Below, piece by piece: positions 1-64,000 of a stretch of DNA of 64,000 nt. The notes below the pieces were generated by a model. The model did not search any database and had not been told where the DNA came from. It worked only from the letters and a program-made list of their open reading frames with translations. The position numbers and the translations under genes are program-made. Position 1 is the first letter of the stretch, and every line of letters begins with the position of its first letter. Origin of the DNA: Rhodovulum tesquicola (GTDB lineage Bacteria > Pseudomonadota > Alphaproteobacteria > Rhodobacterales > Rhodobacteraceae); assembly GCF_024128855.1 (NCBI RefSeq), contig NZ_JAMYDV010000002.1, forward strand, positions 124,001 through 188,000. The letters are read 5' to 3'.

Positions 1-1020
1 GTGGCGGCAACCCGGCTGCAAACGCAGGACATCCTGTGGCTGGGCGTGGTCGGCGAAGGGTTCGACGCGGCGGCGTTTGCCGCGGGCAACGGGCTGACCC
101 TGCTGCCGCTGAGGGGGCGGGACCTGGCGCGGCCGGGGCGGGAATACGGGCTGGTCGAGGCGATGGTGCCGCCCGGGTCGGCCTTTGCCGGTCGTTCGCC
201 TGCCGCGGCACGGATGCGCGACGTTCTGGGGCTTTCGGTGATCGCGGTCCGGCGCGGGCAGGCGGTGCTGCCCGGTCCCGCCTCGGACAATGCGCTGCGC
301 GAGGGGGACACGCTGCTGCTGGCCGGGCCGTGGCGGGTGATCCGTCCGCTGGCGGGGCAGCGGCGCGATCTGGTGCTGCTGGACCTGCCCGAGGAGGCCG
401 AGGAATTCGTGCCCGAGCGGCGCCGCGCGCCGATTGCGGTGGCCGTTCTGCTGGGCGTGGTGGCGGCGATGGCGACGGGGGTGGTGCCGAATGCGCAGGC
501 CGCGTTGCTGGGCTGTCTGGCGCTGGGGCTGTTCGGGGTGATGGACACGCGGTCGGGCTATCGGGCGATAAGCTGGCAGACGCTGGTGCTGATTGCCGGG
601 ATGATGCCCTTTGCGCTGGCCCTGCAGCGCACGGGGGGCGTCGATCTGGCGGCCAATGCGGCGCTTGAGCTGATCGGGCCGGGCGAGCCGCGGCTGTTGC
701 TGGCGGCGCTGTTCATCGCGACGACGACATTGAGCCTGTTCATCTCGAACACGGCGACGGCGGTGTTGATGGCGCCCGTCGCGCTGGCGATTGCGCAGGG
801 GCTGGGCGCCTCGCCCTATCCGTTCGCGATGTGCGTGGCGCTGGCGGCCTCGACCGCGTTCATGACGCCGGTCTCCTCGCCGGTGAACCTGCTGGTGCTG
901 GCGCCGGGGGGGTATCGGTTCATGGATTTCGTGCGGATCGGCACGCCGTTCACCGTGGTCACGCTGGTCGTGTCGGTGACGCTGTTGCCGATCCTGCTGC
1001 CGTTGGGGATTGCGCCCTGA
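1..1020 (+). CDS. SLC13-family (ArsB/citrate-type) permease, C-terminal part
   Basis: The reading frame is open from the first base, so the true start lies outside the window. The visible 339 residues begin with a TrkA-C (RCK-C)-like cytoplasmic stretch at about 30-115, containing the typical phrases LREGDTLLLAG and VIAVRRG. About six hydrophobic membrane segments follow (residues 140-335), including SNTATAVLMAPVALAIA and TPVSSPVNLLVLAPG, the Asn/Thr/Pro-rich hairpin typical of the divalent-anion/sodium symporter superfamily. Family members are usually near 590 residues, so roughly the first half is missing. The substrate (sulfate, dicarboxylate or other anion) cannot be told. The gene converges on the next gene with a 3-base gap, so no separate terminator fits between them. 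Confidence 0.85.
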   Translation: MAATRLQTQDILWLGVVGEGFDAAAFAAGNGLTLLPLRGRDLARPGREYGLVEAMVPPGSAFAGRSPAAARMRDVLGLSVIAVRRGQAVLPGPASDNALREGDTLLLAGPWRVIRPLAGQRRDLVLLDLPEEAEEFVPERRRAPIAVAVLLGVVAAMATGVVPNAQAALLGCLALGLFGVMDTRSGYRAISWQTLVLIAGMMPFALALQRTGGVDLAANAALELIGPGEPRLLLAALFIATTTLSLFISNTATAVLMAPVALAIAQGLGASPYPFAMCVALAASTAFMTPVSSPVNLLVLAPGGYRFMDFVRIGTPFTVVTLVVSVTLLPILLPLGIAP

Positions 1021-1023
1021 GGC

Positions 1024-2343
1024 TTACAGGCTTTGCGCCAGCGCGCTGTCCAGCTTGGTCACGATCTCGTCGATATGGGTGTCTTCCAGGATGAAGGGCG
1101 GCGCCAGGAGCACATGGTCGCCCTGCCGCCCGTCGATCGTGCCGCCCATCGGGTAGCAGATCAGGCCGGCCTCGAAGGCGGCGGCCTTGAGGCGGGCATG
1201 CAGCTTGCGGGCGGGGTCGAAGGGCTGTTTCGTCTCGCGATCCGCGACGAGTTCGAGCCCGAGGAACAGGCCCCGGCCGCGGATGTCGCCGATATGGGGG
1301 TGCTGGCCGAAGGCGTCCTGCAGCGCGGTGCGCAGGCGGGTGCCCATGGTCCGGGCGCGGGCAACCAGACCGTCATCGGTCAGCCGTCCCAGCACCGCCA
1401 GCGCGGCGGCGGCGGCGACCGGGTGGCCCATATAGGTGTGGCCGTGCTGGAAGAAGCCGGAGCCTTCGGCGATGGCGTCGTGGATCGCGGCGGTGCACAG
1501 CATCGCGCCGACCGGCTGATAGCCCGCGCCCAGCCCCTTGGCGATGGTCAGGATGTCGGGGGCGATGCCGTCCTGGGTGCAGGCGAAGAGCGTGCCGGTG
1601 CGGCCCATGCCGCACATCACCTCGTCCAGGATCAACAACACGCCGTAAGTATCGCAAATCTCGCGAATTCGGCGGAAATAGCCGTCGACGGCGGGCACCG
1701 CGCCCAGCGTGGCGCCGACGACGGGTTCGGCGACGAAGGCCAGCACGGTTTCGGGGCCGAGGCGGAGGATCTCGGCCTCCAGCTCGTTGGCGACGCGCTG
1801 GCCGTAGTCGAATGCGCCTTCGCCTTCGGCCTGGCCGCGATAGGCGTAGCAGGGCGCGATATGGGTGGTCTCGATCATCAGGGGCGCAAAGGGTTCGCGC
1901 CGCCACATGTTGCCGCCGGTGGCCAGCGCGCCCAGCGTGTTGCCGTGATAGCTTTGCCGTCTTGCGATGACCCGGTGGCGGGCGGGCTGGCCGGTTTCCA
2001 GCGCGTATTGGCGGGCGAGTTTCAGCGCGGCCTCGACCGCCTCGGACCCGCCGGAGACGAGATAGACCCGATCGAGCCCCTCGGGCGCGTGCGCGATCAG
2101 CGTGTCGGCCAGCCGCTCGGCGGGGTCGGAGGTGAAGAAGCCGGTATGGGCAAAGGCCACGCGGTCGAGTTGCGCCCTGATCGCCGCGGTCACCGCCGCA
2201 TCGGAATGGCCAAGGCAGGACACCGCCGCCCCGCCGGATCCGTCGAGATAGCGTTTGCCAGTCTTATCAACGAGATAGACGCCGTCGCCGTGGTCGATGA
2301 CGGGCAGGCGGGCGCGGGAGTTGCGGGGGAAGATGTGGGACAT
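1024..2343 (-). CDS. Class III PLP-dependent aminotransferase (aspartate aminotransferase family)
   Basis: A 439-residue fold-type I aminotransferase. The SGGSEAVEAALKLAR helix binds the cofactor phosphate, LILDEVMCGMGRTG carries the Asp that pairs with the pyridine nitrogen, and TIAKGLGAGYQPVGA contains the Schiff-base lysine. It resembles omega-amino acid/taurine:pyruvate type enzymes more than ArgD, but the substrate is not readable from sequence. It starts at an ATG and is divergent from the RpiR regulator at 2467, with two TGAAAC/GTTTCA palindromes in the shared promoter region. That makes it a probable target of the regulator and a catabolic partner of the TAXI-TRAP transporter on the other side (inference). 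Confidence 0.85.
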   Translation of the reverse strand: MSHIFPRNSRARLPVIDHGDGVYLVDKTGKRYLDGSGGAAVSCLGHSDAAVTAAIRAQLDRVAFAHTGFFTSDPAERLADTLIAHAPEGLDRVYLVSGGSEAVEAALKLARQYALETGQPARHRVIARRQSYHGNTLGALATGGNMWRREPFAPLMIETTHIAPCYAYRGQAEGEGAFDYGQRVANELEAEILRLGPETVLAFVAEPVVGATLGAVPAVDGYFRRIREICDTYGVLLILDEVMCGMGRTGTLFACTQDGIAPDILTIAKGLGAGYQPVGAMLCTAAIHDAIAEGSGFFQHGHTYMGHPVAAAAALAVLGRLTDDGLVARARTMGTRLRTALQDAFGQHPHIGDIRGRGLFLGLELVADRETKQPFDPARKLHARLKAAAFEAGLICYPMGGTIDGRQGDHVLLAPPFILEDTHIDEIVTKLDSALAQSL

Positions 2344-2388
2344 GGGAGCTTTCGGACGCGAGTCGCGGGGAATGGTTCAACGTAAAAG

Positions 2389-2445
2389 TGAAACAGACGT
2401 TTCAGGAATTGACAACGCGCAAAACGGTTGAAACGCTATGTTTCA
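2389..2445. promoter_or_regulatory. Two palindromic operators, probable RpiR-family binding sites
   Basis: Two inverted repeats with identical arms occur in the divergent promoter region: TGAAAC-N4-GTTTCA at 2389-2404 and TGAAAC-N5-GTTTCA at 2429-2445, with centres about 40 bp apart. A TTGACA hexamer lies between them at 2409-2414 and could be the -35 of the rightward promoter, though no good -10 follows at 17 bp. TGAAA/TTTCA-armed palindromes are common operators for RpiR regulators. Assignment to the adjacent gene product is inference. Confidence 0.65.
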
Positions 2446-2466
2446 GCGAATCTGACAGGGGTGCGG

Positions 2467-3339
2467 ATGCCGGAGGGGCCATCCATCGAGGACAAGATCG
2501 CCGCGGAATACGGCACGTTGAGCGCCAAGCTGCGCGCGGCTGCCGATTACGTCGCGGCCAATCCGGTGGATGTGGCGACGCGCTCGCTGCGCGCGATCTC
2601 GGCCTCGTCGGGGCTGGCGCCGGCGACATTCTCGCGGCTGGCACGCGCGCTGGGCTTTGCCAGCTACGAGGAAATGCGCGAACTGTCCCGCAACGCGGTC
2701 GGGCGGCGCTATGTCAGTTTTTCCGAGCGGGTGCGCCGCTTGCAGGCCGAGGCGGAGGCGGGCGAACGGCCGCCCTTCCTGATGCGGCAGGCCAGTGCCT
2801 GTGCGTCGAATATCGAGGCGATGACCCGGCTGATCGACCCCGAACGGCTGGAGGCGACGGTCGAGCGGCTGCATGGCGCGCGCCAAGTGGTGCTGTTCGG
2901 CGCGCTTGGCTCGACCGGGATCGTCGAATACATGGCCTATATGGGCAATTACCTTGCCGCGAACTGGCGGCTGGCGGGGCGGATGGGGGCGTCGCTGGGC
3001 AGCGCGATGGCCGACCTGACGGCGGCGGATGCGCTGGTCGTGCTGACCAAGCCGCCCTATGCGCGGCGGTCGATCCTGGCCGCCGGGATGGGGCGCGAGC
3101 GCGGGGCCTATCTGGTGGTGATCACCGATACCCATGCCTGCCCGGCGCTGAAATGGGCCGATCAGGGCTTCATCCTGCCCTCGGAAAGCCCGCATTTCTT
3201 TTCGTCCTATGCCGCAAGCCTGGTGCTGGCCGAGACCATCATCGGGATGATGGCGGCCCGGGCAGGGCCGGAGGCCAAGGCCCGGATCGAAGAGGTGGAA
3301 GCGCGCAGTCACAACCTGGACGAACTCTGGAGCGCGTGA
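2467..3339 (+). CDS. MurR/RpiR-family transcriptional regulator
   Basis: A 290-residue regulator with an N-terminal RpiR-type helix-turn-helix (about residues 10-80; note [20 protein letters not shown]) and a C-terminal SIS domain (about 115-280; note [15 protein letters not shown] and [11 protein letters not shown]) that would bind a sugar phosphate or other small effector. I chose the ATG at 2467. An in-frame TTG at 2428 would place the start inside the second operator palindrome and has no ribosome site. It is divergent from the aminotransferase and 46 bp upstream of the TAXI-TRAP genes, so it likely controls both directions. A repressor role is usual for the family but is not shown by the sequence. 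Confidence 0.88.
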
Positions 3340-3385
3340 GCGAAGACCAAGAAGCAAACCAAATCCATCGAAGGGAGTATCCTTG

Positions 3386-4354
3386 ATGCTTGCGAAACTG
3401 AAACTGACCGCGGCTGCCGCCGCCCTGGGCGCGATGGCCGCCCCCGTGGCCGCCGAGGAATTCATCACCATCGGCACCGGCGGCGTGACCGGCGTCTATT
3501 ACCCCGCGGGCGGCGCGATCTGCCGTCTGGTCAACAAGGACCGGCGCGAGCACGGCATCCGCTGTTCGGTCGAATCCACGGGCGGGTCGGTCTACAACCT
3601 CAAGACCCTGCGCGCGGGCGAGCTGGAATTCGGCGTGGTGCAGTCGGACTGGCAGTTCCATGCCTACAATGGCAGTTCCGAGAATTTCGAGGCTGACGGC
3701 CCGTTCGAGGGGCTGCGCGCGGTCTTTGCGCTGCATCCCGAACCGTTCACCGTGGTCGCCCGCGCCGATGCCGGGATCGCGAATTTCGAGGATCTCAAGG
3801 GCAAGCGGGTGAATGTCGGCAATCCCGGCTCCGGCCAGCGCGGCACGATGGAAGTGGTGATGGAGGCGCTGGGCTGGACCAGTGCCGATTTCGCCCTGGC
3901 CGCCGAGCTGCGCCCCGCGGAACAGAGCCAGGCGCTGTGCGACAACCAGATCGACGCGATGGTCTACACGGTCGGCCACCCCTCGGGCTCGATCCAGGAG
4001 GCGACGACGGCCTGCGATTCGGTGCTGGTCAATGTCGCGGGCGGGGCGATCGAGACGCTGATCGCGGAGCGGCCCTATTACCGGCATGCCACGATCCCGG
4101 GCGGGATGTATCGCGGCACCGACGCGGATGTGGAGACTTTCGGGGTGGGCGCGACCTTCGTTTCCTCGGCCGATGTGTCCGAGGAGGCGGTCTATGTGCT
4201 GGTCAAGGCGGTGTTCGAGAATTTCGACGAGTTCAAGGGCCTGCACCCGGCCTTTGCCGATCTGAAGCCCGAGGAGATGATCGCCGACGGCCTGAGCGCA
4301 CCGCTGCATGACGGGGCGGCGCGCTATTACCGCGAAAAGGGCTGGATCGAGTAA
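3386..4354 (+). CDS. TAXI-family TRAP transporter solute-binding protein
   Basis: A 322-residue periplasmic receptor. A Sec signal peptide with Ala-rich core ends near residue 24 (APVAAEE). The mature protein opens with [20 protein letters not shown], the hallmark of TAXI (TRAP-associated extracytoplasmic immunogenic) proteins, and contains [20 protein letters not shown], another family signature. It delivers ligand to the fused membrane protein encoded next. Members with known ligands bind glutamate, 2-oxoglutarate or related acids, but the ligand here is unknown. An AAGGGAG ribosome site sits about 10 bases before the ATG at 3386. The order regulator-receptor-permease-USP suggests one operon. 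Confidence 0.93.
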
Positions 4355-4374
4355 ACGGTTCTGCCATGATCGAC

Positions 4375-4402
4375 GGGCCGGGGCGCGGATGTGCCCCGGC
4401 CC
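4375..4402 (+). terminator. Intercistronic GC hairpin between TRAP receptor and permease
   Basis: A perfect 10-bp stem (GGGCCGGGGC at 4375-4384 and its complement at 4393-4402) encloses an 8-base loop. No T-tract follows, so it is more likely a partial terminator or a 3' RNA-stabilising hairpin than a full stop. Such a structure would let the receptor be made in excess over the permease, as is common for binding-protein transporters (inference). Confidence 0.6.
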
Positions 4403-4475
4403 CCAAGGCGCGGCAACAGCGCCGGTGAACGACATGCCGCGGCCCGCCCGCGGCCCAGCCGGGAGACGGAATGCC

Positions 4476-7085
4476 ATGGCGAGAACCGGTGGCGGCGGCC
4501 GCGCGCTCAGCGAAGAGGAACTGCAACAGCTTGTCGCGGCCTCGGATTCGGGGGCGCGAAACCCGGCGGGCGTGGTGGGGCTGTTCCTGGCGGCGGTGGC
4601 GCTGTGCTGGTCGCTGTTCCAGGTGGTGCTGGCCTCGCCGATGGCGAATGTCCTGCTGCCCAGCGACATCATCAACAATTCGCGCCAGATCCACCTGGCC
4701 TTCGCGATCTTCCTGGCGTTCTGCGCCTATCCCGCGCTGAAATCGAGCCCGCGGCGCAGCATTCCCGTCCAGGACTGGATCCTTGCGGGCGCGGGGGCGT
4801 TCATCGCGCTTTACGGAGTGTTCTTCTACGACAAGATCGTGCGCTCGGGCGGGTTGGCGGACAATACCGACAAATGGGTCGCGCTGGCGGGCCTCGTGCT
4901 GCTGTTCGAGGCGGCGCGCCGGGCGCTGGGCCCCGCGATGGCGGCGATCGCGACGATCTTCCTGCTCTACGTCTTCTTCGGCTCGGGCAGTTGGGTGCCC
5001 GACGTGATCCAGTGGAAGGGGGCGAGCCTGCAGAAGGCGATGAGCCATATGTGGATCACCGCCGAGGGGGTGTTCGGCATCGCGCTGGGGGTGTCGACGC
5101 GCTTTGTCTTCCTGTTCGTGCTGTTCGGGGCCCTTCTGGACAAGGCGGGGGCGGGCAATTACTTCATCAAGATGGCGTTTGGCGCGCTGGGGCATCTGCG
5201 CGGCGGCCCGGCCAAGGCGGCGGTGGTGGGCTCGGCGGCGACGGGGCTGATCTCGGGCTCGTCGATCGCCAATGTGGTGACCACCGGCACCTTCACGATC
5301 CCCTTGATGAAGCGGGTGGGCTTCACCCCCGAGCGCGCGGGCGCGGTCGAGGTGGCCAGTTCGGTCAATGGCCAGATCATGCCCCCCGTGATGGGGGCGG
5401 CGGCCTTCCTGATGGTGGAATATGTGGGGATCTCTTACGTCGAGGTCATCACCCATGCGTTCCTGCCCGCGATGATCTCCTATATCGCGCTGGTCTATAT
5501 CGTCCATCTGGAGGCGGTGAAGCGGAACATGCCCGCGCTGGGCGACCGGGTGGTGTCGCTGGGGCGCACGGTGGGCGGGATGTTCGCCTTCTTCGCGGGC
5601 TTCGCGGCGCTGTGCTACCTGGTGCAATATCCCGTGGGCTGGGTCGTGGCGCTGGTGCCCGAGGGCGCGGGCTTGGTGCTGGCGGGGCTGGTATTCGTCG
5701 CCTATGTCGGACTGCTGGCGCTGGCCGCGACCGTGCCCGACCTGGAGCCCGACGATCCCAATTCCGGCGATCTGCGGCTGCCGGTGGTGTCCGAGATCTA
5801 CAAGAGCGGGCTGTATTTCCTGCTGCCGATCGTCGTGCTGGTCTATTTCCTGATGATCGAGCAGAAATCGCCCGGCCTGTCGGCCTTCTGGGCGACGATG
5901 CTGCTGTTCGCGATCCTGGTCACGCAGCGCCCGCTGAAGGCGCTGTTCCGCGGCGGGCGCGAGATGGCGCCGGCCTTTGCGCAGGGCTTTCGCGACCTGA
6001 TCGGCGGGCTGATCGCGGGGGCGCGCAACATGATCGGCATCGCGCTGGCCACCGCCACGGCGGGGGTCATCGTGGGCACCGTCACGCTGACCGGGATCGG
6101 GCAGGTGATGGCCGACCTGGTCGAGTTCGTCTCGGGCGGGAACCTGATCCTGATGCTGGTCTTCGTGGCGATCCTGTCGCTGATCCTGGGGATGGGGCTG
6201 CCGACCACGGCCAATTACATCGTCGTCTCCTCGCTGATGGCGGGGGTGGTGGTGCAGCTTGGCGCGCAATCGGGGCTGATCGTGCCGCTGATCGCGGTGC
6301 ATCTGTTCGTGTTCTATTTCGGGATCATGGCCGATGTGACCCCGCCCGTGGGGCTGGCCAGCTTTGCCGCCGCCGCGGTGTCGGGGGGGGATGCGATCCG
6401 CACCGGGTTCACCGCCTTCTTCTATTCGCTGCGCACGGTGGCGCTGCCCTTCGTCTTCATCTTCAACACGGATCTGTTGCTGATCGACGTGACATGGACA
6501 CAGGGGATACTGGTGTTCATCGTGGCGACCGTGGCGATCCTGATCTTCACGGCCGGGACGATGGGCTGGTTCATCACTCGCAACCGTCTGTATGAAAGCG
6601 CGGCGCTGATCCTGATCGCCTTTGCCCTGTTCCGGCCGGATTTCTTCATGAACAAGCTGCAACCGCCCTTTGCCGACCTGCCGCCTGCGCAGCTGGAACA
6701 GGTGCTGGGCGAGGCCGCGCCGGGCGACGAGATCCGGTTGCGCGTGCTGGGGCCGGATTTCAACACCTTCGCCCCGCGCGAGACCAGCCTTGTCGTGACG
6801 GTCGGCGACGCGGCGGGGGGGGCTGCGCGGCTGGCGGCGACGGGGCTGATGCCCGAGGAGCGTGACGGGCTTGTGGTTCTTGACGAGCCGATGTTCGGCA
6901 CGCCCTATGCCGAGGCGCTGCGCGCCTTCGACTTCTACGGCGACGAGCCGGTGGAGATCACAGCGCTGCGCGTCCCGCAGGAGCAAGCGCCCAAGGAAAT
7001 GATGTTCCTGCCCGCCTTGCTGCTGCTTGGCCTCGTGGCCTGGGCGCAGCTGGGCCGGGCCCGCCGCGAGGAGGTTTCCGCATGA
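4476..7085 (+). CDS. TRAP transporter fused 4TM/12TM permease with C-terminal DUF3394
   Basis: An 869-residue inner-membrane protein in which the small (DctQ-like) and large (DctM-like) TRAP subunits are fused, as is standard for TAXI systems. The DctM half carries SGSSIANVVTTGTFTIPLMK and the paired GMGLPTTANYIVVSS repeat, which form the ion and substrate site of TRAP elevator transporters. After the last transport helices an additional region of about 180 residues (soluble loop plus terminal helix) matches the DUF3394 extension often found on TAXI permeases. I chose the ATG at 4476 with GGGAGACGG just upstream; the open frame runs further but lacks a ribosome site. Its last four bases overlap the next gene. 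Transport is expected to be sodium- or proton-driven. Confidence 0.92.
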   Translation: MARTGGGGRALSEEELQQLVAASDSGARNPAGVVGLFLAAVALCWSLFQVVLASPMANVLLPSDIINNSRQIHLAFAIFLAFCAYPALKSSPRRSIPVQDWILAGAGAFIALYGVFFYDKIVRSGGLADNTDKWVALAGLVLLFEAARRALGPAMAAIATIFLLYVFFGSGSWVPDVIQWKGASLQKAMSHMWITAEGVFGIALGVSTRFVFLFVLFGALLDKAGAGNYFIKMAFGALGHLRGGPAKAAVVGSAATGLISGSSIANVVTTGTFTIPLMKRVGFTPERAGAVEVASSVNGQIMPPVMGAAAFLMVEYVGISYVEVITHAFLPAMISYIALVYIVHLEAVKRNMPALGDRVVSLGRTVGGMFAFFAGFAALCYLVQYPVGWVVALVPEGAGLVLAGLVFVAYVGLLALAATVPDLEPDDPNSGDLRLPVVSEIYKSGLYFLLPIVVLVYFLMIEQKSPGLSAFWATMLLFAILVTQRPLKALFRGGREMAPAFAQGFRDLIGGLIAGARNMIGIALATATAGVIVGTVTLTGIGQVMADLVEFVSGGNLILMLVFVAILSLILGMGLPTTANYIVVSSLMAGVVVQLGAQSGLIVPLIAVHLFVFYFGIMADVTPPVGLASFAAAAVSGGDAIRTGFTAFFYSLRTVALPFVFIFNTDLLLIDVTWTQGILVFIVATVAILIFTAGTMGWFITRNRLYESAALILIAFALFRPDFFMNKLQPPFADLPPAQLEQVLGEAAPGDEIRLRVLGPDFNTFAPRETSLVVTVGDAAGGAARLAATGLMPEERDGLVVLDEPMFGTPYAEALRAFDFYGDEPVEITALRVPQEQAPKEMMFLPALLLLGLVAWAQLGRARREEVSA

Positions 7086-7522
7086 CTGCCTCTGTCCTGT
7101 GTGCGATCGATATCAGCCAGCCCGAAATCGATCTGTGCGTGCTGCGCGTGGCCGAGCGGCTGGCCCGGCTGGACGATGCCCGGCTGGATGTCATCACCGT
7201 CGTTCCCGATTTCGGGATGAGCGTGGTGGGCCAGTATTTCGACAAGGAGTTCCACGACCGCGCGGTGGCCAAGGCGCGCAAGCTGCTGGACGAGTTCGTG
7301 ATCGGGGCGATCGGGGCCGAGGCCAACAAGGCCGTCCGCCATATCGTCGCGACCGGCAAGGCCTATGAGGAGATCCTGCATGCCGCGCGCGAGGCGGGAT
7401 CGGACCTGATCGTGATCGGCGCCCACAAGCCCGACCTGCGCGACTATCTGCTGGGTCCGAATGCGGCCCGCGTCGTGCGGCATTCCGATTGCTCGGTCTA
7501 TGTGGTGCGCCAGCCCTGTTGA
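7082..7522 (+). CDS. Universal stress protein (UspA family) linked to TRAP transporter
   Basis: A 146-residue single UspA domain starting in an ATGA overlap with the permease gene, hence translationally coupled to it. The nucleotide-binding region is recognisable (DLIVIGAHKP and LLGPNAARVVRHSDCSVYVVR), although the usual G-S/T pair is GPNA here, so ATP binding may be altered. UspA proteins encoded at the ends of TRAP operons have a precedent in TeaD of the Halomonas ectoine transporter TeaABC, where TeaD modulates transport. A similar regulatory role here is inference. Confidence 0.88.
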   Translation: MTASVLCAIDISQPEIDLCVLRVAERLARLDDARLDVITVVPDFGMSVVGQYFDKEFHDRAVAKARKLLDEFVIGAIGAEANKAVRHIVATGKAYEEILHAAREAGSDLIVIGAHKPDLRDYLLGPNAARVVRHSDCSVYVVRQPC

Positions 7523-7530
7523 GCTGCGGC

Positions 7531-9024
7531 TCAGGCGTAGAGCGTGGCCCAGCGGTCCAGCATGTCGGTCTGAAGCCGTCTTGCGCGGGAAAGCCAGCCG
7601 CGCCCGCCCTCGGGGTTTTCGAGTTCCTGTGGGGACAGCCGCGCACGCCGGTCGGTATCGGCGGTGAAGATCGCGAAGGCCAGTTCCCGCCCGCCGGGGC
7701 TGGTGACATAGCCTGCCAGCGAGGACACGAAGTTCAGCGTGCCGGTCTTGGCCTGGATCGAGACGGGTGCGTCCTTGCGCGGGCGGCCCTGGGCGTCGCG
7801 CAGGTCGACCGGTTTCATCAGCGCCCGGAGCTGCGCCTCGGGCGCCACCGCGCTCAGCACGCGTACCATCTCGGCCGCGGACAGGCGCGAGGCATCGCCC
7901 AGGCCCGAATGATCGACGAAGCGCGGGCCGGTCGCGCCGGTGCGCGCCGCGAGCCATGCTGCCATCGCCTGTCCCGACGCGGCCAGCGTGGCGGGCTGTC
8001 CGCCGCGGGCCAGCGTCGAGGCCAGGCCCAGCGCCTCGGCGGTGACATTGGTGGAGTGGGTCATCATGCCCCGCAGGATGTCCGACAGCGGCGCGCTGAG
8101 ATGTTCGGCCAGCAGGCTGGCCCCGGCCGGGGGGGCGCCCGGTTCGGGGCGGGGCAGCGCGATGCCTGCGCCGCGGGCCAGCGTGTGGAACACCTCGGCG
8201 CAGTAGAGCGCGGGCTGGCGCACCGGCAGCCAGCGCGCGCCGCCATTGCCCAGCGCGCCGCGCGCCACCGACCATTCGTCCACGCCGCCCTTGGAGGAAT
8301 AGGTGTAGACGGGGGCCGCGCGGTCCACGATCTGCATGCGCGCGACGCCGACCGCGGGGGCGTAGCGGCGCGCGCGGGCGTCGAGCTTGACGCCATAGCC
8401 GCCGCCCTGGCGGGTCCATTCGAAATGGACGCGGTTGAAGTTGAGGTTCAGCCCCGAGATCGCCGGGTTGTAGCCGACATGGGGCGGCTGGGCCGGGTCG
8501 ATCGCGGGGAATTGCGGCAGCGCGCCCTCGTGATAGAGGAAGCGGCCCGCGACCTCGGTCAGCCCGCGCGCGCGCAGGTCCTGGACCAGATCGCCCAGCA
8601 TGTCGGTGTCGAGCACCGGATCGCCGCTGCCCGAAAGGATCAGGTCGCCCGCGAGCCGCCCGTTCGCAAGCGGGCCGGTGGCGAAGATGCGGGTGGCGAA
8701 GCGGTGCGACGGTCCCAGCGTGTCGAGCGCGTAGATCGCGGTCACCGCCTTGGCGACCGAGGCGGGGGGCAGCGCGAGATCGGGGCTGATCGCCTCGAGC
8801 AGCTCGCCCGTCGCGGTGTCGGCCAGCGCGATGCCCACCTGCGCCTCGCCCAGACCGGCGCGGGCGACGATCTGCTCGGCCTCGGCGGCGCGGCGCGCGG
8901 CTTCGGGCCGGGCCAGCGGGCGCGGGCTGCGCTCGAGCGGGGTGGCAAGCGCGGGGCCGGCTGCGCCGGCCATCAGCCCGGCCAGCACCCAGCGCCGCGA
9001 CAGGGGCGTGCGGGCGAATGTCAT
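7531..9024 (-). CDS. dacB: D-alanyl-D-alanine carboxypeptidase/endopeptidase, PBP4 type
   Basis: A 497-residue class C penicillin-binding protein (peptidase S13). The three active-site motifs are present in order: SVAK (SxxK) near residue 89, STN (SxN) near 322 and KTG near 424, with spacing typical of DacB because of the inserted domains. The enzyme trims or cleaves D-Ala crosslinks in periplasmic peptidoglycan. The start at 9024 (ATG) gives an N-terminus with twin arginines (SRRWVLAG) before a hydrophobic stretch ending GPALA, which suggests Tat rather than Sec export. It lies downstream of nadD on the same strand. Whether it also acts in beta-lactam signalling cannot be seen. Confidence 0.93.
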   Translation of the reverse strand: MTFARTPLSRRWVLAGLMAGAAGPALATPLERSPRPLARPEAARRAAEAEQIVARAGLGEAQVGIALADTATGELLEAISPDLALPPASVAKAVTAIYALDTLGPSHRFATRIFATGPLANGRLAGDLILSGSGDPVLDTDMLGDLVQDLRARGLTEVAGRFLYHEGALPQFPAIDPAQPPHVGYNPAISGLNLNFNRVHFEWTRQGGGYGVKLDARARRYAPAVGVARMQIVDRAAPVYTYSSKGGVDEWSVARGALGNGGARWLPVRQPALYCAEVFHTLARGAGIALPRPEPGAPPAGASLLAEHLSAPLSDILRGMMTHSTNVTAEALGLASTLARGGQPATLAASGQAMAAWLAARTGATGPRFVDHSGLGDASRLSAAEMVRVLSAVAPEAQLRALMKPVDLRDAQGRPRKDAPVSIQAKTGTLNFVSSLAGYVTSPGGRELAFAIFTADTDRRARLSPQELENPEGGRGWLSRARRLQTDMLDRWATLYA

Positions 9025-9079
9025 GGCGGGGAGTGAACCAAATCCGCCGCATCCCGGCAAGTCCGCAGATCGGGGGAGG

Positions 9080-9688
9080 TCAGGGGCTGCGCTGCCACTG
9101 GCCGCGGGCGCGGATCTGCGAGGACGAGATGTCGATCTTGGGCAGGCTGAGATAGCACCAGGCAGGCGGGTGGCGCGTGGCGAGGCTGTGGGCCAGTTCC
9201 GCGGGCAGGCGGTGGCGGGCATAGATCAGCGCGGCCCTCGACTGGCGGTGCGCCAGCCCCTGGCCGGGCCGGGCCAGAACGCCGACCGGCACGCTGTCGA
9301 GGATGGAGCGCCAGTTTTCCCAGCGGTGAAAGCCGAGCAGGTTGTCCGCCCCCATCAGCCAGACGAAGCGCGTGCCGGGATAGAGCGCCATGAGGCGGGC
9401 CAGCGTCTGGGCGGTGTAGCGGGTGCCGATCCGGGCCTCGATATCGGTGATCGTCACGCGCGGGTGGTCCATCACCCGGCGCGCGGCGGCGATGCGGCGG
9501 TCCATCGGTGCGGGGCCTTCGGGTTTCAGCGGGTTGCCGGGGCTGACAAGCCACCAGACCGCGTCCAGCCCGAAGCGTTTCAGCGCCTGCCGGGTGATAT
9601 GGGCATGACCCTCATGGGCGGGGTCGAACGACCCGCCCAGAAGCCCGATGCGCTGGCCGGGGATGGCATGGGGCAGGCCCGCCCTCAT
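9080..9688 (-). CDS. nadD: Nicotinate-nucleotide adenylyltransferase
   Basis: A 202-residue nucleotidyltransferase that converts nicotinate mononucleotide and ATP to deamido-NAD in NAD synthesis. The ATP-binding motif [10 protein letters not shown] (residues 19-28) is complete, and [11 protein letters not shown] and [10 protein letters not shown] are the substrate and GADN motifs of NadD. The second nucleotide-binding motif appears near the C-terminus as ISSSQIRAR (ISSTxIR form). Length is normal. The gene is followed by dacB after a 55-bp gap, and the two probably share a transcript. Confidence 0.95.
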
Positions 9689-9786
9689 CGCCGGTCACCG
9701 ACGCGCGGCCAAGGGGCAGGCGCGGCCTGCGGCCGGTCCCGGGAGATGGGCATGGGCAAGGCGGTGTCCTGCGCGCGGCGGGGCCG

Positions 9787-10029
9787 TCAGCGGCCCGCTT
9801 CCAGCGCCTCGATCCGGGCCTTCAGCGCCTCGTTCTCCTCGCGGGCCTTCTGGGCCATGGCGCGGACGGCGTCGAATTCCTCGCGCGTGACGAAATCGCG
9901 ATCCGCGAGCCAGCGGTCGATCATGCTGCGGAACGCGGTTTCTGCCTCGTCCTTGGCGCCCTGGGCCACGCCCATGGCGTTGGTCATCAGCTTCGACATG
10001 TCGTCGAGAAACTTGTTGCTGGTCTGCAT
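9787..10029 (-). CDS. UbiK/YqiC-like accessory factor (BMFP domain protein)
   Basis: An 80-residue protein starting MQTSNKFLDDMSKLMTNAMG. An amphipathic N-terminal helix is followed by a C-terminal coiled coil (about 50-80; AQKAREENEALKARIEALEAG). This is the layout of the membrane fusogenic BMFP/UbiK family, which trimerises and assists the ubiquinone biosynthesis complex in enterobacteria. The VTREEFDAVRAMAQKAREE region is the family core. The frame extends upstream past this ATG, but only this start gives the family's normal length. It is divergent from lgt. A role in ubiquinone synthesis in this organism is inference. Confidence 0.85.
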   Translation of the reverse strand: MQTSNKFLDDMSKLMTNAMGVAQGAKDEAETAFRSMIDRWLADRDFVTREEFDAVRAMAQKAREENEALKARIEALEAGR

Positions 10030-10114
10030 CTGCGCCCCCTGGCGTTTACGTTTGCCCCCTATATGACCCGGGGGCGGGGCAAGCTCAAGGTTGACTTCGC
10101 CCGCGCGAGGGCCA

Positions 10115-11014
10115 ATGAGGCGGGGCATGCTGGGTGTTCTGAATTTTCCCGATATCGGCAACGAGATCTTCTCGGTCTCGCTGTTCGGACTGGAATTCGC
10201 GCTGCGCTGGTATGCGCTGGCCTATATCGCCGGGCTGCTGATCGGCTGGCGGATCGTGGTCGCGGCCATGCGCCGCCCGGCGCTGTGGCCCGAGGACCGG
10301 GCACCGATGCGCCCCGAGCAGGTGGACGAGTTGCTGACCTGGATCATCCTGGGCGTGATCCTGGGCGGGCGGCTGGGCTTCGTGCTGTTCTACCAGCCGG
10401 GCCATTACCTGGCCAATCCGCTGGAGATCCCGATGGTCTGGCAGGGTGGCATGGCGTTCCATGGCGGGCTGGCCGGGGTCTGCATCGCGCTGGTGCTGTT
10501 CGCGCGGCGCCATGGCGTGCCGCTTCTGTCGGCGGCCGATGCGCTGGCGCTGGCGACGCCGGTGGGGCTGTTCTTCGGGCGGATCGCGAATTTCATCAAT
10601 GCCGAGCTGTGGGGGCGGCCCTCAGACCTGCCCTGGGCGGTGGTGTTTCCGGGCTATCTTGCGCAGGACTGCCCGGGCTGGGACATGATGCCCTGTGCGC
10701 GCCATCCCTCGCAGCTTTACGAGGCGGGGCTGGAGGGGCTGGTGCTGGGGCTGCTGCTGGTCTGGCTGGTCCGTGCGCGCGGGGCGCTGCGGCGGCCGGG
10801 CGCGGTGGCGGGGGTGTTCTTCCTGGGCTACGGGCTGGCGCGCATCTTCGTCGAGCTGTTCCGCGAGGCCGATCCGCAATTCATCACGCCCGACAACCCG
10901 CTGGGCCATGTCGTGCATCTGGGCGGGGCGGGGTTGAGCATGGGCCAGCTTCTGTCGCTGCCGATGGTGGCGCTGGGGCTTGTCTTCCTGCTGCTCTCGC
11001 GCAGGCGCGCGTGA
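10115..11014 (+). CDS. lgt: Prolipoprotein diacylglyceryl transferase
   Basis: A 299-residue polytopic inner-membrane enzyme that transfers diacylglycerol from phosphatidylglycerol to the lipobox cysteine of prolipoproteins. Signatures are [13 protein letters not shown] (essential His) and [16 protein letters not shown], the Lgt family pattern with the essential Arg and Asn. The ATG at 10115 is used here; a second in-frame ATG at 10127 ([11 protein letters not shown]) is equally plausible. A TTGACT hexamer at 10091 could place transcription initiation very close to these starts. lgt overlaps the next gene by four bases, so lgt, midA and pgeF form one coupled operon. Confidence 0.96.
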
Positions 11015-12081
11015 CGGCGCTGGCCGAGCTTCTGGCCCGCAGGATCGCGTCTGCCGGTCCGATCAGCGTCGCCGAGTTCATGGCGGAATGCCTGATGCAT
11101 CCCGAGCATGGCTATTATGCGACGCGCGATCCGTTCGGGGCGGCGGGCGATTTCACCACCGCGCCCGAGATCAGCCAGATGTTCGGCGAGTTGCTGGGCC
11201 TGTGGCTGGCGCAGGCCTGGCTGGACCGCGGGTCGCCCGCGCCCTTCACGCTGGCCGAGCTTGGGCCGGGGCGCGGCACGCTGATGGCGGACGCGCTGCG
11301 CGCTGCGCGCGGGGTGCCGGGGTTCCTGGCCGCGGCGCGGGTGCATCTGGTCGAGGCCTCCCCGGTGTTGCGCGCCCGCCAGCGCGAGGTGCTGGCAGGC
11401 CATGCGGTGACCTGGGCCGAAAGCGTGGACGCGCTGCCCGAGGCGCCGCTGTTCCTGGTCGCCAACGAGTTCTTCGACGCGCTGCCGATCCGCCAGTTCC
11501 GGCGCGACGCGGAGGGCTGGTGCGAGCGGCAGGTGGGGCTGGTGGGGGGCGCGCTGGGATTCGGGCTGACGGTGCCCATGCCCGTGGCCGCGCTGGCGCA
11601 TCGGCTGGCCGACACGCGGCCGGGCGATATCGTCGAGACCTGCGCGCCGGGCGAGGCGATCGTCGCGGCGGTGGCGGACCGCATCGCGGCCCATGGCGGC
11701 GCGGCGCTGATCGTGGATTATGGCGGCTGGCGCTCGCTGGACGACACGTTGCAGGCGGTGCGCGCCCATCGCCCCGAGCCGGTGCTGGCCCATCCGGGCG
11801 ACGCCGATCTGACCGCCCATGTCGATTTCGAGGCGCTGTCGCGGGCCGCCCTTGCCGCGGGGGTGGCGGTGGCGCCGCCGACCGCGCAGGGGGTGTTGCT
11901 CGACCGGCTGGGGATCGCGGCGCGGGCCGGGATTCTGGCGCGCAAGCTGACGGGGGTGGCGCGCGATGCGCATATTGTCGCATATCGCCGCTTGACCCAT
12001 CCGCAGGAAATGGGAACGCTCTTCCAGGCAATCGCGCTGACAGGACGGGGCAGTCCGGCCCCACCGGGATTCGATCCATGA
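11011..12081 (+). CDS. SAM-dependent methyltransferase, MidA/NDUFAF7 family
   Basis: A 356-residue class I methyltransferase beginning with GTG inside the end of lgt (GTGA overlap). The family opening [21 protein letters not shown], then [20 protein letters not shown], and the SAM-binding [17 protein letters not shown] are all typical of the MidA family (mitochondrial NDUFAF7, which methylates an arginine of complex I subunit NDUFS2). [16 protein letters not shown] is the conserved substrate-side motif. In bacteria with an alphaproteobacterial complex I the same target is likely, but this is inference. It is coupled by an ATGA overlap to pgeF. Confidence 0.92.
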
Positions 12082-12833
12082 CGCTGGAGATACTCACCTC
12101 CGACGTGCTTTCCCCCTTGCGGCACGGGTTCTTCACCCGGCGGGGCGGGGCGTCGTCGGGCGTGTTTCAGGGGCTGAATTGCGGCGGGGGCTCGTCCGAC
12201 CTGTCGGAAGTGGTGGCGATCAACCGCGCCCGGGTGGCGGGGGCGCTGGGCGTGGCGGCCGATCACCTGGTCACGGTGCATCAGGTCCATTCGGCCGATG
12301 TGGCGGTGATCGAGGGGCCGCTGGCCGAGCGCGCGCAGGCCGATGCCATCGTGACCGCGACCCCGGGTCTGGCGCTGGCGGTGCTGACGGCCGATTGCCA
12401 GCCGGTGCTGTTCGCCGACCGCGAGGCCGGGGTGATCGGTGCCGCCCATGCGGGCTGGCGCGGGGCGCTGGACGGGGTGCTGGAGGCCACGCTGATCGCG
12501 ATGGAGCGGCTGGGCGCGCGCCGGGCCGACACGGTGGCGGTGATTGGGCCGACGATCAGCCAGCGCGCCTATGAGGTGGGGCCCGAGTTCCTGGACGCGT
12601 TCAGGGCCGACGATCCGGGCAATACGCGGTTCTTCGCGCAGGGTGCGGGCGACCGGATGCTGTTCGACCTGCCGGCCTTCGGCCTGGCGCGGTTGCGCCG
12701 GGCGGGGATCGGCCAGGCGATCTGGACGCGGCATTGCACCTATTCCGATGCCGAGCGGTTCTTTTCCTATCGCCGCTCGGTCCATTCGGGCGAGGCCGAT
12801 TACGGGCGGCTGATCTCGGCGATCCGGCTTTAG
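12078..12833 (+). CDS. pgeF: Purine nucleoside phosphorylase / polyphenol oxidase family (YfiH, LACC1-like)
   Basis: A 251-residue protein of the DUF152/YfiH family. Metal and active-site motifs are visible: VTVHQVHSADV, VLTADCQPVLFAD, AAHAGWRGALDGVLEAT and the C-terminal HCTYSDAERFFSYRR. Characterised members act on adenosine and other purine nucleosides or edit cytoplasmic peptidoglycan precursors (PgeF). Which activity dominates here is not visible. The ATG at 12078 overlaps the midA stop (ATGA). The gene converges on the HAD phosphatase, and a copy of the dispersed 3'-end repeat lies just after the stop. Confidence 0.9.
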   Translation: MTLEILTSDVLSPLRHGFFTRRGGASSGVFQGLNCGGGSSDLSEVVAINRARVAGALGVAADHLVTVHQVHSADVAVIEGPLAERAQADAIVTATPGLALAVLTADCQPVLFADREAGVIGAAHAGWRGALDGVLEATLIAMERLGARRADTVAVIGPTISQRAYEVGPEFLDAFRADDPGNTRFFAQGAGDRMLFDLPAFGLARLRRAGIGQAIWTRHCTYSDAERFFSYRRSVHSGEADYGRLISAIRL

Positions 12834-12867
12834 ACCCGGCACCGGCGCGCGGGTGGCACGCGCGGCA

Positions 12868-12896
12868 TGGGTATTTTCGCCAAGAAGAAACAGGGC
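12868..12896 (+). repeat. Dispersed 3'-end repeat box, variant copy after pgeF
   Basis: GGGTATTTTCGCCAAGAAGAAA follows pgeF within 35 bp of its stop in sense orientation. A GC-rich imperfect palindrome (CGCGCGGGTGGCACGCGCG) precedes it. It is a diverged copy of the element seen more completely at 29338, 39829, 47115 and 61075. Confidence 0.7.
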
Positions 12897-12902
12897 TCGG
12901 CG

Positions 12903-13607
12903 CTAGCGGGCGGCGATCCGGTCGAGCAGCGCGGGCAGGTGGCCGATATCGGGCAGCACGGCATCGGCGAGGTCGGCCAGCTCCGCGGCGGCGGCGGTGC
13001 CGGTCAGGACGCCGACCGTGGCCATGCCGGCGGCGCGGCCCGCGATCAGGTCGTGGCGGCTGTCGCCGACCATCAGCACCTCGGCCGGGCGGCGGCCGGT
13101 GGCGGCGGCGAAGGCGAGCAGCTGGCCCGGTCCGGGCTTGGCGCCATGGCCGCTGTCATAGCCTGCGACGAAGCACAGCCGGTCGGCGATTCCGGCCGCT
13201 TCGAGGTGGCAGCGGGCCGGGGTTTCGGCGTCGTTGGTGGCCACGCCCAGCGCGAGGCCGCGCCCGGCGAGCCGGTCGAGAAGGGGGGCGAGCGGCACCG
13301 CGGGGCGCATCCGGGCGCGGGCGGCCAGGCTGTTCAGCAGGTCGACGAGATGCGCCGGGTCGGTGGCGGGCAGGTGCGGCAGGAGGCGCAGGGCGACCTC
13401 TTCGACGGTGGCGGCGATGGCGATGCTGTCGGCGCGGAAGCGCCGCGCGCCCGGGTCGAATCCCACCGCGCCGGCGAGGGCGGCGTGGCGGGCGCCGTCG
13501 CCCGCGGCCAGCCGGTCGAGCATGTCCGCCGCCCAATCGCCCCAGGAGGCATGGAAATCGAACAGCGTCCCGTCCTTGTCGAAGAGAATCGCGGTGATCG
13601 GGCCCAT
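12903..13607 (-). CDS. HAD-family phosphatase (phosphoglycolate phosphatase-like)
   Basis: A 234-residue haloacid dehalogenase hydrolase. Motif I is FDKDGTLFDF near residue 9 (nucleophile and acid Asp), motif II is the Thr in GVATND, motif III a Lys in SGHGAKPGPG, and motif IV MVGDSRHDLIAG. The helical cap between motifs I and II is that of the Gph subgroup, which removes phosphate from 2-phosphoglycolate or other small phosphoesters. Assignment to phosphoglycolate itself is not certain. It is convergent with pgeF. Confidence 0.88.
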   Translation of the reverse strand: MGPITAILFDKDGTLFDFHASWGDWAADMLDRLAAGDGARHAALAGAVGFDPGARRFRADSIAIAATVEEVALRLLPHLPATDPAHLVDLLNSLAARARMRPAVPLAPLLDRLAGRGLALGVATNDAETPARCHLEAAGIADRLCFVAGYDSGHGAKPGPGQLLAFAAATGRRPAEVLMVGDSRHDLIAGRAAGMATVGVLTGTAAAAELADLADAVLPDIGHLPALLDRIAAR

Positions 13608-13679
13608 GGTCCTGCGCTGTCCTGTGCCGTGGCTTGCCGTGGTGATGCCGCGTCACCGGCGTTGATGCAACAGGCCCGC

Positions 13680-13955
13680 TCAGGTCCAGTGCGGGTCGGC
13701 GCCGCCGGGCAGGGCGGCGCGCGCCTGCATCAGCGCGGCACCGGGCAGGTCATGGGCCTGGCAGAAGGCCAGCACCCAGGCATCGTCCATCAGCAGGAAA
13801 TCCAGCACCGAGGCGAGGAATTCGGGGTCGTCGGCGCGGTTTCGCAGGTCGTTTTCGGTCGCGCCGGTGGCGCCGAGGAAGACCGCCAGAAGCGAGTCCT
13901 GTCCGGCGAGCCATGCCAGCGCGGTCAGCGCCAGTGTTTCGGCGGATTTCCGCAT
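13680..13955 (-). CDS. DUF3572 family protein
   Basis: A 91-residue protein beginning MRKSAETLALTALAWLAGQ, with LGATGATENDLRNRADDPEFLASVLDFLL spread over the middle; this matches the DUF3572 family, found almost only in alphaproteobacteria. No catalytic motif or membrane segment is evident. It is divergent from the PleD-like gene and shares a roughly 115-bp promoter region with it, and this pairing recurs in the group. Longer starts in the frame exist, but the ATG at 13955 gives the family length. Function unknown. Confidence 0.82.
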   Translation of the reverse strand: MRKSAETLALTALAWLAGQDSLLAVFLGATGATENDLRNRADDPEFLASVLDFLLMDDAWVLAFCQAHDLPGAALMQARAALPGGADPHWT

Positions 13956-14071
13956 CGTGAAACGTTGCCCCAGGGTCTCGTTAAAGGGTTTGTTAACACT
14001 TCCTGCCCAAGACTGAACCTCGAAAATGTCGGTAAAAAGTTTCGGATATTTCAGGCAGAGGAGCGGCGCCG

Positions 14072-15472
14072 ATGTCCCGGCGAATCCTGATAGTCGACGA
14101 CGTGGCCACCAACCGCATCGTGATGAAGGTGCGGTTGAGCGAGGCGCATTACGATGTGCTTCAGGCCCGCGACGGCGCCTCGGCCCTGTCGGCGGCGCGG
14201 CGCGACCGGCCCGACCTGATCCTGATGGACATGGCATTGCCCGACATGGAGGCGACGGAGCTGTGCCGCACGCTGAAGGCGCATCCCGAGACCGCCTCGA
14301 TCCCGTTGATCGTGGTGACGGCGGCGCGCTCGGCCGAGGTCAAGATGCGCGCGCTGGAAGCGGGCGCGGACGAGTTCCTGTCGAAGCCGCTGGACGAGAT
14401 GATCCTGCTGGCGCGCGTGCGCAACCTGTTGCGCGCCCGCGAGACCGCCGAGGAACTGGCGCTGCGCAACGGCACCCATCGCGCGCTGGGCTTTGCCGAG
14501 GCGCCCGAGATCTTTGCCCCGCCGGGCCGGGTGGCGCTGATCGCGGCCGATCCGCGCAGCGGGCTGACCTGGCGCGCGGGGCTGGCGCCGCTGCTGTCGG
14601 AACCGCTGGCCATGATCACCCGGGCCGAGGCGCTGGATTCGCAGGCGGATCATCCGGTGGCCGATGTCTTCGTGGTCGATTCGCGGCTTGCCCCCGAGGG
14701 GGCGGGGCTGCGGCTGGTGTCCGAACTGCGCGCGCATGCCGCGACGCGCCATGCCGCGGTGATGGTCGTGGTGCCCGAGGCGGCGCGCGAGACCGCGGCG
14801 ATGGCGCTGGATCTGGGCGCGAACGACCTGATCCTGGCGCCGGTCGATGCCCAGGAACTGGCGATCCGGATCCGCAGCCAGCTGCGCCGCAAGCAGCAGG
14901 CCGACCGGCTGCGGGCGACGGTCGAGGACGGGTTGCGGCTGGCGGTGACCGATCCGCTGACCGGGCTGTTCAACCGCCGCTATGCGCTGCCGCATCTGGG
15001 CCGGATCGTCGAGCGCTCGTCCGAGACCGGGCGCGGTTACGCGGTGATGCTGCTCGATCTGGACCGGTTCAAGCTGGTCAATGACCAGCATGGCCATGCC
15101 GCGGGCGATGCGGTGCTGGTCGAGGTGGCGCGCCGGTTGAAGGACAACCTGCGCCCGGTCGACCTGGTGGCTCGGATCGGCGGCGAGGAATTCATGGTGG
15201 CGCTGCCCGAGACCGGGTTCGAGCAAGCCTGCGCCACCGCCGAGCGGCTGCGCACCGCGGTGCAGGCGCGGCCGGTGGACCTGGCCGGCGAGCCGGGTGC
15301 CATCGGCGTGACGATCAGCATCGGCGTGGCCTTTGGCGGCGAGCGTCCGCCCAAGGAAGACGGCAGCCCCGAGGGCGAGGTCAATGCCCTGATGGCGCAG
15401 GCCGACCGCGCGCTTTATGCCGCCAAGGCGTCGGGCCGCAACACCGTCGAGATCTGCCGCTCTGCCGCCTGA
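14072..15472 (+). CDS. pleD: PleD-like diguanylate cyclase (REC-REC-GGDEF)
   Basis: A 466-residue response regulator. Receiver 1 (about 3-120) starts RILIVDDVATNRIVM, with phospho-acceptor Asp in LILMDMALPDM and Lys in FLSKPLDE. Receiver 2 (about 150-270) is degenerate. The GGDEF domain (about 300-460) has active-site GGEEF and, five residues before it, RPVD, an RxxD inhibitory site for feedback by cyclic-di-GMP. It should make cyclic-di-GMP when receiver 1 is phosphorylated. No histidine kinase is adjacent. GAGGAG precedes the ATG. In Caulobacter PleD controls the motile-to-sessile switch; the role here is inferred from architecture only. Confidence 0.93.
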   Translation: MSRRILIVDDVATNRIVMKVRLSEAHYDVLQARDGASALSAARRDRPDLILMDMALPDMEATELCRTLKAHPETASIPLIVVTAARSAEVKMRALEAGADEFLSKPLDEMILLARVRNLLRARETAEELALRNGTHRALGFAEAPEIFAPPGRVALIAADPRSGLTWRAGLAPLLSEPLAMITRAEALDSQADHPVADVFVVDSRLAPEGAGLRLVSELRAHAATRHAAVMVVVPEAARETAAMALDLGANDLILAPVDAQELAIRIRSQLRRKQQADRLRATVEDGLRLAVTDPLTGLFNRRYALPHLGRIVERSSETGRGYAVMLLDLDRFKLVNDQHGHAAGDAVLVEVARRLKDNLRPVDLVARIGGEEFMVALPETGFEQACATAERLRTAVQARPVDLAGEPGAIGVTISIGVAFGGERPPKEDGSPEGEVNALMAQADRALYAAKASGRNTVEICRSAA

Positions 15473-15583
15473 GGGCGCTGTCCCGGCCTGATGGCCCCGG
15501 CCTGACTGCGCCGCCGCCACTGGCCGGCGCGGCGGGCGGGCGCTATGGTCCGCCGGGGCAGTCATGGCGGGTCGGAGGCGGCG

Positions 15584-17362
15584 ATGGACGGGGTGCGGGC
15601 GGCGCTTGTGTCGGGGCGGGTCAGGCTGGGCCTGCTGGGCCTGCTGGCCGGGATGTCGGCCTGGCTGCTGGTGGATGTGCTGCCCGACCGGATGGCCGGG
15701 CTGCCGCGGCTGCATCTGTTCGTCACCAGCCTGGGGGCCGCCTTCTTTCCCGCCGCGCTGGCGCTGAGCGGCCCCTTGCCGCCGCGCCGCGCGCTGGCGG
15801 CGGCGGGGCTGGTGGCGCTGCCGCTGGCGGGGCTGATGGCCTGGGCCAGCCTGCGTTTCGACGATGTGGCGGGGTTTCTGGCCACGGGCCATCCCTGGAT
15901 CGGTCTTGCGCTGCTGCTGGGGCTGGCGCTGCCCTTCCTGATCGCGGGGCTGGGGCCGGGACGGCGGCCGACCGACTACGCGGTGCTGTTCACCCAGTCC
16001 TGGATGATCGTCGTCCGGTTCGCGGCGGCCTGGCTGTTCGTGGGCCTGGTCTGGGGCGTGCTGTTCCTGTCGAACGCGCTGCTGGGGCTGGTGGGGATCG
16101 ACGTGATCGAGCGGCTGATGAACCGCGCCGAGATGCCCTATCTGCTGAGCGGGCTGATGCTGGGGCTGGCGCTGGCGGTGGTGGACGAGCTGTCGGATTA
16201 CGTCTCGCCCGAGCTGGTGCTGCAATTGCTGCGGCTGCTCTTGCCGGTGGTGCTGGTGGTGGTGGCGGTGTTCCTGGCGGCGCTGCCGTTCCGGGGCTTG
16301 TCGAACCTGTTCGGCGATTTCTCGGCGGCGGCGATCCTGCTGGCGATGGCCTTCGGGTCGGCGACGCTGGTGTCCTCGGGGCTGGATGCCAGCGACGAGC
16401 GGCGGGCGCCGGGGGGGCTGACCTGGTGGTGCTGCCGGTTCCTGGCGCTGCTGCTGCCCGCGCTGGCGGCGCTGGCGGGAGTGGCGGTCTGGCTGCGGGT
16501 CGCGCAATACGGCCTGACGCCGGACCGGGTCGTGGCCGGGGCGATGGCGGCGCTGGCGCTGGGCTATGGGCTGGCCTATGCCGGGTCGGTTCTGGCCGGT
16601 CCGGGCTGGGGCGCGCGGATCCGGCGGGCCAATGTCGGCATGGCGCTGGTGGCGATGGCGATGGTCGCGGGGTTCTTCACGCCCGCGCTCGATCCGCAGC
16701 GGTTGGCGGTGGCCCATCAGATCGCCCGGTTCGAGAGCGGCCGGGTCGGGGCCGAGGGGCTGGACCTGTGGGCGATCGGGCGGGAATGGGGCCGGGCGGG
16801 GCAGGCGGGGCTGGCGCGGCTGGCCGGGATGGAGGACCATCCCGAGGCCGCGCGTCTGGCCGAGCGTCTGGCCGCGCTCGAGAATGCCGAGACGCCCTAT
16901 GCCTTTGAGCGCCAGGGCGAAAGCGGCGATGTCGCCCAGTTGGTCGCCGATCTGGCCGGGATGCTGCCGGTGCGTCCCGAGGGCCGCGCGCTGCCCGAGG
17001 GGCTGCTGTCGAGCCTGCGCCTGTGGGAGTTGCAGCAGATCGGGCGGGCCTGCACCTACCGCACTGCGGGCGGCAATCCGGGCTGCGTGGCGGTGCTGGC
17101 CGATCTGTCCGGGGCGCGCGCGGGCGAGGAGGTGCTGATCGTGGCGCATAACCCGGCGGGGGCGTTGCTGGTGCGGGCCTATTTCCGCGAGGCCGAGGGG
17201 GTGGGGTTCACCATGCGCAGCCCCGAATTCCTGACCGGCGCCGATTTCTACCGCGCCGCGGACGCTGCCATCGACGCGCTGGTCGCGGGCGAGTTCCGGC
17301 TGGTGCCGCAGCGGCTGAACGCGCTGGAGGTCGAGGGCCGCACGCTGTTCTTCGGGCGCTGA
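15584..17362 (+). CDS. DUF4153 polytopic membrane protein
   Basis: A 592-residue protein with about eleven hydrophobic segments in its first 380 residues and a soluble C-terminal region of about 210 residues. The arrangement and motifs such as LFTQSWMIVVRFAAAWLFVG match DUF4153 proteins of Rhodobacterales. No transport or catalytic signature is recognisable. The ATG at 15584 has GGAG eight bases upstream; an ATG at 15545 in the same frame lacks one. It stands between the PleD-like gene and the H-NOX/GGDEF pair, without overlap to either. Function unknown. Confidence 0.8.
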   Translation: MDGVRAALVSGRVRLGLLGLLAGMSAWLLVDVLPDRMAGLPRLHLFVTSLGAAFFPAALALSGPLPPRRALAAAGLVALPLAGLMAWASLRFDDVAGFLATGHPWIGLALLLGLALPFLIAGLGPGRRPTDYAVLFTQSWMIVVRFAAAWLFVGLVWGVLFLSNALLGLVGIDVIERLMNRAEMPYLLSGLMLGLALAVVDELSDYVSPELVLQLLRLLLPVVLVVVAVFLAALPFRGLSNLFGDFSAAAILLAMAFGSATLVSSGLDASDERRAPGGLTWWCCRFLALLLPALAALAGVAVWLRVAQYGLTPDRVVAGAMAALALGYGLAYAGSVLAGPGWGARIRRANVGMALVAMAMVAGFFTPALDPQRLAVAHQIARFESGRVGAEGLDLWAIGREWGRAGQAGLARLAGMEDHPEAARLAERLAALENAETPYAFERQGESGDVAQLVADLAGMLPVRPEGRALPEGLLSSLRLWELQQIGRACTYRTAGGNPGCVAVLADLSGARAGEEVLIVAHNPAGALLVRAYFREAEGVGFTMRSPEFLTGADFYRAADAAIDALVAGEFRLVPQRLNALEVEGRTLFFGR

Positions 17363-17472
17363 GGTCGGTTGCGGGCGGCGGGCGGTCGCATCCCGGCCGG
17401 GCTTTGCCAATTCTTAATACCTTCGCCGCAGATTCGCATTCAATTGCCTTGTTCTGTTTGGCGGAGTGAATG

Positions 17473-18057
17473 ATGCACGGTCTGCTCAACCGCGCGATTC
17501 AGCGTTTCCTGTGTGATACCCATGGCGGGGAATGCTGGACGCATGTGGCGCGTGTCGCAGGGGTCGATCCCGGCGGCTTCGAAGCGATGCTGACTTACGA
17601 GGACGAGCTGACCGAGGCGGTGCTGGAGGCCGCGGTCGCCCGGCTGGACCTGCCGCGCGAGATGATCCTGGAGGATCTGGGCACCTATCTCGTCTCGCAT
17701 CCCGATCTGGAGGCGCTGCGCCGGTTGCTGCGATTCGGGGGCGAGACCTTCGTGGATTTCCTGTTCTCGCTGGACGACCTGCCCGAACGTGCCCGCCTGG
17801 CGGTGCCGGACCTGGAACTGCCCGAGCTGGAACTGGCCGAGGATACCGAAGGCGGGGTCGCGATCCGCTGTCGCGGCGGCTGGCCGGGGGTGGAATATGT
17901 GCTGCAGGGCATGCTGCGGGCGCTGGCCGACGATTACGGCGCGCTGGCGGTGCTGGACGTGATCGAGCGCGGGCCGGGGCAGGCGACGGTCAGTATCAGC
18001 CTGCTGGACACCGCGTTTCACAAGGGGCGCAGCTTTTCGCTGGTGGCGGACCGATGA
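17473..18057 (+). CDS. H-NOX (haem NO-binding) domain protein lacking canonical haem ligand
   Basis: A 194-residue single-domain H-NOX relative: N-terminal MHGLLNRAIQRFL, a LRRLLRFGGETFVDFLFSLD core and a C-terminal beta region. In canonical H-NOX the proximal haem histidine lies in a D-x-x-H motif before a conserved Pro; here that segment reads LDDLPERARLAVP, with Pro (about residue 104) at the His position. The Y-x-S-x-R motif that grips the haem propionates aligns to C-x-G-x-W (about 133-137). Haem binding in the classical way is therefore doubtful. The gene overlaps the following diguanylate cyclase (ATGA), so the two proteins are likely partners. Of two adjacent ATGs I chose 17473 for spacing to GGAG. 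Confidence 0.82.
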   Translation: MHGLLNRAIQRFLCDTHGGECWTHVARVAGVDPGGFEAMLTYEDELTEAVLEAAVARLDLPREMILEDLGTYLVSHPDLEALRRLLRFGGETFVDFLFSLDDLPERARLAVPDLELPELELAEDTEGGVAIRCRGGWPGVEYVLQGMLRALADDYGALAVLDVIERGPGQATVSISLLDTAFHKGRSFSLVADR

Positions 18058-19076
18058 CCGGGGCGGCGCGGCAGGGCGGGGCGATCATGCTGGACGGGGC
18101 GGTTCTGGGCCGGCTGCTGCCGATGCATCTGTGCCTGGACGCGGAGGGGCGCGTGCGCCAGGCCGGCCCGACGCTGGAACGGATCGCGGGAACGGAACTT
18201 GCCGGGCGCCCCTTTGCCGAGGTGGTCAGCCTGCGCCGACCGGCGGCGGCCACGGATATCGCGGGGCTTCTGGCGCTGGCGGGGCGGCCGCTGAAGCTGA
18301 CGCTGGCGGTTGCGCCCGCGCTGCCGCTCAAGGGGCTGGTGGCGGGACTGCCGGATGGCGGCGCGCTGATCGACATCTCGATGGGGATCTCGCTGATCGA
18401 GGCGGTCAGCCGGTTCGACCTGACGCTGGGGGATTTCTCGCCGAGCGACCTGGCGGTGGAACTGCTCTACCTGCATGAGGCCAAGTCCGTCGTCAGCGCC
18501 GAATTGAGCCGCCTGGCGGAGCGGCTGAACGGGGCGCGCGTCTCGGCCGAGAAGGAGGCGGCGACCGACACGCTGACCGGGCTGGCCAACCGGCGCCGCC
18601 TGGATGCCACGCTGGCGCGGCTGCTGGGGCAGGGGCGGGCCTTTGCGCTGATGCAGATCGACCTGGATTACTTCAAGCTGGTCAATGACACCCATGGCCA
18701 TGACGTGGGCGACGCGGTGCTGCGCGAGGTGGCGCATCTGCTGCGCGCGCAATGCCGGACGCAGGACCTGGTGGCGCGGGTCGGCGGCGACGAGTTCGTG
18801 ATGATCCTGGTCGATATCGTCGAGCCGTTCCGCATTGCGCGGATCGCGGAGCGGCTGATCCGCCAGATCGAGGAGCCGATCCCGGTCGGCATGCGGGAGT
18901 GCCGGATCTCGGCCAGCATCGGCGTGTCGGTCTTCTCGCGGCAGGATTCGCCGGATCCCAAGCGGCTGATGCGCGAGGCCGATTGCGCGCTGTACCAGTC
19001 CAAGGGCGCAGGCCGCGCGCGGGTCACGGTGTTCACCCGCCCCGAGGGGGCGGCCGACAATACGGACGCGGCCTGA
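18054..19076 (+). CDS. Diguanylate cyclase with H-NOX-associated sensory region
   Basis: A 340-residue protein. Residues about 15-145 form a PAS-like, H-NOX-associated (HNOBA-like) region, with LIEAVSRFDLTLGDFSPSDL leading into a short coiled coil (ELSRLAERLNGARVSAEKEA). The GGDEF domain (about 165-325) has intact GGDEF and an upstream RTQD inhibitory site, so it should synthesise cyclic-di-GMP and be product-inhibited. Translation is coupled to the H-NOX gene. In other bacteria H-NOX proteins bind partner cyclases or kinases through such regions. Direct interaction here is inference from gene overlap and domain content. Confidence 0.88.
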   Translation: MTGAARQGGAIMLDGAVLGRLLPMHLCLDAEGRVRQAGPTLERIAGTELAGRPFAEVVSLRRPAAATDIAGLLALAGRPLKLTLAVAPALPLKGLVAGLPDGGALIDISMGISLIEAVSRFDLTLGDFSPSDLAVELLYLHEAKSVVSAELSRLAERLNGARVSAEKEAATDTLTGLANRRRLDATLARLLGQGRAFALMQIDLDYFKLVNDTHGHDVGDAVLREVAHLLRAQCRTQDLVARVGGDEFVMILVDIVEPFRIARIAERLIRQIEEPIPVGMRECRISASIGVSVFSRQDSPDPKRLMREADCALYQSKGAGRARVTVFTRPEGAADNTDAA

Positions 19077-19153
19077 GCGGCGGCCCGGATGGGCGCGGGG
19101 TCGGGCGGGTCGCCCGCGCGCATCCATGCGGCTGCCTGCGCGGGCGGGGGGCG

Positions 19154-22100
19154 TCAGCGGCCCATCGGTCCGCGCGCGATGCGGCGGATCGCGACATAGA
19201 ACAGCGGCACCAGCAGAACGCCCAGGATCGTGGCCGTCAGCGTGCCGCCCAGCACGCCCGAGCCGATGGCGTTGCGCCCGCCAGAGCCTGCGCCCGAGCT
19301 TAGCACCAGCGGCAGCACGCCCAGCGAGAAGGCCATCGAGGTCATGATGATGGGGCGGAAGCGCTGGCGGGCGGCCTCGCGGATGGCGGTGAAGAGATCC
19401 TCGCCCGCCACCTGCCGGTCGCGCGCGAATTCGACGATCAGGATCGCGTTCTTGCCGGTCAGCCCGATCACCGTCAGGATCGCGACCTGGAAGAACACCC
19501 CGTTCTCGAACCCGCCCAGCCAGGCGCCGATCAGCGCGCCCAGGACGCCGATGGGCATGGCCAGCATGACCGCGAAGGGGATCGCCCAGCTTTCGTAAAG
19601 CGCCGCGAGGCAGAGGAAGACGACCGCCAGCGACAGCGCGTAGAGCAGGGGCGCCTGGCTGCCGGATTCGCGTTCTTCCAGCGAGAGGCCGGTCCAGGCG
19701 ACGGCGAAGCCGGGGGGAAGCTGGCCTGCCAGCCGCTCGATCTCGGCCATGGCCTCGCCGGTTGTGACGCCGGGGGCGGGTCCGCCCTGCAACTGCATCG
19801 CGGGCACGCCGTTATAGCGCGTCAGGCCCTGCGGGCCGAATTCCCAGCCCGCATCGGTGAAGTTCGAGAACGGCACCAGCCCGCCGCTTGCATTGCGCAC
19901 GCGCCAGAGCTCGATATCCTCGGGGGTCGCGCGCGCCTCGGGTTCGCCCTGGACATAGACCCGCTTGATCCGGCCGCGGTCGATGAAGTCGTTGACGTAG
20001 CGCCCGGCCCAGGCGATCGAGAGCAACTGCCCGACCTCGGTGGCCGACAGCCCCATCGCACCGGCCGCGCGCCAGTCGATGTCCAGCCTGAACTGCGTCG
20101 CGTCCTCCAGCCCGTTGGGCCGGATCGAGCCGATCAGCGGGCTTTGCGCGCTCATCCCCAGAAGCTGGTTGCGGGCGGCCAGGAGTTCCTCGTGGGTCTG
20201 TCCGCCGCGGGCCTGAAGGTAGAAATCGAAGCCCGAGACGTTGCCCAGTTCGATCACCGAGGGCGGCACGATGGGAAAGACCATGGCATCCTGGATCTGG
20301 CTGAAGGCGCCGAAGGCGCGACCGGCGATGGCCTGCACGCCCTGGTCGGGGCGGGTGCGCTCGTCCCAGTCCTTGAGCTGGACGAAGCCCAGCCCCATGT
20401 TCTGGCCGCGCCCGGCAAAGCTGAAGCCGACCACCGTGAAGACCGAGTTCACGTTCTCGGCCTCGGCATTCAGGTAGAAATCCTTGACCTGGTCGGCCAC
20501 GGCCTGGGTGCGCTCGGCGGTGGCGCCGGTGGGTGCCTGGATCAGGGTGAACAAGAGGCCCTGGTCCTCGTTCGGCAGGAAGCCGGTGGGCGTCTTGACG
20601 AACATCCAGCCCATCGTGACGGCGAGCAGCACATAGATCATCCCGATGCGCAGCGGGCGGCGGATGATCCAGCCGACCGACCCCGCATAGCCCCCCGTCA
20701 GCTTGTCGAAGAAGCGGTTGAACCAGCCGAACGGCCCGCGCCGGGTGTGAACCGCGTCCTTCGAGCGCAGGATCGAGGCGCAGAGCGCGGGCGTCAGCGT
20801 CAGCGCCACCAGCACCGACAGCGCCATGGCCGAGACGATGGTGATCGAGAATTGCTGATAGATCACGCCGGTCGAGCCGCCGAAGAAGGCCATCGGCACG
20901 AACACCGCGGACAGCACCAGCGCGATGCCGATCAGCGCGCCGGTGATCTGACCCATCGACTTGCGCGTGGCCTCGCGCGGGGAAAGCCCCTCTTCCTCGA
21001 TGATGCGCTCGACGTTTTCCACCACCACGATGGCGTCGTCGACCAGCAGACCGATCGCCAGCACCATCGCCAGCATGGTCAGCGTGTTGATCGAGAAGCC
21101 GAAGGCCGCCAGCACGCCGAAGGTGCCCAGCAGCACGACCGGCACCGCCAGCGTGGGGATCAGCGTGGCGCGCAGGTTCTGAAGGAACAGCAGCATCACG
21201 AAGAAGACGAGGATGATCGCCTCGACCAGCGTCTTGGCCACTTCCTTGATCGAGATCTCGATGAAGGGGGTGGTGTCGTAGGGGATGACGTAGGAGACGT
21301 TCTCGGGGAAGAACTGGGCGTATTCCTCGATCTGCGCCTTGACGCGGCGCGCGGTGTCCAGCGCGTTCGCGCCGGGCGCAAGCCGGATCGCCATGCCCGC
21401 CGCGGGCTGGCCGTTGCGCCGGGCGATGGTGTCGTAGCTTTCCGCGCCGATCTCGACCTTGGCGACGTCCTTCAGCAGCACGAGCCCGCCATCGGTTTCC
21501 GCGCGCAGCACGATCTGTTCGAAATCTCCGGGGCTGGTCAGCAGCGATTGCGCGGTGATCGTGGCGTTCAGCTGCTGGCCCGCAGGCGCGGGCAGCGAGC
21601 CGAAGGAGCCTGCCGAGATCTGGGCGTTCTCGGCCGAGACGGCGGCGACGACATCGGCGGGCGTCAGTTCGAAGGCGGCGAGTTTCGCGGGGTCGAGCCA
21701 GATCCGCATCGCGTATTGCGAGCCGAAGACCTGCACCTCGCCCACGCCCTCGATCCGGGCGAAGGCATCGACGAGGTTGGAGACCATGTAATCCGACAGG
21801 TCCACCTGCTCCAGCGCGCCGTCATCCGAGATCAGCGCGATCACCATCAGGAAACCGGCCGAGGATTTGCGCACGCTTACCCCCTGGCGCTGCACGGTTT
21901 CGGGCAGAAGGGGGGTGGCCTGCGCCAGCTTGTTCTGGACCTGGACCTGCGCGATGTCGGGATCGGTGCCGGTCTCGAAGGTCAGGGTGATCTGCGCCTG
22001 TCCCGCCGAGGTCGAGGAGGACGAGATGTAGCGCAGCCCGTCGAGCCCGGTCATCTGCTGTTCGATGATCTGGGTCACGGTATTGGCCACCGTCTCGGCC

Positions 22101-22258
22101 GAGGCGCCGGGATAGGCGGCCTGCACGCTGACCGACGGGGGCGCGATCTGCGGGTATTGCGCGATCGGCAGGGTCAGGATCGACAGAAGGCCGATCCCCA
22201 TGATGAGGATCGAGATGACCCAGGCGAAGACCGGGCGGTCGATGAAGAAGCGGGCCAT
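19154..22258 (-). CDS. RND multidrug efflux permease (AcrB/MexB, HAE1 family)
   Basis: A 1034-residue inner-membrane proton antiporter, full length for the family. It begins [20 protein letters not shown] and contains the proton-relay helix [18 protein letters not shown] with the two essential Asp. The conserved periplasmic phrases [21 protein letters not shown] and [16 protein letters not shown] belong to the porter domain. It pumps lipophilic drugs with the adaptor encoded upstream and an outer-membrane channel; no TolC-type gene is in this window, so the channel must be encoded elsewhere. It is co-transcribed with the adaptor (33-bp gap) and presumably repressed by the divergent TetR protein. 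Confidence 0.97.
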
Positions 22259-22291
22259 GGCGCGGTCTCTCCGGGGTTCGGGGTGTCGGGA

Positions 22292-23431
22292 TCAGTTTGC
22301 TTGCGCGGGCTCGGCGCGCTCTTCGGGGGCGACCGCCGCGCCGGGGGCGACCTTCTGCAGCCCGGCCACGATGATCCGGTCGCCATCCGCCAGCCCCTCG
22401 GTCACGATCCAGTCGGTGCCGCGGTCGCGCAAGACGGTCAGCGCGCGTTCCTCGACGATGTTCTCGGGCGTGACCACCATCGCGGTGGGACGGCCGCGCC
22501 GGTCGCGGCCGATGGCCGATTGCGGGGCGAGGATCGCGTTCTCGATCACGCCCTGGGGCATCTCGACCTGCACATACATTCCGGGCAGCAACATCTTGTC
22601 GGGGTTCGGAAATTCCATCCGCAGCACGACAACGCCGGTGCGTTCGTCGACATAGGGTTCGGCGGCGCGCAGCGTGCCGGTATGGTCGTATCCGCCACCA
22701 TCGGCAAGCGTCAGCCGGACGGTGCGGTCGGCCTCGCCCAGCGCCTCCTCCATGTGGCCGCGCCGCCAGGCGACGAGTTCGGCGGCCGACATGGTGACGT
22801 CGACCAGCACCGGGTCGAGGGCGCGGATCACCGCCAGCGGTTGCGCCTGCCCGGCGGTGACCAGCGCGCCGCGGGTGGTCAGCGCGCGGCCGACCGTGCC
22901 CGACAGGGGCGCGGTGACGGTGGTGCGGTCGAGGTCGATCTCGGCCGCGACAAGCTGTGCCTCGGCGACCTGAAGCCCGGCCTCGGCCGAATCGCGCGCG
23001 GCCAGCGCGTCGTCGACGGCCTGCTGGCTGGTGACGTTGCGTTCGAGCAATGTCTGGAACCGCGTCGCCTCGCGCCTTGCGGAGTCGCGGGTCGCCTCGG
23101 CCTGGGCGACCGCGGCAAGGGCGGCGGCGACGCGGGCCTCGTAGCTGGCCGAGTCGATGCGGTAGAGCGCCTCGCCCTCGGTGACCTCGGCGCCCTCGTC
23201 GAACAGCCGCTCGGTGATGATGCCCGCGACCTGGGGGCGCACCTCGGCAATGCCCGAGGCCACGATCCGGCCCGGCAACCGCGTGGTCAGCGTGATGTCC
23301 TGCGCGGACAGGGTGACGACGGTGACCGGCGTGGGCGGGCGCTGGCCTTGCGCCTGCTGGGCCGGGGCGGCGGTTGCCACGGCCAGCGACAGCGTCAGGA
23401 TTGCGGCGAGAACCCGGGGAAGGCGGGGCAT
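22292..23431 (-). CDS. RND efflux periplasmic adaptor (AcrA/MexA family)
   Basis: A 379-residue membrane-fusion protein. A signal peptide (residues 1-24, ending ATAAPAQQ) is followed by the lipoyl half-motif VRPQVAGIITERLFDEGAEV, an alpha-helical hairpin (about 90-160), the second lipoyl half (TVTAPLSGTVGRAL) and beta-barrel segments. I see no lipobox cysteine, so it is probably not a lipoprotein, unlike E. coli AcrA. It links the permease to the outer-membrane channel. The promoter, read leftwards, carries a TATAAA that overlaps the palindromic operator at 23487-23502. Confidence 0.95.
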   Translation of the reverse strand: MPRLPRVLAAILTLSLAVATAAPAQQAQGQRPPTPVTVVTLSAQDITLTTRLPGRIVASGIAEVRPQVAGIITERLFDEGAEVTEGEALYRIDSASYEARVAAALAAVAQAEATRDSARREATRFQTLLERNVTSQQAVDDALAARDSAEAGLQVAEAQLVAAEIDLDRTTVTAPLSGTVGRALTTRGALVTAGQAQPLAVIRALDPVLVDVTMSAAELVAWRRGHMEEALGEADRTVRLTLADGGGYDHTGTLRAAEPYVDERTGVVVLRMEFPNPDKMLLPGMYVQVEMPQGVIENAILAPQSAIGRDRRGRPTAMVVTPENIVEERALTVLRDRGTDWIVTEGLADGDRIIVAGLQKVAPGAAVAPEERAEPAQAN

Positions 23432-23486
23432 GGGGAACCTCGTGGGATAGGCGATTTCTCTGGCGGAGAGGGGCGCGCACGTTTAT

Positions 23487-23502
23487 AAAACGATATCGTT
23501 TT
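23487..23502. promoter_or_regulatory. Palindromic operator between efflux operon and tetR-type gene
   Basis: AAAACGATATCGTTTT is a perfect 16-bp palindrome in the 157-bp divergent promoter region, and the most AT-rich stretch for kilobases around. A leftward -10 (TATAAA, 23482-23487 on the minus strand) abuts it, so a bound repressor would block the pump promoter. Binding by the adjacent TetR-family protein is inference. Confidence 0.75.
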
Positions 23503-23588
23503 GTTATTCGCTTCCGCCGGTTCGTGCAAGCGGGAATCCGCCCGGCCCGGCCCGCGGGGGCGATCTGGTCGAGGAAAGTGCCGCAAGG

Positions 23589-24227
23589 ATGGGCAAACCC
23601 ATGCCGCGCCGGGGGCGTCCGCCCCGGATGGACCCCGAGGAACGCGCGCGGGTGATTCTGGACGCGGCCGAGCGGGTGCTGTTGTCGCGCGGGTTGCAGG
23701 GCACCTCGATGGATGCGGTGGCGGCCGAGGCGGGGATGTCCAAGCGCACGCTTTACGAGCTGTTCGACGGGCGGGCGGGACTGGTCGAGGCGCTGGTGCG
23801 CCGGTTGCGCGAAGGGATCGTGAGGCCGCTTGGCGACGTGCAGCAGGCGCTGCCGCTGGCGCAGCGGCTGCGGCTGTTGCTGACGCCCGAGCGGTTGCCG
23901 GGCACGGGGTCGGCCGCGCTGGAGGTGATGCGCGCGGCGATCGCCGAGGCGCCGCACCAGCCGGACCTGGCCGCGCGCATGCTGGAGGAGGGGCCGCTGG
24001 CCGTGCGCCGGCTGATCCGCGAGGAACTGGAGCGCGGGATGAGCCGGGGCGAGATCGCGCTGGACGATCCCGGGGCGGCGGCGGCGCTGCTGCACCGGAT
24101 GGCGCTGCCCTGTCCGCTGGAGCGGCTGCTGCGGACCGACGGCGTCGACGAGCCGCTGGAGGCCGCGCGTGCCCGGGTCGACCGGGCGGTCGCGGTGTTC
24201 CTGGCGGGCATGGCGGCGGGCGGCTGA
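23589..24227 (+). CDS. TetR/AcrR-family transcriptional regulator of the efflux pump
   Basis: A 212-residue regulator. The N-terminal HTH (about residues 15-65) reads [20 protein letters not shown] then [20 protein letters not shown], a classical TetR DNA-binding domain. The C-terminal region (70-205) is the variable ligand-binding core. It is divergent from the RND adaptor gene with a perfect palindrome between them, so it most likely represses the pump and itself until a pump substrate binds. The first ATG (23589) is used; an internal ATG at 23601 would drop only four residues. Confidence 0.92.
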
Positions 24228-24321
24228 GGCGGTCGTCCGGGGCGGCTGCGGCGTCGGGTGCCGGTTGCCGGGGCGGGCGGGCGCGACTATCAGGGCGCGG
24301 TCACAAGAAACCGGAGCGACC

Positions 24322-25323
24322 ATGACCGAGACCCTTGCCGCCGAATTGCAACGCCGGATCGACCTCAAGACCAAGCCGCCCGGCTCGCTGGGTCGGATCG
24401 AGGCGCTGGCGCGTCGGATCGGGCTGGTGCAGGGCAGTCTGACGCCGCGGATGGAGCGCTGCCAGCTGACGATCTTCGCCGCCGATCACGGCATCGCGGC
24501 CGAGGGCGTGTCGCTGTTCCCGCAGGAGGTGACGCGGCAGATGGTGCTGAACTTCCTTTCGGGCGGGGCGGCGGCGAATGTCTTTGCCCGCAGCGTCGGG
24601 GCCGATCTGCGCGTGGTCGATGCGGGCGTGGCGGGGGAACCCTTCGGGGTCGCGGGGCTGATCGAGCGGCGGATAGGCGCGGGCACGGCCAGTTTCCTGA
24701 CCGGCCCGGCGATGAGCGCCGGGCAATGCGCCGCCGCACTTGAGGCGGGCCGCGCGCTGGGGGCCGATGGCGACTGGGACGCGGTCGCCTATGGCGAGAT
24801 GGGGATCGCCAACACCGCCACGGCCGCCGCGCTGGGGCACAAGCTGACCGGCGTGGGTCTGGACGTGCTGACCGGGCGCGGCACCGGGCTGGACGATCCG
24901 GGCCTTGCGCAGAAACGCGCGGTGCTGGAACGGGCCGCGGCGCGCACCGGCGACCTGGCCCCGCAGGAGGCGCTGGCCGAATATGGCGGCTTCGAGATCG
25001 CGATGATGGCGGGCGCGATGATCGGCGCGGCAGAGGCGGGCCGGGTGGTGATCGTGGACGGGTTCATCGCCACGTCGGCGGCGCTGGCGGCGGTGCGGCT
25101 GGCGCCCGGAACGCGCGATGCGATGGTCTTTGCCCACCGCTCCGAGGAACAGGGCCATGGCGCGCTGCTGGACGCGCTGGGGGCCGAGCCGCTGTTGTCG
25201 CTGGGCATGCGGCTGGGCGAGGGGACGGGCGCGCTGCTGGCCTGGCCGCTGCTGAAGGCCGCGGCGGCGATGCTGACCGAGATGGCCAGTTTCGCCGATG
25301 CCGGGGTGACGGGGCCGGCATGA
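24322..25323 (+). CDS. cobT: Nicotinate-nucleotide-dimethylbenzimidazole phosphoribosyltransferase
   Basis: A 333-residue enzyme that activates dimethylbenzimidazole to alpha-ribazole phosphate for the lower ligand of cobalamin (called cobU in the Pseudomonas denitrificans naming). Family signatures are [49 protein letters not shown] and the C-terminal [19 protein letters not shown] with the catalytic Glu. The ATG at 24322 has GGAG six bases upstream; the open frame begins earlier but without a ribosome site. The stop overlaps cobS (ATGA). I looked for a cobalamin riboswitch in the 94 bp upstream and did not find one. Confidence 0.96.
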
Positions 25324-26090
25324 CCGGGCGTCTGGTCCAGGAGGGGCGGCTGATCCTGCTGGCGGCGGGGTTCCTGACCCGGCTGCCGGTGCCCCCCGAT
25401 CCGGGTTTCACGCCGCAGCGGATGGCCTGGGCCACGCGCTGGTTCCCGCTGGTGGGGCTGGGGATCGGTGCGGTCGTGGCGCTGGTGTTCTGGGGTGCGG
25501 CATTGGTGCTGCCCGAATGGGTGGCGGCGGGGCTGGCGCTGGCGGCGGGCGTGCGGCTGACCGGCGCGCTGCACGAGGACGGGCTGGCCGATGTCGCCGA
25601 CGGGCTGGGCGGCGGGCAGAGCCGCGAACATGCGCTGGAGATCATGCGCGACAGCCGGATCGGCAGTTATGGCACGGTCGCGCTGGTGCTGGTGCTGCTG
25701 CTCAAGGCCGGGGCGCTGGCGCATCTGGGCGGGGCGGCGGTCGCGGCGCTGATCGCGGCGCATGGGCTGAGCCGGGTCTTCGTGGTGCTGACCATGTTGC
25801 GGCTGCCTTATGCACGCCCCGAGGGCAAGGCGGGCTTTGCCAGCCTGGCCGAGATCGGGCCGGGCGGTCTTTGGATCGTGCTGGGCACCGGGGCGGTGGC
25901 GGCGCTGGGGCTGGCGGTTGCGGCGGGGCCGGGGGCGGCGCTGAGCGCGCTGGCGGCGGCGGCGGGGGTGACGCTGTGGATCGGCGCGATGCTGCGTCGG
26001 CGGCTGGGCGGCTATACCGGCGACGGGCTGGGCGCGGTGCAGCAACTGACCGAGTTGGCGATCCTGCTGGGCGTGCTGGCATGGGTCTGA
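25320..26090 (+). CDS. cobS: Adenosylcobinamide-GDP ribazoletransferase (cobalamin synthase)
   Basis: A 256-residue polytopic membrane protein (about six hydrophobic segments) that joins alpha-ribazole (phosphate) to adenosylcobinamide-GDP in the last assembly step of cobalamin. Signatures are FLTRLPVP near the N-terminus, [15 protein letters not shown] (metal-binding acidic motif), [13 protein letters not shown] and the C-terminal [20 protein letters not shown]. Also named cobV in the P. denitrificans scheme. It is coupled to cobT by ATGA and to cobC by a 10-bp overlap. Length is normal. Confidence 0.96.
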
Positions 26091-26641
26091 TCCTGCTGCG
26101 CCACACCGCCCCCGATGTGGCGCCGGGCACCTGTTACGGCCGTCTCGACCTGCCGCCCGGCCCGCGATTCGCCGACGAGGCCGCGGGGGTCCTGGCCAAT
26201 CTGCCGCCCGTGACAAGGGTGCTGACCAGCCCCCTGATCCGCTGCCGGGCGCTGGCCGAGCATGTGGGTGCGGCGCGCGGGCTGCCGGTCGAGGTCGCGC
26301 CGGACCTGATCGAGATCGATTTCGGCGCCTGGGAAGGGCTGGCCTGGGACGCGGTGCCGCGCGCGGAACTCGATGCCTGGGCGGCGGATTTCTGGCATGC
26401 GCGGCCGCATGGCGGCGAAAGCGTGGCGATGTTCACCGCGCGGGTGGCCGAGGCGCTGGCCGGGCTGGGTGCCGCGCAGGACTGGCTGGCGGTGACCCAT
26501 GCCGGGCTGATGCGCGCCGCCCAGCACCTTCTGGGCCGGGACGAGACCTGGGCCAGCCGCTTTGCCCATGGCGCGGTGCTGCGGCTTTCGCCGGAGGACC
26601 TTGCGGCGCTGGCGGCGGGGCGTCACGGAAAAAACGCCTGA
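26081..26641 (+). CDS. cobC: Histidine phosphatase family protein, probable alpha-ribazole phosphatase
   Basis: A 186-residue phosphoglycerate mutase-like phosphatase. The phospho-acceptor motif is LLRHTAP (the usual RHG has become RHT), the substrate Arg is in TSPLIRCRALAEH, DFGAWEGLAWDAV is the acidic motif, and the second catalytic His is in VTHAGLMRA. Its frame starts within the end of cobS, and that context is the main reason for calling it CobC, which dephosphorylates alpha-ribazole phosphate. On sequence alone it could be another small-molecule histidine phosphatase. Confidence 0.87.
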   Translation: MGLILLRHTAPDVAPGTCYGRLDLPPGPRFADEAAGVLANLPPVTRVLTSPLIRCRALAEHVGAARGLPVEVAPDLIEIDFGAWEGLAWDAVPRAELDAWAADFWHARPHGGESVAMFTARVAEALAGLGAAQDWLAVTHAGLMRAAQHLLGRDETWASRFAHGAVLRLSPEDLAALAAGRHGKNA

Positions 26642-26732
26642 ATGCCGCGGAAAGGCTGTGGTCAAACCCCTGAATTGGAATAGATTCCCGAGCAGACCGG
26701 GGCGCGCGCGCCCCCAAGGAACGGATCGAAGG

Positions 26733-26999
26733 ATGCCCAGAACGCTTTTCAAGGTGATGATCCCCGAACGGCGCGGAACGCTGCCGGTTTTCCTGTGCCT
26801 GCGGCTTGCGGATGACTGGGCCGAGCCGCGCCCCTGGAAGGCCGACAACCAGACGCTGCCCTATATCGGCTGGCATATCACCCGGCGCGAGAATGGCCGG
26901 TTGCTGACCGTGCTGCTGGGGCCGCTGGCGCTGCTGGCCGCAACCCCGCCCGCGCCGAAGGAGGCCGCAGGACCGGGCGCGGTGCATCCCCAGGTCTGA
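26733..26999 (+). CDS. Small uncharacterised protein, 88 aa
   Basis: An open frame with ATG at 26733 preceded by GAAGG at workable spacing, encoding MPRTLFKVMIPERRGTLPVF and on to a hydrophobic stretch (about 58-70, LLTVLLGPLALLAA) and a Pro/Ala-rich tail. I do not recognise a family. Codon use looks like the neighbours (G/C at third positions), which with the ribosome site supports it as real. It lies alone between cobC and argD with 90-bp and 225-bp gaps. The 225-bp gap before argD holds a TTGACA at 27167-27172 that may belong to the argD promoter. Confidence 0.5.
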   Translation: MPRTLFKVMIPERRGTLPVFLCLRLADDWAEPRPWKADNQTLPYIGWHITRRENGRLLTVLLGPLALLAATPPAPKEAAGPGAVHPQV

Positions 27000-27224
27000 G
27001 CGGATCGCAACCGGGGCCGTGGGGCCGCCCCGGTGCTGGACAGGGCGTCGAAACCGCGCTATCGGGGCGGCCATGACGCCGCTGTGCCGCCCCCTTTCGC
27101 GCCGACGCCGCCGCCGGGCCTGACCCGGCCGCCTGCGCGTGCGCCAACGCGTCTTCCTCTCCCACGTTGACACGATCCCGGCCGTGGGGCACCCCTTTGG
27201 CCTCTGATCCCAAGGATTTTCCGC

Positions 27225-28409
27225 ATGATCCCGTCCATCCTGCCGACCTATAACCGTGCGCCGCTGGAATTCGAGCGGGGCGAAGGCCCCTGGCTGACCG
27301 CCACGGATGGCCGCCGCTTTCTCGATTTCGGCGCCGGGATCGGGGTGAACGCGCTGGGCCATGCCCATCCCGCGCTGGTCGCGGCGCTGACGGCACAGGC
27401 GGGCCGGTTGTGGCATCTGTCGAACCTTTACCGCATTCCCGAACAGCAGGCGCTGGCCGATGCGCTGGTGGAGAAGACCTTTGCCGACACGGTGTTCTTT
27501 ACCAATTCGGGCACCGAAAGCTGCGAACTCGCGGTCAAGATGGCGCGCAAATACTGGTATGACAAAGGCCAGAGCGAGCGGGTGAACATCGTCACCTTCG
27601 CGGGCGCGTTCCATGGCCGGTCCTCGGCCGCGATCGCGGCGGCGGGGTCGGAGAAGATGACCAGGGGCTTCGGCCCGCTGCTGCCGGGCTTTGTCCATCT
27701 GCCCTTTCCGGCCCATGGCGCAGAGCTTGAGGCCGCCGTCGACGGCAATGTGGCGGCGATCATGGTGGAGCCGGTGCAGGGCGAGGGGGGCATAAGGCCG
27801 CTGCCCGAACCCTGCCTGAAGGGGCTGCGCGATCTGTGCGACCGGACCGGGGCGCTGCTGATCTTCGACGAGGTGCAATGCGGGATGGGCCGGACGGGCA
27901 GGCTGTTCGCCCATGAATGGGCCGGGGTTGCGCCCGACATCATGATGATCGCCAAGGGCATCGGCGGCGGCTTTCCGCTGGGCGCGGTGCTGGCGAGCGC
28001 GGAGGCCGCCAGCGGCATGACGGTCGGCACGCATGGCTCGACCTATGGCGGCAACCCGCTGGCCTGCGCGGTGGGCAAGGCGGTGCTGGAGATCGTGGCC
28101 GAGCCCGCCTTCCTGACCGAGGTGAACCGCAAGGCGGGGCTTCTGCGCCAGCGGCTGGAGGGGCTGGTGGCCGCGCACCCGGAGGTGTTCGAACTGGTGC
28201 GCGGGGCGGGGCTGATGCTGGGGCTGAAATGCCGGGTGCCGAACACCGAGGTCGTGCAGGCCGGCTATGCCCAGCGGCTTCTGACGGTGGGTGCGGCCGA
28301 CAACGTGGTGCGGCTGCTGCCGCCGCTGAACATCACCGACGATGAGATCGCCGAGGGGGTGGCGCGGCTGGAGGCCGCCGCGGCGGCGCTGGAGGGGGCG
28401 GGCGCATGA
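27225..28409 (+). CDS. argD: Acetylornithine aminotransferase
   Basis: A 394-residue class III aminotransferase that converts N-acetylglutamate semialdehyde to N-acetylornithine with glutamate, and possibly the parallel lysine step. Motifs: [19 protein letters not shown] (phosphate loop), [29 protein letters not shown] and [15 protein letters not shown] with the PLP lysine. The immediate ATGA overlap with argF and the ArgD-specific opening ([16 protein letters not shown]) distinguish it from the other class III enzyme at 1024-2343. Upstream sequence shows no arginine-repressor box that I can recognise. Confidence 0.95.
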
Positions 28410-29332
28410 CCCATTTCCTCGACATCAACCGGACCGAGGCCGGGGCGCTGCGGGCGATGATCGACCAGGCCCGCGCGATGAAGGCGGCCCGCGCCGGCCG
28501 GCCGAAGGGCGCGCCCGACGACGACCAGCCGCTCGCGGGGCGGATGGTGGCGCTGATCTTCGAGAAACCCTCGACCCGGACCCGGATCAGCTTCGACGTG
28601 GGCGTGCGCCAGATGGGCGGGCAGACCATGGTCCTGTCGGGGGCGGACATGCAGCTGGGCCACGGCGAGACCATCGCCGACACCGCGCGCGTGCTGTCGC
28701 GTTATGTCGATCTCATCATGATCCGCACCTTCGAGGAGGCGACGCTGCACGAGATGGCCGAGCACGCGACGGTGCCGGTGATCAACGGGCTGACGAACCG
28801 CACCCATCCCTGCCAGATCATGGCCGACATCCTGACCTACGAGGAGCACCGCGGCCCGATCGCGGGCCGCAAGGTGGTCTGGTCGGGCGACGGCAACAAC
28901 GTCTGCGCGTCCTTCCTCCAGGCCGCGGGGCAGTTCGGGTTCGATTTCACCTTCACCGGCCCGCCGACGCTCGACCCCGAGGCGGTCTTCGTCGAGGAGG
29001 CGCGGGGCAGCGGCGTGCGGGTCGAGATCGAGCGCGACCCGGTGAAGGCGGTCGAGGGCGCGGACCTCGTGGTGACCGATACCTGGGTGAGCATGCATGA
29101 CCCGCAATCGGCGCGCGAACGGCGGCACAACCAGTTGCGCCCCTACCAGGTGACCGAGGCGCTGATGGCGGCGGCGAAGCCCGATGCGCTGTTCATGCAT
29201 TGCCTGCCCGCCCATCGCGACGAGGAGGCGACGAGCGCGGTGATGGACGGGCCGCATTCGGTGATCTTCGACGAGGCCGAGAACCGGCTGCACGCGCAGA
29301 AGGCGATCCTGCGCTGGTGCCTGGGCGTCTGA
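28406..29332 (+). CDS. argF: Ornithine carbamoyltransferase
   Basis: A 308-residue transferase that makes citrulline from ornithine and carbamoyl phosphate. Carbamoyl-phosphate motif [13 protein letters not shown], the [10 protein letters not shown] equivalent ([17 protein letters not shown] region), ornithine-site DTWVSM and catalytic [10 protein letters not shown] are all present in order. It starts in an ATGA overlap with argD, so the last cyclic-pathway transaminase and OTC are made together. It converges on hrpB with a 212-bp gap that contains a full copy of the dispersed repeat. Confidence 0.96.
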
Positions 29333-29337
29333 CGGGG

Positions 29338-29450
29338 CGCTCCCGCCCCCGGCCCGCGCGGGGCTTGCACCCCGCTTGTCCGGGGTTGGGCGTGGCCGCG
29401 CGCGGGCGCGCGCGGCGCCTCCGGCGGGGGTATTTGGGCCAAGAAGAAAA
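29338..29450 (+). repeat. Dispersed 3'-end repeat, full copy after argF
   Basis: The element begins six bases after the argF stop. It has a GC-rich leader (CCCGCCCCCGGCCCGCG, then TTGTCCGGGGTTGGGCGTGG), a perfect palindrome GCCGCGCGCG/CGCGCGCGGC at 29395-29416, GCCTCCGGCGGGGG and the end box TATTTGGGCCAAGAAGAAA. It is in sense with argF. It could act as a factor-dependent terminator or 3'-end processing signal (inference). Confidence 0.8.
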
Positions 29451-29544
29451 AGCGGTCAGGAGTGGGGCGCCACCCGAGGGACCGGCCGGAGGGCCGGGCC
29501 CGAGATAAATGGCGTGCGCCGCAGGCGCTCGGTCTGACAGACGC

Positions 29545-31986
29545 TCAGGGCCGGGGTTTCCGGCGCAATGTGGGCGTGGCGGCGGTGGGGTCTTCGGGCC
29601 AGGGATGTTTGGGGTAGCGCCCGCGCATGTCCTTGCGGACATCCGAATAGCTGGTCGCCCAGAAGCCCGGCAGGTCGGTCGTGACCTGCACCGGGCGCTG
29701 TGCAGGCGACAGCAGCGTGATCCGGAGCGGCAGGCGGTTCGGGCCGATGCAGGGATGGGTCGTGGTGCCGAAGAGTTCCTGAAGCCGCAATTCGATGGCC
29801 GGGCTGTCGCCGGAATAGTCGATGGGCACTTGCCGGCCGAGCGGGGTTTCGAAATGCGCCGGTGCGAGGCGGTCGAGGCCTTGCTGTTGGTCCCAGCTCA
29901 GGCAGGCGCGGAGCGCGGGCAGGAGGTCGAGGCGTCGGAGATCCTCGGCGCTGCGCGCGCCGGAGAGATGGGGCAGGAGCCAGTCGTCGAGACGGTCCAG
30001 AAGCGTGGTGTCCGAGAGGTCGGGCAGGTCCGCGCCCTGCCGGCGGATCAACTCGACCCGGGCCTGGAAGCGGCGGGCGGAATCGGTCCAGGGCAGCCCC
30101 AGCGCCCGGATACCGTCGAGCGCGGCGCGGGCCATGGCCTCGGGCGGCGCGTCGGGCCAGGGGCGGTCGTCGAGGACAAGCGCGCCGAAACGTTCCTGTC
30201 GGCGCGCGACCACCCGGGTTTCGCGGCCTGACCAGTGGCAGATCTCGTGCCAGGCGATGGCGGGGCCATGGGTGGCGCGCAGCTCGGCCTCGGTCAGCGG
30301 GGCGGCGAGGCGGATGCGGGCCTCGCGCGTGTCGCCGTCGAGATCGAGCGCGACGATCAGGCGCTGGCCCGCCAGCGGGTCGGCCGCGTCCATCACGGCA
30401 CCCTTGCCGCCCGACAGGATGAAGCGCGGCGCCTCGCCCTTGCGGCGCAGGCCGATGCGGTCGGGATAGGCAAGCGACGCCATCTCGCCCGCTGACATTG
30501 GCCGGGGGCTGTCGGGGGCGCGGGCGGCCAGCCGCTTCGTTTCGGTGCGGATGCGGGCGAGCGTTGCGCGGTCGGGCGGGATGGGCGTCTCGGCGCGGGG
30601 GTCGGCCAGCGCGCGCAGGCGTAGCGTCAGGTCGGTGCCTGCGCCGCGCAGCGGGTCGCGGTCTTCGAGCAGGGCGGCGAGCGGGGCGGCCTGTTTGCCT
30701 GCGATGGCCAGCATGTGGCCGAGCCGGGGATGCAGCGGCAGCGCGGCCAGCGCGCAGCCGTGATCGGTGACGCGGCCCTTGCCGTCGAGCGCGCCGAGGG
30801 CGGTGAGCAGCGCGCGCGCCTCGGCCAGAGCGCCGGGATTGGGGGGCGTCAGCAGGGCCAGCGCGCCGGGATCGGCCGTGCCCCAGAGCGCGAGGTCGAG
30901 CGCGAGCCCGGTCAGGTCGCCGGCGACGATCTCGGGCGGGGGGAAGGCGGCGAGCGCGCCCTCCTCGCCGCGGGTCCAGAGCCGGTAGCAGCGCCCCGGC
31001 GCAACCCGCCCGGCGCGGCCGCGGCGCTGGTCGGCCTCGGCGCGGGTGACGCGTTCGGTCACCAGCCGGGCCATGCCCGAATTCGGGTCGAAGCGCGCGC
31101 GCCTTGCGCGGCCGGCATCGACGACGACGCGGATATCCTCGATCGTCAGCGAGGTTTCGGCGATGGCGGTGGCAAGGACGATCTTGCGCCCTTCGGGCTC
31201 GGGGCGGATCGCGGCGCGTTGCTCGGCGAAGGGCAGGGCGCCGTAGAGCGGGCGGATATGGCAATCGGGCGGCAGGCGGGGTGCAAGGGCTGCGGCGCAG
31301 CGGCGGATTTCCCCCTCGCCGGGCAGGAAGACGAGGAGGCCGCCTTGGGTCTCGGCCAGCGCCTGGGCGACCAGATCGGCCGTGGCCTCGGGCAGGCGGG
31401 CGCCTTTGGGCAGGGGGCGGTCGAGCCAGAATGTCTCGACCGGGAAGGCGCGGCCTCCGGAACTGACCAGCGGGGCGTCGTCGAGAAGGGCGGCCACCGG
31501 GGCGGCGTCCAGCGTGGCCGACATCACCAGCAGGATCAGGTCCTCGCGCAGCGCGCCGCGCACCTCCCAGGCCAGCGCAAGGCCCAGATCGGCGGCCAGG
31601 GATCGTTCGTGGAACTCGTCGAAGATGACCGCGCCGATGCCGTCGAGCCCCGGATCGGACTGGATCATCCGGGTCAGGATGCCTTCGGTCACGACCTCGA
31701 TGCGGGTTCTGCGTCCGACCTTGGCCTCGCCCCGGATGCGGTAGCCGATCGTTTCGCCGACATCCTCGCCCAGCGTCTCGGCCATGCGTTCGGCGGCGGC
31801 GCGGGCGGCCAGTCGCCTTGGTTCCAGCATCACGATGCGGCCCCCCGTCAGGCCCGCCTGCAACAGCGCCAGCGGCACCCGCGTCGTCTTGCCCGCACCC
31901 GGGGGGGCTTGGAGCACGCCGCGGCGTGCGCGGGCAAGGGCCGCGATCAGGTCGGGCAGGGCGGCGTCTATGGGCAGGGGCGTCAT
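29545..31986 (-). CDS. hrpB: ATP-dependent helicase HrpB
   Basis: An 813-residue DEAH-box helicase. Walker A PPGAGKTT (residues 28-35), motif II DEFH in [10 protein letters not shown], motif III MSATLDA and motif [14 protein letters not shown] are intact, followed by the helicase-associated (HA2) domain and the C-terminal HrpB-specific domain with LPIDYSG and [10 protein letters not shown] pieces. Bacterial HrpB is thought to act on RNA, but its substrate is unsettled. The gene ends 212 bp from argF (convergent) and starts divergently from meaB. Length is normal for the family. Confidence 0.95.
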
Positions 31987-32109
31987 GGCCGTGGGTTATG
32001 GGCGAAACCGCCCCGCTTCGCCAGAGGGCTGGCCAGCGGGGTCGCCAGAGGGGTGGACAGCCCCCCGCACACGCGGCAAGAGAAGGACCGCGCAGCAGCG
32101 GAGCCGCCC

Positions 32110-33093
32110 ATGGATATCGAGGATCTTGCCACCCGCATCCGCGCCGGCGAACGCCGGGCGCTGGCGCGTGCGATCACCCTGATCGAAAGCGGGCGGGCCG
32201 ATCACCGGGCCGCCGCGCGGGCCTTGCTGGACCTGTTGGCCGATGCGCCGGGGCAGGCGCTGCGCATCGGGCTGTCAGGCACGCCGGGGGTGGGCAAGTC
32301 CACCTTTGTCGAGAGCTTCGGCATGATGCTGACCGGGCAGGGGCACAAGGTCGCGGTTCTGGCGGTGGACCCGTCTTCCGCGCGGTCGGGCGGCTCGATC
32401 CTGGGCGACAAGACCCGGATGGAGCGGCTGAGCCGCGACCCGGATGCCTTCATCCGCCCCTCGCCCAGCCAGTCGGCGCTGGGCGGCGTGGCGCGGCGCA
32501 CGCGCGAGGCGGTGAGCCTGTGCGAGGCGGCGGGCTTCGACATCGTGCTGATCGAGACGGTGGGTGTGGGCCAGTCCGAAACCATGGTCGCCGAGATGAC
32601 GGATCTGTTCATCCTGCTGATGGCGCCCGCGGGCGGCGATGAATTGCAGGGCGTCAAGCGCGGCATCATGGAGATGGCCGACCTGATCCTGGTGAACAAG
32701 GCCGATGGCGACCTGAAACCGGCGGCCGAACGCACCCGGTCCGATTACGCGGGCGCATTGCGGCTGTTGCGCCGCCGCCCGCAGGATCCGCCCGATTTCC
32801 CCAAGGCGATCTGCGTCTCGGCATTGCAGGAGGCGGGGCTGTCGGATGCCTGGGCCGAGATGCAGGCGCTGGCCCAATGGCGGCGCGAAACCGGGCATTT
32901 CGAGGCGCGGCGGGCCGAACAGGCGCGCTACTGGTTCGCCGAGGAGGTCCGGCGCGGGCTTCTGGCCCGGCTTGACCACGATCCCGCGATGCGGGCGCGG
33001 ATGGCGGCGCTGGGCGCGCAGGTGGCGGCGGGCGAGACCAGCGTGGAACGGGCCACCGCCGAGATGCTGACCGCGCTGGGGGCGGCGCCGTGA
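32110..33093 (+). CDS. meaB: Methylmalonyl-CoA mutase-associated GTPase MeaB
   Basis: A 327-residue G3E GTPase that guards cobalamin loading and reactivation of methylmalonyl-CoA mutase and related acyl-CoA mutases. Walker A is GTPGVGKS (57-64), Walker B-like switch region [13 protein letters not shown], and the specificity motif [25 protein letters not shown] is a family signature. The ATG at 32110 has GGAG seven bases upstream. No mutase is in the window. It overlaps the glutamine amidotransferase gene (GTGA), an association whose meaning is unclear. Confidence 0.95.
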
Positions 33094-33830
33094 AGCCCTT
33101 TCTGGTGCTGCAACTGCGCCCCGAGACCGAGGCCGCCGATGACGAGTTCGCCGCCATCCTGGCCAAGGGCGGGCTGTCCCCCGATCAGGTGCGGCGCATC
33201 CGGCTGGATGCCGAACCGCTGCCCGCGGGGCTGGATCTGGACGCCTGTTCGGGCGTGATCGTGGGCGGAGGTCCGGGCTGCGTCTCGGACCCGGAGGCCG
33301 CGAAATCCCCGGTCGAGCGGCGGATCGAGGCGGCGGTGATGGGGCTGATGCCCCAGATCACCGCGCGCGACATCCCCTTTCTGGGCTGCTGCTACGGTAT
33401 CGGCATCCTTGCCCATCACCTGGGCGCCGAGGTGTCGAAGCGCCGCTATTCCGAACCCGTCGGCGCCACCACCTGCCATCTGACCGAAGAGGGGCGCCTT
33501 GATCCGCTGCTGGCGGGCCTGCCTGACACCTTCCGCGCCTTTGTCGGCCACAAGGAGGCGGTGCAGGCGCTGCCGCCGGGCTGCGTGCATCTGCTGTCCT
33601 CGGACCCGTGCCCGTTCCAGATGATCCGCTACGGGGCGAACGTCTATGCCACGCAGTTCCACCCCGAGGCCGACAGCGCGGGGTTCGAGCTGCGCATCCG
33701 CATCTACCGCGACCGCGGCTATTTCCCGCCCGAAACCGCCGATGACCTGGTGGCGATGTGCCGGGCCGAGGATGTGCGCCTGCCCGAAACGATCCTCAGG
33801 CGCTTCGTGGCGCGCTATGCATGCCATTGA
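33090..33830 (+). CDS. Class I glutamine amidotransferase-like protein
   Basis: A 246-residue GATase1 domain protein starting with GTG in the meaB stop. The nucleophile elbow is LGCCYGIG (Cys about 101) and the second catalytic site is QFHPEAD (His/Glu), so the triad looks complete. It is of the free-standing 'GMP synthase glutamine amidotransferase-like' type, whose members include gamma-glutamyl hydrolases of amines. No synthetase partner is encoded nearby. The substrate is unknown; translational coupling to meaB is the only context clue. Confidence 0.85.
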
Positions 33831-33851
33831 CCCGCTTTCCCCATGAATCGC

Positions 33852-33880
33852 TTGACGCCCCCCGGGATTGCCCGTAATGC
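33852..33880 (+). promoter_or_regulatory. Candidate sigma-70 promoter of rpmB
   Basis: TTGACG (33852-33857), 17 bases, then TAATGC (33875-33880). It lies 66 bp before the rpmB start and just after the amidotransferase stop. This is among the best -35/-10 pairs in the window. Confidence 0.6.
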
Positions 33881-33946
33881 ACCGCGACGGAATTCGCGGC
33901 GCTGCCCCTGCGGCGCCCCCTGCTATTCGAGACGAGGAAGAACCCC

Positions 33947-34234
33947 ATGTCGCGCGTCTGCGAACTGACCGGTAAAGGGCCGATGGTCGGCAACAATGTC
34001 AGCCACGCCAACAACAAGACCAAGCGGCGCTTCCTGCCGAACCTGAACGAGGTCACGCTGCTGTCCGACGTTCTGGGCCGCTCGTTCAAGCTGCGCATCT
34101 CGGCGGCTGCGCTGCGTTCGGTCGATCACCGCGGCGGGCTGGACGCCTTCCTCGCCAAGGCGCGCGAGGACGAACTGTCCAGCAAGGTGCTGAAGATCAA
34201 GAAGGATATCGAGAAGGCCCAGGCCACCGCCTGA
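33947..34234 (+). CDS. rpmB: 50S ribosomal protein L28
   Basis: A 95-residue ribosomal protein starting [20 protein letters not shown], the conserved L28 opening, followed by [12 protein letters not shown] and the RNA-binding core [20 protein letters not shown]. It has a Lys-rich tail typical of the longer alphaproteobacterial form. GAGGAAGAA precedes the ATG. It is a single-gene transcription unit with its own candidate promoter (33852) and terminator (34258). Confidence 0.98.
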
Positions 34235-34257
34235 CCCGCCCCCCGATCCTGCCTGCC

Positions 34258-34285
34258 GGCCCCGCGCAACCCGCGGGGCCGTTTG
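34258..34285 (+). terminator. Terminator hairpin after rpmB
   Basis: A 9-bp perfect stem (GGCCCCGCG at 34258-34266, CGCGGGGCC at 34272-34280) with a 5-base loop, followed by GTTTG. The T-run is short, but position 24 bp after the stop and stem strength support intrinsic termination. Confidence 0.75.
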
Positions 34286-34374
34286 CATTGGCGCGGCACC
34301 CTCGACAAGCGCCGCCCGCCCGGTATAGCTGACGCAACCCGCCGGCGCGGCGGCACATGACAGGGGAGGGACGC

Positions 34375-35220
34375 ATGAAACTGTTGAGGGTGGGCCCCGC
34401 GGGCCAGGAGAAACCGGCGATCCTGGATGCCGGGGGCGGGATGCGCGACCTCTCGGGCCGCGTCCCCGATTTCGCCGGGCCGGGCGTGTCGCTCGAGGCG
34501 CTCGAGGCGATCCGCGCGCTCGATCCGGCCACGCTGCCGCTGATCGAACCGGGCGCCCGGATCGGCCCCTGCCTCGCCGCGGTGCCGAATTTCCACGCGA
34601 TCGGGCTGAACTACGCCAGACACGCCGCAGAAACCGGCTCGAAACCGCCGGCCGAGCCGATCCTGTTCACCAAGGCCAGCTCCTGCCTGTCCGGCCCCCA
34701 TGATCCGGTCGTGATCCCGAAAGGGTCCGAAAAGACCGACTGGGAGGTGGAACTGGGCGTGGTGATCGGGCGTGCGGCTGAGAATGTCTCCGAAGCCGAC
34801 GCGCTGGCCCATGTGGCGGGCTATTGCGTGGTCAATGACGTGTCGGAACGCGCCTTTCAGCTTGAACGCGGCGGCCAGTGGATCAAGGGCAAGTCGGCCC
34901 CCGGCTTCGGCCCCATAGGCCCCTGGCTGGTGAGCGCCGACGAGGTGCCCGATCCCCAGGCGCTGGCGCTCTCGCTCGATCTGAACGGGGAACGGGTGCA
35001 GGACAGCGACACCTCGGACATGATCTTTTCGGTGCGCCAGATCATCAGCTACATGAGCCGCTTCATGCGGCTGTTGCCGGGTGACCTGATCGCCACCGGC
35101 ACGCCTGCGGGCGTGGGCATGGGAATGAAGCCGCCGCGCTTCCTGCGCCCCGGCGACGTGATGGAACTGCGCGTCGAGGGGCTGGGCCAGCAGCGCCAGC
35201 AGGCGGTCGCCGCCCCCTGA
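34375..35220 (+). CDS. Fumarylacetoacetate hydrolase family protein
   Basis: A 281-residue FAH-fold enzyme. The substrate-entry phrase IGLNYARHAAETG and the metal-binding Glu/Asp set in DWEVELGVVIG and VVNDVSERAFQ are present, with the C-terminal GDLIATGTPAGVGMG. Relatives hydrolyse acylpyruvates or isomerise/decarboxylate 2-hydroxy-dienoates in aromatic or sugar-acid breakdown (2,4-diketo-3-deoxyfuconate hydrolase and ureidoglycolate lyase-labelled proteins look like this). The substrate is not determinable. GGGAGGG lies before the ATG at 34375. It is monocistronic, convergent with the molybdenum hydroxylase operon. Confidence 0.9.
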   Translation: MKLLRVGPAGQEKPAILDAGGGMRDLSGRVPDFAGPGVSLEALEAIRALDPATLPLIEPGARIGPCLAAVPNFHAIGLNYARHAAETGSKPPAEPILFTKASSCLSGPHDPVVIPKGSEKTDWEVELGVVIGRAAENVSEADALAHVAGYCVVNDVSERAFQLERGGQWIKGKSAPGFGPIGPWLVSADEVPDPQALALSLDLNGERVQDSDTSDMIFSVRQIISYMSRFMRLLPGDLIATGTPAGVGMGMKPPRFLRPGDVMELRVEGLGQQRQQAVAAP

Positions 35221-35224
35221 TCCG

Positions 35225-35262
35225 TCCTTCTTCTGGCCGGAAATATCCCGGGGGGAGTCCGC
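35225..35262 (-). repeat. Dispersed 3'-end repeat box, minus orientation
   Basis: Read on the minus strand: CTCCCCCCGGGATATTTCC then GGCCAGAAGAAGGAC. It follows the 3' end of the molybdenum hydroxylase large-subunit gene in sense orientation. Just upstream of it on that strand is a G6/C6 hairpin (about 35266-35284) in place of the longer GC palindrome found in the full copies. Confidence 0.75.
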
Positions 35263-35292
35263 AAGGACGGGGGGCAGCGCCCCCCTTCCCGC

Positions 35293-37530
35293 TCAGACGA
35301 AGCGCACCGACCGGGCCAGCGGCAGGCTGCGCAGGCGCTGGCCCGTCGCTGCGAAGATCGCGTTCGCCAGGGCCGGGGCCGCGGGCGGCACGGGGGGCTC
35401 GCCGATCCCGCGCACCGGCCCGCCGCTGCCCAGCGCCTGCACGACGATCTCGGGGCATTCGCCGATCCGCATCGCGCGGTAGCTGTCGAAATTCGCCTGC
35501 TCGACGCGGCCCTCGGCATGGGTCAGCTCGCCCCAGATCGCGTGGCCAAGCCCCCAGATCACGCCGCCCTGGATCTGGTTCTCGATATTCACCGGGTCCA
35601 GCACCCGGCCGACCTCGGCCACGGCAAGGACCCGGTCGATGCGGATGCCCTCCGCGGTCGCGGTCACCTCGACCACCTCGGCGCAGGGCACCCCGAAGGA
35701 CAGGCAGAAGGCCAGCCCCCGTCCGCGCCCCGGCCCCGGATCTGTGCCCCATCCCGATAGCTGGCCCACCGCCTCCAGCACCCGGGCGGAGGGCGCGTGG
35801 GTGCAAAGCCGCAGCCGTTCGGCCAGCGGATCGGCGCCCGCCGCGTGGATCAGCTCGTCCATCAGGCTTTCATGGAAGAAGGCATTGGCCGAGGCCCCGA
35901 CCGAGCGCCAGGAACTGACCGGCACCGTTTCGGGCGCGCGATGGCCCGTCACGCGACAGGACGGGATCGCGAAGGGCTGGTCCCAGGCGCCCGCGACGAT
36001 GGCGGTGTCGGGGCCCATCGTGGGCACGCCCAGCCGCCCCATCTGCGAGGCCGAGACCGAGGGCGCGGCGATCGCCAGATCGAGCGCCGCGACCTGCCCG
36101 CCCTCGACCCGGCCGCGACCGCGCGCGATGGCGGCCGGGCGGGGGAAATCGCGGGCCATGTCCTCTTCGCGCGACCATGTCAGCCTTACGGGCCGTCCCT
36201 CGGCCGCCCAGGCCAGGCGCACCGCCTGGTCGATGAAATCATCCTCCAGCCGGCGGCCGAAACTGCCGCCCATCGGCAGAGCGTAAAGCCCGACCAGATC
36301 CTCGTGCAGCCCCGAAAGCCGCTGTGCGGTGTCGATCACGAAGCGCGGGATCTGGGTGCCCGCCCGCAATTCCAGCATGCCGTTGCGGAACCAGGCGAAG
36401 GCGGTCATCGGTTCCAGCGGCGCATGGGCGAGGAAGGGCACGCGGTATTCGGCCTCGACATCCGCGCCGCCCGCCAGCGCGGCCTCGACGTCGCCCTCGT
36501 TCTTCAGGCGACTGTCGCGCCGCGTCTCGAACGCGCCCGCGATGCTGTCGAACAGCGCCTCGGTATTCGCGGGCGAGGGTGCGGGACCCCATTCGATCTC
36601 GACCGCCTTCGCGGCCTGAAAGGCGCGCCAGGTGTTGTCGGCCAGCACGCCGATGCCGTCGGGGAGGCGCATGACCTTGACCACCCCGCGCATCGCCTCG
36701 GCCCGGCTTGCATCGAAACTCAGCACGCCGCCGCCGCGTGCGGGATTGGTGCGCACCGTGGCAAACAGCATCCCCGGCGCGGTCTGGTCGATGCCGTAGC
36801 GCGCGGTGCCGGTCGATTTGGCCACGATGTCGAGCCGCTGCATCGGCTTGCCCAGGATCCGCCAGTCGGAGGGGTCCTTGAGCGCGACCTTGCGCGGTTC
36901 CAGCAGCCTGCCCGCGGCGGGCGCAAGCTCGACATAGGACAGCCGCGTGCCGTCGGGCGCGATCACGGCGCCCGCCTCGGTGCGCAGCGCGGCCTCGTCC
37001 AGGCCCAGCCGCCGGGCGGCGGCGGTGACCAGCATCGCGCGCGCCGTGGCGCCGGCCATGCGCAGCCGGTCATAGGCGTCGGGCACGGTGGTCGAGCCGC
37101 CGGTGATCTGAAGCGACATCAGCTTGCCGACCATCGCGCCGGTCTCGCGCGCGGTCTCGGCCAGCCAGCCGGTATCGGTTGCGGCGAAAGGCAGCCCCTC
37201 GGCCACGATGCGGGCATTGTAATAGGCCGGGGCGGGGATGCCGGGATCGGTGCGCACCGCATCGAGCGGGTAATCCAGTTCCTCGGCGAGCAGCGCGGCC
37301 TGGATCGAGGTCGCGCCCTGGCCCATCTCGGCGCGCGGGGTGATCAGCGTGACCCCGGTCCGGTCGATCACCACATAGGGCGTCAGCGCCGCCATGCCCG
37401 GGGGCAGGTCCTTGGACAGCGGGCTCGAATAGGGCTGGCGCAGCGAATAGACGCCCAGCGCAAGGCCCCCCGCCACCGTCGCCGCCCCGATCAGGAAGCC
37501 CCGCCGCGCGATCTTGCCCATGCCTGCCAT
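35293..37530 (-). CDS. Molybdopterin-binding subunit of an isoquinoline 1-oxidoreductase-type hydroxylase
   Basis: A 745-residue large subunit of the xanthine oxidase family. The N-terminus has a twin-arginine signal (ARRGFLIGAA) and hydrophobic segment, so the enzyme is exported folded with its cofactor or membrane anchored. Cofactor motifs include EMGQGATSIQAALLAEEL, ALPMGGSFGRRLEDDF and the C-terminal GIGEPPVPPAAPALANAIF with the active-site Glu in G-E-P. It belongs to the two-component IorAB-like group lacking a FAD subunit. The substrate (N-heteroaromatic or aldehyde) is unknown. No cytochrome or XdhC-like chaperone gene is adjacent. Confidence 0.92.
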   Translation of the reverse strand: MAGMGKIARRGFLIGAATVAGGLALGVYSLRQPYSSPLSKDLPPGMAALTPYVVIDRTGVTLITPRAEMGQGATSIQAALLAEELDYPLDAVRTDPGIPAPAYYNARIVAEGLPFAATDTGWLAETARETGAMVGKLMSLQITGGSTTVPDAYDRLRMAGATARAMLVTAAARRLGLDEAALRTEAGAVIAPDGTRLSYVELAPAAGRLLEPRKVALKDPSDWRILGKPMQRLDIVAKSTGTARYGIDQTAPGMLFATVRTNPARGGGVLSFDASRAEAMRGVVKVMRLPDGIGVLADNTWRAFQAAKAVEIEWGPAPSPANTEALFDSIAGAFETRRDSRLKNEGDVEAALAGGADVEAEYRVPFLAHAPLEPMTAFAWFRNGMLELRAGTQIPRFVIDTAQRLSGLHEDLVGLYALPMGGSFGRRLEDDFIDQAVRLAWAAEGRPVRLTWSREEDMARDFPRPAAIARGRGRVEGGQVAALDLAIAAPSVSASQMGRLGVPTMGPDTAIVAGAWDQPFAIPSCRVTGHRAPETVPVSSWRSVGASANAFFHESLMDELIHAAGADPLAERLRLCTHAPSARVLEAVGQLSGWGTDPGPGRGRGLAFCLSFGVPCAEVVEVTATAEGIRIDRVLAVAEVGRVLDPVNIENQIQGGVIWGLGHAIWGELTHAEGRVEQANFDSYRAMRIGECPEIVVQALGSGGPVRGIGEPPVPPAAPALANAIFAATGQRLRSLPLARSVRFV

Positions 37531-37533
37531 GGC

Positions 37534-37992
37534 TCAGCCCTCCCGCAGCTTGTCGGCGGCCAGCCGCACCGCCGCGCGGATCCGCGGATAGGTGCCGCAG
37601 CGGCAGAGATTGGCGTCGAGCGCGGCGTCGATCTGCGCCGCGTCGGGCTGGGGCGTCTCGGCCAGAAGGGCGGCCGCGGCCATGATCTGGCCCGACTGGC
37701 AATAGCCGCATTGCGCGACCTGGGTCTCGATCCAGGCGGCCTGAACGGGATGCGGCGCCTCGGGCGTGCCCAGCCCCTCGATGGTGGTCACGGGGCCATC
37801 GACATCGCCCGCCGCGATCTGGCAGGACTGCACCGCGCGCCCGCCCAGATGCACGGTGCAGGCGCCGCACTGGCCGATGCCGCAGCCGTATTTCGTGCCC
37901 GTCAGGCCCAGCACATCGCGCAGCACCCACAGAAGCGGCATCTCGGGTTCGATATCGAGATCGTGCTCGGTTCCGTTCACGGTCAGCCTCAT
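37534..37992 (-). CDS. 2Fe-2S subunit of isoquinoline 1-oxidoreductase-type hydroxylase
   Basis: A 152-residue protein with two [2Fe-2S] clusters. The plant-type cluster motif is [14 protein letters not shown] with a fourth Cys in VQSCQIA, and the all-helical C-terminal cluster motif is [11 protein letters not shown] plus [10 protein letters not shown]. It passes electrons from the molybdenum subunit, whose gene begins 3 bases after this one ends. It has no export signal of its own, so it would be carried out with the large subunit if that is Tat-exported. Complete and of normal length. Confidence 0.95.
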
Positions 37993-38192
37993 GGCGGCCC
38001 GGCCTCCTTCACGGCGAATCCCCTGGCACCCAAGCTAGGGCGCCGGGCGCATCAATCACCCGTTTCGGCCCGGTTTGGCAACGCCATGCGGCCGGGCGGG
38101 GCCGTCACGGCTGCGTGGGTTGTGGTCCGGGGCGGCGGCGCTATGCTCGCGCCTGCCCGTGCGGGTGGCCGGGCAGGAGGGGACCGACAGGC

Positions 38193-39824
38193 ATGCAGAA
38201 ACGGACGATCCAGACCCGGCCGATCGAGGGGCAGAAACCCGGCACATCGGGGCTGCGCAAGAAGACCCGCATCTTCATGGGGCCGCATTACCTGGAGAAT
38301 TTCGTCCAGGCGGTCTGGAACGCGATCGGCGGGGTGCAGGGCAAGACCCTCGTGCTGGGCGGCGACGGCCGCTATTTCAACGACCGCGCGGCGCAGGTGA
38401 TCCTGCGCATGGCGGCGGCGGGCGGTGCGGCGCGGGTGATCGTGGGGCAGAACGCGCTGCTGTCCACCCCCGCGGCCTCGAACCTGATCCGCCAGCGCGG
38501 GACGGATGGCGGCATCATCCTGTCGGCCAGCCACAATCCCGGCGGTCCGGAGGAGGATTTCGGCGTCAAGTTCAACGGCCCCAATGGCGGCCCCGCGCCC
38601 GAAGAGCTGGGCGCGCGCATTTTCGAGGCGACCGGGCGGCTGGAGAGCTATGCCATCCTCGAGGCGCAGGATGTGGACCTGTCGCAGCTTGGCGCCACGC
38701 GGCTGGGCGACATGGTGGTGGAAATCGTCGACCCGGTTGCCGATTACGCGGCGCTGATGGCGCGGCTGTTCGATTTCGGCGCCATCGCGCGGCTGATCGC
38801 TTGCGGCTTCACGATCCGGTTCGACGCGATGCATGCGGTCACGGGGCCTTATGCCAGGGCGATCCTGCAGGACATGCTGGGCGCGCCCGAAGGCAGCGTC
38901 GTCAACGCAGTCCCCAGCCCCGATTTCGGCGGCGGCCACCCGGACCCGAACCCGATCTGGGCGAAGGCGCTGGTCGACCTGGTGATGGGGCCGGATGCGC
39001 CCGATTTCGCCGCGGCCTCGGACGGGGATGGCGACCGGAACATGATCCTGGGCCGCGGCATCGTGGTCACACCCTCCGACAGCCTGGCGGTGCTGGCCGC
39101 GAATGCGCATCTGGCGCCGGGCTATGCGCGGGGGCTGGCAGGCGTGGCGCGCTCGATGCCGACCTCGGCCGCGGTCGACCGGGTCGCGGCGGCGCGCGGC
39201 CTAGCCCTTTACGAGACGCCGACGGGGTGGAAATTCTTCGGCAGCCTGCTGGATGCCGGCCGGGTGACGCTGTGCGGCGAGGAAAGTGCCGGGACCGGAT
39301 CGGACCATGTGCGCGAGAAGGACGGGCTTTGGGCGGTGCTTCTGTGGCTGAACATCCTGGCCGAGACGGGGGCTTCGGTGGCGGACATGCTGCGCGCGCA
39401 TTGGCGGGAGTTCGGCCGCAACTACTATGCCCGCCACGATTACGAGGCGCTGGATGCGGGGCTTGCCGGGGCGATGCTGGACGATCTGCGCGCCCGCCTG
39501 CCCGGGCTTGTCGGGACGCTGGCCGCTGGGCGGCGGATCGTGGCGGCGGACGAGTTCGCCTATGACGATCCCGTCGATGGCAGCCGGTCCGAGGGGCAGG
39601 GGCTGCGGATCGGGCTCGAGGGCGGCGCGCGGATCGTCTTTCGGCTGTCGGGCACCGGGACCGAGGGCGCGACGCTGAGGGTCTATCTGGAGGAGTATGT
39701 CGACGCGCCCGGGCGGCTGGACCTGCCGGTATCCGAGGTGCTGGCGCCGGTCATCGCCGCCGCCGACGAGATCGCGGGAATCACCGCGCGCACCGGCCGC
39801 AGCGGACCCGACGTGGTGAGCTAG
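38193..39824 (+). CDS. pgm: Phosphoglucomutase (alpha-D-glucose 1,6-bisphosphate type)
   Basis: A 543-residue phosphohexomutase interconverting glucose-1-phosphate and glucose-6-phosphate. The catalytic serine loop is SASHNPGGPEEDFGVKFN (about residue 110), the metal loop DGDGDRN (about 277), the sugar loop GEESAGTGSDH and the phosphate loop RLSGTGTEGATLR. The opening TRPIEGQKPGTSGLRKKT is the eukaryotic-like PGM1 form common in proteobacteria. AGGAGGGG lies 12 bases before the ATG at 38193; the earlier in-frame start is not supported. It converges on truA. No glycogen gene is adjacent. Confidence 0.96.
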   Translation: MQKRTIQTRPIEGQKPGTSGLRKKTRIFMGPHYLENFVQAVWNAIGGVQGKTLVLGGDGRYFNDRAAQVILRMAAAGGAARVIVGQNALLSTPAASNLIRQRGTDGGIILSASHNPGGPEEDFGVKFNGPNGGPAPEELGARIFEATGRLESYAILEAQDVDLSQLGATRLGDMVVEIVDPVADYAALMARLFDFGAIARLIACGFTIRFDAMHAVTGPYARAILQDMLGAPEGSVVNAVPSPDFGGGHPDPNPIWAKALVDLVMGPDAPDFAAASDGDGDRNMILGRGIVVTPSDSLAVLAANAHLAPGYARGLAGVARSMPTSAAVDRVAAARGLALYETPTGWKFFGSLLDAGRVTLCGEESAGTGSDHVREKDGLWAVLLWLNILAETGASVADMLRAHWREFGRNYYARHDYEALDAGLAGAMLDDLRARLPGLVGTLAAGRRIVAADEFAYDDPVDGSRSEGQGLRIGLEGGARIVFRLSGTGTEGATLRVYLEEYVDAPGRLDLPVSEVLAPVIAAADEIAGITARTGRSGPDVVS

Positions 39825-39828
39825 CCCT

Positions 39829-39942
39829 CCCGCCCCCGGCCCGCGCGGGGCGCGCTGCGCGCCCCGCTTGTCCGCGGTTGGGCGTGGCCGCGCGCTGGCG
39901 CGCGCGGTGCCTCCGGCGGGGATATTTGTGGCCAGAAGAAGG
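39829..39942 (+). repeat. Dispersed 3'-end repeat, full copy after pgm
   Basis: Starts five bases after the pgm stop: CCGCCCCCGGCCCGCG, an inner GGGGCGCG/CGCGCCCC palindrome, TTGTCCGCGGTTGGGCGTGG, the palindrome GCCGCGCGC-TG-GCGCGCGCGG, GCCTCCGGCGGG and the box GATATTTGTGGCCAGAAGAAG. It is in sense with pgm. Confidence 0.82.
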
Positions 39943-39970
39943 GCCAGAAGACGGGTGGGCCGGATCCTGT

Positions 39971-39995
39971 CCTTCTTCTGGCGTCAAATATCCGA
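39971..39995 (-). repeat. Dispersed repeat box overlapping the truA stop
   Basis: On the minus strand the sequence GGATATTTGACGCCAGAAGAAGG splits into GGATATTTGAC and GCCAGAAGAAGG. The TGA inside it is the truA stop codon (39984-39986). It is inverted relative to the pgm copy 30 bp away, so the two boxes can pair in either transcript. Confidence 0.75.
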
Positions 39996-40778
39996 TGTCG
40001 GTCGCGTCGGGTTGGCGAAGGGGGCGGGGTCGTAGGCCACCGCGGCGAGGTAGAGCCCCGAGGGCGGGCAGACCGGGCCGCAGGCGGCGCGGTCGCGGGC
40101 CTCGAGGGCGGCGCGGACGCGCCCGGGCGGCCAGGCGCCCGCGCCGACGCGTTCCAGCGTGCCCACGATGCTGCGCACCTGGTTGTGCAGGAAGCTGCGG
40201 GCGCGCAGGTGGAAGCGGAATTCCTGACCGTCCGGGTTCGCCAGTTCCTCGATCTCGAGCGCATCGAGCGTCTTGACCGGGGATTTCGCCTGGCAGAGCG
40301 CGGCGCGGAAGGTGGTGAAGTCGTGCCGCCCGATCAGGTGCTGCGCGGCCTGCTGCATCGGGGCGAGTGCGAGCGGGTGGGGCACCTGCCAGACCCGTCC
40401 GCGCTCGAGCGTCATCGGGGCGCGGCGGGCGACGAGGCGAAAGAGGTAGCGCCGTTCGAGCGCCGAGAAGCGGGCGTGGAACGCGTCGCCCACCCGTGCG
40501 CAATCCAGCACGGCAACGGGCGCGGGGCGCAGGTGGTGGTTCAGCGCCTGCGCCAGTCGGAACGGGTCCCAGTCCTTGCGCATCTCGCAATGGGCGACCT
40601 GACCCAGCGCGTGCACGCCGGCATCGGTGCGCCCGGCGGCGGCGATGGCGGGCAGGCCGGGTTCGAGCCGGGCGAGCGCCGCCTCGATGGCGCCTTGCAC
40701 CGAGGGGCGGTCGGCCTGGCGTTGCCAGCCGGAAAACGGCGTGCCGTCATATTCGATCTTCAGCGCGTAGCGGGGCAT
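39984..40778 (-). CDS. truA: tRNA pseudouridine synthase A
   Basis: A 264-residue enzyme that isomerises uridines 38-40 in the anticodon arm. The catalytic Asp is in [17 protein letters not shown] (about residues 50-66), and [15 protein letters not shown] is the conserved N-terminus. [20 protein letters not shown] and [19 protein letters not shown] complete the family. I chose the ATG at 40778 ([12 protein letters not shown]); the open frame continues far upstream in the antisense of another gene. Its last codons and stop lie inside a dispersed repeat box. Confidence 0.96.
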
Positions 40779-40884
40779 GGGCCGGTCGTTACCGCGACAA
40801 TCCTTCCCTGGCAATCGCCTATCCCGGGGCTGGCGCGGGCGCGGCGCCGGGCTTACCTTGGCCAGAGCCGTGAAAGGAGCGATC

Positions 40885-42315
40885 TTGCGCATAGGCGATA
40901 TTGCCGACGGGGTGACGCGCGGGGTGGAGGGGATTGCCGCCGCGGTGTCCGAGACCTTCATGGAGCCGGTGATCCGGCTGGGCGTGACGGGGTTGTCGCG
41001 GGCGGGAAAGACCGTGTTCATCACCTCGCTGGTCGCCAATCTGATGGAGCGGGGGCGGATGCCGCAGCTGCGCGCTGCCGCCTCGGGCGCGATCTCGGCC
41101 GCCTATCTGCAGCCCCAGCCCGACAACACCGTGCCGCGATTCGATTACGAAACGCATCTGGCCGCGCTGACCGGGAGCGAACCGCACTGGCCCGAGTCGA
41201 CCCGCGCGGTCTCCGAGTTGCGGCTGTCGATGAAGGTGCGGCCGGGCGGGATCGGCGGGCTTCTGGGCGCGGTGACGGGACCGCGGACGGTGCATCTGGA
41301 CATCGTGGATTATCCCGGCGAGTGGCTGCTGGATCTGGCGCTGATGGAGCGCGGCTATGCCGAGTGGTCGGGCGACACGCTGGCGCGGATGCGCGAGCGC
41401 CCGGGGGGCGAGGCGTTTGCCGCGGTGCTGGCGCAGGCCGATCCGGCCGCGAAGTTCGAGGAGGTCCGGGCCCAGGGGCTGGCCGCGGCCTTTACCGACG
41501 CGTTGCAGGCGGCGCGGGTGGCGGGGTTTTCCGATTGCACGCCGGGCCGCTTCCTCCTGCCTGGCGAGTTGGCGGGTTCGCCCGTGCTGACCTTTGCGCC
41601 CTTGCCCGAACCCGGCGCCGCGACGCCGCGCGGCAGTCTGTGGCGCGAGATGGAGCGCCGCTACGACGCCTACAAGGCCGAGGTGGTCAAGCCGTTCTTC
41701 CGCGAGCATTTCTCGCGGATCGACCGGCAGGTGGTGCTGGTCGACGCGCTGGGCGCGATCCATGCAGGTCCGCGCGCGGTCGAGGATCTGCGCCGCGCGA
41801 TGACCGAGATCCTGGGCGCGTTCCGGCCGGGGCGCAATGCCTGGTTGAGCCAGTTGCTGCTGGGGCGGCGGGTCGAGAGGATCCTGTTCGCCGCGACCAA
41901 GGCCGATCATCTGCACCACACCCAGCATCCCCGGCTGACCGCGATCATGCAGGCCCTGATGCGCGACGCCCGCCGCCGCGCCGATTTCGCGGGTGCCGAG
42001 ACCGCCGCCATGGCGATCGCCGCGCTGCGCGCCACGGTGGAGGAGACCCGCACCCGTGGCGGCGAAAGCTATGACTGCGTGCGCGGGACCTTGCTGGACA
42101 CCGGCCGCGAGGCGGCGCTTTATCCCGGCGAGTTGCCCGAGGATCCCGGTATCCTGCTGGAGGCGGCGCGGGACGGGGCCGAGGCGTGGCTGGACGCCGA
42201 ATACGAGGTTATGCGCTTTGCGCCCGCGCGGCTGACCTTGCGCCCGGGCGAGGGGCCGCCCCATATCCGGCTGGACAAGGCGGCCGAGTTCCTGCTGGGG
42301 GATCGGCTGAGATGA
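40885..42315 (+). CDS. ycjX: YcjX-family predicted ATP/GTPase (DUF463)
   Basis: A 476-residue P-loop protein. Walker A GLSRAGKT (about 34-41) opens the DUF463 domain, and [16 protein letters not shown] is the Walker B/switch II-like DxPGEW motif. [15 protein letters not shown] and [17 protein letters not shown] are further family signatures. A TTG at 40885 is preferred: AAAGGAG ends six bases upstream. A GTG at 40870 is the alternative. YcjX and YcjF are adjacent in many proteobacteria and in E. coli lie near the psp stress genes. The stop overlaps the next start (ATGA). Confidence 0.9.
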
Positions 42316-44006
42316 CCCGCCGCCCGGTGCTTTTCGACCTCGATGGCGAGGGGGACAAGCCCGGCGCGGGGTCGGAGGGGCGGCGCGATCAGGCCGCGGC
42401 AGCGGAGCGGGCCGAGCGGGAACGGGCGGAACGGGAGGCGCTGGCCGAGGCAAGGGCGGAACAGGCCCGGATCGAGCGGGAGCGCGCGGAGGCGGAAAGG
42501 CTGGAGCGGGAGGACGCCGAGCGGGACCGGCTGGAGCGTGCGCGGTTGGATCGGGAGCGGATCGAGCAGGAACGGGCCGAAGCCGCGCGGCTGGAACGCG
42601 CCCGGGTGCAGGCCGAGCAGGCCGAACGCGAGCGTGTCGAGCGCGAGAAGGCCGAGCGGGCGCGTGCGGAGGCCGAGCGGTTGGAACGTGAGCGCGTCGA
42701 GCGCGAACGGGCCGACGCCGAAAGGGCCGAGCGAGAGCGTGTCGAGCGCGAGAAGGCCGAGCGGGCGCGTGCGGAAGCAGAACGGTTGGAACGTGAACGC
42801 GTCGAACGCGAACAGGCCGAGCGGGCGCGCCGGGAGCGCGCGCTAGCCGAGGCCGAGAGGGCCGAACGCGAGCGGGCCGAGCGGGAACGGGCAGAGGCCG
42901 AGCGGCTGGAACGCGCGCGGGATGAACAGGAACGGCAGGAGCGGGAACGGTTGGAACAGGAGCGGGAGCGGGACGCAAGGGTGGGCGCGGCGGGCCGCGA
43001 GGTCCGCAGGGCCAGGGCGCCGCTTCTGTTCGAGGCGGACGAGGCCGAGGCGCGGCTGTCGCCTGCCTCCGCGCCGCCGGTGCCGGAGCCCGATGCGTTG
43101 CCCGAGGGGCGTGCGATGCAGGCGGTGGTGGCGCTGGCCGCGCGGCCGCCCTCGCGGCTGGGGCGGTTCTTCTGGGCCTCGCTCTCGGCGCTGATCGGCT
43201 TTGCCGTCTCGCTGGCGGCATGGGATTTCGTGACCGGGCTGGTCGCACGCAACCCGGTTCTGGGGGGCATCGCGGTCGTGCTGGCGGGCAGCGTTCTGCT
43301 GGCGCTTCTGCTGATCGGGCTGCGCGAGCTGGCGGCGTTCTCGCGGCTGGCACGGCTTGACCGGCTGCATGCCGAGACCGAGGCGGCGCTGGCGGCGCAT
43401 GACCTTGGGGCCGCGCGGGCGGTGCTGGACAGGCTGATGGCGCTTTATGCCCGCCGCGAGGATACGAGTTGGGGCCGCGAGCGGCTGAAGGAGCGGCGGG
43501 ACGATATCCTGGATGCCGACGGGCTGCTGGGACTGGCCGAGCGCGAATTGCTGGCCCCGCTCGACGCCGCCGCCACGCGCGAGATCGAGGCGGCCGCCCG
43601 GACCGTGGCCGCGGTGACCGCCATCGTGCCGCTGGCGTTGGCCGATGTCGCGACGGCGATGGTGGCCAATCTGCGCATGATCCGGCGGATTGCCGAGATC
43701 TATGGCGGGCGCGGCGGGGTTCTGGGCTCGATCCGGCTGGGTCGCGCGGTGATGACGCATCTGGTGGCCACGGGGGCGGTGGCGGTGGGCGATGACATGC
43801 TGGGCTCGATTGCGGGCGGCGGCATGCTGTCGCGCGTCTCGCGCCGCTTCGGCGAGGGCGTGGTGAACGGCGCGCTGACCGCGCGGGTCGGTGTCGCCGC
43901 GATGGAGGTCTGCCGCCCGCTGCCCTTCCGCGCGCTCAAGCGCCCCTCGGTCGGGGCATTGGTGAAACGCGCGTTGACCGGGCTGTTCTCGAAATCCGAC
44001 GCTTGA
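42312..44006 (+). CDS. ycjF: TIGR01620/YcjF-family membrane protein with long Glu/Arg helix insertion
   Basis: A 564-residue protein. Residues about 27-225 consist almost only of Glu, Arg and Ala in seven-residue-like units (ERAERERAE, EAERLERERVE), predicted as a very long charged single alpha-helix or coiled coil. Two transmembrane segments follow (about 285-308 and 316-343), then the C-terminal DUF697 domain (about 350-560; RTVAAVTAIVPLALADVATA). Ordinary family members are near 340-360 residues, so the helix accounts for the excess. The DNA shows a 105-bp tandem duplication within it. It is coupled to ycjX by ATGA; the pair probably functions together at the inner membrane. Confidence 0.88.
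   Translation: MTRRPVLFDLDGEGDKPGAGSEGRRDQAAAAERAERERAEREALAEARAEQARIERERAEAERLEREDAERDRLERARLDRERIEQERAEAARLERARVQAEQAERERVEREKAERARAEAERLERERVERERADAERAERERVEREKAERARAEAERLERERVEREQAERARRERALAEAERAERERAERERAEAERLERARDEQERQERERLEQERERDARVGAAGREVRRARAPLLFEADEAEARLSPASAPPVPEPDALPEGRAMQAVVALAARPPSRLGRFFWASLSALIGFAVSLAAWDFVTGLVARNPVLGGIAVVLAGSVLLALLLIGLRELAAFSRLARLDRLHAETEAALAAHDLGAARAVLDRLMALYARREDTSWGRERLKERRDDILDADGLLGLAERELLAPLDAAATREIEAAARTVAAVTAIVPLALADVATAMVANLRMIRRIAEIYGGRGGVLGSIRLGRAVMTHLVATGAVAVGDDMLGSIAGGGMLSRVSRRFGEGVVNGALTARVGVAAMEVCRPLPFRALKRPSVGALVKRALTGLFSKSDA
42630..42815 (+). repeat. 105-bp tandem duplication inside the Glu/Arg helix of the YcjF-type gene
   Basis: The sequence from 42630 recurs from 42735. 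The first 41 bases are identical and the next 40 nearly so, after which the units diverge. The period is 35 codons (five heptads), so the encoded helix keeps its register. It suggests growth of the helix by in-frame duplication. Confidence 0.85.
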
Positions 44007-44013
44007 GCCGCCC

Positions 44014-44042
44014 TTTACGGCCCCGCGCGCCCGGCCTATAAG
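44014..44042 (+). promoter_or_regulatory. Candidate promoter of the ileS leader/ileS unit
   Basis: TTTACG (44014-44019), 17 bases, TATAAG (44037-44042), beginning 8 bp after the ycjF-type stop. Initiation 7-8 bases downstream would fall at about 44050, the A of an ATG that opens the leader reading frame. Confidence 0.6.
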
Positions 44043-44049
44043 CCCGCCC

Positions 44050-44100
44050 ATGTCGTCCGGCCCCATGCGCATCATTCGAATTAGCCGCCCGGCGCTCTGA
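44050..44100 (+). CDS. Candidate isoleucine-rich leader peptide of ileS
   Basis: A 16-codon frame from ATG 44050, with an internal ATG at 44065, ending TGA at 44098-44100. The core is MRIIRISRPAL, with three Ile codons (ATC, ATT, ATT) among the first six of the core. It begins about where transcription should start, so it may be translated leaderless. It ends in the loop of a stem-loop (44088-44115), as expected for ribosome-mediated attenuation by charged tRNA-Ile of the downstream isoleucyl-tRNA synthetase. This is read directly from sequence; the regulatory role is inference, and no strong T-rich terminator is visible before ileS. Confidence 0.6.
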   Translation: MSSGPMRIIRISRPAL

Positions 44101-44115
44101 TCCAGAGCGGCCGGG
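44088..44115 (+). promoter_or_regulatory. Attenuator-like stem-loop between leader peptide and ileS
   Basis: CCCGG-CGCTCTG, loop ATC, CAGAGCG-G-CCGGG: 12 paired bases with one bulged G. A second weaker stem GGCGC/GCGCC follows at 44120-44139, and CGGCGC at 44090-44095 can instead pair with GCGCCG at 44135-44140. Two mutually exclusive folds are therefore possible. Confidence 0.55.
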
Positions 44116-44184
44116 ACAAGGCGCTTGACCCGTCGCGCCGAAGCTTCAACAGATCGCATGACCCGTTTTCCGAGGACCGCCCCC

Positions 44185-47112
44185 ATGTGCGCCGACACGC
44201 CCGACTATCGCGATACCGTCTTCCTGCCCGAAACCGATTTCCCGATGCGCGCGGGCCTGCCCGAACGCGAACCCGCCTGGCTGGACCGCTGGGCGCGGCT
44301 CGGGGTCTATGACCGGCTGCGGGAACGGACGGGGCGGGCGCCCTTCATCCTGCATGACGGCCCGCCCTATGCGAACGGGCATCTGCATATCGGCCACGCG
44401 CTGAACAAGATCCTCAAGGATTTCATCGTGCGGTCGCAGCAGATGATGGGCAAGGATGCGCGCTATGTGCCGGGCTGGGACTGCCACGGCCTGCCGATCG
44501 AATGGAAGATCGAGGAACAGTACCGCGCCAGGGGGCTGGACAAGGACGCGGTTGACGTTGTCGCCTTTCGCCAGGAATGCCGCAAATTCGCCGAAGGCTG
44601 GATCGAGATCCAGCGCGAGGAATTCAAGCGCCTCGGCATCACCGGCAACTGGGCCGATCCCTACCTGACCATGGATTTCCACGCCGAGGCGGTGATCGCG
44701 CAGGAATTCATGACATTCCTGATGAACGGGTCGCTTTACCAGGGCTCGAAGCCGGTGATGTGGTCGCCGGTGGAAAAGACCGCGCTGGCCGAGGCCGAGG
44801 TCGAATATCACGACCACCAGAGCCACACGATCTGGGTGCAGTTTCCGGTCGTTTCGGCCTCTGCCTTCCCCGGGAAGGACGCCTGCATCGACACCGAGCT
44901 TCTCTCGGCCAGGGTGGTGATCTGGACCACCACCCCCTGGACGATCCCGCAGAACCGTGCCGTCTGCTTCGGCCCGGGCATCGCCTATGGCCTCTACCGT
45001 GTCACCGAGGCGCCCGAGGGCAGCACCGCCAAGACCGGTGAAACCGTGATCCTCGCCGACGCGCTGGCTGCCAGCGTCGCCACCGCCGCCAAGGGCGCCA
45101 CGCTGGAACGGGTCCGCGACGTGGCCGCCGATGAACTCGGCGCGTTGACGCTGGCCCACCCCTTCCGCGGCATCGAGGGCGGCAATGGCGAGTGGGATTT
45201 CGACGTGCCCACGCTGCCCGGCGATCATGTCACCGATGACGCCGGCACGGGCTTTGTCCACACCGCGCCCAGCCATGGTGACGACGACTACCAGATCGGC
45301 CTGAAACACGGCCTGCCGATGACCTATAACGTGCTGGAAGACGGCTCGTTCCGGCCTGACCTGCCGATCTTCGGCGGGCAGGCGATCCTGACGCCCGAGG
45401 GCAAGGAAGGTCCGGCGAATGTCTCGGTCATCAAGCAACTGGCCTATGCCGGGGCGCTGCTGGCCAAGGGCAAGCTCAAGCACAGCTACCCCCATAGCTG
45501 GCGTTCCAAGGCGCCGCTGATCTACCGCAACACGCCGCAATGGTTCGCCGCCATCGACCACAGGCTGGATGACGGCATGGGCCAATATGGCGAGACGATC
45601 CGCCAACGCGCGCTGACCTCGATCGACCAGCTGGTGAAATGGACCCCGCAAACGGGCCGCAACCGGCTTTACTCGATGATCGAGGCGCGGCCCGACTGGG
45701 TGCTGTCGCGCCAGCGCGCCTGGGGGGTGCCGCTGACCTGTTTCGTCAAGCGCGGCGCGAAACCCACCGATCCCGATTTCCTGCTGCGCGATCCGGGCGT
45801 CAATGCGCGCATCGTGGCGGCCTTCGAGGCCGAAGGGGCGGATGCCTGGTATGCAGAGGGGGCGAAGGCGCGGTTCCTTGGACCGGACCATGACCCCGAC
45901 GCCTATGATCAGGTCATGGACGTGCTGGATGTGTGGTTCGACAGCGGCTCGACCCATGCCTTCGTGCTGCGCGACCGGGCGGACGGGGCGGCGGACGGGA
46001 TTGCGGATCTGTATCTGGAGGGCACCGACCAGCATCGCGGCTGGTTCCATTCCTCGATGCTTCAGGCCTGCGGCACCATCGGCCGGGCGCCCTATCGCGG
46101 CGTGCTGACCCATGGCTTCACGCTGGACGAGAAGGGCAACAAGATGTCCAAATCGCTCGGCAATACCGTCGCGCCCGAGGATGTCATCAAGCAATATGGC
46201 GCGGATATCCTGCGGCTCTGGGTGGCGCAGTCGGATTATTCGGTGGACCTGCGCATCGGGCCCGAGATCCTGAAGGGCGTGGCCGACAGCTACCGGCGGC
46301 TGCGCAACACGCTGCGCTTCATGCTGGGCAATCTGGCCGGGTTCTCGGAGGCCGAACGGGTCGCGCCAGAGGACATGCCCGAGCTGGAACGCTGGGTGCT
46401 GCACCGTCTGGCCGAGCTCGACCAGCGGGTGCGGCAGGGCTATGACAGCTATGATTTCCAGGGCGTGTTCCAGGCGCTGTTCAACTTCTGCACCGTGGAT
46501 CTGTCGGCCTTCTATTTCGACATCCGCAAGGACGCGCTGTATTGCGATGCGCCCGACAGCATGCGCCGCCGCGCCGCGCGCAGTGTGCTGGATCTGCTGT
46601 TCCACCGGCTGACCACCTGGCTGGCGCCGATCCTCGTCTTCACGATGGAGGATGTGTGGCTTGCGCGCTTTCCGGACGAGGACGGGTCGGTGCATCTGGA
46701 GGACATCCCGGAAACGCCCGCCGCCTGGCGCGATGAGGCGCTGGCGGGGAAATGGGCGGGGGTCCGGCAGGTGCGGCGCGTGGTGACGGCGGCGCTGGAG
46801 ATCCAGCGCCGGGACAAGGTGATCGGCGCGAGCCTGGAGGCCGCGCCGGTGGTGCATGTCGAGGACGCCGCCGTTCTGGCGGCGCTGAAGACGGTCGATT
46901 TCGCCGATCTCTGCATCACCTCGGACATCCTGCTGACCGCCGATCCCAGCCCGAACGAGGCCTTCCGCCTGCCCGAAGTGCCGGGCGTGGGCGTGGTCTT
47001 CGAGAAGGCCGAGGGCGAGAAATGCCAGCGCTGCTGGAAGATCCTGCCCGATGTGGGGGGGCATGCCCATCCGGGGACCTGCGCGCGCTGCAACGCGGCG
47101 TTGGGCGGTTAG
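44185..47112 (+). CDS. ileS: Isoleucyl-tRNA synthetase
   Basis: A 975-residue class I synthetase. The HIGH motif is HLHIGH (about 66-71), KMSKS is intact (about 653-657), the CP1 editing domain contains the GTGFVHTAPSHG signature, and the C-terminal zinc site CQRCWKILPDVGG...CARC is complete. This is the bacterial (ileS1, mupirocin-sensitive) type. The ATG at 44185 has GAGGA nine bases upstream; an ATG at 44158 in frame is possible but has no ribosome site. The 178-bp upstream region holds the leader peptide and stem-loop described separately. A full repeat copy follows the stop. Confidence 0.97.
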   Translation: MCADTPDYRDTVFLPETDFPMRAGLPEREPAWLDRWARLGVYDRLRERTGRAPFILHDGPPYANGHLHIGHALNKILKDFIVRSQQMMGKDARYVPGWDCHGLPIEWKIEEQYRARGLDKDAVDVVAFRQECRKFAEGWIEIQREEFKRLGITGNWADPYLTMDFHAEAVIAQEFMTFLMNGSLYQGSKPVMWSPVEKTALAEAEVEYHDHQSHTIWVQFPVVSASAFPGKDACIDTELLSARVVIWTTTPWTIPQNRAVCFGPGIAYGLYRVTEAPEGSTAKTGETVILADALAASVATAAKGATLERVRDVAADELGALTLAHPFRGIEGGNGEWDFDVPTLPGDHVTDDAGTGFVHTAPSHGDDDYQIGLKHGLPMTYNVLEDGSFRPDLPIFGGQAILTPEGKEGPANVSVIKQLAYAGALLAKGKLKHSYPHSWRSKAPLIYRNTPQWFAAIDHRLDDGMGQYGETIRQRALTSIDQLVKWTPQTGRNRLYSMIEARPDWVLSRQRAWGVPLTCFVKRGAKPTDPDFLLRDPGVNARIVAAFEAEGADAWYAEGAKARFLGPDHDPDAYDQVMDVLDVWFDSGSTHAFVLRDRADGAADGIADLYLEGTDQHRGWFHSSMLQACGTIGRAPYRGVLTHGFTLDEKGNKMSKSLGNTVAPEDVIKQYGADILRLWVAQSDYSVDLRIGPEILKGVADSYRRLRNTLRFMLGNLAGFSEAERVAPEDMPELERWVLHRLAELDQRVRQGYDSYDFQGVFQALFNFCTVDLSAFYFDIRKDALYCDAPDSMRRRAARSVLDLLFHRLTTWLAPILVFTMEDVWLARFPDEDGSVHLEDIPETPAAWRDEALAGKWAGVRQVRRVVTAALEIQRRDKVIGASLEAAPVVHVEDAAVLAALKTVDFADLCITSDILLTADPSPNEAFRLPEVPGVGVVFEKAEGEKCQRCWKILPDVGGHAHPGTCARCNAALGG

Positions 47113-47114
47113 GG

Positions 47115-47229
47115 GGCACTTCCGCCCCCGGGCCGCGCGGCGCTTGCGCGCCGACCGCCCGGGGTTGGGCCGGGCCGCGCGCGTGCCGCGCGCGGCGCCT
47201 CCGGCGGGGATATTTGCGGCCAGAAGAAG
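47115..47229 (+). repeat. Dispersed 3'-end repeat, full copy after ileS
   Basis: Begins three bases after the ileS stop: a CCGCCCCCGGGCCGCGCGG lead, CGGTCGGCGCG-type palindrome, CCCGGGGTTGGGCCGGGCC, the perfect stem GCCGCGCGCG-TGC-CGCGCGCGGC, GCCTCCGGCGGG and GATATTTGCGGCCAGAAGAAG. It is in sense with ileS. Loop bases differ from the other copies while stem pairing is kept. Confidence 0.82.
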
Positions 47230-47254
47230 GGACTGACCCGGGGTCTTGCGGGGC

Positions 47255-48844
47255 CTATCGGGGCGGCGCGTGCCCGAGTGTGGCGATCCGGCCGTCGGTG
47301 ACGGGGTGGTAGGGGGCGTTGGCGGCGAGGAATTCGGCGGTCACATCGGCCAGGTCGGGGCCGAAATCGTAGACATCCCGGGCATCGAGGAACATCCGGT
47401 AGCCGTCGCCGCCATTGCGGAGGTAATTGTTCGAGACCAGTCCATAGACCTGCTCGGGCACGATGGGCGCCCAGGCGCCGTTTTCCATCACCTCGACGGA
47501 TCGGACCCGCGCGCCGGGTTCGGCGGCTGGCGCCCAGGTGAATCGCAGCCCCGCGACCTGCGGGAAGCGGCCGGCGCCGTCCTCGACCTGGGACAGGCCG
47601 TTTTCCAGCGCCTCGACCACCTTGCGGCCGGGCACGAAGAAGGTGGAAAGCGTGTTCTGGAAGGGCAGCACGGTCAGCACGTCGCCCATCGTCACGGGGC
47701 CTGCCTCGAGCGAGGCGCGCAGGCCGCCGCCATTCTGGAGCGCGATGCTGATGCCTTGTGCGCGCACCCGGTCGAGCATCGCCTCGGCCACCAGATTGCC
47801 CATGGCGCATTCCGTCACCCGGCAGATGCTGCGGTCACCCTCGATGGGTTCGGCGGCCTCGGCGACCACCTTCTGGCGGATTTCCTCGAGCGGTTGGGCC
47901 AGTTCGGCGATGCGCGCCCTGGTGTCCGCATCCTCGGCGATGGTGGCGTCGAGCAGGATCGGTTCGCCCACCGCCTCGGCCACGCGGCCCGCGGCGTCGA
48001 AGGTCACGCTGAGTTCGCCCAGGTACTTGCCATAGCCATAGGCCTGCACGATGGCGGTCTGGCCCACGATGGTCGGGTAGGGGCCTGCCGCGCCCTCGAC
48101 GCTGTTGGACAGGAGCGTGTGGGAATGGCCGCCCACGATCACGTCGATCCCGGTGGTTTCCGCCGCGATCCGCTGGTCGTGGTCATGGCCCGAATGGCTG
48201 AGCAGGATGATCTTGTCGATGCCGTCCGCGGTCAGCCGGTCGATTTCGGCCTGCACCGCGGCAACCGGGTCGGTGAAGACGATATTGGGGCCGGGGCTGG
48301 CCAGATCGGGGTTGTCCACCGGCGTCAGGCCGATCAGCCCCAGCCTTGTGCCGCCGCGTTCGATCACCGCCGATTTCGCGATGCCGTCGCGCAGCAGCGG
48401 TTCGGCCGAGAGATCGGCATTGGCCATCAGCACCGGGAAATCGACCGAGGCGACGAAGCGGGCCAGCACCTCGGGGCCGTCGTCGAATTCGTGATTGCCC
48501 ACTGCCATCGCGTCATAGCCGAGCCGGGTCATCATCTCGGCCGTGGCCGCCCCCTTGTAGCGGGTGTAGAACAGCGTGCCCTGGAACTTGTCGCCCGCAT
48601 CGACAAGGATCGTGTTGGCGTTGCGCGCACGGGCCTCGGCGATGGCAGTGGCCAGCCGGGCCGAGCCGCCGAAACATTCGCCCGCCGCGTTCTCGGCCTC
48701 GGAACAGACCGAATCATGCTTCGAGATCGGCTCGAACCGGGCGTGGAAATCGTTGGTGTGCAGGATTGTCAGACTGAACTCGGCCCGGGCCGGGGTTGCT
48801 GCCAGTGCCAGGAACAGCGCAGCGGACAGGGCGCGCGTTGCCAT
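47255..48844 (-). CDS. Periplasmic 5'-nucleotidase / UDP-sugar hydrolase family protein
   Basis: A 529-residue secreted metallophosphoesterase. A signal peptide (about 1-21, ending TPARA) leads into the metal-site motifs ILHTNDFHARFEP, LVDAGDKFQGT, GNHEFDDGPEV, LSHSGHDHD and GGHSHT, i.e. the full di-metal set. The C-terminal 5'-nucleotidase domain binds the nucleoside base (ALQNGGGLRASLEAG). It would release nucleosides and phosphate from nucleotides in the periplasm. The gene converges on ileS and is divergent from the DUF952 gene. No phosphate-starvation (Pho) box was recognised upstream. Confidence 0.93.
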   Translation of the reverse strand: MATRALSAALFLALAATPARAEFSLTILHTNDFHARFEPISKHDSVCSEAENAAGECFGGSARLATAIAEARARNANTILVDAGDKFQGTLFYTRYKGAATAEMMTRLGYDAMAVGNHEFDDGPEVLARFVASVDFPVLMANADLSAEPLLRDGIAKSAVIERGGTRLGLIGLTPVDNPDLASPGPNIVFTDPVAAVQAEIDRLTADGIDKIILLSHSGHDHDQRIAAETTGIDVIVGGHSHTLLSNSVEGAAGPYPTIVGQTAIVQAYGYGKYLGELSVTFDAAGRVAEAVGEPILLDATIAEDADTRARIAELAQPLEEIRQKVVAEAAEPIEGDRSICRVTECAMGNLVAEAMLDRVRAQGISIALQNGGGLRASLEAGPVTMGDVLTVLPFQNTLSTFFVPGRKVVEALENGLSQVEDGAGRFPQVAGLRFTWAPAAEPGARVRSVEVMENGAWAPIVPEQVYGLVSNNYLRNGGDGYRMFLDARDVYDFGPDLADVTAEFLAANAPYHPVTDGRIATLGHAPPR

Positions 48845-48949
48845 GATGAATCCCCCTTCGGTTGAACGCGGAAAGTCTGACGCGCCGTGGCCGGGCTGTC
48901 AAAGCCTCTGGCGCTTGACCGGGGCTGCATCTGCGGGCATGGGAGCGGG

Positions 48950-49288
48950 ATGCTGATCTACAAGATTTTCCGCCGGGCCGAGTGGGACGCCTTTCGCGCG
49001 GCGGGCCTGACTGCGGGCGCGCCGGTCGATCTGGCCGACGGGTTCATCCACCTGTCCACGGCCGAGCAGGTGACCGGCACCGCCGAGAAGCATTTCGCGG
49101 GGGAAAGCGATCTGGTGCTGGTGGCGGTGGCGGCCGACCGTCTGGGTGAGGCGCTGCGCTGGGAGCCGTCGCGGGGCGGCGCGCTGTTTCCCCATCTCTA
49201 TCGCGAGTTGAGCGTGGCGGATGTGGTCTGGGACAAGTCCCTGCCGCTGGGTGCGACCGGGCATATCTTTCCCGAGGGCGTGGTATGA
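48950..49288 (+). CDS. DUF952 family protein
   Basis: A 112-residue protein beginning [19 protein letters not shown] and containing [21 protein letters not shown], the defining DUF952 motif (DGFIHLS), and [11 protein letters not shown]. The fold is distantly similar to ADP-ribosyltransferase-like or RNA 2'-phosphotransferase-like domains, but no activity is established. The ATG at 48950 has GGGAG nearby; a longer start at 48887 would prefix unrelated residues. It overlaps pyrD by ATGA, a common arrangement in Rhodobacterales. Confidence 0.88.
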
Positions 49289-50343
49289 CCCCGCTGGAGC
49301 GCGCGGGGCTGGCCCTGTTGCACCGGATGGCCCCAGAGCGGGCGCATGGGCTGTCGCTGACGGCGCTGCGCGCGGGGCTGGTGCCGCTGCCGGGGGCGAT
49401 CACCTCGGACAGGCTGGCGACCGATCTGGCGGGGCTGGCCTTGCCGAACCCGGTCGGGCTTGCGGCGGGCTATGACAAGAATGCCGTGGCGCTGGGGCCG
49501 CTTGCCCGCGCGGGTTTCGGCTTTGTCGAGGTGGGGGCGGCGACGCCGCGCCCGCAGCCCGGCAACCCGCGCCCGCGGCTGTTCCGGCTGAGCGAGGACC
49601 GCGCGGCGATCAACCGCTTCGGCTTCAACAACGAGGGCATGGTGGCGATCGGCGCGCGGCTGGCGGCGCGGCCCGAGGGGGCGGTGGTCGGGCTGAACCT
49701 GGGTGCGAACAAGGACAGCGCCGACCGGGCGGCGGATTTCGCCGCCGTGCTGGCCCATTGCGGGGCGCATGTGGATTTCGCCACGGTCAATGTCTCGTCG
49801 CCCAATACCGAACGGCTGCGCGACTTGCAGGGCCGCGCGGCGCTGTCCGCCCTTCTGGCCGGCGTGATGGCGGCGCGGGCGGGGCTGGCGCGGCCGATCC
49901 CGGTCTTTCTCAAGATCGCGCCGGATCTGTCGGATGCCGAGATCGACGAGATCGCCGGGGTCGCGCTGGAGGCGGGGATTTCGGGGATCGTCGCGACCAA
50001 CACCACGCTGGCGCGCGGCGAGCTGACAAGCCGCCATGCGGGCGAGGCGGGGGGGCTGTCGGGCGCGCCGCTTTTCGCACGCTCGACCCGGGTGCTGGCG
50101 CGGCTGTCGGTGGCGACGGGCGGGCGGCTGCCGCTGATCGGGGTGGGGGGCGTCGGCTCGGCCGAGGACGCCTATGCCAAGATCCGCGCGGGCGCGCGTG
50201 CCGTGCAGCTATATACCGCGCTGGTCTATGGCGGACTGGGGCTGGTGGCCCAGATCGTGCAGGGGCTGGAGGGGCTGCTGGCGCGCGACGGGTTCGCCAA
50301 TGTGGCCGAGGCAGTCGGCACGGGGCGGGACGAGTGGGTCTGA
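49285..50343 (+). CDS. pyrD: Quinone-dependent dihydroorotate dehydrogenase (class 2)
   Basis: A 352-residue membrane-associated flavoprotein oxidising dihydroorotate to orotate with ubiquinone in pyrimidine synthesis. The N-terminal amphipathic helices ([17 protein letters not shown]) form the class 2 quinone tunnel. FMN motifs: [39 protein letters not shown] with the catalytic Ser, [11 protein letters not shown] and [15 protein letters not shown]. It is translationally coupled to the DUF952 gene. Length is normal. Confidence 0.97.
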
Positions 50344-50396
50344 ACGGGCCTGTGGGCGCGGGCGCGGCACCCGGTTGAAGGATTCTGCAAAGGCTT

Positions 50397-50425
50397 TTGA
50401 AAACTCCGGGTCACGGCCCTAACCT
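50397..50425 (+). promoter_or_regulatory. Candidate promoter of the SRAP gene giving a leaderless mRNA
   Basis: TTGAAA (50397-50402), 17 bases, TAACCT (50420-50425). The expected start of transcription, 7-9 bases downstream, coincides with the ATG at 50434. No ribosome site lies before that ATG (TTTGCGCCC), which fits leaderless translation. Confidence 0.55.
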
Positions 50426-50433
50426 TTGCGCCC

Positions 50434-51078
50434 ATGTGCGGACGGTTCGCGATCACCCTGCCGGTCGAGGCCATGGCGAAGCTTTTCGAGGCCATGCCCG
50501 CGAACGATCTGCCCGAGGGGCCGAATTACAATGTCTGCCCGACCAATCCGGTTGCCGCGGTGACCGGCGAGGGGGGCATGCGGCGGCTGCGGGCGCTGCG
50601 CTGGGGGTTCGTGCCGCATTGGTACAAGACCCTGACCGATGGACCGCTGCTGATCAATGCGCGCGCCGACACGATCGCGACGAAGCCCGCCTTTGCCGAG
50701 GCCGCGCGGCGCCGCCGCTGCCTGATTCCGGCGAGCGGGTTCTACGAATGGAGTAAGGCGGCGGATGGCGCCAGGCTGCCCTGGTATGTCCGCCGCGCCG
50801 ATGGCGCGCCGATGGCGATGGCCGGTATCTGGCAGGATTGGGAGCGCGAGGGCCAGCGGCTGAGTACCTGCGCCATCGTCACCACCGAGGCCAATCCCGC
50901 GATGGCCACGATCCACCACCGGATGCCGGTGATCGTCGAGCGGGCCGACTGGCCGCTCTGGCTGGGGGAGGCGGGGCATGGGGCGGCGGTGCTGATGCGG
51001 CCGGCCGCCGAGGGCGTGCTGGCGGTGAACTCGAACCGCGCCGCGGGGCCGGGGCTGATCGCGCCTGTCGCGACCTGA
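50434..51078 (+). CDS. SOS-response-associated peptidase family protein (SRAP/YedK, HMCES-like)
   Basis: A 214-residue SRAP domain protein. Cys2 of MCGRFAIT is the residue that, in YedK and human HMCES, forms a covalent thiazolidine link with abasic sites in single-stranded DNA. The active-site partners are visible: NVCPTNPVA, INARADTIATKPAF, SGFYEW (Glu) and the His in HHRMPVIV. It shields abasic sites during replication. The start must be exactly this ATG because Cys2 has to be the processed N-terminus. No LexA box was seen at its promoter. Confidence 0.95.
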   Translation: MCGRFAITLPVEAMAKLFEAMPANDLPEGPNYNVCPTNPVAAVTGEGGMRRLRALRWGFVPHWYKTLTDGPLLINARADTIATKPAFAEAARRRRCLIPASGFYEWSKAADGARLPWYVRRADGAPMAMAGIWQDWEREGQRLSTCAIVTTEANPAMATIHHRMPVIVERADWPLWLGEAGHGAAVLMRPAAEGVLAVNSNRAAGPGLIAPVAT

Positions 51079-51094
51079 TCGGACCAGTTGCGGC

Positions 51095-51123
51095 TTGACC
51101 GCCGCCCGGTCGTGGCCTAGTCA
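51095..51123 (+). promoter_or_regulatory. Candidate promoter of tRNA-Gly
   Basis: TTGACC (51095-51100), 17 bases, TAGTCA (51118-51123), placed 10 bp before the mature tRNA. A G/C-rich discriminator (CGGGGGCGTG) follows, as in stringently controlled promoters (inference). Confidence 0.55.
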
Positions 51124-51132
51124 CGGGGGCGT

Positions 51133-51206
51133 GCGGGTATAGCTTAATGGTAAAGCCCCTGCCTTCCAAGCAGGCTATGTCGGTTCGATTCCGTCTACCC
51201 GCTCCA
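51133..51206 (+). tRNA. tRNA-Gly (anticodon TCC)
   Basis: A 74-base cloverleaf with encoded CCA. Acceptor GCGGGTA (51133-51139) pairs with TACCCGC (51196-51202), followed by discriminator T and CCA. The anticodon arm CTGCCTTCCAAGCAGG has loop CTTCCAA, so the anticodon is TCC, reading GGA and GGG. The T-arm carries GGTTCGATTCC. It lies alone between the SRAP gene and the ABC exporter; no intrinsic terminator is evident after it. Confidence 0.97.
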
Positions 51207-51297
51207 CGCCCCCGTCCTGTGCCGTGAAATCGACCGCTGCGACTTGTTGTCCCCGCCGCCCGGCCCTACAACAGCCACGGACAAGCAGGAGCATGCC

Positions 51298-53091
51298 ATG
51301 CCCCCCAGGGCCAGGGTCGAGGAAGACCGCGAGAAATCGAAGCGGATCGGGGCGCTGCGCGCGCTTTGGCCCTATGTGCTGCCCTACAAGGCGCTGCTGG
51401 GCGCGGCGCTTGCCGTTCTGGTGCTGACCGCGGCGGTCTCGCTGATCCTGCCGATGGCGGTGCGGCGCGTGGTCGATGCGTTCGAGACCGAGGCGGCCGC
51501 ACTTCTGGACAGCTATTTCGCGGCGGCGCTGGGTATCGCGGCGCTGTTCGCGCTGGGCACCGCGCTGCGCTATTACCTTGTGACCCTGCTGGGCGAGCGG
51601 GTGGTGGCCGATATCCGCACCGCCGTCTTCGACCGGATGATCGGGATGAGCCCGGCCTTCTACGAAAAGACGATGACCGGCGAGGTTCTGAGCCGGATCA
51701 CCACCGATACCACGCTGATCCTGTCGGTGATCGGCTCGTCGGTGTCGGTCGCGCTGCGCAACGTGCTGATCTTCTTCGGCGGGCTGGTGCTGATGCTGGC
51801 GACCTCGGCCAAGCTGACCTCTGCCGTTCTGGTGCTGGTTCCGGCGGTGATCGTGCCGATCGTGCTGCTGGGGCGTCGGTTGCGCCGCCTGAGCCGCGAG
51901 AACCAGGACTGGATCGCGGCCTCGTCGGGCAATGCCTCCGAGGCGCTGCTGGCGGTGCAGACGGTGCAGGCCTTCACCCATGAGGCGGCAAGCCGGGGCA
52001 CCTTCCATGACGTGACCGAGAAAAGCTATGTCGCCGCGCGCCAGCGGGTCGGCACGCGGGCGGTGATGACGGTGATCGTGATCTTCCTGGTCTTTGCGGG
52101 GATCGTGGGCGTGTTGTGGGTCGGCGCCCGCGACGTGCGCGCCGACGCGATGAGCGTGGGCGAGCTGGTCCAGTTCGTGATCTATTCGGTGATGGTGGCC
52201 GCTGCCGTGGGCGCGATGACCGAGATCTGGGGCGAGTTGCAGCGCGCCGCGGGCGCGACCGAACGGCTGGTGGAGCTTCTGACCGCCGAGGACAGCGTGA
52301 CGGACCCCGCGCGTCCCCTGCCGCTGCCCGCCCGGGCGCGCGGGGATATCCGCTTCGAGGATGTGCGCTTTTCCTATCCCTCGCGGCCCGGCGTTTCGGC
52401 GCTGGACGGGGTGAACCTGCATGTGCGGCCGGGCGAGACCGTGGCGCTGGTCGGTCCCTCGGGGGCGGGCAAGACGACGATCATCCAGCTTCTGCTGCGC
52501 TTCTACGACCCTCAGGAGGGGCGCATCCTGATGGACGGGGTGGATCTGCGGGCGACCACGCGCGCCACCTTCCGCCACCATATCGCGCTGGTGCCGCAGG
52601 ATCCGGTGATCTTTGCCGCTTCGGCGCGCGAGAATATCCGTTTCGGCCGGCCCGAGGCGACCGATGCCGAGGTCGAACAGGCCGCCCGCGCGGCGGCCGC
52701 GCATGACTTCCTGGCCGCGCTGCCGCAGGGCTATGATACCCAGGTGGGCGAACGGGGCATGATGCTGTCGGGCGGGCAGAAACAGCGGGTCGCGATTGCC
52801 CGCGCGATCCTGCGCGATGCGCCCGTGCTGCTGCTGGACGAGGCGACATCGGCGCTGGATGCGGAATCGGAACGCGCGGTGCAGCACGCGGTGGACGAGA
52901 TGGCCGCCACCCGCACCACGCTGATCGTGGCGCACCGGCTGGCCACCGTGAAGAAGGCCGACCGCATCCTGGTCTTCGATGGCGGGCGGATCGTCGCCGA
53001 GGGCAGCCACGAGGCGCTGGTAGCGCAGGGCGGGCTGTATGCGCGCCTGGCCCGGCTGCAATTCACCGACGGGATCGAAAGCGCCGCCTGA
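51298..53091 (+). CDS. ABC exporter half-transporter (permease fused to ATPase, ABCB/MsbA-like)
   Basis: A 597-residue type IV ABC half-transporter that would work as a homodimer. Six transmembrane helices occupy about residues 25-325. The ATPase domain (about 350-590) has Walker A GPSGAGKTT, signature LSGGQKQRVAIARA, Walker B VLLLDEATSALD and switch His in IVAHRLATVKK. It is close to the ABCB-type exporters annotated in alphaproteobacteria beside msbA; substrate (lipid, peptide or drug) is not determinable. The ATG at 51298 has AGGAG at good spacing; the frame is open further upstream across the tRNA flank. Confidence 0.92.
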   Translation: MPPRARVEEDREKSKRIGALRALWPYVLPYKALLGAALAVLVLTAAVSLILPMAVRRVVDAFETEAAALLDSYFAAALGIAALFALGTALRYYLVTLLGERVVADIRTAVFDRMIGMSPAFYEKTMTGEVLSRITTDTTLILSVIGSSVSVALRNVLIFFGGLVLMLATSAKLTSAVLVLVPAVIVPIVLLGRRLRRLSRENQDWIAASSGNASEALLAVQTVQAFTHEAASRGTFHDVTEKSYVAARQRVGTRAVMTVIVIFLVFAGIVGVLWVGARDVRADAMSVGELVQFVIYSVMVAAAVGAMTEIWGELQRAAGATERLVELLTAEDSVTDPARPLPLPARARGDIRFEDVRFSYPSRPGVSALDGVNLHVRPGETVALVGPSGAGKTTIIQLLLRFYDPQEGRILMDGVDLRATTRATFRHHIALVPQDPVIFAASARENIRFGRPEATDAEVEQAARAAAAHDFLAALPQGYDTQVGERGMMLSGGQKQRVAIARAILRDAPVLLLDEATSALDAESERAVQHAVDEMAATRTTLIVAHRLATVKKADRILVFDGGRIVAEGSHEALVAQGGLYARLARLQFTDGIESAA

Positions 53092-53173
53092 GCCGCGGCG
53101 ATTTCGTTTGCTTGTCGCAAATCCCTGTCTACTCTGGCGCATCGTTCACGATTTTTGCCGAGGAGGACGGAAA

Positions 53174-53602
53174 ATGGGATTGTGGTCATTCGTCAAGAAT
53201 GCGGGGAAGAAGCTGGGCGGCCGGGCCGAGGCGGCCGAGGCGCCCAGCGTCGAGGAGTTGCACAAGGAAATCGCCGATCTGGGGCTTGATGCCGGGGGGC
53301 TGGAGATCTCGGTCGAGGGCGACAAGGTCAAGGTGACCGGCACCGCGGCCAGCCAGGAAGCCAAGGAGAAGGTGATGCTGGCGGTCGGAAATATCGAAGG
53401 CGTGGCCGCTGTCGAGGATGCGGCGGGCGGCGCGGATCCGGTGTTCCACACCGTCGTCAAGGGCGACAGCCTGTGGAAGATCGCGGAAAAGACGCTGGGC
53501 AATGGCGCGCGCTATACCGAGATCTTCGAGGCCAACAAGCCGATGCTGAGCGATCCCGACAAGATCTATCCCGGCCAGGTGCTGCGCATTCCGCAGGGCT
53601 GA
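53174..53602 (+). CDS. BON and LysM domain protein (Kbp/YgaU-like)
   Basis: A 142-residue protein with a BON domain (about 25-85; LEISVEGDKVKVTGTAASQE) and a C-terminal LysM domain (about 92-140; HTVVKGDSLWKIAEKTLGNG, ending YPGQVLRIPQ). The architecture and size equal E. coli YgaU (Kbp), a soluble potassium-binding protein. No signal peptide is visible, which agrees with YgaU and argues against direct peptidoglycan binding. AGGAGGA precedes the ATG. It is a single gene between the exporter and the acyl-CoA synthetase. Confidence 0.92.
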   Translation: MGLWSFVKNAGKKLGGRAEAAEAPSVEELHKEIADLGLDAGGLEISVEGDKVKVTGTAASQEAKEKVMLAVGNIEGVAAVEDAAGGADPVFHTVVKGDSLWKIAEKTLGNGARYTEIFEANKPMLSDPDKIYPGQVLRIPQG

Positions 53603-53746
53603 TCCCGTCCTGCCCGCCGCAGCGCCCGGCCTGACGTGGCGTTGCGGCCATGGCAGGGGATCTTGCGGCGGGCGGGAAATCCGGCCATCCTGATCCTCCA
53701 TAAGGGAGAGCGGCGCCGCAGAGAACGGCCCCGGGGAGGAAAGACG

Positions 53747-55642
53747 ATGGCAGCCTATGCCTCACGCGCCGATCGCGACGCGATCGAGGCGGAATCCGAC
53801 TGGCATGCGCGTCCCGTGGCGCGCAGCATCCATGAGTTCCTGAGCACGACGGCCCGCGCGCATCCAGACCGCCCGGCGCTGAGCTTCCAGATGTTCTCGG
53901 ACCCCGGGGCGCCGGCCGAGACGCTGAGCTGGGCCGAGCTGCACGGCCGCGTGACCCAGGCCGCGAACCTGTTCCGCCGGCTCGGCATCGGCGAGAAGGA
54001 CGTCATCGCCTATGTCCTGCCGAACTGCACCGAAACCGCGGTGACGTTGCTGGGCGGGGCCGTGGCGGGGATCGTGAACCCGATCAATCCGCTGCTGGAG
54101 GCCGAGACCATCGGTGCGATCCTGCGCGAGACCAATGCCAGGGTGGTGGTCACGCTGCGCACCTTCCCCAAGACCGATGTCGGCCAGAAGGTCGCCGAGG
54201 CCGTGCGCCACGCGCCGAATGTGCGCACGGTGCTGGAGGTGGACCTCTTGCGCTACCTGACCGGTGCCAAGAAGCTGATCGTGCCGCTGATCCGGCCGAA
54301 GAACCCCGACAACCACCATGCCGACCTGCTGGATTTCCACAAGGAAATGGCAAGGGAACGCGCCGACCGGCTGGATTTTCCCGACCATTCCGAGGACCGG
54401 ATCGCGGCGCTGTTCCATACCGGCGGCACGACCGGTCTGCCCAAGGTCGCGCAGCACCGGGTTTCGGGGATGATCTACAATGGCTGGCTGGGCCATCGGC
54501 TCTTGTTCAGCGAGCAGGACACGCTGATCTGTCCCTTGCCTCTGTTCCATGTCTTTGCCGCCTATCCGGTGCTGATGTCGGTGATCTCGGCCGGGGCGCA
54601 TGTGGTGCTGCCGACGCCTGCGGGCTATCGCGGCGATGGGGTGTTCGACAATTTCTGGAAGCTGATCGAACGCTGGGGCGTGACCTTCGTCATCACCGTG
54701 CCCACCGCCATCGCCGCGCTGATGCAGCGCAAGGTCGATGCCGATGTCTCGACGCTGCGCTATGCGTTTTCCGGCTCGGCGCCGCTGCCGGTCGAGCTTT
54801 ACCGCCGCTTCGAGGAGGCCACGGGCGTCACCATCTGCGAGGGCTACGGGCTGACCGAGGCGACCTGCCTGGTCTCGATCAACCCGCCGGACGGCGCCAA
54901 GAAGATCGGCTCGGTCGGCATTCCGTTTCCCTATACGCAGGTGCATATCCTGAAATGCGATGCCGAGGGCAATGTGCTGGGCGAATGCGAGGTGGATGAG
55001 GTGGGCGAGATCTGCGTCGCCAATCCCGGCGTGGTCGAGGGGTCGACCTATACCGATGTCGCCAAGAACCACGGGCTTTTCGCGGGCGGGCGGTTCCTGC
55101 GGACGGGCGATCTGGGCCGGATCGACGCGGATGGCTATCTTTACATCACCGGCCGGGCCAAGGACATCATCATCCGCGGCGGCCACAATATCGACCCCGC
55201 CGAGATCGAGGAGGCGCTGGCGGGGCATCGCGCCGTGGCCCTTGTCGGCGCGATCGGCCAGCCCGATGCCTTCGCGGGCGAATTGCCCTGCGCCTATGTG
55301 GAACTCGTCAAGGACGCCACCGTGACGCCCGAGGAATTGCTGGCCCATGCCAGGATCCATATCCACGAACGCGCCGCGATCCCGAAGCATGTCGAGATCA
55401 TCGGGGAATTGCCCAAGACCGCGGTCGGCAAGGTGTTCAAGCCCGAACTGCGCAAGCGCGCGATCCGGCGGGTCTATGACGCCGCGCTGGCCGAGGCGGG
55501 GCTGTCGGCGCGGGTGGGCGAGGTGGTCGAGGACCGCAAGCGTGGGCTGGTGGCCCGGCTGACGCGCCACGGCGCCGACGACGAGAACGCCCCGCGCGCG
55601 GTGCTGGGCAGCTTTACCGTGCCCTGGGAATGGATCGACTGA
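53747..55642 (+). CDS. Acyl-CoA synthetase (AMP-forming, ANL superfamily)
   Basis: A 631-residue adenylate-forming ligase that activates a carboxylic acid to its CoA thioester. The P-loop is FHTGGTTGLPKVAQH, the adenylate motif GYGLTEATCLVS, the hinge TGDLGRIDADGYLYITGRAKD and the C-terminal catalytic Lys near LPKTAVGKVFK. It is somewhat longer than typical fatty acyl-CoA synthetases at the N-terminus. Substrate chain length is not determinable. GGGGAGGAAAG precedes the ATG at 53747. It is monocistronic in view of the 144-bp upstream gap and unknown downstream gap content. Confidence 0.92.
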   Translation: MAAYASRADRDAIEAESDWHARPVARSIHEFLSTTARAHPDRPALSFQMFSDPGAPAETLSWAELHGRVTQAANLFRRLGIGEKDVIAYVLPNCTETAVTLLGGAVAGIVNPINPLLEAETIGAILRETNARVVVTLRTFPKTDVGQKVAEAVRHAPNVRTVLEVDLLRYLTGAKKLIVPLIRPKNPDNHHADLLDFHKEMARERADRLDFPDHSEDRIAALFHTGGTTGLPKVAQHRVSGMIYNGWLGHRLLFSEQDTLICPLPLFHVFAAYPVLMSVISAGAHVVLPTPAGYRGDGVFDNFWKLIERWGVTFVITVPTAIAALMQRKVDADVSTLRYAFSGSAPLPVELYRRFEEATGVTICEGYGLTEATCLVSINPPDGAKKIGSVGIPFPYTQVHILKCDAEGNVLGECEVDEVGEICVANPGVVEGSTYTDVAKNHGLFAGGRFLRTGDLGRIDADGYLYITGRAKDIIIRGGHNIDPAEIEEALAGHRAVALVGAIGQPDAFAGELPCAYVELVKDATVTPEELLAHARIHIHERAAIPKHVEIIGELPKTAVGKVFKPELRKRAIRRVYDAALAEAGLSARVGEVVEDRKRGLVARLTRHGADDENAPRAVLGSFTVPWEWID

Positions 55643-55876
55643 GCGCGGTGGTTCCTGCGCGCGGGGCGTTGTGCACAGGCTCGATATCGGGCCTTGGGCG
55701 GCTGCGTCCCGCTTTGGCGACGTCCCCGATCCGCGGGGGGAGGCCGCGCGCAGCGCAGCCCGACATAGTGGACGGCGCAGGCGGGCGCCCCTTCGAGGAA
55801 GGGCGATGGGGACAGGCGTAGGGAGAACAGGTCCGACTGCCGCGTGGCCCTGAAAAAGGCGGCGGGCCGGATTGCC
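55643..55876. other. 234-bp gene-free gap between acyl-CoA synthetase and cckA
   Basis: The two flanking genes converge here. The gap contains a hairpin (CGCCCC-TTC-GAG-GAAGGGCG, about 55789-55808) and a moderately GC-rich sequence with no supported ORF or RNA gene. It lacks the GGCCAGAAGAAG box present at most other convergent gene ends of this window. Confidence 0.5.
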
Positions 55877-58211
55877 CTAGAGGGCGCCCGCCTCGTCCAG
55901 GGGCCTGTCGGACGGTCCGGGCCGGGTGGCAGTTGCACGAAGCTGGCGCTGGACCGTCGCCGTCAGGTCGGCCAGCGAGAAGGGTTTCGGCAGGTAGACC
56001 GAATTCGGGATGCGCGCGCGGATCTCTCCGAAACTGTCCTCGGCATAGCCCGAGACGAAGACGACCTTGGTTCCGGGCCGTTCCTGAAGCGCCTGCGCGA
56101 CCCAGCCCGGCCCGTCGAGACCCGGCATCACCACATCCGTCACGAAGACATCGATCCTGAGCCCGGGATCGGCGAGGATCTCCAGTGCTTCCTCGCCGCT
56201 CTCGGCCTCGAGCACGGTATGGCCGCGCATCGCCAGCGCGCGCGATGCGAAGGAGCGCACCGGCGCCTCGTCCTCGACCAGCAGCACCACGCCGCTGTCG
56301 GGCAGTTCCTCTTCGGTCTCGGCGGCGGGGATGGCCTCTGCCTCCGCCTCGCCGTGATAGGCCGGCAGGTAGAGCGTGAAGGTCGAGCCCTTGCCCAGTT
56401 CGCTGTCGACGAAGATGAAGCCGCCGGTCTGCTTGACGATGCCATAGACGGTCGAAAGGCCGAGCCCGGTGCCTTCGCCCGGACGCTTGGTCGTGAAGAA
56501 GGGTTCGAAGATCTTGGTCAACCGGTCGGGCGGGATGCCCTCGCCCTTGTCGATCACCCGGACCACGGCATAGGGGCCCGCGGGCACCACCGCGCGATCG
56601 CGCCGGAGCTCGGTCTCCAGTTCGACCGCCTCGGTTTCAAGCCGGATCTCTCCCCCCCCTCGGCATCGCGTCGCGGGCGTTGACCACGAGGTTCATCACC
56701 ACCTGTTCCAGCTTGCGCTTGTCCGCGCGGATCGGCGGCAACCCCTCGCCATTGCGGATGCGCAGCCGCACGCGTTCGCCCACCAGCCGGTCGAGCAGAT
56801 GCGCAAGCTCGCCCATCGTGTCGCGCAGTTCCAGCACCTCGGGGCTGAGCGTCTGCTTGCGCGAGAAGGCAAGCAACTGGCCGACAAGGCTGGCCGCGCG
56901 GTTGGCGTTCTGGTGGATCTGCACGAGATCGCCGTAATCGGGATCGCCCGCGTCATGGCGCAGCATCAGCAGGTCGCAATGGCCCGAGATTGCGGTCAGA
57001 AGGTTGTTGAAATCATGCGCGATCCCGCCGGCAAGCTGGCCGACCGCCTGCATCTTCTGGCTTTGGGTGAACTGCGCCTCGAGCGTCTTCATCTCGGTCA
57101 CGTCATGCAGCACCGCGACAAGCCCGCTGCCCGCCATCCGCGCCAGTGCGACCTGGACGAACAATTCGCGGTCGTCACGCGCCACGCGCAGCACTTCGGC
57201 CATGTTGCTGGCCCGGCCCGCGGCGGCCTCGGCCAGCCAGTCGCTGACGGGCCTGCCCAGCCCCTCCAGCCGCTCGCACAGGTTGAGGCCCGTGCCGGGT
57301 TCACCGGCCAGCAACTCGCGCGCGCGGGTATTGGCCAGGCGCACGGTGCCATCGGTATCGAGTTGAAGGATCGCCACCGGCAGCGCGTCGAGCAGCCCCT
57401 CCGGCGGCTGGGCCACGCCCCCGCCGCTTCCGGCCGGAAGCAGGTAGAGTTCGCGCAGCCCGTCCCGACCCGGCAACGCCATCAGGCGCCGCCGCAACGG
57501 CCCGTCCGCGGTCTCGATCTCGATCTCCTCGCCATCGGGATGGGCGGCGGGCGGCTGGCCGCGGCGCAGGGCCTGCAACGTGGCCGGGACATGGCCCAGA
57601 AGGTCCCGCGCGGCCGCATTCGAGGACAGGACCTTGCCCTCGGGATCGAGCCGCAGCATCGGCAATGCGCTGTCGGGCGCGGGCGGTTCACCGCCGTCCA
57701 GATGCCAGATGAAGATGCCGGGTGCCGCGCGTTCGACCCGCATGCGCAGCGACGCATCCCCGCCGGGACGGACATGCGTGGCGCCGTCGCCGCGCGCGGC
57801 GGCCGAGATCAGGGTCGCAACCGCGCGGTCGGGATCGGCGAAGACCGCCGGAAGGGCGGCGGCCAATGGCTTGCCACGGTTCGCCGCGACCCGTCTGAGC
57901 GCGGCGGGATTGGCCAGCAGCACCCGGCCGTGCCCGTCGGTCAGCACGCAGGCCCCCGGCGCCCCGGCACAGAGCCGCCGAAGCCGCCCGGGGGGCAGGC
58001 GGCGGCCCCACATGTCGGCGATCCGGAGGAAGGTCGCGAGCGCGGCAAGGGTCATGGCCGCGGAGAGCAGCAGCACCGCGAGCCAGGGAATGGGCACGGC
58101 CCGCGCGATCAGCGCCAGCGCGATACCGCCGAGAAAAATGGCCCAGGCCCGCTCCGCATAGGCGGCGGCCGTCTGTCCGAGGCTGGAAAAAGCGGGGGCT
58201 AGGCGCGGCAA
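55877..58211 (-). pseudogene. cckA: Hybrid histidine kinase CckA, frameshifted at a G8 tract
   Basis: Two adjacent frames together encode a complete CckA. Frame 1 (58211-56637) holds two transmembrane helices, PAS domains and the DHp phospho-acceptor GIAHDFNNLLTAI, ending in the N-box ([14 protein letters not shown]). Frame 2 (through 55877) holds the rest of the ATPase domain ([24 protein letters not shown]) and a receiver domain with Asp in [13 protein letters not shown]. Reading 7 rather than 8 G at 56652-56659 (minus strand) restores one frame, giving [11 protein letters not shown]. CckA phosphorylates ChpT and thereby CtrA. All domains are otherwise intact, so a sequencing error or a fresh slippage mutation is more likely than an old pseudogene. 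The start at 58211 is TTG and is uncertain. Confidence 0.9.
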
Positions 58212-58263
58212 AGGGCAGACTCCGTTGGGATTCGGATCGGCGTCCCAGTTTGGGCCGCGCCGG

Positions 58264-58278
58264 TTAACCAGGTGTTAA
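58264..58278 (-). promoter_or_regulatory. CtrA-binding site upstream of cckA
   Basis: TTAACCAGGTGTTAA matches the CtrA box TTAA-N7-TTAA exactly and reads TTAA-N7-TTAACC on the cckA strand. It is centred about 60 bp before the cckA start, a normal place for CtrA control, and would close a feedback loop in the CckA-ChpT-CtrA relay. Binding is inferred. Confidence 0.7.
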
Positions 58279-58305
58279 TGATGCGCGCCCGCCCGCGCGC
58301 AAGGC

Positions 58306-59472
58306 TCAATTCCGGCGCAGCACCGCCGCATGGAACCCGTCGCCGCCGTCCAGCGGCGTCAGGCGGCGCTCGGCGACGCGCGTCCAGCCCGGCTGACGCG
58401 AAAGGAAGGCCGCGACTTGGCCGCCATTCTCGGCCTCGATCAGCGAACAGGTGGCATAGCCCAGCGCCCCGCCCGGCGCGACCAGCGGCGCGGCGCGGTC
58501 AAGAATGCCGGCCTGAACCGCAAGGAGCCGGGCAAGATCGTCGGGACCGGTCCGCCACTTGGCCTCGGGGCTGCGCCGCCACGCCCCGCTGCCCGTGCAG
58601 GGCACATCGCAGAGCACGAGGTCGAAGGGCGCAGCGGCCGCGAGGTCATCGGCCGCAACAAGCGTCACCTCGACGCCCGCCCGCGCGGCCCGCGCGGGCA
58701 GGTCGCGCATCCGCCCGGGCGCGGCATCATGGGCGAAGAACCGCGCCGACACCCGCCCCGCCAGCGCCAGCGTCTTGCCCCCGCCCCCGGCGCAGAAATC
58801 CAGCACGCGCCCGCCCTCGGGCAGCGGCATCAGATCGGCCACCGTCTGCGACGCGGCGTCCTGCAACTCGACCAGCCCCTCGCGCCAGGTACGCGACTGC
58901 TGGACGCGGCGGGCATTCGCGGTCACCTCCAGCGCGGTGGGCGAGAGCGGATGCGGCCGGGTCTCGATCCCCTCGGCGGCCAGCGCCGCGGCGGCCTTGT
59001 CCCGCGTAGAGCGGCGCAGATTGGCGCGCAGGAAGACCGGCGCGCGGTGGCGCAGCGCCTGCATGATGGGGAGGAAATCGGCCCCGAGGCTGTCGTGCAG
59101 CACCGCGGCCAATGCGTCGGGGCAGTCGCAGGCGATCTCTTCGGGCAGGTCGGCAGGGGGGACGGCCTGTTCCGCCGCGGTCAGGGGCGGGGGCGCATGA
59201 CCCTCGCCGGTGAAGATCGTCCCGGGCGCGATCCCGTCCGCGCGCAGCAGCCCCAGCATCAGCCCGCGTCCGGTAGCGCTGCCCCCGAGCGCGGCAAAGG
59301 ACCGGCGGCAGCGCAGCGCGTCGAAGACCAGATCGCGGATCGCCGCGCGGTCCTTTGCGCCGGCATACCGGTTCTGCCGTCCCCAGGTGGTCAGGAGCCG
59401 CTCGACCGGCGCGCCGGCCAGCCAGGCATCGAGCAGGCCGATCGCCGCGGCGGTCCGCGCTGCGGGCGTCAT
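58306..59472 (-). CDS. RsmB/NOL1-NOP2-family RNA cytosine-C5 methyltransferase
   Basis: A 388-residue SAM-dependent RNA m5C methyltransferase. The SAM site is VLDFCAGGGGKTLALAG; motif IV is CDVPCTGSGAWRRSPEAKW with its Pro-Cys, and motif VI is GYATCSLIEAENG with the nucleophilic Cys. An N-terminal region (about 1-130) precedes it. It resembles RsmB (16S rRNA m5C967) without a clear NusB domain, so the target could also be tRNA. The ATG at 59472 is chosen; a TTG at 59511 would add 13 residues. It lies upstream of cckA on the same strand with a CtrA-box-containing gap. Confidence 0.88.
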   Translation of the reverse strand: MTPAARTAAAIGLLDAWLAGAPVERLLTTWGRQNRYAGAKDRAAIRDLVFDALRCRRSFAALGGSATGRGLMLGLLRADGIAPGTIFTGEGHAPPPLTAAEQAVPPADLPEEIACDCPDALAAVLHDSLGADFLPIMQALRHRAPVFLRANLRRSTRDKAAAALAAEGIETRPHPLSPTALEVTANARRVQQSRTWREGLVELQDAASQTVADLMPLPEGGRVLDFCAGGGGKTLALAGRVSARFFAHDAAPGRMRDLPARAARAGVEVTLVAADDLAAAAPFDLVLCDVPCTGSGAWRRSPEAKWRTGPDDLARLLAVQAGILDRAAPLVAPGGALGYATCSLIEAENGGQVAAFLSRQPGWTRVAERRLTPLDGGDGFHAAVLRRN

Positions 59473-59540
59473 GGTCGCGATCTCGGGTTCAGCATGAAGA
59501 TCGGCCCGCAAATTCCTGATATAATTGTTTCAGGATCGCC

Positions 59541-61052
<1,512 letters not shown>

Positions 61053-61074
61053 TCAATCGCGGGGCGTGGACGGG

Positions 61075-61190
61075 GCGCTCCCGCCCCCGTCCGGCGCAGG
61101 GCGCAGGCGCCCGGCTTGTCCGGGGTTGGGCGTGGCCGCGCGCGTGCCGCGCGCGGCGCCTCCGGCGGGGATATTTCGGGCCAGAAGAAG
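61075..61190 (+). repeat. Dispersed 3'-end repeat, full copy between cowN and guaB
   Basis: CTCCCGCCCCCGTCCGGCGC, a GGGCGC/GCGCCC palindrome, TTGTCCGGGGTTGGGCGTGG, the stem GCCGCGCGCG-TGC-CGCGCGCGGC, GCCTCCGGCGGG and GATATTTCGGGCCAGAAGAAG. It points rightwards although both flanking genes are on the minus strand, so here it is antisense to its neighbours. Confidence 0.82.
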
Positions 61191-61198
61191 GAAGGGGC

Positions 61199-61477
61199 TC
61201 AGCAGCGGGTCTGTTCGAGGTCGAACAGCAGGTCGAGCGCGGCCCTGTCGTCGCATTCCTCGAAGAAGGCCTGGAGCGCGTTGACCTGACTGCCGACGAA
61301 ATGCAGGTTGTCCGCCCCCATGCGCGTCTTCTCGGCCAGTTTGCGGTCGAAATAGACGCCCCAGCGCGACTCCGTACCGGCCAGGCGGGCGGCGAGCATC
61401 TCGATCAGCCGGTCGGCCTTGCCGGTGCAGTCGAGTCCGAGAAAGCTGACATAACGGTCGGGATTCTGGTCGGTCAT
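61199..61477 (-). CDS. cowN: N2-fixation sustaining protein CowN
   Basis: A 92-residue protein beginning MTDQNPDRYVSFLGLDCTGK, matching the CowN opening (DRYVSF-x-GIDC-x-G), with NLHFVGSQVNALQAFFEE and a Cys-terminal tail (DLEQTRC). CowN is needed for diazotrophic growth in the presence of carbon monoxide and protects nitrogenase from CO inhibition. No other nif gene is in the window, so this is an orphan copy relative to the nitrogenase cluster, which must be elsewhere if present. It lies 63 bp downstream of a TDT-family transporter gene on the same strand. No NifA site or sigma-54 promoter is visible in that gap. Confidence 0.85.
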   Translation of the reverse strand: MTDQNPDRYVSFLGLDCTGKADRLIEMLAARLAGTESRWGVYFDRKLAEKTRMGADNLHFVGSQVNALQAFFEECDDRAALDLLFDLEQTRC

Positions 61478-61540
61478 GGTGTCATTGTCCCAGGTCTGGT
61501 GCCCGGTCCCTTTGCCGGGCGTCGTGGATCGTTCTGCCGC

Positions 61541-62527
61541 TCAGACGCGGGCGGCGTTGGTCTTGTCTCCGAGCCCGCCACGCGCCCAGGATCGCAGGAT
61601 CGCGATCAGGATGGGCGGGATCGCGAGCGTTGCAGCGACGAGCACCAGCCCGCCTGCGATGCGCATGGCCCCGACCGGTTCGGCGGCGGCCATGGCGAGG
61701 ACAAGATTGGCGAGGGCTGCAAGCGGGAAGGTGAATGCGCCCCAGAGCGGCGAGAAACCAGCCGCGAGCAGCCAGGGCAGGCGCAGGAGCAGCATCCCGG
61801 CCAGCAGCGCGGCCAGCCCCAGGCAGCCCCAGGCGAGGCCGGGCCGGTCCAGCGACAGGGCCACGGAGCCGAACAGGCAGGCGGGCGCGAGGTGGATCGC
61901 AAGCAGCGGGCGCAGCGGCGCGGGCACCTTCTCGCGCAGGGCCTGGGCGAGGCTGGCGCCCCAGATCGCCAGCGCGGCCATGCCCGTCGCGCCCAGCAGA
62001 ACGGTTGCAAGCAGGGTGAATCCCAGGGCCTGTGCCGGAAGCGCGGCGATGATGACGCCCACGAATTGCAGATGCCAGACCGGGTTCACGCGGCGCTGTC
62101 CGGCCGGGCCGCGGATCAGCGTGAGCACAAGCAGCAGGACCAGACCGGCATGCAGCGCGAGACCTGCGCCCAGCAGGGCCAGCGCGACGCCGGGCGCGAG
62201 CGGGACCAGCGCCGCCGCGACAAGGTATGTCGCCAGCACCATCGCCGAGAGCCCCGCCTGGCCCGGCAGCACGCGCAGGTCCTCGGTCAGGACGCCCGGC
62301 CGCCGCGCGAGTTTCAGCGCGTAGGCCGCAATGCAGAACAGGCAGAGCAGAGTGACAGCCCCCAGGATCATCTCGCCCATCGCGGCGGGGACGGGGAAGA
62401 CCTCGGCCGCCTGCCGCCAGGCAAGGCCCAGCGAAAGCGCGCCGAGCACTGGAGGAAAGATCGCGGGCGGCGTCTGGTCGCCGAAGTGCGGGCGGGGCGA
62501 AAGGGGAGGCGGCAGCGTGCGGGACAT
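61541..62527 (-). CDS. TDT-family (TehA/SLAC1-like) membrane transporter
   Basis: A 328-residue protein with about ten hydrophobic helices, the layout of the tellurite-resistance/dicarboxylate transporter family that includes TehA and plant SLAC1 anion channels. The opening FPPVLGALSLGLAWRQAAEVF and the middle HLQFVGVIIAALPAQALG fit the family. Substrate unknown; chloride, nitrate, sulfite or C4-dicarboxylates are possibilities in this family. The ATG at 62527 is used; an ATG at 62593 would add 22 polar residues. It is followed by cowN with a hairpin (GCCCGG/CCGGGC) in between, so the two may be co-transcribed. Confidence 0.85.
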   Translation of the reverse strand: MSRTLPPPLSPRPHFGDQTPPAIFPPVLGALSLGLAWRQAAEVFPVPAAMGEMILGAVTLLCLFCIAAYALKLARRPGVLTEDLRVLPGQAGLSAMVLATYLVAAALVPLAPGVALALLGAGLALHAGLVLLLVLTLIRGPAGQRRVNPVWHLQFVGVIIAALPAQALGFTLLATVLLGATGMAALAIWGASLAQALREKVPAPLRPLLAIHLAPACLFGSVALSLDRPGLAWGCLGLAALLAGMLLLRLPWLLAAGFSPLWGAFTFPLAALANLVLAMAAAEPVGAMRIAGGLVLVAATLAIPPILIAILRSWARGGLGDKTNAARV

Positions 62528-62890
62528 GCGGGTGATCTGCCATGCCGCCGAGGCCGGGGCAAGCGGCCGGGGCAGGGGGCGGCGGTCGCGCATGCCGGAT
62601 GCCCCGCATTGCCCAAATGGCCAGCGCCACGCCCAAGCAAGAGGCCAGCGCAGTGAAGCCCGTGTGATCGGTTCGCAATCGCGAGGGCCATCGCATTGTC
62701 GCAATTGCCGGGAGGCGCAGCGGGATACCCTGAAAGGCCACGTTACCCGGACGGGACCGGTTTGCGCTCTGGGGTCGGAAATTTTTATGCGAGCAGAATG
62801 GCTTGAGGGGCGCGCAGGTTCAGGGCGGCATCGCCATGTGTCCGTGAACCATTCGTTAACCGATTCCGTCAATGCTCGGGATGCTCGAAT
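62528..62890. other. Gene-free stretch of 363 bp between TDT gene and recA
   Basis: Holds the upstream regions of the divergent transporter gene and recA. I see one AT-rich patch (GGAAATTTTTATGC, about 62777-62790) and a single TTAACC half-site (62855-62860). A TGGCCC...TTGC sequence on the minus strand resembles a sigma-54 promoter but has the wrong spacing. A 35-codon ORF starting at the ATG near 62787 is not supported by a ribosome site or similarity. Confidence 0.5.
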
Positions 62891-62895
62891 TTGAC

Positions 62896-62944
62896 TTGAA
62901 ATGTTCTCTGTTTGATCCGATACCTGTGAGAACAAGAGGCGAAC
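62896..62944 (+). promoter_or_regulatory. recA promoter with two LexA (SOS) boxes
   Basis: TTGAAA (62896-62901), 17 bases, GATACC (62919-62924). A LexA box of the Rhodobacter form, GTTC-N7-GATC (62903-62917), fills the spacer. A second box, GAAC-N7-GAAC (62930-62944, GTTC-N7-GTTC on the minus strand), lies downstream of the -10. Repression by LexA at either site would block recA until DNA damage. Confidence 0.8.
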
Positions 62945-62994
62945 AAGAGTGGTCATTGCCGCCCGCTTTGGGGTGTGGAATAAGGATGGGACAT

Positions 62995-64000
<1,006 letters not shown>

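Follow-up and report, generated by a model that had tools for sequence, protein, structure and literature searches.

What is the short isoleucine-containing reading frame that precedes ileS in Rhodovulum tesquicola, and by what means might it act on the gene behind it? The window analysed here is a stretch of 64,000 nucleotides (contig NZ_JAMYDV010000002.1, positions 124,001 to 188,000, forward strand), in which all features discussed below lie on the + strand, and the letters of the region around positions 44,050-44,184 were read directly. The original prediction held that ileS is controlled by tRNA-Ile charging, through attenuation by alternative RNA folds and a leaderless leader peptide.

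Layout and Conservation of the Leader Frame

The frame runs from an ATG at 44050 to a TGA at 44098-44100 (44050..44100; 16 codons plus stop, MSSGPMRIIRISRPAL), is probably leaderless, and contains the Ile codons ATC, ATT and ATT. It is preceded by a -35-like hexamer TTTACG (44014..44019) and a -10-like hexamer TATAAG (44037..44042) with a spacer of 17 nt, and is followed by two predicted hairpins and a Shine-Dalgarno-like GAGGA (44172..44176). The ORF at 44185..47112, which we take to encode the isoleucyl-tRNA synthetase IleS, has an ATG start set by its relatives; the mechanical ORF begins at a TTG at 44125. Coordinates and letters of the predicted frame, its three Ile codons, the boxes and the hairpin were all borne out on reading.

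Conservation was assessed in 110 ileS loci chosen by IleS similarity only, ignoring the motif (30 loci returned from 61 genomes plus the best 80 of 583). They represent closely related bacteria; almost every one that bears a name is labelled Rhodobacterales or Rhodobacteraceae, and we call them all Rhodobacterales hereafter. Of the 110 loci, 107 are distinct. All 110 carry, at most 300 nt upstream of ileS, the sequence CGAATTA, then a spacer of four free nucleotides and a hairpin arm rich in G+C. In each of the 104 distinct loci testable in this respect, the CGA shares its frame with the first ATG downstream of the -10-like box (L024, with no box by pattern, and L043 and L052, with GTG in place of ATG, were left out). 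The ATG-to-CGA distance takes five values (21, 24, 27, 30 and 39 nt), all in frame, so length changes have preserved the frame. Because the same layout recurs in 110/110 loci picked without reference to the motif, and in frame in 104/104, it is more than chance would produce; on this comparison the leader frame upstream of ileS, predicted from a single sequence, is real, and so is a deeply conserved leader-peptide element.

The most conserved part of this element, absent from the original prediction, is the CGAATTA at 44077-44083, made up of a rare Arg codon, an Ile codon and the first base of the next codon. All seven bases are invariant in the 107 distinct loci (100% column identity), the next four show 41-73% identity, and the hairpin arm CCCGG shows 99-100%. 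Both codons are fixed to their wobble bases, and among the ileS codons of these loci CGA accounts for 1.7% of those for Arg and ATT for 9.4% of those for Ile. Ile is also found at codons -1, -2 and -3 relative to CGA in 66, 79 and 57 of the 107 loci, respectively. A short ORF with codons cognate to the regulated gene, as in a leader attenuator, is thus present, with its frame kept in 104/104, its ATT invariant and Ile enriched ahead of it. The expected conservation of Ile codons holds fully for the ATT after CGA (107/107) but not for those upstream, since 10/104 Rhodobacterales leaders have no Ile codon ahead of CGA; many leaders outside this collection, in a sample of 108 genomes, have the single ATT only. 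By sequence comparison, then, having several Ile codons is usual without being required, and the lone ATT after CGA never changes.

At the peptide level nearly all leaders end in R-I-[T/S/I/M]-x-P-A, with P in 106/107 and A in 105/107. Counting CGA as the first codon of this tail, codon 3, directly after Ile, is T, S, I or M in 107/107 and never Lys, Asn or Arg; the same limit holds in 77 of 80 further places with the exact motif, hairpin arm and in-frame ATG that lie outside the first 107 loci (the second set, a few of which come from the window's family; these places were not individually confirmed, and at least one, L134, is a chance match). Such a limit, together with P-A close to the stop, is what one would look for if the nascent peptide itself arrested the ribosome under the influence of a ligand or of a condition distinct from Ile-tRNA charging, much as TnaC arrest responds to tryptophan. 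We consider this unlikely, as the wobble bases of CGA and ATT are fixed too and a peptide alone needs neither, codon 4 is variable, and the CCGGC coding for P-A belongs to the hairpin, so that P-A may be a by-product. Codon usage in the 108-genome collection is similarly restricted: 25 of 27 R-I-x-x-P frames with a hairpin use CGA ATT.

Hairpins at the End of the Leader

The first hairpin (H1, 44088..44115) pairs CCCGGCGCTCTG (44088-44099) with CAGAGCG-G-CCGGG (44103-44115) across the loop ATC, giving 12 pairs and one bulged G. The leader frame ends in this 12-bp hairpin, as predicted, its TGA taking up the final two bases of the stem and the first of the loop. Depending on the script, H1 folds in 103-105 of the 107 Rhodobacterales loci, and in 101 it contains the stop codon. 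With the C of CGA as +1, the first pair of H1 is at +12 in the window; among 105 folds of these loci it falls between +11 and +13 in 99 and at +12 in 74, with a median of 12 pairs; in the second set, where the arm position is fixed by the search pattern, the first pair falls at +11 to +13 in 73/77, with a median of 10 pairs.

A second hairpin (H2, GGCGC/GCGCC, 44120..44139) follows. Covariation was scored on an alignment of 59 of the 107 loci that were picked by eye to include H2 and which therefore favours it. Of the 885 cells of H1 and H2, 96.9% are paired, and both sides have changed in 7 pairs and 23 cells; shuffled alignments matched this covariation in 0/500 cases for four of five measures and in 2/500 for the fifth, and all slid versions scored lower. 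In H2 the exchange is between GGCG/CGCC and GGTG/CACC, in 11 of these 59 by-eye-chosen rows. A pattern search did not detect H2 in 31 of the 101 loci scored, and inspection by eye shows none in, for example, Paracoccus.

The proposed alternative folds depend on a competing pairing of CGGCGC (44090-44095) with GCGCCG (44135-44140). Both segments are present, but within the same 59 loci this pairing has no both-side change in 354 cells and has one pair broken in 11 rows, and we reject it as a competing fold for want of covariation. The predicted stem covariation is therefore seen for H1 and H2 and not for their competitor, and mutually exclusive antiterminator and terminator folds were not found for the proposed pairing.

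A Putative Promoter and Leaderless Start

A loose pattern (TATAN, TAAAC or TTATA) finds a -10-like box in 106 of 107 distinct loci, and at the place equivalent to the -35-like hexamer many relatives read, by eye, CTTTACC or CTGGACC. In the 104 testable loci the ATG lies 11-16 nt after the first T of the -10-like box, at 12 or 13 nt in 85. A strict consensus scan of 43950-44250 gave no sigma-70 promoter, so that the promoter rests on the looser reading and its conservation. Judged by the position of the -10 box, transcription would start at or beside the leader ATG, and the predicted coincidence of start point and ATG is compatible with this expected start, which falls on that ATG or one base from it.

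According to the accessible part of the source, the published ileS start of M. extorquens lies at TAGAAGcgctcca A, 150 nt upstream (PMC9320726). This resembles, with one mismatch, the TAGAAGCGCTCCC-ATG that precedes the leader of L213; the Methylorubrum promoter of that paper, M. extorquens' own sequence, had no match in 111 genomes. An operator DNA site at the motif was also considered. The motif is in frame and at a fixed distance from the hairpin, and its distance from the promoter varies, which makes an operator unlikely.

The Output Step

Classical transcription attenuation would have the position of the leader ribosome select between H1 plus H2 and the CGGCGC/GCGCCG pairing, with a terminator hairpin stopping transcription before ileS. 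A leader with cognate codons, a stop codon inside a hairpin and the presence of both segments speak for it, as do the runs of 4-5 T found no further than 9 nt behind H1 in 9 of the 73 second-set leaders that were folded, so that the output step may differ between lineages. In Rhodobacterales, however, a T-run of at least 4 follows H1 in 0/105 folded loci and H2 in none of 70 scored (at most 3 T), and the both-side changes (0/354 cells for the competing pairing vs 23/885 for H1 and H2) speak against it. The original prediction had already remarked on the lack of a clear T-run; none follows the hairpins in the window, and the strict scan of 43950-44250 returned no terminator. An intrinsic terminator at H1 or H2 was rejected for the first 107 loci on these grounds.

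A switch by sequestration of the Shine-Dalgarno sequence was likewise rejected, since in the 92 of 107 loci that were folded (15 were dropped for want of an SD-like word or start codon that the script could find) access to the ileS ribosome-binding site did not change with the position of the leader ribosome (mean unpaired probability 0.389 vs 0.384). With neither a T-run nor a predicted ribosome-binding-site switch, classical intrinsic-terminator attenuation is unsupported, and the predicted attenuation by fold switching with a terminator, whose pairing does not covary, did not hold up; we regard it as improbable. At the Rfam gathering score only a tRNA was found in the window and eight representative loci gave no match, so that no T-box or other Rfam leader was recognised.

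The stretch ahead of the ileS ribosome-binding site (44141..44171 in the window) is C-rich and G-poor in relatives. Over the 43 nt whose last base lies 12 nt ahead of the ileS ATG, C exceeds G in 106/107 loci (mean 0.405 C and 0.206 G), as compared with 56/107 in a control at -300 to -257 and 14/29 in a control of crude 5-prime regions of the window, one of which belongs to ileS with a misplaced start. This composition is compatible with Rho loading, at which it hints only.

A Candidate Codon-Plus-Hairpin Gate

The reading that we prefer is that a leaderless leader-peptide gene senses charged isoleucine tRNA and tunes ileS, which on the sequence evidence is probably the case. Building on a frame, codons, hairpin and spacing that come from comparison, we infer stalling, isoleucine as the signal and an output step. 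The ribosome would translate to the CGA-AUU core. CGA, decoded through an inosine-A wobble pair, would then occupy the P site and AUU the A site, with H1 sitting exactly at the mRNA entry (+12), where it would hinder A-site tRNA binding, so that decoding of that one Ile codon would become rate-limiting. When Ile-tRNA is scarce the ribosome would stay at the core with H1 folded, and when it is plentiful the ribosome would melt H1 and stop inside it. Upstream Ile codons would add to the gating in Rhodobacterales. As for the output, our preferred guess would be that Rho-dependent termination, acting in the C-rich, G-poor stretch, is relieved, and our second choice would be leader-controlled mRNA decay.

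In the available portions of two reports (PMC7282821, PMC8861025), binding of tRNA to the A site is hindered by stem-loops of 11-12 bp that begin at +12 or +13, counted from the P-site codon, and inosine wobble decoding of CGA is described, in the available text, as stalling yeast ribosomes (PMC6301793); that such stalling carries over from yeast to bacteria we infer by analogy. The tRNA genes found in the window's genome number 39, with Arg anticodons ACG, CCG, CCT and TCT and no TCG, in an incomplete list that also holds no tRNA-Ile, presumably lost with the rRNA operons. With CGA in the P site, AUU is the codon that the geometry singles out, and the leader is followed by the gene for the Ile-tRNA synthetase, so that two independent lines meet. 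Codon gating alone accounts neither for the first A of codon 3 nor for the limit of that codon to T, S, I or M.

Seven invariant bases placed 4 nt before a stem would also suit an RNA signal, in which CGAAUUA by the hairpin is a site for a nuclease, sRNA or protein that ribosome traffic protects or exposes. The RNase E consensus in Salmonella is of the type RN-WUU, which GAAUU fits. RNase E sites in R. sphaeroides are enriched in AU, although the main text of that study, in the part available, does not name ileS (PMC6238624). RNase E would fix neither the C nor the final A, nor would it keep the frame and the Ile codons, and we give this reading little weight. A putative complementarity of CGAAUUA to 16S rRNA (UAAUUCG) would probably be due to chance, and a programmed frameshift at CGAAUUA was set aside on reading, the heptamer not being X XXY YYZ in frame.

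An isoleucine-sensing role is thus likely from the sequences, and the gate formed by codon and hairpin is offered as a specific, testable proposal. The predicted control of ileS by tRNA-Ile charging is supported in so far as an Ile-cognate leader is conserved, and unsupported with regard to its fold-switch route.

Distribution and Other Genes behind the Element

Upstream stretches of ileS were also read in 108 alphaproteobacterial genomes with IleS, collected without regard to the motif and including the window's own. The exact element with an in-frame ATG was found before ileS in 24 of them and was not seen there in the other 84, one of which offered a stretch of only 68 nt, too short for it. 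Three genomes have another seventh base (C with an in-frame ATG in L192 and L266; T and no in-frame ATG in L247). The 107 stretches other than the window's own contain 26 copies of CGAATTA, one in each of 26 genomes; the 23 copies with an arm at +12 all have an in-frame ATG, and the other 3 have none. An A+T-rich genome is among the positives (L297, MKFNKQIIIRIINPTSL). Other lineages carry dissimilar Ile-rich short ORFs before ileS (L193, and L197 about 200 nt before the gene); in L197 (MFKPFRVIFLVKIWIKIHIKR) a hairpin and T-rich sequence come after the ORF, an arrangement resembling a classical attenuator.

Searched across the class in 289 genomes, the pattern CGAATTANNNNCCCGGC gave 73 places in 62 genomes, as compared with 13 places for the reversed pattern. 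Seventy of the 73 were fetched, and 27 of these precede ileS. Another 28 were assigned by reading: 19 lie before an ACT-like protein, 5 before an AAA_33-type kinase, 3 before a protein of about 170 aa and 1 before a YggS-like ORF (L124, recognised by eye and doubtful as a leader). The remaining 15 comprise L141, inside ileS; L134, L177 and L187, in rho; L174; and ten without a convincing leader. The rho matches (SPEANYLPGPDDIY, recognised by eye) are coding coincidences and not leaders.

The ACT-like protein (about 90-145 aa, with a motif around VLELFAKRxLVP) is preceded by the leader element at 19 of the 28 places read, including L123, L131, L143, L145, L155, L162, L163, L166, L183 and L189. 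Its assignment is weak: the best NCBIfam match, acetolactate synthase small subunit, has E 7e-4 in 1 of 12 and the Pfam AHAS-subunit ACT domain E 0.039 in 1 of 12, and a search of solved structures with the ACT-like alignment returned leucine-rich-repeat chains only (best E 0.003). In four genomes (G065, G196, G093 and G247) the element precedes ileS and the ACT-like gene alike. AAA_33-type kinase genes follow the element at L154, L173, L175, L176, L188 and L314, the one protein scanned (L175) matching AAA_33 with E 8e-33, and the protein of about 170 aa follows it at L128, L129 and L130, all of one genus, with no Pfam match for that of L129. Neither the kinase nor the 170-aa protein has an evident tie to isoleucine, which counts against isoleucine sensing.

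A search of 249 genomes across the phylum placed 64 of 74 matches inside the class, where the reversed control gave 2; the 10 outside it, against 17 for the control, are no evidence of the element beyond the class, and by this distribution the family looks alphaproteobacterial. Fifteen of the 16 genomes of the window's family match the pattern, and in the sixteenth, G288, the exact pattern is absent. In the window's own genome the ileS copy is the sole exact match; of four one-mismatch matches that were read, three do not look like leaders, and the fourth (L114, G000:C21:15398-15414) has a strong hairpin and no in-frame ATG. This copy adjoins a tRNA-Thr gene and has a GTG 21 nt before it.

A broader form of the preferred reading, which we hold only tentatively, would be a single-codon tRNA sensor in which an invariant, wobble-read CGA is combined with a stem-loop of 10-12 bp at +12, the cassette being reused for ileS and the ACT-like protein as an isoleucine regulon and working, in Rhodobacterales at least, with neither an intrinsic terminator nor a ribosome-binding-site switch.

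Relation to Known Systems

If true, the proposal would mean that a stem-loop effect known in vitro from frameshift signals serves bacteria as a regulatory sensor, and it would explain the function of a leader with one cognate codon. The signature of CGAATTA, 4 nt and CCCGGC would then mark an isoleucine-linked regulon, including the ACT-like protein, across alphaproteobacterial genomes, and the element would allow the leaderless translation of leader peptides to be tested cleanly. No description of the CGAATTA leader motif was found in the openly accessible literature searched.

A possible counterpart is the ileS leader CDS of Caulobacter crescentus (CCNA_03934) from a ribosome-profiling study, likewise a small CDS before ileS in an alphaproteobacterium; the accessible part of that report gives no mechanism, conserved motif or relatives (PMC4117421). 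The rnTrpL/trpL leader of Sinorhizobium meliloti shares a leaderless leader-peptide ORF whose AUG begins the RNA, but is a tryptophan attenuator, and the geometry of CGA codon and hairpin is undescribed in the available text (PMC10117765). The uORFC-8-2 motif of cysS in Rhodobacterales, as given in the accessible part of its source, is also a cognate-codon leader ORF before an aminoacyl-tRNA synthetase gene; it has two tandem Cys codons in the stem and a U-run terminator, whereas the element described here places a single invariant Ile codon ahead of its stem and lacks a U-run (PMC8632094). Finally, the frameshift stem-loops of dnaX and HIV-1 resemble H1 in their stems of 11-12 bp and in a first base at +12 from the P-site codon, within the available text of both reports (PMC7282821, PMC8861025). 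They differ in acting with a slippery heptamer, which the ileS leader lacks in the right frame, and the use suggested for H1 would be tRNA sensing rather than frameshifting.
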